Positions 1-25,336 of a stretch of 25,336 nt of DNA are shown here, piece after piece. The number at the start of each line of letters is the position of its first letter. Within the stretch, counting starts at the first letter, position 1. Both the position numbers and the translations under genes were made by a program. The notes under the pieces are model-generated. The model was not told the DNA's origin and made no database searches. It was given only the letters and a program-made list of their open reading frames with translations. Source of the stretch: a virus; the IMG/VR virus record IMGVR_UViG_3300027881_000068, positions 1 to 25,336 of that record. One strand, 5' to 3'.

Positions 1-139
1 CACAGCACGAGCACTTATCCAGGCGGGCCGAACGGATGCAACAGAGAAAGCACTTGCTAAACGTATGCGACCCAAGGTTGGAGAACTGGCCGAGCTTACC
101 AGAAAATCCGGCCTGGGAATACAAGGACAGGGGTCTTAG
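1..139 (+). CDS. C-terminal end of a convergent plus-strand gene (partial)
   Basis: Reading from base 2, an open frame runs from the left edge to a TAG at 137-139 and encodes about 45 residues. They are rich in Ala, Leu, Arg and Lys (segments such as ALIQAGRTDATEKALAKR), which suggests an amphipathic helical C-terminus. The start lies outside the window. It would converge on the minus-strand late operon, whose terminator is at 217-250. No family is recognised. The composition looks coding-like, but the fragment is short and a chance open frame is possible. Confidence 0.4.
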   Translation, partial: TARALIQAGRTDATEKALAKRMRPKVGELAELTRKSGLGIQGQGS

Positions 140-216
140 CTTCAACAGGGTGGGCGGGCCCCGGCCCCGCATGTACCCCGACGAGACCCTCCTGAAAGAC
201 CCCGTTGACAAGACAC

Positions 217-250
217 AAAAAAACGAGCCACCCGCTGATGCGGGGACTCG
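217..250 (-). terminator. Rho-independent terminator closing the late operon
   Basis: Read on the minus strand, a GC-rich stem begins CGAG at 250-247 and closes with CTCG at 227-224. The inner CCGC/GCGG pairs flank an ATCA loop, and there are one or two internal mismatches. It is followed directly by seven T residues (A-run at 217-223 on the plus strand). It lies 27 bases beyond the stop of the last minus-strand gene (277), where an operon end is expected. Confidence 0.85.
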
Positions 251-276
251 CTGTGTTTGGGAGGGTAGGAAGCCTA

Positions 277-918
277 CTAGATTTTTGGGTGCTTAGCCTT
301 CGGTAGCATCGTCACGGTTGCCTCTGGCAGCCTCTCACAGAACGCCTCTAAGGAGATGAAGGATTCCTTGGGGGCGCTTTTGTATCTGCTGTGCCCAGGA
401 AGATACTCTTCGCCTCCCGCCAGCAGGCTCTCGGTATCGATGAACATAACCGCACCATTACGCGAGCTAACCACTGCCCACCAGTCTGGCTGGACGTCCC
501 GTTTATCAAATCTCGATACTGGATCGACAGTGACGGTGGAAAAGGGCCATGATTCGGGGGTAACGAAAGGATATGATCTTGCTTTGACATCAAGATGCAG
601 CTGCCACGAAGCACTGACTGGGGTTCCTGGTTGGGATCCGATAAGGAGATCATAAGGGTCGGAGTACTGCTGGGCCTGGACACGGTCTGGACGAGTCCGC
701 AGGGGGTGTATCGCTCCCCAGTGACCACGCATTTGGATTTGTTGCAGCACGTAGAGCTCCCACCGGTAGGCATCTACCATAGCATTGAGGAATGTATTGT
801 CACTCCCTCGGGCGTTGGACAGAGCGGTATCCAGCTCCGCCGTAGCCTCGGACGGGAGATTAAACGGAATTGTGTCACACATACGTAATGCTACTATATG
901 TTGTGGTTTAGAGTCCAC
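277..918 (-). CDS. Putative PD-(D/E)XK-fold nuclease
   Basis: A 213-residue protein, the last gene of the late operon. Nothing longer than the active-site pattern is recognised. A helix carries E54 (YRWEL), followed by D90 in a YDLLIG strand, then 19 residues later a LDVKAR strand with D110 and K112. This spacing (E...D...DxK) is that of PD-(D/E)XK endonucleases and resolvases. A later segment (PDWWAVV...GAVMFID) resembles the core strands that follow the motif in this fold. The listed start is a GTG that overlaps the preceding gene by 11 bases. An ATG at 882 is an alternative, and neither has a strong Shine-Dalgarno. A role in DNA processing, resolution of branched DNA before packaging, or host DNA degradation is inference. 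It could also be a catalytically dead relative. Confidence 0.55.
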   Translation of the reverse strand: MDSKPQHIVALRMCDTIPFNLPSEATAELDTALSNARGSDNTFLNAMVDAYRWELYVLQQIQMRGHWGAIHPLRTRPDRVQAQQYSDPYDLLIGSQPGTPVSASWQLHLDVKARSYPFVTPESWPFSTVTVDPVSRFDKRDVQPDWWAVVSSRNGAVMFIDTESLLAGGEEYLPGHSRYKSAPKESFISLEAFCERLPEATVTMLPKAKHPKI

Positions 919-1540
919 CCGACATGAACGCCACGAGGACGTCTTTCACAGGTACTCCCGACTGGATCATCTGCATCGCCTCCGGGGGTAACTGTTGTAG
1001 GATCGCGGCTAGGTCAGGGGAGCTCGACCCCATCGCTGAGGGACCCGGTGGTGCCATGCTCGCTGCTGGACCCAGTCCGCCCTGCGGCATGTAGGGGTTG
1101 GGTGGCGCTGGCGCATTGGCTGCTTGCGCCAGGGGTGGTGCACCGGGTGGGGCCACCTGATTGATAGGTAGATCACCGCGGATGGCGCCCGCCGCGTCAT
1201 CAGCGAACCCGCCCAGAGGGCTGCCGCCCAGTGCGGCTGCTGCCCCGGGGTTTTCTAGGGTCTCTCGGCCGAAGCCAAGGCCCGCTTTGACCCGCCCTGC
1301 GAGTCCGGCTGCACCCCGTAGGCCTCCCACCATACCAGAGATATCGCCTGGGGTCACAGGCATTGCACCCTGCAACATCGTGCTGGGGTCCATGCCCTGA
1401 ATGGGGTTCACACCCGGCTGTGACTCACCGATGAACTGCTCAGGGCCACCTCCGGTCATCTGGCTGAGGTACTGATTCAGCAGCTCTTGGATACCGCCGA
1501 TGCCACCGGCAGCTGCTCCGTACATTCCTGTTGCTGACAT
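908..1540 (-). CDS. Gly/Ala/Pro-rich hypothetical protein, probably virion-associated
   Basis: A 210-residue protein not recognised as a family. Most of it is low complexity, rich in Gly, Ala, Pro, Met and Gln, with segments such as GGIGGIQELLNQYLSQMTGG near the N-terminus. A short Leu/Ile-rich helix pair lies near the C-terminus (DLAAILQQLPPEAMQMIQSG). No signal peptide, TM segment or catalytic motif is seen. The ATG at 1540 overlaps the stop of the upstream gene (TAATG) and has an AAGGAG Shine-Dalgarno. The composition matches the disordered parts of the ejection-type proteins at 7454-9731, so a structural or assembly role is likely but unproven. Confidence 0.6.
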   Translation of the reverse strand: MSATGMYGAAAGGIGGIQELLNQYLSQMTGGGPEQFIGESQPGVNPIQGMDPSTMLQGAMPVTPGDISGMVGGLRGAAGLAGRVKAGLGFGRETLENPGAAAALGGSPLGGFADDAAGAIRGDLPINQVAPPGAPPLAQAANAPAPPNPYMPQGGLGPAASMAPPGPSAMGSSSPDLAAILQQLPPEAMQMIQSGVPVKDVLVAFMSGGL

Positions 1541-2142
1541 TACTTCTTCTCCTTTGTCTTGACCTCTGGCTGCCTCTTGGCAAACTCAGGGATCTCTGTC
1601 TCGGTACAGGTACCGCCGATGCGGTAGGCTGCCTTCTCTAATTCTTGCTCGTAGTTCACGGCCACGCCGGCCAATACCGCGTTGCTGCGATCGTTCTTAA
1701 CCTTTTGCAAGTTGCCATAGCTGCCCCACTTTTGCAACACTTCCTTACATTGTAGGATGTGGGCAAACTCGTGAACAAGGGTGGAGGCGTAGCGATCCGG
1801 CTCACGCCACAGGGACCACTGCTCGCTGACCAGAATTGCCAAAGGGTTGATGTCGCAATTCACGGCACCCGACACAGCAGGGTTGGCGAAGGTGGTAGGC
1901 ACAATCTTGACAAGTTTGAAGCCCAGCAGGAGGTCAATCTCGGAGACGCTCGCCAGTTCAGGGAACTCATCTCTGAACGCCTGCTCACAGCGGGAGGTGC
2001 GAAGGGCCTTGCGTGCTATGTTAAGGCCGGCGTTGAAGGCCTTAGCCTTGTCGACATACTGTGGGTCTAGTTCAACCGCGTGGGTGGCCAAGGCGAGGCA
2101 CAGTGCTAGGATGGTGGCAACTTGCCACACCTTATTCCGCAC
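1540..2142 (-). CDS. Secreted HExxH zinc metalloprotein (putative peptidase)
   Basis: A 200-residue protein from a GTG at 2142. Residues 1-22 form a signal peptide: a basic start (RNK), the hydrophobic stretch VATILALCLALA and cleavage after THA. The mature part carries HEFAH at about residues 114-118, and downstream acidic residues in YEQELEKAAY (about 154-163) could supply the third ligand, so it fits a gluzincin-type Zn peptidase. Four Cys remain in the mature part, compatible with periplasmic disulfides. Longer starts at an ATG at 2196 or 2175 would only add residues overlapping the upstream small gene, so the GTG that gives a normal signal peptide is preferred. It sits behind a one-TM protein in a lysis-like position. 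The substrate is unknown; it could process envelope or virion proteins. Confidence 0.7.
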   Translation of the reverse strand: MRNKVWQVATILALCLALATHAVELDPQYVDKAKAFNAGLNIARKALRTSRCEQAFRDEFPELASVSEIDLLLGFKLVKIVPTTFANPAVSGAVNCDINPLAILVSEQWSLWREPDRYASTLVHEFAHILQCKEVLQKWGSYGNLQKVKNDRSNAVLAGVAVNYEQELEKAAYRIGGTCTETEIPEFAKRQPEVKTKEKK

Positions 2143-2362
2143 GTTTCTCTGCCAATCCGCGCAAGAAGGCAACATCGGTCTTGATCTGGATGACATCGCT
2201 CTGGATGCCCCTGACCTGTTCGCTGGTGATAACCCTTTGGGCTACCAGGCCTTCGATGTCCTTCTCCATGGTGGTGGCCCATACCGCACCCGACACTAGG
2301 AGTGAGATTACTAGCCAATTGGCCTTCAACCAGCCGCTAAGGGGTCCCGACTTACTCTTCAT
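2132..2362 (-). CDS. Small single-TM protein with a coiled-coil tail (holin- or spanin-like)
   Basis: A 76-residue protein with a short basic N-terminus, one membrane segment at about residues 15-31 (WLVISLLVSGAVW) and an amphipathic helix to the C-terminus (repeats such as VRGIQSDVIQIKTDVAFLRG). The N-in, C-out form with an external coiled coil resembles small phage lysis proteins, either an i-spanin-like subunit or a one-TM holin. It lies immediately after the virion transglycosylase gene, where T7-like phages place lysis genes. The start has a strong Shine-Dalgarno, AGGAGAG, whose first bases are part of the upstream TAG stop. Which lysis role it has cannot be decided from sequence. Confidence 0.65.
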   Translation of the reverse strand: MKSKSGPLSGWLKANWLVISLLVSGAVWATTMEKDIEGLVAQRVITSEQVRGIQSDVIQIKTDVAFLRGLAEKRAE

Positions 2363-2365
2363 TTG

Positions 2366-5300
2366 TTACTCTCCTAGTGTGGCAAACTCTGCCATCAATG
2401 AGGGATCGTTTCTGATGGCGTTGTATGCGTTCATCGCCTGATAGGCGACCATCGTCATCGTCTGATCGATTTGTAATAGCAGGTCGACCCGCTCTTCCTG
2501 TGTCATAGTGTCGTCCGACCTTATGCGACGCCGAAGCTTGTGGAGTGCGGAGAGCTGCTTCGTCCCGTCTTGCAGGATGAGAGCAGGTCCGAACTCGGGG
2601 TGGTCGCGCATGATGTCGACCAGCCTATCGGCGTTCTGAGCATGCTTGGCGTACTCCATACTGTTGAGGATCTGGGAGTCTTCCTCCCAGGCGTCATACA
2701 TGGCACGGACTGGGGCGGAGTCTGACCCCCACGGTTCCGAACCATACAGTCCACCCAGACCGGGGTGATCTGTCCAGTCGCTAACATGACTGGGGCGCTC
2801 GGGGAAAATACCGAGCGACTGCGCGCCGAGGTCGGCCCATTTCATGACCATACCGCCGACTGATCCAGTATACGCCCTCACCAGGTAGCCAGCCTGAATG
2901 GGGTTAATTCCTAGCTTACCTAGCGTAACAGCGTTGATACCCTTGGCTAGGTACCTCTCTATGGGAGAGGTGGTCTCGGTGTAAACATCGTCCGGGTGTA
3001 GCCCTGCCATGTGAAGACGGGGCGGGACGATAGGTGCATCAAAAAAGGTGTCGTAGTTTGCCTCAATACTGGCCACAGGCTTCAAGATCTGGGGCATGAT
3101 CTGCGCTATCGCTGTACCTGGTTTCTTGGGGACGGCGTAGCGTGCGACCGAGTTGGTACTGGCGTAGTCTGCCAGCTGGTCACGTACATAGTCCATCCAG
3201 GGGAGGCCTTTTAGCAGGGGGTCACCGTCGATGCGGTCCTCTACTGCTATTGGTCGTCCTCCTTCGTCCAGTCCTGACATGCCCATGGTAAGAGCAGCCA
3301 GGGTACCCACCCCAGCCGGTCCCATGCCTTGCTTAGCATCGAACATAGATTCCTGAAATTTGTCTCGTACTTCACGGGTACTCCCTCCTGGCCAGAGCAT
3401 TTCCTCCATGGACTTCACCGCACCTGGGTCGTTGACTGCCAAGAAGTCCATCATCTTGTGGATAGATAGTCCGAACACGCCATTGATTGTACCTAGCGGG
3501 CGTGGGATGCGGCCGAACTTCTTGTACTCCTCGTTAAATCCGAACGGGTGCAGGTACAGATCCTTCTCGATCTGCCCCTTGGCCTGGTAGTCAGGGTTGT
3601 CAAAGTTCAGGTACCAGTTGGCCAGGGCGGGGAGTGTGATGTAAGTGAAAGCCTTGGTGGTGGTCGACAAGGGGGCGTCTTTGAAGGCCTTGCCAAAACG
3701 CCACATGTCTTGGAGCTCGGCGTTGAAGAAGGGGTACAGGCCATTGAGCGTTTCTCCGTACTTACCGTGGCGTGCAAAGTCGAGGGTGATGTTCCTGACT
3801 TCATCCACCATATCGGCGTCCCACATGATACCGTCCAGGCCATCACCTGTTCTCATCATGGCCTGCTGTTCGGGACTGATCTTACGAGCCGTTTCTAGGC
3901 GGGTGAAGAAGCCTTTGCGTTGCTCCCGCTTGCCCAGCATGCGGGCCCAGCCCGAGAACCCACCAGCAGCCTCGTCCAGGGAGCGCAGGAAGCCATACCT
4001 CTTGCCCCTCTTCGCCCTAGACACAGCCCTGGCCCCGGCGCCTACCCTGGTACCCTCCTCAAACAGCTGAGACACACGCCCCGCAAGGTTGATGAGGGGG
4101 TTGCGGTCCAGTGCGGACTCTTGACGGAGGCGCTTAGTTTTGTATGACTGCGCTGAGCCTCTCACCCTGGCGCTGATGGTTTTGGCTATGTTACCTTCGG
4201 ACCTAGCGTCAGCTAGGAAGGCCTTTCCGGTTTGCCGCATACCTCCCAAGTCTGGGTCGTGGAGGATCTTGCCATAGTCCGAGATCTTGGCGCCAGCTTG
4301 GTTCAGATTGAGAGCGAAATTCTCTCCATTCTTCCCCATGTAGTTGCTAACTTCGTCAGACTGACCACCACCGTAGTGACGGTACGCCTGATACACCGGG
4401 GAGTCGGTGGCGATATGGTACAGACCACGGAACCAGTCCGTCACCGGGACGTATCCATACTTGGAGAGAGCAGCGGCCATGAACTGGTCACGCATTGGAT
4501 TACGTACGATGAAGGACAGTCCGAGGACGGTCATCTTACGGAACAGGCCGGTTGCCTTGCTAGAATATTTCAACATGCCGCTGAGCACGTTCATGGATGC
4601 CGGGTTGAGGGACTGCATGGCGATCACCATACCGGGATCGTCGAACAGGTAGCCCACCCTCTCTACGCTACCGTCTGCCTGCTTGGCAAAGGACACCATG
4701 CCGTTCTCGGGGGTGATCCTCTGCATGCGAGCCACGGCCTTAGCGTCAGTGATCCTGCGCACACCTTGCAACATGCCCATGTCTGTCGTGGTTTCGATAG
4801 CTTCACCGAGCAGATTGCGGACACGCTGCCGGTTGGCCCACTTGTGGATGGCCACCGAGCGACGCATCATAACAGGCATAGGATCTTCGATCATGCGGCT
4901 GACGTCGGTGCCTAGGCCATGCTTCCGCCTGGCGAGAGGGGTCGGATCGGAAGGTAGGCCCTTGCCGTGCTTGGCCTTCTCAGCGATCATACGCCCTGCA
5001 TCGTCTGCCGCGTCGAGGTCAGCGACGAACTCGTGACCCATCAGGTCGCGGAGGAAGTCCTTGTCTGCACGGCTGTATGGGGCATAGTTGTCACCCAATA
5101 GCTTCACCATGCGGTCATAGCCCTTTTGGTCTACGCCGCCCACGTCCAAGATGGTGTCGATGGAGGCCCTGCGATACCAGTCACGCTGCGCATCTACGCG
5201 CTTGACCATCTCTTCGAACTGCCCAGTACCGCGGTACAGGTTCTCAATCCGGGCCTCAGCTTCTTGGATGAACTTGATGTCTGCGGGGGTGAAGTCGACG

Positions 5301-7453
5301 ATGGACTCGCCGGCGGCTTCCGCTATCTTCTGTGCCTCAGCAAAGTTGCCCTTCGCGTGGCCCATAAAGAGGTTGAATTTGGGGATCAACGTAGCGGTAG
5401 ACTGATTGTAGGCCATCCAGGCCATGGCGTCCTCTACGAAATCACCGTCCACACCCTGCCATAGGGACTGCATGCCGGGACCGGTGCTCTGTGCGACGTG
5501 TACACCGTCAGGTCCTTTGACCCAGTTGACAGTGTCAGCTACCAGCGGGCTAGTGGCCATGTCCTCACCAGATCGCATATGGTTGACCAGCATATCCATC
5601 TCTTTACCCTTGCCGATGGATCGAGCTGCCTTTACGGGTTTGGAGTACCTATCAAACCAGTTGGCCTGAAAGGCTTTACCAAAACGCCGGATGCGCCCCA
5701 TGCCGGTTTCATTCTTGACGGGGGCCATAGAAAGGATGAACTGCTTGCGGTCCTCTCGGACCATGCCCTTGGCATCTATCAGATTCTTGACCACATCATC
5801 TGCTGCGTCGGCGTCATCCAGGGTTTTTACCAGGAGCTTACGCATGGCAGGCAGGTGCCCTGCGACGTCCTCCCCCTTCTCTAAGGCGTTGATGGCCTTG
5901 ATGAGGGGTATGGCCTGCACACCGGCTTTTACGCCCTTAATGGCTTTGCCTACGGCGAAGCTGATGCCCACAGCGTAGGCCGTGGATGATCCGGTCGCAC
6001 GGGCGAGCTCACCGGCCGTGACGGGCCCTAGGAGGGGAATGTCCCACACTCTGGCATCAGGGTTGAAATCACCTGTGACATAGTCTGCCTGTGTCTGAGT
6101 CCAACGTTCGTTGAGCTGGTCTGCCTTCTGGTGGATCTCAGACTTGACTCGCTCTTCATCCTCGGGGTTCAGCTTGCCATTGATCCAGCCGTAGAGATCT
6201 TCTGGCATCATAGCCAGCTCTACGAGCTCACGAGTAGCCGCTGTTCCACCCGCCCTGATAAGGCCCACGTCCTCGACACCGTCGTAGGTAGTGGTACCAC
6301 CGGTCAGGTTGGGGCGTGATAGATCTATGGCGGCGCGCTGGTTGGTGTTAATGAATACCTTGCCGAGAGGGCGCCCATACTTGCCCCGCCACTCATCACC
6401 CTTACCAGTGATGGTGACCTGGGTGCCAGGCTGCACTTTACTACGCAGGTCCTCGGCGGCTGCTGTGCCTTCCGGGGTAGCGAGTGGGCCACGAGACTCC
6501 TCAGTGTTGATAGCGGCGAACCGAACGTCGCGCTCCTCACCTGTACCCATCTCGATAACGCGCACAGTGTCAGCGTCTATGACCTCTTTGATACGGGCCT
6601 TGTACTGGATGGGGTAGTCTGACTCGACTTGGTTGCCGAATACATCTTCTTCGGTGCCAGCATAGGGGGATCCTTCAACCACTCGGGAGGGGGTGAGCGA
6701 GGGTAACCCCCCATGCTGAGCGACGAATTCTGAGAAAGCCTGTGACCCTATTTTGAGATCTAGGTCTTGTGCGGCCAGGCTGACATCGAAGGTGCGTACT
6801 GGTCCTGGGTTCTCCGTCAGGATTGCTTCGTCTTGCAACTCCGACGTTGCCATCAAATTGTTGAATGCCTGATCCGCCCCGCCGACTGACTTGGACGGGG
6901 TGCTCATGAAGCGGTCGAAGGCTAGGCCAGCCTGGCCTTGACCGACAGGTTTATCACTTCCGAGCAGCCGGGACAACGCAGCATCAGCTCCACTTCTGTC
7001 TCCCCCTCCACTGGATAGAAGAGAGGGATCCCTCTCCTCCACAGGTGGTAAGACATAGCGTTCGTTGAAGCGTTTCCGGTATGCGGTGGGCTCGTCCCAA
7101 TCGAATGCTCCTTTACGGTCGACATTGCCCATACCCGCGTTGTACGCAGAGAGGGCTGTGTCTAGGTCGTTAGGGTAGCGATCGATCAGTTGACGCATGT
7201 ACTGCGCCTGGGCATGGATGTTCTTGTCGGGATCGAAGAAGTCTTCTTCTGTGTGCAGACCGAATTCCGCACCGGTGGCTGGCATGAACTGAGCAATACC
7301 ACGAGCCCCCGCGGGCGAAACCGCGCGGGGGTTGAAGTTGCTCTCGATGCTGGCCTGGGTGCGGAGAATGCCAGGGTCTATCCCGTACCTTGCGCCGTAC
7401 CGCTGAAAAGCAGCGTCATACGGCGTGGGATTGTAACCATAGAGTGGTGCCAT
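2366..7453 (-). CDS. Giant ejection protein: lytic transglycosylase + SNase-like nuclease + LPD38-like region (T7 gp16-like)
   Basis: A 1695-residue protein, the largest in the window. Residues about 10-130 are an SLT/Goose-lysozyme-type lytic transglycosylase: catalytic E37 in ASIESNFNPRAVS, then GARGIAQFMPAT and ALSAYNAG. Residues about 281-400 look like a staphylococcal-nuclease domain: VIDADTVRV (D293, D295, T296), R311 and the stretch INTEE at the metal and phosphate-binding site, and KYGR with R361, which matches Arg87 of SNase. The rest is long and helical; a segment near residue 985 (FIVRNPMRDQF) and about 1110-1290 (LYPFFNAELQDMWRFG) match large polyvalent protein-associated domain LPD38. 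By position and architecture it is the equivalent of T7 gp16, ejected to locally open peptidoglycan and conduct DNA. The embedded nuclease is the unusual part. It abuts the upstream gene without a gap. Confidence 0.88.
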   Translation of the reverse strand: MAPLYGYNPTPYDAAFQRYGARYGIDPGILRTQASIESNFNPRAVSPAGARGIAQFMPATGAEFGLHTEEDFFDPDKNIHAQAQYMRQLIDRYPNDLDTALSAYNAGMGNVDRKGAFDWDEPTAYRKRFNERYVLPPVEERDPSLLSSGGGDRSGADAALSRLLGSDKPVGQGQAGLAFDRFMSTPSKSVGGADQAFNNLMATSELQDEAILTENPGPVRTFDVSLAAQDLDLKIGSQAFSEFVAQHGGLPSLTPSRVVEGSPYAGTEEDVFGNQVESDYPIQYKARIKEVIDADTVRVIEMGTGEERDVRFAAINTEESRGPLATPEGTAAAEDLRSKVQPGTQVTITGKGDEWRGKYGRPLGKVFINTNQRAAIDLSRPNLTGGTTTYDGVEDVGLIRAGGTAATRELVELAMMPEDLYGWINGKLNPEDEERVKSEIHQKADQLNERWTQTQADYVTGDFNPDARVWDIPLLGPVTAGELARATGSSTAYAVGISFAVGKAIKGVKAGVQAIPLIKAINALEKGEDVAGHLPAMRKLLVKTLDDADAADDVVKNLIDAKGMVREDRKQFILSMAPVKNETGMGRIRRFGKAFQANWFDRYSKPVKAARSIGKGKEMDMLVNHMRSGEDMATSPLVADTVNWVKGPDGVHVAQSTGPGMQSLWQGVDGDFVEDAMAWMAYNQSTATLIPKFNLFMGHAKGNFAEAQKIAEAAGESIVDFTPADIKFIQEAEARIENLYRGTGQFEEMVKRVDAQRDWYRRASIDTILDVGGVDQKGYDRMVKLLGDNYAPYSRADKDFLRDLMGHEFVADLDAADDAGRMIAEKAKHGKGLPSDPTPLARRKHGLGTDVSRMIEDPMPVMMRRSVAIHKWANRQRVRNLLGEAIETTTDMGMLQGVRRITDAKAVARMQRITPENGMVSFAKQADGSVERVGYLFDDPGMVIAMQSLNPASMNVLSGMLKYSSKATGLFRKMTVLGLSFIVRNPMRDQFMAAALSKYGYVPVTDWFRGLYHIATDSPVYQAYRHYGGGQSDEVSNYMGKNGENFALNLNQAGAKISDYGKILHDPDLGGMRQTGKAFLADARSEGNIAKTISARVRGSAQSYKTKRLRQESALDRNPLINLAGRVSQLFEEGTRVGAGARAVSRAKRGKRYGFLRSLDEAAGGFSGWARMLGKREQRKGFFTRLETARKISPEQQAMMRTGDGLDGIMWDADMVDEVRNITLDFARHGKYGETLNGLYPFFNAELQDMWRFGKAFKDAPLSTTTKAFTYITLPALANWYLNFDNPDYQAKGQIEKDLYLHPFGFNEEYKKFGRIPRPLGTINGVFGLSIHKMMDFLAVNDPGAVKSMEEMLWPGGSTREVRDKFQESMFDAKQGMGPAGVGTLAALTMGMSGLDEGGRPIAVEDRIDGDPLLKGLPWMDYVRDQLADYASTNSVARYAVPKKPGTAIAQIMPQILKPVASIEANYDTFFDAPIVPPRLHMAGLHPDDVYTETTSPIERYLAKGINAVTLGKLGINPIQAGYLVRAYTGSVGGMVMKWADLGAQSLGIFPERPSHVSDWTDHPGLGGLYGSEPWGSDSAPVRAMYDAWEEDSQILNSMEYAKHAQNADRLVDIMRDHPEFGPALILQDGTKQLSALHKLRRRIRSDDTMTQEERVDLLLQIDQTMTMVAYQAMNAYNAIRNDPSLMAEFATLGE

Positions 7454-8602
7454 TTATCGTCCTTGCAGTTTTGCGATGATTTGATCTTTCTGCTCAGGGG
7501 TATAGGAACCCCAGTGTTGCTTAATGTCATCGGGTGCGTTGGCGGGTGGGCCCGCTGACCCAACGCCCTGCTCCCCGGCTGCGGCTATCTCCTCCTTAGT
7601 CAAGCCCTCTGCGAGCGAGCGTAAGGCGGCTTCGCTGGTGATCTGGGGGAACTTCTTGCGTGCAGCCGCCATCCTAGCCGCATCGTCTGCGCCTTTGGCC
7701 TGCTGCTTCACGTCGGCCTTCCGAGTCTCTTCGGTGATGCGGTCCTGGTTGCGGAACTGGTTCCACCCAGTCTCGTCCAACCACTCGTCACCGACCTTGT
7801 AGTATCGACCGTCGTCACGAGTCTCGGTCTCGTAGTAGTTACCCTTACTGTCGCGGGAGTAGCTGCTCTGACCCCGCCCGTAGAGGGCCTCTTGCCTTTC
7901 TGCGTCGGACATGCCAGCTAGGACATCTGCCTGGTGCTCCTGCACAGTCTGGCCCTTGCCGAGCTCCTTGTAGCCTTGGAGCATCTGCATGCGCTCAATC
8001 TCTCTCTGACGCTTCAACTCTTCGAAGGGAAGCTGAGCGTTCGCAGCGGCCATGCCGGGAGCCGAGGCGCCCATGCCACCAGCGATGCTGAACGGGTTGG
8101 CACCGAATCCTTGTGCGATGCTGGCCCAAAAATTGTTCTGTTGGTCGGCACGCAGGGCGTCATCCATTTGGAGAGTCTGGGTGTCATACGACCTGTTGAA
8201 ATCGCCCAGGGGACTACGATCCACCGAGCTGTCAATCATCCCGGGTGGTACCGTTGGGCTTACCTGGCTGGGGTCTACCCCACCCTCTGGGAACCCGATC
8301 CCCAGATTGGGGAGCTGGGCAGGAGGGGGAGGTATAGGTATGTCGGCGGGCGCTGGTCCAGCCGTCATCGGACCCTGTGGCCCCATAGGCTCGTTGAACG
8401 GCCCGGCCGGTGCTACCCGACTAGGATCGTATGGAGAAGCCGGGGCAATTGGCATCGGCATGGGCACGCCTTGGGGCGGCTGGTTAATGGGCTGTGGCAT
8501 TGGCGCGCTGGGTCCGCCGAATGGACCCGGTCTCAAATGTGGAGCGATCTGCTGCAAGAGGCCCATGATGCCGCCAAATGACGGTGCCTGTCCTCCGAAC
8601 AT
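7454..8602 (-). CDS. Pro-rich, coiled virion protein (T7 gp15-position ejection protein)
   Basis: A 382-residue protein. The N-terminal 130 residues are Pro, Gly and Met rich with runs such as MPMPIAP and IPIPPPP and look disordered. From about residue 145 it becomes helical and charged (PFEELKRQREIERMQMLQGY) with an aromatic patch (GNYYETETRDDGRYYKVGDEW), and it ends in a Lys/Glu-rich helix. No enzymatic motif is seen. The ATG overlaps the upstream stop by one base (TAATG), and the next gene starts directly after its own stop. Its slot between a Gly-rich protein and the transglycosylase matches T7 gene 15, an internal core protein that is ejected. That assignment rests on gene order, not on sequence similarity. 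Confidence 0.65.
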   Translation of the reverse strand: MFGGQAPSFGGIMGLLQQIAPHLRPGPFGGPSAPMPQPINQPPQGVPMPMPIAPASPYDPSRVAPAGPFNEPMGPQGPMTAGPAPADIPIPPPPAQLPNLGIGFPEGGVDPSQVSPTVPPGMIDSSVDRSPLGDFNRSYDTQTLQMDDALRADQQNNFWASIAQGFGANPFSIAGGMGASAPGMAAANAQLPFEELKRQREIERMQMLQGYKELGKGQTVQEHQADVLAGMSDAERQEALYGRGQSSYSRDSKGNYYETETRDDGRYYKVGDEWLDETGWNQFRNQDRITEETRKADVKQQAKGADDAARMAAARKKFPQITSEAALRSLAEGLTKEEIAAAGEQGVGSAGPPANAPDDIKQHWGSYTPEQKDQIIAKLQGR

Positions 8603-9731
8603 TATCCCTTACCTCCGCCCTGTCCAAAGGGCTGAAAGCCGAACTGGGTACCGAGCTGGTTGCCAAACCCGGCGCCTGCCAGGCCACCTGATACAGCCGC
8701 ATTGAAGGGGCTAACCTGTGGACCCTGACTCGTTGACTGGCTGCTACCGAAGGCCTGCTGATAGGGCAGCATGCTCTGTCCGTAGTCGTGGGCTAGGCCG
8801 AGTGCTCCGAGGCCCTCACCCTGTTGTTGCATACCGGCCATCTGGCTACCGAGGCCAAAGACTGCCATCTGTTGGGCGAACCTGGCCTGTGCATCCTGTG
8901 ACGAGATACCGGCGCGAACGCCTCTGAGCTGCTGGTCAGCCGAATACCTTTGCGCAGCCGCCGCTATATTGGCTGCCGCCTTGGTAGCGTCATTTTGGAA
9001 ACCTGAGCTGTCGTATGCCGACTCCCTGCCAGACCACGCCTGGTTAGCTGCGGCCTGCTGAGCTCTCATCTGGGCGTCATAGTCAGCGAGGAAGCCTGCC
9101 TGTTGCTGACCCAGGTTCTCACCAAAGTCATCAGACATCTTGCCCCTGCCGGCCGCCATCATGCCAGAGATTCCCATGGTGCCACCACCTCCGACGAACT
9201 GCCCCATTGCTTCACCGAGGCTCTGTCGTAGGGACTCTTGGTTCTCACCCCGCAGCGCCGCTAGGCGCTCTTGGATGATGGGGTTGTTCTCCATGTTCAT
9301 GAAGTCTGCGCCCAGGACTCGCTCTTCGTATGGGTTGAAGGCGACGTTGTTACCGGCTAGGCGTTGGAAGATACCGCCGCCACCACCGCCTCCTCTGCCT
9401 CCGCCCCCTGCGATTCCTCCGCCGCCCCACCCCCACCCCCACCACCCCCACCACCACCGCCACCACGCCTGCGGCCTCCACCAAAGGTGGAACCCATCAA
9501 GTCTTGGAACATGGCGCTCTGGTATCCGCGTGGGCCGAAGTTCACGTTCTGTTGGGCATTGTTGTACATGTTCTCGTACCCCTCTGCCCAGCGGTTTGCC
9601 TGCCCCGGTCTCCACGCGGTGTTCTGCGAGGATGTGGTAGTGGGACGGTTGGCGGCTTCCGCCTGACCCTTTCCGCCCATCATGCCACCGAGAGCTGAGG
9701 CTCCCATTGCTGCTGCCATTGGCCAACCCAT
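8602..9731 (-). CDS. Gly-rich virion protein read in two frames (-1 shift or indel in poly-Gly tract)
   Basis: One protein of about 376 residues appears split. The natural N-terminus starts at ATG 9731 (MGWPMAAAMGASALGGMMGG) and runs about 100 residues into a Gly run. The natural C-terminal part (IFQRLAGNNVAFNPYEERVL onward, ending FGFQPFGQGGGKG) is in the -1 frame. Both frames encode mostly Gly around 9420-9475, so a shift there leaves a continuous poly-Gly linker. Without a shift the first frame ends at 9357 in unnatural sequence, and the second frame upstream of the tract is also unnatural. The C-terminal half is Ala/Gln rich and helical, as in T7 gp14 or P22 injection proteins, and the gene sits in the gp14 position. 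A base missing from a G run in the assembly is the simplest cause; programmed frameshifting is the alternative. Confidence 0.7.
9425..9449 (-). other. G-quadruplex-forming motif at the frame change
   Basis: On the minus (coding) strand this stretch has four runs of four or five G (9445-9449, 9436-9440, 9430-9434, 9425-9428). They are separated by loops of T, T and TGGT. This is a textbook intramolecular G-quadruplex pattern in the mRNA. It lies exactly where the coding frame must move by -1. Homopolymers of this kind are also common sites of sequencing or polymerase slippage. Confidence 0.7.
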
Positions 9732-10087
9732 TAGTACTCCTTCACGTATTCTACGTAGCGGGCCCTATACCCGCGTCGTTTAGCTATTGATGCAAAGCGC
9801 TTATCTGCGCTGACAAACTTAGTTGACTGGTATCCATACTGCTGGGCCAGCTCTTCGAACTTGTCCCATGCCGTCAGTAGCACCCTTACGCTACCGCCTT
9901 CAAAACCACAAAAGGGGACGTTGAGACACATACCCTTCGCGGTGGGTATGTCTTCGGTGATGAAGGCTCCGACCGGCTCACCGTCCACCGCCACGAAGAA
10001 GATCCCGGCTGCCCCCGTCCTCAGGTGGTGATACAATACATACATTGTGCAGAGATCTTCCGATGCCCGCAGTGCTTCGCGGAGCAT
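9731..10087 (-). CDS. GNAT-like protein in the T7 gene 13 position (start uncertain)
   Basis: The first ATG gives 118 residues. The pattern (GIFFVAVDGEPVGAFITEDI, then a Gly-rich loop before a helix, and RFASIAKRRGYRARYVEYVK at the end) resembles GNAT acyltransferases and the acetyltransferase-like proteins found before T7-type internal virion proteins. In-frame codons continue 25 triplets upstream of the ATG and give a sensible amphipathic N-terminus (GPGDLAKFWFAVRPMLREAL). An AAGGTGGAG ribosome-binding site stands eight bases before an in-frame ATC at 10160-10162. The ATG at 10087 itself has no Shine-Dalgarno. The true protein is therefore probably about 143 residues, near the 138 of T7 gp13. 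Acetyltransferase activity is not shown; it may only assist virion assembly. Its stop overlaps the next start (TAATG). Confidence 0.65.
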   Translation of the reverse strand: MLREALRASEDLCTMYVLYHHLRTGAAGIFFVAVDGEPVGAFITEDIPTAKGMCLNVPFCGFEGGSVRVLLTAWDKFEELAQQYGYQSTKFVSADKRFASIAKRRGYRARYVEYVKEY

Positions 10088-10146
10088 AGGGCGTACGGCA
10101 AACCAAAACTTAGCTAGGTCTCCCGGCCCCTGGCTGAGGACTACGC

Positions 10147-10731
10147 TTACTGTCTCTGCGATGGTAGGTACTCCACCTTAGCGCCATAGCAATAGGCGTC
10201 ATCTGCGTTCATAGTGTCTGTCGCGTGGCTTTCTAAGCGTTTGATGCGGAGGGAAAGGGCGAAGTAGGTGCCCATAACCACCGGAGTGGTGGTATTGAAG
10301 ACGGTCTTGATTGGTTCGAGCGCGTTGATGCCAGCCTGTGCTACGCTCACTACGAGCGTGCTGGTTAGTGACAGGAGGTTGACTGACGCTGCCGCCACGT
10401 CCTGCCCCTTCATTTGCACCTGCATTAGATACTCTTCGGTGTTCGTTGCCGTACCATCATCGCTGGTCCAGAGAGTGACGCGCAGGTTGCCCTTGCGCCA
10501 GTGCGAAGGCCGGTTGAACGAGAAATCGATGAAATCATCGTTGGCCGTGCGAAAGACATAACACGGGAAGCCACCGAGGAGGGCGTTACCGCCGCCAGAG
10601 TTTCTGCCCTGGTCAGGGGTGAAATTTTGCTGGGCAGTGAAGTAGTGGTCTTGCAGATAGTCATTGGTGGACCGCTGAATGTTCTTCGTCTTGATCCGGT
10701 CGCCCTCGGCGCCGTATTCAATGACGGGCAT
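10147..10731 (-). CDS. All-beta structural protein, probably a virion surface or tail component
   Basis: A 194-residue protein with alternating beta-strand character. Strands such as FIDFSFNRP, NLRVTLWTS and FALSLRIKRL are followed by a final GAKVEYLPSQ. The layout (a ligand-like loop after an Asp-rich turn, with DTMNADDAY before the last strand) resembles small phage jelly-roll proteins attached to heads or tails. No enzymatic motif or signal peptide is present. The ATG overlaps the stop of the 1077-residue tail protein (TAATG), so the two are probably translated together and may contact each other. The fold assignment is by eye. Confidence 0.55.
   Translation of the reverse strand: MPVIEYGAEGDRIKTKNIQRSTNDYLQDHYFTAQQNFTPDQGRNSGGGNALLGGFPCYVFRTANDDFIDFSFNRPSHWRKGNLRVTLWTSDDGTATNTEEYLMQVQMKGQDVAAASVNLLSLTSTLVVSVAQAGINALEPIKTVFNTTTPVVMGTYFALSLRIKRLESHATDTMNADDAYCYGAKVEYLPSQRQ
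10171..10179 (-). promoter_or_regulatory. Shine-Dalgarno preceding a non-ATG start of the GNAT-like gene
   Basis: The minus strand reads AAGGTGGAG, then TACCTACC, then ATC (10162-10160), in frame with the GNAT-like protein. No ATG, GTG or TTG in that frame lies nearer than 10087. The site is inside the last codons of the upstream gene, as is usual for coupled genes here. Confidence 0.4.
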
Positions 10732-13700
10732 TAGTAGTCACCTGCTGCCCTGATCTGGCATTGCAACCCGACAAATTCCTTGACTAGGACATTCTTCATA
10801 GTGGGGATGTCTACGGTGAAGCGGTGGAACTCACCAAGACTGGGCTTGCGAATGTGGACCCAACCGTCCTTGTCAATCAGCCGGTTGTCCACGATCTTCG
10901 TTTGAACACCGCGGAACATGTTGGGGTCCTGCGCGCTCTCTACCGTGATCTTGAAGTTCGGGAACTTGGTCGCTGGTTGCGCAATGTAGATTGGGCGTAC
11001 CGCTTGGATCTCAATCTCTCTTCCGTCCTGATAATCAAACGCTCTTGGCGACATAATCTTGGTTTTAAGCTGCGCTGCGTAGTTGCTTTCCGAGCGGAAC
11101 TTGGTGAGGGAACCGACTGTGCCGGAGTACTCGACGATCTGGATTCCACGGTTGATGCTGGCTTCTTGGAACGAAACATTTCCGCGAGCCAACGCAATGG
11201 TGAGGTTAAGGCCGTCGAGTTTGCCATGTGCGAAGCGATCCTCTCTGGGGTTGTAGGTCAGGAAGTGAGTCAGCTTGTGAACGGTGTCACCAGGCCCACG
11301 GTAGTACCACCACACGAGCCCGGTGTAGGCATCGTATGCTCCTTGTACCAGGGACTCGTTGAAGACCGTGTCTGAGGTGTAGTCTGCTTTGAGCGAGAAC
11401 TCTTCATACTTGTCGTCAAAGATCAGCTTCTCTACTCGTCCTCCGCTGATACGCTGAACGTCGGAACCGGCATTGACTCGGAAGATTCCTCCGTTGCCCC
11501 AAAAGTAGACGTCCTTATCGACCGGGACGATGGACCTTGGGAAAGGCGTACCTTGACCGATGCTGAGGGCATCAAATTCAAACACAACAGGCAGGCCGAC
11601 GTAAGACATACGCCACACAGAATTCCGCTTAAAAACAATGCCATACTCTCCACCTACAATGCCTGTAACCGCGCCGGGCTGGGCGATGAGTGAGAAGATG
11701 GCAGACTGGGTGTCGTAGTCGGCCACGAAGAACTTCTCGGGATCAAGAATGGATGAGGCCCAGATGGAGAATGGAAACCCGTCTGAGTAGGACGTGGGGT
11801 TGATGTCGGCCAGGATGAGCTGGGCACCTACCACCGCACAGTAACGTGCGTATGGCAGTTCACCAGACGTTCCTCCGCCGGTGGTGGTGATAAAGTTGGA
11901 GAACAAGGTGTCAGGTACACCGCTTTGCACCTGCTTACGCTGGGGCTGATCGGCATAGTTGACAGCAATAATGTCGTCACCCCAGCTGGTGAAGTCCCAG
12001 ACGCGGGGTAAGTCTACGCTCTCATCGCCATAACCAGCAGCAATGGAGACGTCCTCCCAGCTGCCTTCGTGAACCTGATACAGCTTAGTCTTGGTACCAA
12101 CGTAGGTCTCGACCCGATCCACCATGTTCATGTTGACATCGGGCTCTGCTTCTAGGTAGAGATGAGAGAAGCCGATCGCTGCCTTGATGTAGTTCTTGTC
12201 GTAGTCCACCTCGTACACACGGAAGTCTGCGGAGTCACCGTTGTAGTTGTACTCTACGAAGTTGATCTCCATTGCGGTGGAGGTGTTGGTGTGTTGGATG
12301 AACAGCTTGATGTTGTGATGGGCGTCTAGTGGGGCATTGTTGCGCACCGGGACGGTGAGCTCGCCAGAGGTAGGAATAGTCATAAACCCCACACCACCCG
12401 GGTTCTGAAACAGTCTGTGCCGTACGCCATCTCTGGTCTCACCGAAGCAGTTGCCGTTAAAGATGGCGCCCGCAGTACCCTTAATGGTGAAGAAGCGGTC
12501 GTCACGGTTGATGGCAGGAGCTATGCGGGAAGCAAAGGTGAGGGAGACCTGTGGCACCAGACTGGTATCCGTAGACCAGGTCAGGCCGTTAGTGTCGTCG
12601 GTGTCTGTGTCTGAGGAGTTACCGGTAATACCATTGACACCTACGGGATCTGGGCCGGTGGGGTAAGCTGTCACCGCCGGTGATGCCTCTCTATTACCGC
12701 CATAGATACCGGTGATAGCGATGTAGAACTCATCATCCCAATTGGGGGCATTGAGGTCAGCCTGGGCCACCGTCTTTTCCGTGGTGGTACCAACGTCTGG
12801 CGGCGTCTGATCCGTGCCTAGTTCATTTTCATTCCACGTATAGACGATGCGATAGTGCTGCTCACCATACGTGACAAATTTACTCTCATCATCAGCAGTA
12901 GCACTTTCCTCACCGGTTGCATCTACCTGAATGAGTTCGTACTTTACTGCCGTGTTGACGCGATCTGAGGAGGCAACGAACGACATGAAGATGTCATCGA
13001 CATTGGCAAAGCCATGCGCAAGGGTGCCAAGGGCAAAGATAGCTTGCTCGGAGCTGTCACGAGGAATCCATGCCTGGATATAGGAATCCCATGCGCGGGG
13101 GGACACGGCGTCTACGGCGATGTGCTCAAAGAGGTCTGTATCGGTACCATCGTCTGCGAGAAAGGATCCAATCTGAACGTCTTCCGTGGTACCCTGGTGT
13201 CCGCCGTCGCTAACGCCGGGTGAGATACTGATGCGAAGACCGAGTTCCAACTTGGACCAGTCAGCTGCTAGGAGGTCTGTGAGCTCGGTGAGCGGACCGG
13301 CGTCTGACAGGATGTATTCATACTCTACCCAGTCTCCATCGGCCGGAATGGTGCCAGTGACAACGACTTGTACCGGGTTTGTCTCTGTCCCAACGATGTT
13401 GCCTACCGTGCCATCGTCCTGCATCCACGCCTGAATGCCCAGAGTGTGAGGAACACCGACAACCTTGCCCTTAGCGCGTACCACGATCTTTGGAGCGTCT
13501 CCACCGAAAGCAGAGGGGATGACACGCGGGGTGTCGAGCAACCAGAGCTTCCAGTTGGAAAAGCCATCAACCTGCTCTGGCGTATCGAGGTTGTTGCAAA
13601 ACACAAACTCACGGTCATCAGCGGAAAGGGAGGAGAGAAGGCTGGCGCCCTCGTCATCTAAGCTGTGTAGGTCCTGCGAGTCCCAACTCCACCATTCCTC

Positions 13701-13964
13701 CTGGTCGGTGTCGGTGTAGGTGACAGGCCCGGAGATCGGGAGGATGCGCTGATCTGGGAGGATGTTGGACGCAAGATGGGCATGCCCGCCAGTGACTGGA
13801 TCACTGTCAGTTGCCTCGCTAAGCAACTCCCTCTTCTCAATGGGGCGATGAGAGCCGTATACCGGGAGGACGTTCTTAGCTATTTCCAGATTGGGGTTGT
13901 CGAACTCAACCGAGTCCGGGCTCCACTCTCCGAACGCTACGAATTTCTTCTGGATCGAACTCAT
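10731..13964 (-). CDS. Large tail hub/stabilisation protein (P22 gp10-type beta-propeller C-terminal half)
   Basis: A 1077-residue protein. The N-terminus (EFDNPNLEIAKNVLPVYG, then RPIEKRELLSEA) and the C-terminal half (PFSIWASSILDPEKFF, GEYGIVFKRNSVWRMSYVG, GQGTPFPRSIVPVDKDVYFW) have the pattern of tail stabilisation proteins that close the portal channel in short-tailed phages. Residues about 159-270 look like an inserted beta-sandwich (IVVRAKGKVVGV, then WVEYEYILSDAG). A fibronectin-like stretch follows near residues 360-440. The family core is usually much shorter, so the insertions enlarge it. It follows the gp4-like adaptor with an ATGA overlap, as in P22 where gp4 and gp10 extend the portal. 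Head-tail joining function is inferred from that order and the motifs. Confidence 0.7.
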   Translation of the reverse strand: MSSIQKKFVAFGEWSPDSVEFDNPNLEIAKNVLPVYGSHRPIEKRELLSEATDSDPVTGGHAHLASNILPDQRILPISGPVTYTDTDQEEWWSWDSQDLHSLDDEGASLLSSLSADDREFVFCNNLDTPEQVDGFSNWKLWLLDTPRVIPSAFGGDAPKIVVRAKGKVVGVPHTLGIQAWMQDDGTVGNIVGTETNPVQVVVTGTIPADGDWVEYEYILSDAGPLTELTDLLAADWSKLELGLRISISPGVSDGGHQGTTEDVQIGSFLADDGTDTDLFEHIAVDAVSPRAWDSYIQAWIPRDSSEQAIFALGTLAHGFANVDDIFMSFVASSDRVNTAVKYELIQVDATGEESATADDESKFVTYGEQHYRIVYTWNENELGTDQTPPDVGTTTEKTVAQADLNAPNWDDEFYIAITGIYGGNREASPAVTAYPTGPDPVGVNGITGNSSDTDTDDTNGLTWSTDTSLVPQVSLTFASRIAPAINRDDRFFTIKGTAGAIFNGNCFGETRDGVRHRLFQNPGGVGFMTIPTSGELTVPVRNNAPLDAHHNIKLFIQHTNTSTAMEINFVEYNYNGDSADFRVYEVDYDKNYIKAAIGFSHLYLEAEPDVNMNMVDRVETYVGTKTKLYQVHEGSWEDVSIAAGYGDESVDLPRVWDFTSWGDDIIAVNYADQPQRKQVQSGVPDTLFSNFITTTGGGTSGELPYARYCAVVGAQLILADINPTSYSDGFPFSIWASSILDPEKFFVADYDTQSAIFSLIAQPGAVTGIVGGEYGIVFKRNSVWRMSYVGLPVVFEFDALSIGQGTPFPRSIVPVDKDVYFWGNGGIFRVNAGSDVQRISGGRVEKLIFDDKYEEFSLKADYTSDTVFNESLVQGAYDAYTGLVWWYYRGPGDTVHKLTHFLTYNPREDRFAHGKLDGLNLTIALARGNVSFQEASINRGIQIVEYSGTVGSLTKFRSESNYAAQLKTKIMSPRAFDYQDGREIEIQAVRPIYIAQPATKFPNFKITVESAQDPNMFRGVQTKIVDNRLIDKDGWVHIRKPSLGEFHRFTVDIPTMKNVLVKEFVGLQCQIRAAGDY

Positions 13965-14710
13965 ATGTAAGTCGGAGACCTTTCCATTTCCGCCTCGTGC
14001 GCTTGCTGCTTGGATCTGAGGTTACCCAAGGCGACACTCTCGTGTTGCGCCATCTTCTGCGCGTTCTCAGCGTCATCGTAGTAGTGCTGGTACAGGTCGT
14101 ACTTGGCACGCGTTCGGATGAGCTCCTCAGCGTCTGAAAGCCAGCGGTTGGTGAACGAGTTGAGCAGGGGGGCCTGACTCCCGGGTTGGAAGAATTTCCA
14201 GGTAGAGCCAACGAAAGCGTAGTTAGGAATGCCGAGATCCTTGATGTAGTCGATGCGCACGGTGTCTACCGAGCTGTCGTTGGGGATTGGGCTGAGCCAA
14301 ACCTTCTCTGCGAAGTAGGCGTAGTAGTCGGGGACTCCGACCACCTGAGCAGTGGGGGTGAGCCAGCGGATGTCGTCGATGTCGACCTGGTTCAGCTTCA
14401 ACCAGCGCTCGCCGCCCACCTTAACGTAGGTGTCGACAATGCGTTCAATGTCCTCTGGCCAGGAATCGGTGTTGCTGGCACCATCCTCTTTGGGGTAGGA
14501 TTGCTGGTTGAGCGTCAGGGTGAACTCGTGAGTGTCCTGGTTGAAGTAGAATTCCATATGCTCATACCAGCGCATGGCTGTAATCATGGAGATGTTGATC
14601 TGGTCTACGTGACCCGGCTTGTGGATCTCTTGCTCTATGCGCTTGCGCATGGTGAGCCAGTCAGCGCTGTTGCCCGAACTTTCTAGGGTGACTTCTTGGA
14701 AGGTCGTCAT
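13961..14710 (-). CDS. Head-tail adaptor (P22 gp4-like)
   Basis: A 249-residue protein. It begins with a helical segment (WLTMRKRIEQEIHKP), then aromatic strand-rich sequence (WYEHMEFYFNQDTHEFTLTL), a central WLTPTAQVVGVPDYYAYF segment, and a long C-terminal helix (LIRTRAKYDLYQHYYDDAEN) rich in Gln, His and Lys. This arrangement is typical of adaptor proteins that bind beneath the portal ring and seal packaged DNA. It lies between a small fibre-like gene and the tail hub. It starts in a TAATG overlap and ends in an ATGA overlap, so expression is tightly coupled to both neighbours. The name rests on pattern and position. Confidence 0.65.
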   Translation of the reverse strand: MTTFQEVTLESSGNSADWLTMRKRIEQEIHKPGHVDQINISMITAMRWYEHMEFYFNQDTHEFTLTLNQQSYPKEDGASNTDSWPEDIERIVDTYVKVGGERWLKLNQVDIDDIRWLTPTAQVVGVPDYYAYFAEKVWLSPIPNDSSVDTVRIDYIKDLGIPNYAFVGSTWKFFQPGSQAPLLNSFTNRWLSDAEELIRTRAKYDLYQHYYDDAENAQKMAQHESVALGNLRSKQQAHEAEMERSPTYI

Positions 14711-15387
14711 TAGAGGATGACCGCCGAAATTGTCGAGCCTTCAACCATACCAATCGCTGGGGTACCGGAAGCCGCGATCATCTCTATGGTGATGACTTCG
14801 TCCTTCTGCACCTCTAAAATGATGGAGAAGCCGATGGTACGGTCAGTTGCCGCCAGCATGGGAATGCCTTCGAAGGGCCTGGTTGGATCAGCGCCGTCTA
14901 TGCCAAACCCGGCCTTGATGTCTACATTAGCGTCAGAAGCCCACACCCCGTTGATGCTGACCAGGACGCTGACCTTGGCATCTCCCAGGTAAGTGATCGC
15001 CCCTCCTGCGTGTGAGAATGCCCCAGATCCCTCTGTGCCATCAACCCACGTTCCACCAGCAAAGGTGGTGTAGGTAGCAGCATTGAGAGCCGTGGTGCCC
15101 AGGACGGTGACATATCCGTCCACACACGGCTGTCCAATCACGACGTCAGTAATACTGACAGTGGTCAGACCAGACGCAGCGATAGAGAAGTCATAGATAC
15201 CAGCTGCGATGTAGAACTCATAAACCCCATCGGTGGACGTAGTGATGGGGTTAGTGGCGGCTGAGCTCTGTGCCGCGTCTGAGTATATGGTAGCCGCCGT
15301 GGTACCGCCTTCTAGGTACACGTTGACTGTGGCACCAGATACGGCATTGCCGAGAGCGTCCCTGGCAACACCTCTGAAATAAGGCAT
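14710..15387 (-). CDS. Small fibre-like protein: carboxypeptidase-regulatory-like N-domain plus TNF/C1q-like C-domain
   Basis: A 225-residue protein from ATG 15387, which has a GGAGA Shine-Dalgarno. An in-frame start at 15438 would lie inside the terminator hairpin and is rejected. Residues about 1-80 follow the short-tail-fibre pattern DALGNAVSGATVNVYLEGGT, then NPITTSTDGVYEFYIAAGIY, the beta-sandwich module found at the N-terminus of many phage fibres. The C-terminal part ends in strands FSIILEVQKDEVITIEM and GSTISAVIL, reminiscent of trimeric TNF/C1q-like jelly rolls. It is probably a trimeric head or tail appendage. It is the first gene after the mid-operon terminator, so it should be made in smaller amounts than the capsid protein. 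Confidence 0.6.
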   Translation of the reverse strand: MPYFRGVARDALGNAVSGATVNVYLEGGTTAATIYSDAAQSSAATNPITTSTDGVYEFYIAAGIYDFSIAASGLTTVSITDVVIGQPCVDGYVTVLGTTALNAATYTTFAGGTWVDGTEGSGAFSHAGGAITYLGDAKVSVLVSINGVWASDANVDIKAGFGIDGADPTRPFEGIPMLAATDRTIGFSIILEVQKDEVITIEMIAASGTPAIGMVEGSTISAVIL

Positions 15388-15407
15388 ACGGATCTCCGAG
15401 TAGGTGG

Positions 15408-15441
15408 AAAAAAACCGGGGGGGTCTTCGGACCCCCACCGG
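15408..15441 (-). terminator. Strong intrinsic terminator after the capsid block
   Basis: The plus strand shows a perfect seven-base stem GGGGGTC (15419-15425) and GACCCCC (15430-15436) around TTCG. It is extended by CCGG/CCGG with one bulged A. On the minus strand the hairpin is followed by seven T (A-run 15408-15414), the direction of transcription. It lies nine bases past the stop of the decoration-like gene. No promoter is visible in the 20 bases before the next gene, so some read-through is expected. Confidence 0.9.
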
Positions 15442-15449
15442 GATAATGC

Positions 15450-15962
15450 TTACAGGTTGGACGAGGTGATCGTCTGACGCACGATGTTCTGTGTGTACTG
15501 ACCCGAGATATAGACATCACCATCAGCCGGGGTGGCTGAGACGGTTCGGACTATGATCTGCAAGTAGAGATCGCTCACATCAATCCACGCGGGGCTACCG
15601 AGTGCAACGAGTCCAGTGGAACCAACGGCTCCACCCTCTTCGGCAATGGTAGACGAGGCACCCGTGGCAAGCAGATAGTCTGCTACGCCGTCGACTCCGC
15701 CAATGGCGAGATCAATTTCGAGGGTCTCGGTCGCGTTTGTGTCCAACTCTGCGTTGGTAAGAACGGCCATGCCAAACTGCGCAGAGACGTTCTGAATCCA
15801 AGCAACGGCGGGAAACTGGGCTACCAGAATCGCGTCGTCAGCGTGGTCGACATCGAGAGAATCCAGCTTGACTCGGAAGTCAAAAGGATTCCAGGTTCGA
15901 TCCGAACCGGCAGGCATCCTCGCCTGCGCGGAGAGATTAAGTACTGCACCAGCTGCGGCCAT
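15450..15962 (-). CDS. Probable capsid decoration/accessory protein
   Basis: A 170-residue protein, Ala, Val, Asp and Thr rich with strong beta-strand alternation (ILVAQFPAVAWIQNVSAQFG, then DLYLQIIVRTVSATPADGDV and IVRQTITS at the end). No Cys, signal or TM segment is seen. It follows the major capsid gene by only 12 bases, has a near-consensus AAGGAGG Shine-Dalgarno, and ends just before the terminator. It is therefore in the highly expressed part of the operon, where head decoration or cement proteins are usual. No sequence family is recognised with confidence. Confidence 0.55.
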   Translation of the reverse strand: MAAAGAVLNLSAQARMPAGSDRTWNPFDFRVKLDSLDVDHADDAILVAQFPAVAWIQNVSAQFGMAVLTNAELDTNATETLEIDLAIGGVDGVADYLLATGASSTIAEEGGAVGSTGLVALGSPAWIDVSDLYLQIIVRTVSATPADGDVYISGQYTQNIVRQTITSSNL

Positions 15963-15974
15963 TACTTATCCTCC

Positions 15975-17066
15975 TTACGCTACGGTGCTGGCTGCGGCGT
16001 ACGTGGAAATCACGATGGTCGCAAACGGCAACGAGTTGAACTGGGTCTGTTTGATTCCGCCCAGGAAGCCGGCGGCGACGCCGTACTCTCTGTCGTAGTC
16101 AAACTGCTTCTCAACCCAACGGAAACGCCGAGGCGTTCCACCGAGTCTTCCCCATCCCATCACTGCCGACTGCGCACCGCAGAAGATCGCTCTTCGGGTA
16201 CTGGCAACATCAACGCCAGTCGATGAGTTCTGACCGAGGGGTACTCGGCTGTTCTCAACGAGCAGGACGTTGTTATAGACGCCTAGGGCGCCAGTGATGA
16301 TCGGGTTGTCTTTATAACCTCCACCTTCGATGATGTCCCTATTGATGGTCTCCCAGCGGGTGCCATTGGCACGAAGCTGTGAGGTCTGGTAGGGATGAAT
16401 GAAGCACACGTACAGCGGTTGCGAGAAGCCAGCGATACGAGCCGGTCGAATGGCGGGAGAGATGGTCTTAGCACTCTCTACCGCAATGTCGAGCAGGTCG
16501 AGGTCGAAGGTGTCGCCTGTGCTGTCGAGGTCTTCATCAGCACCCGTACCTGGTGTTTCACCAGATAGGAAGTGGGTGCCAGCCGAGACTGCCTGGGGGT
16601 CGAGGGGCGTGTTATGCCCAGCCAGGACGCCCGTGGTACCACTCCGACCAGCAAGCTGGTTGAAAAGAGCGGTATCCCACGCGTTGGAGAGCTGATCCGC
16701 AAGAGCGGCCTTCGCCTCGTCGCGCATGTCAAAATTGACACGCTGACGGTCGATGACGTTCTTGAAGCGGACAGCGTCCACAACTTCGTCGATGGTGAAA
16801 GTCATGTTGTAAATGGTAAGAGTCTGCTCATTACCCTCTACGGCGTCGGAGCTGGACTTGGGAGTGCTGGTCAGCTGCATACGCAGACCGATGGTATCCG
16901 TGTCGCCCGGCTTGCTGGACAGATTGTCCTTCCACTGAACGAGGGAATCACTCCGTTTGCCAACCAGTCCAGACCATGAGATCTTTTTCAAGACCTCAGC
17001 TTCTAGACCTTCCGACCACTGCTGGGGTACCAGAGCATGACTAGTACTAAAACCTTGTACGGCCAT
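15975..17066 (-). CDS. Major capsid protein, N4-gp56 family (HK97 fold)
   Basis: A 363-residue protein. Hallmarks of the N4-gp56 type are HALVPQQWSEGLEAEVLKK near the start, the GDTDTIGLRMQLTSTPKSS segment, DEVVDAVRFKNVIDRQRVNF, and WDTALFNQL after a helical arm. A later YVCFIHPYQTSQLRANGTRW stretch is followed by GGGYKDNPIITGALGVYNNV, and the protein ends in strands LPFATIVISTYAAA. The length is normal for the family. It self-assembles into the icosahedral shell around the scaffold. The start ATG 17066 is preceded by AAAGGA; spacing is somewhat long (about 10). A structured 154-base leader separates it from the upstream small gene. Confidence 0.9.
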   Translation of the reverse strand: MAVQGFSTSHALVPQQWSEGLEAEVLKKISWSGLVGKRSDSLVQWKDNLSSKPGDTDTIGLRMQLTSTPKSSSDAVEGNEQTLTIYNMTFTIDEVVDAVRFKNVIDRQRVNFDMRDEAKAALADQLSNAWDTALFNQLAGRSGTTGVLAGHNTPLDPQAVSAGTHFLSGETPGTGADEDLDSTGDTFDLDLLDIAVESAKTISPAIRPARIAGFSQPLYVCFIHPYQTSQLRANGTRWETINRDIIEGGGYKDNPIITGALGVYNNVLLVENSRVPLGQNSSTGVDVASTRRAIFCGAQSAVMGWGRLGGTPRRFRWVEKQFDYDREYGVAAGFLGGIKQTQFNSLPFATIVISTYAAASTVA

Positions 17067-17220
17067 TTAGACATGTTCCTTTCGGTTGATTGATTGGTTA
17101 GGGTACACACGTTCTCCTGTTTTTACGCCGCAGGGTGGGCGACTTGGCCGGGCTCACCGGCAAGTCTCATTCTTTTACGTCGTTATGGTGGACGAATCTC
17201 CCCGTTAAGGTGGGGGTGGC
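17067..17220 (-). promoter_or_regulatory. Structured untranslated leader of the major capsid gene
   Basis: This is the longest gap in the operon. On the minus strand it holds a hairpin at 17142-17165 (ACTTG and CCGG paired with CCGG and CAAGT, one bulged C, five-base loop). It is followed by an orphan strong ribosome-binding site AAAAACAGGAGAAC at 17111-17124. That site leads to GTG 17110 and a 35-codon open frame ending at 17003, out of frame with the capsid gene. No clear -10/-35 pair is seen. The layout suggests RNA-level control or a leader peptide. Confidence 0.4.
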
Positions 17221-17448
17221 CTAGTGGCGACCTGGCCGACGAGCCAGGGACCGCCATGGGGGGTGGGTCAAAGAGTCTAGAATCTCTTCCGGTGACTCCC
17301 TGACTTCAAGACTATCCTTGCCTCCTACGAAGGAGATTAGGGTCTTGCCCTCAGATAAGAGTTCGATGCTTCGGACGCTGGGTATCCGAATCAGGATGTG
17401 AGTTCCATCCTTGAACTCATGGACCCATGCGAAGATATGCACATGCAT
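17221..17448 (-). CDS. Small FlbD-like protein between scaffold and capsid genes
   Basis: A 75-residue protein from ATG 17448, which has AAGG six bases upstream. A GTG three bases earlier is too close to that site. The core pattern is strand (HIFAWVHEFKDGTHILI), a second strand ending in IE, then ISFVGGKDSLEVRESPEEI. This is the arrangement of FlbD-like small beta proteins, whose members end in a VKESxEEV helix. The last 15 residues are Pro/Arg rich and look unstructured. Function is unknown. The location 15 bases after the scaffold gene and just before the capsid leader suggests a head-assembly accessory. Confidence 0.55.
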   Translation of the reverse strand: MHVHIFAWVHEFKDGTHILIRIPSVRSIELLSEGKTLISFVGGKDSLEVRESPEEILDSLTHPPWRSLARRPGRH

Positions 17449-17462
17449 CACCTACCTTAGTG

Positions 17463-18536
17463 CTACGTGACGGTTATACGACCAGTGCGGCCCAGGCGTT
17501 CAAAGGCGTCAGGGTCGTCCATGAATATTTGCAACCGCTTCTCTGAGGGGACAGTCGAAAAGAACTGAGCTGCCGTCATCTCACCCGTGGTGGCTGAGTC
17601 GTTGTTGCCCGCGGAGGAGTCGGGGATTTGTCCTACACCTTGTGATGCGAGGCCCTGCTTGATGCGACCCAGGTCTATCTGCTGGGTGCCCGGGGACTGC
17701 TGCTGGGCGGGGACGACAGCCTCGTTGCCGGACTGGTAGCCCCACTGCTTGGCCATGGCGTACACCTGCTCAGGCACGCTGCCTCCACGCTCCACCTGTT
17801 CGCGGACGAGGTACATCGTCTCTTCTGCGACCATCTGCTTAGCCTGGTTGGCGTCATACCCGCGCCCGGTGTACATCTTTTCCCGAGCGTCACGTGCGAA
17901 GTTATAGGCATCGTAGTAGTCGGGCTGAGACTCTATGAAGGTTGCTTCCTGCTGCCCAACGGTGTTTTCGATGTGCTGGTGGTACTGCACCTGCTGCTGA
18001 TGAGCCTGTGCGTTGCGTGCGACGGTCTGCCGGTAGTGCTCCTGCTGCTGCTGGGCAGCGATGACGGAGTCATCAATCCGGCTCACCTGCTCTGAGATGT
18101 AGCGCACGGTCGGATCATGCATGACCTCCTCACCGTACTCTTCCAGGTCCGCCTCATAGTCCTGCATCGACTGGGCGTCTGCATCGTTCTGTGCGTTCTT
18201 CCGCTCCATCTCCATGAACATCTCACGAAGAGAGGCGATAGTGGCGCTCGACTCGGCCTTCTCGGCCCTCATCGACGCGATCTCGTTCAGGCGACCCGCT
18301 GATTCCGAGCGCACCGCGGTCAGAAGGTCCTGCATGTCGCCAGCGTTGGGGTCCACGCCCTCGTCGGGTGGATCGCCCTCTACTGCGTCGTCTGGGTCTT
18401 CCGACCCAATGATGCGCTTCGGTAGGGCAGAGGCTTCTAGGTCGATCTCCTCGTCCAAAAGCTGATCTGCCGGGTTATCATCTGTAATACCTTCTTCTTC
18501 GCTGTATGCTGCTAGATCTGCGAGATGTCTATTCAA
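17463..18536 (-). CDS. Scaffold-like protein
   Basis: A 357-residue protein. The N-terminal 70 residues are very acidic (EEEGITDDNPADQLLDEEID). A long helical coiled-coil region follows from about 70 to 200 (LNEIASMRAEKAESSATIAS, Gln-rich QQQQEHYRQTV). The C-terminus is a Gln/Ser linker, then a conserved-looking AAQFFSTVPSEKRLQIF segment. Acidic start, coiled coil and position between portal and capsid are those of phage scaffolding proteins, which direct shell assembly and are then lost. The start is a TTG at 18536 with GGGAGG upstream, overlapping the portal stop. The next in-frame ATG would cost 67 residues including the acidic segment. No protease domain is visible. Confidence 0.8.
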   Translation of the reverse strand: MNRHLADLAAYSEEEGITDDNPADQLLDEEIDLEASALPKRIIGSEDPDDAVEGDPPDEGVDPNAGDMQDLLTAVRSESAGRLNEIASMRAEKAESSATIASLREMFMEMERKNAQNDADAQSMQDYEADLEEYGEEVMHDPTVRYISEQVSRIDDSVIAAQQQQEHYRQTVARNAQAHQQQVQYHQHIENTVGQQEATFIESQPDYYDAYNFARDAREKMYTGRGYDANQAKQMVAEETMYLVREQVERGGSVPEQVYAMAKQWGYQSGNEAVVPAQQQSPGTQQIDLGRIKQGLASQGVGQIPDSSAGNNDSATTGEMTAAQFFSTVPSEKRLQIFMDDPDAFERLGRTGRITVT

Positions 18537-20526
18537 CTGGTGGTCCTCCCTCTGGCGGCATCTCAGGCGGCATAGCCTGCTGCTGTGCCATCATCATTGC
18601 CATTTCGTCTTGCCCCTCGGGTGGCAGTCCACTCTGCTGTTGCATGCCCATCTGGGCCATCGCAATTTGCATTTCCATCTTCTGGATAGCGGCCTGCATT
18701 TCCATTATCTCTTTGGCTTCTAGAAGCACACGCTGAAAATCAGAGTTGATGTCAGCGGGGAAGGGGAAGTACTTAGCCAGGGTGGGAGGAATTGGCACGC
18801 CAAGTTCTAGGAGCTGCGGAATGAAGGAAGTCTCCATAATCTTGGAGAAGACTTCATGCTGCTTGCTCTTGGCTGCCACGCTCTCTTCTGCGATGACTTC
18901 GTACTGTTGGGACAGCTCGCCATCCTTGGCGGCGCCAATGAAGAGTTGTGCCTCTTCTCCGGGTCCAAGGAGCCGTTCCAACTGCTTCGGCTGTACGTAC
19001 TCTGCTACAAAGTCCAAGAGCAGGCGCCCCTGAGTTTTCTTGTAGAGACGAAGGGCGTCAAACGGTTGGGACAAAGTCACCATGTTTGAGTCCTTCACGG
19101 ACTGGACAGCGGACGCTGCCGTACGTTTCAGGTCCTGCGCCGTTCCGACACCGTACTGCTCGTTGACGCCGGATGACGTTGCGATACTGTTAATTGAGTG
19201 CGCAAGCAGTGTCTCGATCCCGCTCATGCTCGTGTTGTTGGGAATGACCTCGTACTTGGGCCTCGGGGTTTGCAGCTTACCGGTGTCAACTTCGATCATA
19301 CCGGTTGCCTTAGCCCACTCCTTCTTCGCTGATTTCAGGTTGGTGAAGAGGTCGGCCTCGTACATAATGGCACCCTTGGGGTTAGACGCCCACTGGTGTA
19401 CTGCGTGCGAGAAGAACTTGTTAGCGTACCGCTGGGGGTCACGCATGGAACGCATGAGACCGAAGTGGTACAGGCGCTGGGGGTCTTTCCAATCTTCGAA
19501 ACAGGTGATGAACTGATATGGGAAGGTGGCCAGGTTGACCTCATCATCCGTGATGGTGTGGTTCCCAGCGTGGTAGGAGCGCTTGATCTGGGTAGTGGGA
19601 AAGTCCTCCACGTAGTCCACAGCCGGCATGGGTAGCTGGCTTGGATCGACACCCATCATCATAGCCTCTTGTATCTGAGCTTGAAGGGTCATGGTGCGGA
19701 CCATTTCTAACGCTTCCTGGGTCTTGTCTTTGGGTACGACGTGGTCTGAACCGTCAGGGAGGAAGATGCGGGTACCGTACCTGCGTTCTTTGCGGTACAT
19801 CTCCCACACTCTGATGCGGCTACGGCGTGGGTCGTAGTACTTAGAAGTCTTGTTGTGGAAATACGTGTGACGCGGGTCCTCTACCTCTCGCCCCATAATA
19901 CGGGCCATGAGCCCTCGTCCCTGTGAGATCTCGGCGTTGCCGAGCTCCTTCACATCTTCGAAGTTGTCCCGTCCGAAGCGACTGATGATCTCATCTTCGT
20001 CCACCCAGCGGTCACGCATGACATAGCGAGCGTCCAAGTAGTTGGGCTTGACAGACGTTGGATCCCAGCCCATTTCCCAAATGGGAACGCGGTCCAGGTG
20101 AATGCTGCCGTCCTTGTCACCTTCGAAGTCCATGTAGAACTCGGTGACACCAACGCCGCAGATTAGGGCCGACTGAAAGGCTGCCGACTCTGCATTTTCA
20201 AAGTTGCCTCGGTCCCTTGCCCACTTGTAGACCTTGTTGCCAGCTTCGGAGAACGGAACGTCGACGTCATCGAGATCTGCGTCTCTGGGGAGAAACTTTG
20301 GTTCATAGCGATTCGTGATCTCTGCACCAGCAACCGAGGCAATGATTGGCCTGGTGCGGTCAAAGGTGAGGGCTGGGCGCCCCTCGCTGTCCAGGCGCTC
20401 CTTGTCCTTCTTTTCCCATTGGTCCAAGGCTGCGAACTGAAAGTCCATGTTGACGTCGATCTGCCAGTCATAGAGGTAGGACGTGACGTCGTCTAGGCGA
20501 TCTTTGAAGTCTGAGAATTCAATCAT
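18529..20526 (-). CDS. Portal protein, P22 type
   Basis: A 665-residue protein forming the dodecameric DNA entry ring. The N-terminus (YDWQIDVNMDFQFAALDQW, then RPALTFDRTRPIIASVAGAE and ITNRYEPKFLPRD) is the typical P22-portal start. Next comes a FQSALICGVGVTEFYMDF segment, followed by VPIWEMGWDPTS and a long core with YHFGLMRSMRDPQRYANKFF. The C-terminus (about 610-665) is Met/Gln rich and likely a helical barrel or disordered tail. It overlaps the large terminase gene by ATGA, which couples their translation; the motor docks on this ring. The length is in the usual range for the family. Confidence 0.92.
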   Translation of the reverse strand: MIEFSDFKDRLDDVTSYLYDWQIDVNMDFQFAALDQWEKKDKERLDSEGRPALTFDRTRPIIASVAGAEITNRYEPKFLPRDADLDDVDVPFSEAGNKVYKWARDRGNFENAESAAFQSALICGVGVTEFYMDFEGDKDGSIHLDRVPIWEMGWDPTSVKPNYLDARYVMRDRWVDEDEIISRFGRDNFEDVKELGNAEISQGRGLMARIMGREVEDPRHTYFHNKTSKYYDPRRSRIRVWEMYRKERRYGTRIFLPDGSDHVVPKDKTQEALEMVRTMTLQAQIQEAMMMGVDPSQLPMPAVDYVEDFPTTQIKRSYHAGNHTITDDEVNLATFPYQFITCFEDWKDPQRLYHFGLMRSMRDPQRYANKFFSHAVHQWASNPKGAIMYEADLFTNLKSAKKEWAKATGMIEVDTGKLQTPRPKYEVIPNNTSMSGIETLLAHSINSIATSSGVNEQYGVGTAQDLKRTAASAVQSVKDSNMVTLSQPFDALRLYKKTQGRLLLDFVAEYVQPKQLERLLGPGEEAQLFIGAAKDGELSQQYEVIAEESVAAKSKQHEVFSKIMETSFIPQLLELGVPIPPTLAKYFPFPADINSDFQRVLLEAKEIMEMQAAIQKMEMQIAMAQMGMQQQSGLPPEGQDEMAMMMAQQQAMPPEMPPEGGPPVE

Positions 20527-22145
20527 GCTGATTGCCAGGTCTCCTCTTCCTTGTCATCCTCGTGCAGCATCTTGCGAAAGGCGTCGACGCTCTTGCCATA
20601 GTGCTGTGGCCGAGGCCAGGGCAAGGGCATGTCACGCTCTGCGATTCTGGACATGCTGTCTAGCGTGTCCTTCTGCATCGTGGTCGGGAAGTGAGAGTAC
20701 TCCTCCTTTATGAATTGGTTGACGAGATCCACGATCTGCCCGCTCTCTCGCTCTTGGTAGTGAATCTTCTGGGGCAAGTAGACCCTGCCGGCTGCGAAGA
20801 GCGGGATCAGGCGCCCGATGCGGTCGTCCTTACTGAGGGAACCGCCCACCTCTTTAATGTCGAAGTAAAAGGCGCGCTGGTTCTGGACGTACTGGATGTG
20901 CTCGATGTCCGACTGCATGGAATACTTTTCGTAGCGCACTTCTAGTGGCTGCCACTGTGCAACCAGGTCGAACAAGACTTCTGTACGCTCATGCAGATTA
21001 AGCCGGTCAACAACCATGTCCACAACAAAGTAGTTCTTGTCACGTCCCAGAGCCCAGACAACGAACGCAGTCTTGCTGCTGTCCTTCTTCTTCTCGGCAG
21101 CTGGGTCAACGGTGATGATGATGTTGGCTTGTCTGACAATGTTGTTAGTCGTCCCTGTGTAGAATCTCAGCCACTCCTGCTTAAAGCCAGCAGTCTGGCC
21201 AGCACTCGGATCGCAAAGCATTTGAATGCCGAAGGTTGTTGGGCCCTGTTGCTTCTCTTGGGCGGATAGGTAAGCTTTTGAAAAGAGAACCGGTTTCGTT
21301 TTATCATGGACGAGGCTAATCGGGAGGCCTGTCTTTGCCTCGATTTGCGACTCATCCTGGATAATTTCATAGCATGGATATAGTCTGGGAAGGATTCCGC
21401 GTTCTGCCATATGATGATAGGTGTCTCCATAGGCATAGAACGTACCGATGTAGTAGCGCTTGCACCCGGGCATTCCAACATTGAGCGACAGTTCCCATCT
21501 TTCATTCGTCTTCTCCACCATGTCGGGCGTGTTGACGTTCTGCTCGTTTACAGCATCATCGTAGATGAAGTGGCTGACTCGATGCCCCGTGAAGGAGGTG
21601 TCGATGAGGCCAAAGCCGCGGACCGTACTGTCTTTCAGATTGAGAGAGCGCTGTATGACGAAGCCCTTCTCAATGGTCCAGCGTGGTGCGTCGCGCCTTG
21701 CGTCCTTCCAAAAGCGATCGGGAAACAGGGTGCGGAGGAGCTCGTTGGATTCCAATTCGTACTTGATCTGTCCTACAAAATCGTCGGCAACACCCTTGGT
21801 AACGGAAAATATACCAATAGTGATATTAGGATTCTGGATCATGGATAAGATCGAGAAGCCAAAGGTGGAAATTGTGCTCTTGCCGTGAGCTCTGGCCCAG
21901 ATATTGAGCCGGTCCTCCGAATCGAACTGTACTTCGCGGCAGCGCTCAAAGAGCCACTGATTGTCCCAAAAGGACTTGGTCTTTGTCTCGTCCTGCCAGT
22001 CACGAGTAGTGAGAATGTAGCGCAACAGGTAGTACAGGTCTGAGCTGGCCATCAGGCGCATCATGTGTGCGCGCTTGTTGTCGTCGACAGAAGAGAGAAG
22101 CTTTTCTAATTCTTCATAGTCAGCCAGAGTCTTAGGAAGGTTCAT
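20523..22145 (-). CDS. terL: Terminase large subunit
   Basis: A 540-residue packaging motor from ATG 22145. The ATPase domain has Walker A at 84-91 (ARAHGKST), Walker B at 192-197 (HFIYDD) and a coupling segment near 233 (IGTFY). The nuclease domain of RNase H type has D347 (IITVDPAA), E406 (VRYEKYS) and D493 or D496 (MQKDTLDS). It cuts concatemeric DNA and pumps it into the prohead through the portal. An earlier ATG at 22223 would add 26 Cys/Arg-rich residues overlapping the upstream gene, whereas 22145 has a GGGGG-type ribosome site eight bases away. Two RNA hairpins lie just before this start (22160-22198). The stop overlaps the portal start. Confidence 0.93.
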   Translation of the reverse strand: MNLPKTLADYEELEKLLSSVDDNKRAHMMRLMASSDLYYLLRYILTTRDWQDETKTKSFWDNQWLFERCREVQFDSEDRLNIWARAHGKSTISTFGFSILSMIQNPNITIGIFSVTKGVADDFVGQIKYELESNELLRTLFPDRFWKDARRDAPRWTIEKGFVIQRSLNLKDSTVRGFGLIDTSFTGHRVSHFIYDDAVNEQNVNTPDMVEKTNERWELSLNVGMPGCKRYYIGTFYAYGDTYHHMAERGILPRLYPCYEIIQDESQIEAKTGLPISLVHDKTKPVLFSKAYLSAQEKQQGPTTFGIQMLCDPSAGQTAGFKQEWLRFYTGTTNNIVRQANIIITVDPAAEKKKDSSKTAFVVWALGRDKNYFVVDMVVDRLNLHERTEVLFDLVAQWQPLEVRYEKYSMQSDIEHIQYVQNQRAFYFDIKEVGGSLSKDDRIGRLIPLFAAGRVYLPQKIHYQERESGQIVDLVNQFIKEEYSHFPTTMQKDTLDSMSRIAERDMPLPWPRPQHYGKSVDAFRKMLHEDDKEEETWQSA

Positions 22146-22644
22146 CTGGCGTCCCCCGCGTCTCGTCCCGAGACGGTGGCCGTTCCTCGGAAGGAACGCC
22201 CCACATTTTGCGCATGTGTGCACAACAGGCGGCCATGCGACGAGGAGCTAATAGGTCCTGGGTCCCCATTGCCTCGCTATACTCCGCGATGTTACACGAG
22301 AGAGGTCGAGAGGAATATATCGAGCATCGTGTTCCGCAGAGTTTACTGCAACTCTTACCATCTGAATCGTTGGTCCAGTGCGGGAGGTTCCACCGAACGT
22401 CCATGCAGCACGCCCCGCACTCGTTGCACTCCCAGCCCCCATCCTCGGTGATGAAATCCCCGAGATCCTGTGGATATGGATCACTCTGAATCGCCTCCTG
22501 AATCTGATACAATGGATCCAAGCTGTGCCTCTGGTGATGCAGGTGGACTAAACAGGTCTGATAGAAGGTCTCGTGCGGACCCGGTGTCTCTTTCTGTGAA
22601 CCAGTGGAGCTGGTTGACTGTGACTTCTCCCCCGACTTTGCCAT
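22132..22644 (-). CDS. YkgJ-family cysteine-cluster (Zn/Fe-chelating) protein
   Basis: A 170-residue protein. Residues 73-80 are CNECGACC, the CxxCxxCC signature. Further Cys follow at 99, 103 and 107, then the CSIYSSRPLSC stretch (107-117) and a CC pair at 140-141. CxxCGxCC plus CxIYxxRPxxC is the standard YkgJ/zinc-or-iron-chelating domain (PF03692). Cellular members bind metal but lack a settled function. Its N-terminal 54 residues are Ser, Thr and His rich and overprint the end of the small terminase gene for 164 bases. The ATG has AAGGAG four bases away. The last residues overlap the large terminase start. Placement inside the packaging module is unusual and suggests a DNA- or motor-related role, but no function is shown. 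Confidence 0.85.
   Translation of the reverse strand: MAKSGEKSQSTSSTGSQKETPGPHETFYQTCLVHLHHQRHSLDPLYQIQEAIQSDPYPQDLGDFITEDGGWECNECGACCMDVRWNLPHWTNDSDGKSCSKLCGTRCSIYSSRPLSCNIAEYSEAMGTQDLLAPRRMAACCAHMRKMWGVPSEERPPSRDETRGTPDEPS
22160..22198 (-). promoter_or_regulatory. Tandem RNA hairpins upstream of the large terminase start
   Basis: Two perfect stems lie back to back on the coding strand. CGTTCCT/AGGAACG has loop TCCG (22181-22198), and GTCTCG/CGAGAC has loop GGA (22160-22174). The second ends 14 bases before the terminase ATG at 22145, next to its ribosome-binding site. Neither is followed by a T-run, so they are not terminators. They fall in codons of the YkgJ C-terminal tail. Control of terminase translation is inferred. 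Confidence 0.45.
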
Positions 22645-23140
22645 ACTTCTCCTTCATGAGATTGGATAGAGCGAAGCGTGAAGTCGGCGCATCGTGCTCG
22701 GCCTTCTTCATCATGTTGTCCTCGATCTTCCACAGCTTCTTTTGCTGCTCCTCTTGGAAGTCGTATGCAAACTGCTCATCGTAGTCGTCGTGGTCCTTAT
22801 CGAGTGAGTTCTCTACATCGACAGCTTCCACGCCAGACTGAGAAGCAGCAGCCACCCTATCGCCTGTCCTGCGATAGAGTGCTATGAATTTCTGTTGCCA
22901 CGTAGCTCCCACTGCTACGTCTGCTTTCGCTGCGCCCGAGAGGATCCTCTCCTTGTGGATTGGATCAGACAGCACCGCGTCACACGCCTCCCGAAAAGCG
23001 TCATTTTTCTTTCGCCAGTTGTAGTAGGACTGGGTGGAGAAGCCAAGCTGGGAGCATGACTCCTTGATTCCGTATCCCTCTGCTATGAGAGCCAGGAACT
23101 CCTGGCGCAGAAGGGCCGAGTCCTTCGACTGGCGGGCCAC
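22481..23140 (-). CDS. terS: Probable terminase small subunit (HTH DNA-binding)
   Basis: A 219-residue protein. Residues about 8-50 form a helix-turn-helix (FLALIAEGYGIKESCSQLGF, then TQSYYNWRKKNDAFREAC), as in small terminases that recognise the packaging site. A basic/mixed linker follows, then an acidic helix-rich part (DYDEQFAYDFQEEQQKKLWK) and a Ser/Asp/Gly tail. It precedes the large terminase by one gene, which supports the assignment. The start is GTG 23140, overlapping the upstream stop by one base (TAGTG). No good Shine-Dalgarno is seen, so it is likely coupled to the small gene before it. A generic transcription regulator is less likely in this place. Confidence 0.75.
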   Translation of the reverse strand: MARQSKDSALLRQEFLALIAEGYGIKESCSQLGFSTQSYYNWRKKNDAFREACDAVLSDPIHKERILSGAAKADVAVGATWQQKFIALYRRTGDRVAAASQSGVEAVDVENSLDKDHDDYDEQFAYDFQEEQQKKLWKIEDNMMKKAEHDAPTSRFALSNLMKEKYGKVGGEVTVNQLHWFTERDTGSARDLLSDLFSPPASPEAQLGSIVSDSGGDSE

Positions 23141-23295
23141 TACTTGGCCGACTGTTTGCGGTCAGAGTTGCTGGGGCGGCTATCCGCGATCCCACAATAC
23201 TCCAACGCTTTGGGCTTGCTCTTCGACTGCACGGGCTTACTTCCGCCCTTGGGGGAGCTGATACCCTTGGTGCCTTTTGGCTTGCTATACGCCAT
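23140..23295 (-). CDS. 51-residue basic small protein
   Basis: ATG 23295 with an excellent AGGAG Shine-Dalgarno (six-base spacing) opens a 51-codon frame ending TAG at 23142-23140. The product begins MAYSKPKGTKGISSPKGGSK and is dominated by Lys, Ser, Pro and Gly, with one Cys (EYCGI). The stop overlaps the GTG of the small terminase. No family is recognised; a nucleic-acid-binding or virion-internal peptide is possible. The ribosome site, spacing and overlap argue that it is real despite its size. Confidence 0.65.
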   Translation of the reverse strand: MAYSKPKGTKGISSPKGGSKPVQSKSKPKALEYCGIADSRPSNSDRKQSAK

Positions 23296-23300
23296 GGTGT

Positions 23301-23314
23301 GTTCTCCTGTTTTT
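23301..23314 (-). repeat. 14-base sequence shared with the capsid leader
   Basis: The minus strand reads AAAAACAGGAGAAC here and again at 17111-17124. Here it is the ribosome-binding site of the 51-residue protein; in the other place it precedes GTG 17110. The identity extends beyond the AGGAG core, which chance alone makes unlikely though not impossible. Confidence 0.6.
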
Positions 23315-23351
23315 GGGGTTTAGGCGGGGAGGCCGCCGGGGGCGGAATGCC

Positions 23352-23900
23352 CTAGTACTTACGGTTAAAAAGTCCTGGCTTACCACCGAGACCACCGAGA
23401 CCACCAAGTCCCTGCGGGGGTTGGGGCACCGGTGCCGTCATCGGGCCCGGTCCTGGTCCGCCACCTGGTAGCTGGTTCTGGTTGGTCTGTGGCATAGCAG
23501 CCTGTGGTTGTGGCCCCTGCCCCGGAAAGGGCGGGCCTGGGTCTGGCGTCGGGAGCTGAGGGTACGGCCCCACATTGTCGACGTACGGGCCCCACACCTG
23601 ACCGGGTAAGGGTCGACCGTCAGGGCCCATCACTGGACCATTCTGAGGAGCCGGGGGCGCAGGTGGTTGGGGCGCCGGAGGTGCAGGCTGCTGAGGGGCG
23701 GGTGGCCGGTTCTTGGTGCCACCCACCTGGGGGCTGAGCCTGCGAGCGTAGGGCGACTTGGTTGGGCTGTTCTTACCGGTTGGATTGGGTTTAGGCCGGC
23801 CGCCGGGGAACTGTGACTTCTGCTTCCGGCGCTGAGCCATGTCGCCAGCTGAGAGCCGATTCTTGGACGAGCTAAGCTGTGCTTTCGCGTTGTATACCAT
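23352..23900 (-). CDS. Basic N-terminus, Pro/Gln-rich disordered protein (A of pair)
   Basis: A 182-residue protein. The first 65 residues are rich in Lys, Arg and Ser (AQRRKQKSQFPGGRPKPNPT), followed by a long Pro/Gln/Gly region with PAPPAPQ-type repeats. The end is a Gly-Leu-Gly triplet repeat and GGKPGLFNRKY. No globular domain, signal peptide or TM segment is seen. The architecture and the C-terminal LGGKPG match the preceding gene, suggesting related or co-functioning proteins. It starts in a TAATG overlap. A role as a DNA-binding internal virion or assembly protein is inferred from composition only. Confidence 0.6.
   Translation of the reverse strand: MVYNAKAQLSSSKNRLSAGDMAQRRKQKSQFPGGRPKPNPTGKNSPTKSPYARRLSPQVGGTKNRPPAPQQPAPPAPQPPAPPAPQNGPVMGPDGRPLPGQVWGPYVDNVGPYPQLPTPDPGPPFPGQGPQPQAAMPQTNQNQLPGGGPGPGPMTAPVPQPPQGLGGLGGLGGKPGLFNRKY
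23382..23408 (-). repeat. Three tandem 9-base repeats encoding Leu-Gly-Gly
   Basis: On the plus strand ACCACCGAG occurs at 23382-23390 and 23391-23399, then ACCACCAAG at 23400-23408. They encode LGG units just before the C-terminal GGKPG of the 182-residue protein. Slippage could vary the copy number without breaking the frame. Confidence 0.75.
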
Positions 23901-24460
23901 TAGAATCCCACCCCAGGCTTACCGCCTAGTTGCACGCCCGAGAAGGGGCCGAGTGCTCCACCACCCTGAATACCATAGGGGCCCTGGTTGCGCATGGCCA
24001 TGTACTGGGCCAACGGGTCTTGACCCGGCTGAGGCTGTATTGGTGCCTGAGCTACTGGACCTTGGGCTGAGGCTTGGAAGGGGGCGGGCTGCTGACCCTG
24101 TTGGATCTGAGGCTGTGGCTGTGGCTGTGGCTGTACGGCGCCCGGAGCGGACTCTGTGCGTGGACCGCGCTGGGGGCGGGAGCGAGGAGCAGCGGCGGGC
24201 TGCTTGGCCTTGGATGGGCCAGAGCCGTACTTGCCCTTACCCTTCTCCTGGGCCCACCTCTTGCTGCCTTTATAATGCTCAGTACCTTTACCGGTCTTCT
24301 CACCACGCGAGCGAGCCATCTTGCGGTTCACCTGGCGGGTTGTCCGGCGCTCCACGTTGGCCTGCTGGTGTGCCGTCAATGGCTTGCCGGTGCGCTTCTC
24401 AGCCCGTCTGGTCTTCTTGCGGCTGACTCTGTTGTAGGTTTTAACTGCGCTGCGTGCCAT
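23900..24460 (-). CDS. Highly basic N-terminus, Pro/Gln-rich disordered protein (B of pair)
   Basis: A 186-residue protein. The first 87 residues contain 28 Lys or Arg (for example RVSRKKTRRAEKRTGKP) and look like a nucleic-acid-condensing segment. The rest is Pro, Gln and Gly rich with a PQPQPQPQ run. It ends GGALGPFSGVQLGGKPGVGF, sharing LGGKPG with the following gene. The start ATG 24460 has AAGGAG six bases upstream. The form resembles small basic phage proteins packaged with DNA, but no family is recognised. No enzymatic motif. Confidence 0.65.
   Translation of the reverse strand: MARSAVKTYNRVSRKKTRRAEKRTGKPLTAHQQANVERRTTRQVNRKMARSRGEKTGKGTEHYKGSKRWAQEKGKGKYGSGPSKAKQPAAAPRSRPQRGPRTESAPGAVQPQPQPQPQIQQGQQPAPFQASAQGPVAQAPIQPQPGQDPLAQYMAMRNQGPYGIQGGGALGPFSGVQLGGKPGVGF
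24111..24134 (-). repeat. Hexanucleotide GGCTGT repeat, four copies
   Basis: Four contiguous copies of GGCTGT on the plus strand, giving alternating Pro-Gln on the coding strand in the basic 186-residue protein. This is an in-frame slippage-prone tract. Confidence 0.8.
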
Positions 24461-24492
24461 GTCTGCTCCTTTGTACTGTGTTCAAAGGGCCA

Positions 24493-24509
24493 TCCCGGTG
24501 TAACCGGGA
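24493..24509 (-). other. Perfect 7-bp intergenic hairpin
   Basis: TCCCGGT (24493-24499) and ACCGGGA (24503-24509) form a perfect stem with a three-base loop between the LamG-like gene and the basic protein gene. On the minus strand no T-run follows (TGGCCCTTTG), so efficient termination is unlikely. RNA processing, stability or weak attenuation are possible. Confidence 0.5.
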
Positions 24510-24516
24510 GGCGTCC

Positions 24517-25290
24517 TTAGGCTAGTGCCCATGTGTGTGAGAAACCGAACTCGTCCGAGACGGCCTGACCTAGTGTATTGACCTGTGTATTGGTGAACCC
24601 ATCGATGTAGCCGTACAGCCCTGCCTTGGCGTAGTTTGAATCGGTATTGCCGCCTAAGGCATAGCTGAACTCCCAGGCGTTGCTGCCGTTCCACGTGTCG
24701 GGAGTACCATTGGTGACGTCAGAGCCGTTGATGAAGACCTTGGTTCTTGTCTCATCTTGTACCACCACCATGACGCACCAGGCGTTGTCGGGTATGACGT
24801 TGAGCGTGGCGTTGAATGATCCGAAACCTGGATTTGAAAGTTTCAGGACACCGTCCGCGGTGCTGAATACCTCCGCACCACCACTCTCAATGTTCGATGA
24901 GAGGTTGCGGCGAATCAGGTAACCGTTCTGCAAGATGGCGAGCGGCACCTTGATGACGCTGGCCATTGTCACACCACCCGCCCACGAATTCTCAGCCGTG
25001 TTGGCGGTAAGCACTTGGCCTGTCGTATCGCGCTGGAACCCGGTACGACCTGAGCCGTTGACATCCGAGATGAGCGTATAGTCCGTAGGGGTGGTCCATA
25101 GACCAGACACACCACCAGCAGCCTGGTTGGTCATGCTGTTCATCTTGCCTGTGTCGGTGGTATAGTTACCGTCGTCAAGCCAGAGACGCAGTGTGCCGTA
25201 TGTTTCGGGAAAAAAGGTGGATGCTGCACCCAGGACGTTGTGTCCCTGACTGTTCAGGCCAACACCTATGCCTATGCCATGTCCACTCAT
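24517..25290 (-). CDS. LamG/concanavalin A-like beta-sandwich protein
   Basis: A 257-residue protein. A Gly-rich start (GHGIGIGVGLNSQGHN) leads into LRLWLDDGNYTTD, then a long strand-rich body. The section VQDETRTKVFINGSDVTNG followed by YAKAGLYGYIDGFTNTQVN is the usual LamG-type pattern (a carbohydrate-binding jelly roll with a final IDGFRIxN-like strand). No signal peptide. It is possibly a receptor-binding or decoration protein on the virion. The ATG lies in an ATGA overlap with the upstream partial gene and has no clear Shine-Dalgarno, so translation is probably coupled. Confidence 0.65.
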   Translation of the reverse strand: MSGHGIGIGVGLNSQGHNVLGAASTFFPETYGTLRLWLDDGNYTTDTGKMNSMTNQAAGGVSGLWTTPTDYTLISDVNGSGRTGFQRDTTGQVLTANTAENSWAGGVTMASVIKVPLAILQNGYLIRRNLSSNIESGGAEVFSTADGVLKLSNPGFGSFNATLNVIPDNAWCVMVVVQDETRTKVFINGSDVTNGTPDTWNGSNAWEFSYALGGNTDSNYAKAGLYGYIDGFTNTQVNTLGQAVSDEFGFSHTWALA

Positions 25291-25336
25291 CGGGTAATGT
25301 CAGGCTTGACGCCAGCCTTCCATAAACGAAAGCACT
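25287..25336 (-). CDS. C-terminal end of an upstream minus-strand gene (partial)
   Basis: Fifteen codons in frame with a TGA at 25289-25287 that overlaps the LamG-like ATG (ATGA), encoding an end LWKAGVKPDITR. The start is beyond the window. The overlap style matches the rest of the operon, but the fragment is too short to identify. Confidence 0.4.
   Translation of the reverse strand, partial: CFRLWKAGVKPDITR

Follow-up and report, generated by a model that had tools for sequence, protein, structure and literature searches.

At 25,336 bases, the window analysed here makes up a whole IMG/VR virus record, and the gene of interest is a complete minus-strand ORF at 2366–7453 that encodes 1695 aa. 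A homologue that is 48–49% identical is encoded on contig IMGVR_UViG_3300009788_001588 (hereafter L010) and has the same order of domains: SLT (lytic transglycosylase), SNase (staphylococcal nuclease) and LPD38 (large polyvalent protein associated domain 38). The features of the locus are as follows.

2366–7453, minus strand: complete ORF, 1695 aa, in the ejection-protein position; polyvalent protein with SLT, SNase-like and LPD38 domains
7109–7408, minus strand: lytic transglycosylase SLT domain, residues 16–115 (PF01464, E 9.2e-26; phrog_342)
7343–7345, minus strand: E37, predicted catalytic Glu of the transglycosylase; its numbering equals E37 of T7 gp16 (PMC8954989)
6335–6613, minus strand: SNase-like domain core, residues 281–373 (phrog_452, left-out HMM, AlphaFold2 model with fold search)
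6569–6577, minus strand: D293, A294 and D295, equivalent to SNase D19, G20 and D21 (D21 binds Ca); the two Asp columns are kept in 64/64 and 63/64 relatives
6521–6523, minus strand: R311, equivalent to SNase R35; kept in L010 and 63/64 relatives
6506–6508, minus strand: N316, in place of the Ca ligand D40 of SNase; L010 has Asp here
6497–6499, minus strand: E319, equivalent to SNase E43, the catalytic Glu; kept in L010 and 63/64 relatives
6371–6373, minus strand: R361 (KYGR), equivalent to SNase R87, the catalytic Arg; kept in L010 (KYDR) and 63/64 relatives
2819–3130, minus strand: LPD38, residues 1442–1545 (PF18857)
7454–8602, minus strand: upstream gene, placed like T7 gene 15; matches no family and has a same-order homologue in L010
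8602–9726, minus strand: Gly-rich protein whose gene is placed like T7 gene 14; matches no family and has a same-order homologue in L010
10731–13964, minus strand: virion structural protein in the tail tubular protein B position (phrog_3287; 49% identical in L010; synteny with MW202898)
15975–17066, minus strand: major capsid protein (PF13252, E 2e-54; phrog_334)
18529–20526, minus strand: P22-like portal protein (PF16510, E 1e-71)
20523–22223, minus strand: terminase large subunit (phrog_38, E 4e-58)
22481–23140: small terminase

An earlier note on this DNA had placed the fusion at 6254–7426 without naming a strand. The interval is correct and corresponds to residues ~10–400 of ORF 2366–7453, on the minus strand; no long ORF lies on the plus strand at 6254–7426. 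The N-terminal lytic transglycosylase with E37 that the note had proposed was confirmed by PF01464, which scores 90.2 bits against a cut-off of 21.3, and the protein carries the motifs IESNF (which includes E37), GIAQF and AYNAG; E37 and AYNAG are also present in L010. The LPD38 match likewise exceeds its cut-off (78.4 bits against 27). The SNase-like domain is located between these two regions and starts ~165 residues behind the transglycosylase.

The genes in the capsid, tail-tube, gp14, gp15 and gp16 positions are co-linear with those of L010, and their order is similar in MW202898. Positions and sizes fit a T7-like order and are common to L010, but the genes in the gp14 and gp15 positions match no family, nor do most of the remaining genes between and behind the morphogenesis genes. 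Three other minus-strand ORFs were observed in the window. The first (1540–2196) encodes a 218-aa protein that has a zinc-metallopeptidase-like HEFAH motif, matches no family and is 48% identical in L010. The second (277–918) encodes a 213-aa protein of unassigned family that is 71% identical in L010 and is among the most conserved of the module. The third (22132–22644), which lies between the genes for the small and large terminase, encodes a protein with a cysteine cluster of the CxxCxxCC type (PF03692, sub-threshold).

The earlier description of the protein as T7 gp16-like fits its transglycosylase, its size and where its gene lies: both proteins are very large with an N-terminal SLT domain containing the catalytic E37, and both genes come last, behind the two in the gp14 and gp15 positions. 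It does not hold for the remainder. The match to phrog_342 (gp16) extends over residues 8–130, that is, the transglycosylase alone, and no gp16 homology was detected beyond SLT with either a 2-sequence or a 27-member LPD38 profile, both shallow and of limited sensitivity (hhalign probability 0.1); on this value a relationship to T7 gp16 past SLT was rejected. T7 gp16 differs, too, in having no nuclease, and the window protein has an LPD38 region instead. The word "nuclease" is absent from the ejection-protein review PMC8954989. The window protein is an LPD38 phage polyvalent protein whose gene lies where that of gp16 would be expected.

LPD38 has been described as phage-only, and polyvalent proteins have been proposed to be early-acting injected effectors (Iyer et al. 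2017, PMC5512222). With the LPD38 polyvalent proteins of that study, the window protein shares a C-terminal LPD38 region above cut-off, a large multidomain architecture, a peptidoglycan-cleaving domain and an effector-type module in the variable N-terminal part. LPD38 was present in 27 of the 27 proteins scanned (window, L010 and 25 others); SLT matches occurred in two of these and phrog_452 matches in two, the window protein and L010. The window protein combines multiple enzymatic or effector domains—SLT, SNase and LPD38—on one phage polypeptide. The N-terminal parts of the LPD38 relatives vary, with GGDEF in L033 and L047, a zeta toxin in L018 and, in further relatives beyond the 27, an ADP-ribosyltransferase (ART) in L226 and a helicase with a weak ART-like match in L227; the SNase domain thus sits in a region of effector-type enzyme swapping. 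Two of these relatives (L033:2876–11593 and L047:3308–11521) are proteins of 2700–2900 aa in which GGDEF (diguanylate cyclase) exceeds the Pfam cut-off, and an injected cyclic-nucleotide enzyme would be interesting. The zeta-toxin-like kinase occupies residues 513–680 of L018:6368–11107, and the polyvalent-type ART occupies residues 304–451 of L226:6734–11164.

Turning to the identity of the SNase-like domain, the profile check that the earlier note had suggested gave a sub-threshold match: PF00565 aligned to residues 310–372, at 13.4 bits over the full length and 16.2 bits for the domain alone, both below the cut-off of 21. Standard annotation would therefore presumably miss the domain. The phrog_452 "endonuclease" profile matched residues 283–373 (E 1.1e-9 full length, 2.8e-11 for the domain alone). 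A further HMM was derived from 132 SNase ORFs on viral and bacterial contigs, reduced to 64 non-redundant sequences, with the window and L010 omitted; this left-out HMM matched residues 283–370 of the window protein at 59.7 bits (E 2e-15 in a 100,000-sequence search) and the L010 homologue at 40.3 bits.

An AlphaFold2 model of the SNase domain (34 sequences) has a core mostly at pLDDT >85, with many residues >90, in the order strand-strand-strand-helix-strand-strand, and adopts the SNase-type OB fold, a five-stranded barrel with a helix. Its top PDB matches were staphylococcal nuclease structures (Foldseek E ~1e-5, probability 1.00). The structural overlay that the note had called for recovered the same fold: VIA-align of the model with SNase crystal structures gave Z 11–12 and an rmsd of 2.5 Å over 105 residues, with residues ~278–392 aligned. 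Residues ~387–410 are at pLDDT <50, so that the domain may lack the final helices of SNase or have them in changed form. A model of residues 1–480 from two sequences reached pLDDT 40 and was left out of the analysis. Together, phrog_452, the left-out HMM and the predicted structure settle the SNase fold, far beyond chance. The domain seen behind the transglycosylase is thus real; the note had named the lack of an SNase profile hit together with a predicted fold without the OB-fold core, or loss of the catalytic Arg in close homologues, as counting against it, and we found instead that profile and fold both match SNase and that the Arg is kept in the close homologue.

Counterparts of the SNase catalytic set (D19, D21, T22, R35, D40, E43 and R87) were assigned in the window protein from the PDB alignment, and conservation was counted over the 64 relatives. 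The motifs lie where they had been placed from the sequence, at D293-A-D295-T296, R311, I-N316-T-E-E319 and K-Y-G-R361. Residues D293, D295, T296, R311, E319 and R361 correspond to D19, D21, T22, R35, E43 and R87, respectively, columns that are invariant in the 34-sequence SNase alignment. The catalytic core of D21, R35, E43 and R87 is present in the window domain and in L010, where all listed catalytic residues are kept, with Asp at the D40 position (IDAPES) and Arg in KYDR. The usual Asp at D40 is absent from the window domain, and its INTEE motif has Glu in place of the Pro of the usual DTPE. However, D40 varies within the family (Asp in 47/64 relatives, Asn in 15/64) and is hence not a defining feature; the Asn variant of INTPE-type relatives that the note had mentioned is borne out by these counts. 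Metal binding may be altered by N316. Because the catalytic set is kept and Asn at the D40 position is common in relatives, nuclease activity is plausible, and we consider activity of some kind rather likely.

Standalone phage SNases (phrog_452; the cyanophage thermonuclease-family proteins DSL-LC02 and C48C1) contain the same domain at 31–37% identity with identical catalytic residues, but are ~120–190 aa long and unfused to virion proteins. Staphylococcal nuclease, or thermonuclease (PDB 1snd, 1ey4), shares the fold and residues D21, R35, E43 and R87 at ~18–20% identity. It differs in being a secreted single-domain enzyme and in having D40 where the window protein has Asn, and the C-terminal helices of the window domain are not confidently modelled. 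The nearest SNase relatives come from phages; in most of them the SNase core starts the protein, with no signal peptide ahead of it, and they are for that reason probably cytoplasmic. GBSV1-NSN, a candidate for an active phage SNase, was set aside because it is reported to lack homology to known nucleases.

Between the window protein and its L010 homologue, identity is 72% in SLT and 60% in SNase, compared with 34% in the inter-domain linker, 45% over residues 374–480 and 34% over residues 481–900. At the level of sequence comparison, SLT and SNase are conserved islands, which is what purifying selection on folded domains would be expected to produce. The SLT–SNase fusion has two examples among the matches listed, both on metagenome contigs (the window and L010). 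Full-length and single-sequence scans of IMG/VR gave no further fusion among the matches listed; when alignments of the SNase and LPD38 parts served as queries, the sole further fusion among the matches listed was on the L010 contig. Bacterial and archaeal genomes gave no relative with a first alignment and, with a second, at least 49 SNase loci, none in an ORF >600 aa; a search of the "phages" set with the SNase domain gave only standalone cyanophage SNases among the matches listed. These scans were pattern-limited, and the fusion may be commoner than seen, so that its rarity is provisional. SNase-like Foldseek/BFVD matches within long pieces of viral proteins may be additional fusions: A0A516LXN0_1 (983 residues, 32% identity, 2.0 Å) and A0A6J5M9K0_3, labelled "baseplate hub protein".

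We propose, with a probability of about 55%, that the locus encodes a virion-carried LPD38-type ejection protein with a working metal-dependent nuclease that is delivered with the genome. The 1695-aa product would be packaged in the virion and released at infection, as its gene position and family suggest; the N-terminal transglycosylase would open peptidoglycan during entry, and the SNase module would act as a metal- (probably Ca-) dependent nuclease that cuts nucleic acid in the newly infected cell, with host DNA or RNA, or the DNA of a rival element, as candidate targets. Since ART, zeta-toxin and GGDEF domains occur in the N-terminal part of LPD38 relatives, the SNase module is most likely another virion-delivered effector; its packaging, enzymatic activity, metal dependence, compartment and target are points that we infer. 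More tentative, and falling short of even odds, is the fuller proposal of an injected active SNase effector, the first nuclease of its superfamily known in a phage ejection or polyvalent protein, that cuts host or rival nucleic acid from the onset of infection and spares the phage's own genome. Possibly, this sparing could be achieved by metal gating or by the position of SNase in the ejection channel.

The main rival to a nuclease is a catalytically silent OB fold that would bind DNA or the ejection channel, for example guiding or holding the entering genome, without cutting. N316 in place of the Ca ligand, the unusual INTEE motif and the poorly modelled C-terminal helices fit such a role, as does the description of T7 gp16-C as DNA-binding (PMC8954989). 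An active nuclease would also be a risk to the phage's own DNA, both while packaged and while entering, and the sub-threshold PF00565 score is a further point against a working enzyme. Yet both phages, whose domains are 60% identical, retain R311, E319 and R361, none of which is needed for binding alone, and L010 has Asp at the ligand site, where Asn is in any case common among relatives; we therefore regard a non-cutting fold as unlikely.

A narrower version of the proposed virion-delivered nuclease, with which it overlaps in probability, is a Ca-gated envelope enzyme that would be off in the low-Ca cytoplasm during assembly and on in the periplasm or outside, clearing extracellular or competing DNA. 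Known SNases use millimolar Ca, and if the SNase were periplasmic, Ca dependence would hold the enzyme off during assembly. A periplasmic placement is suggested, by analogy, by the position of the module just behind a transglycosylase whose action must be periplasmic and by the periplasmic N-terminal region of T7 gp16 (residues 1–156 plus the tape at 157–228; PMC8954989). However, the shallow profiles revealed no gp16 homology beyond SLT that would support transferring the topology of gp16, and the ART, GGDEF and zeta-toxin domains of LPD38 relatives need cytoplasmic substrates; these effectors and the leaderless closest phage SNases suggest, again by analogy, a cytoplasmic placement. Periplasm and cytoplasm are near even for the module. 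Given the cytoplasm-type effectors in LPD38 relatives, the envelope or biofilm role raised in the note has no more in its favour than activity within the cell, and the Ca-gated version is doubtful.

It is quite improbable that the SNase acts late in the producing cell, in host DNA breakdown or genome processing, with its fusion to an ejection protein incidental. Standalone SNases are widespread in phages and presumably work in the producing cell, but here the domain is part of one polypeptide in both phages, with the transglycosylase before it and the LPD38 region after it, and a standalone SNase was not found in the window contig. Chance similarity or chimeric assembly, for which the sub-threshold PF00565 score and the count of two known contigs could be cited, is refuted by the left-out HMM, the SNase fold and the diverged L010 contig, whose co-linear morphogenesis module and identical architecture exclude a chimera for practical purposes.

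The component domains of the protein are known, but the open-access literature yielded no description of SNase combined with a transglycosylase in an LPD38 ejection-type protein, and no report of ejection proteins that contain an SNase or other nuclease domain; we regard the novelty as provisional. With this finding, a probable nuclease joins the effector domains known from phage polyvalent and ejection proteins, and the question arises of how a phage packs a nuclease alongside its own genome and releases it at entry. If active, the domain would be a nuclease effector that works before any phage gene expression, and would bear on early host takeover, conflict during superinfection and the evasion of defences.
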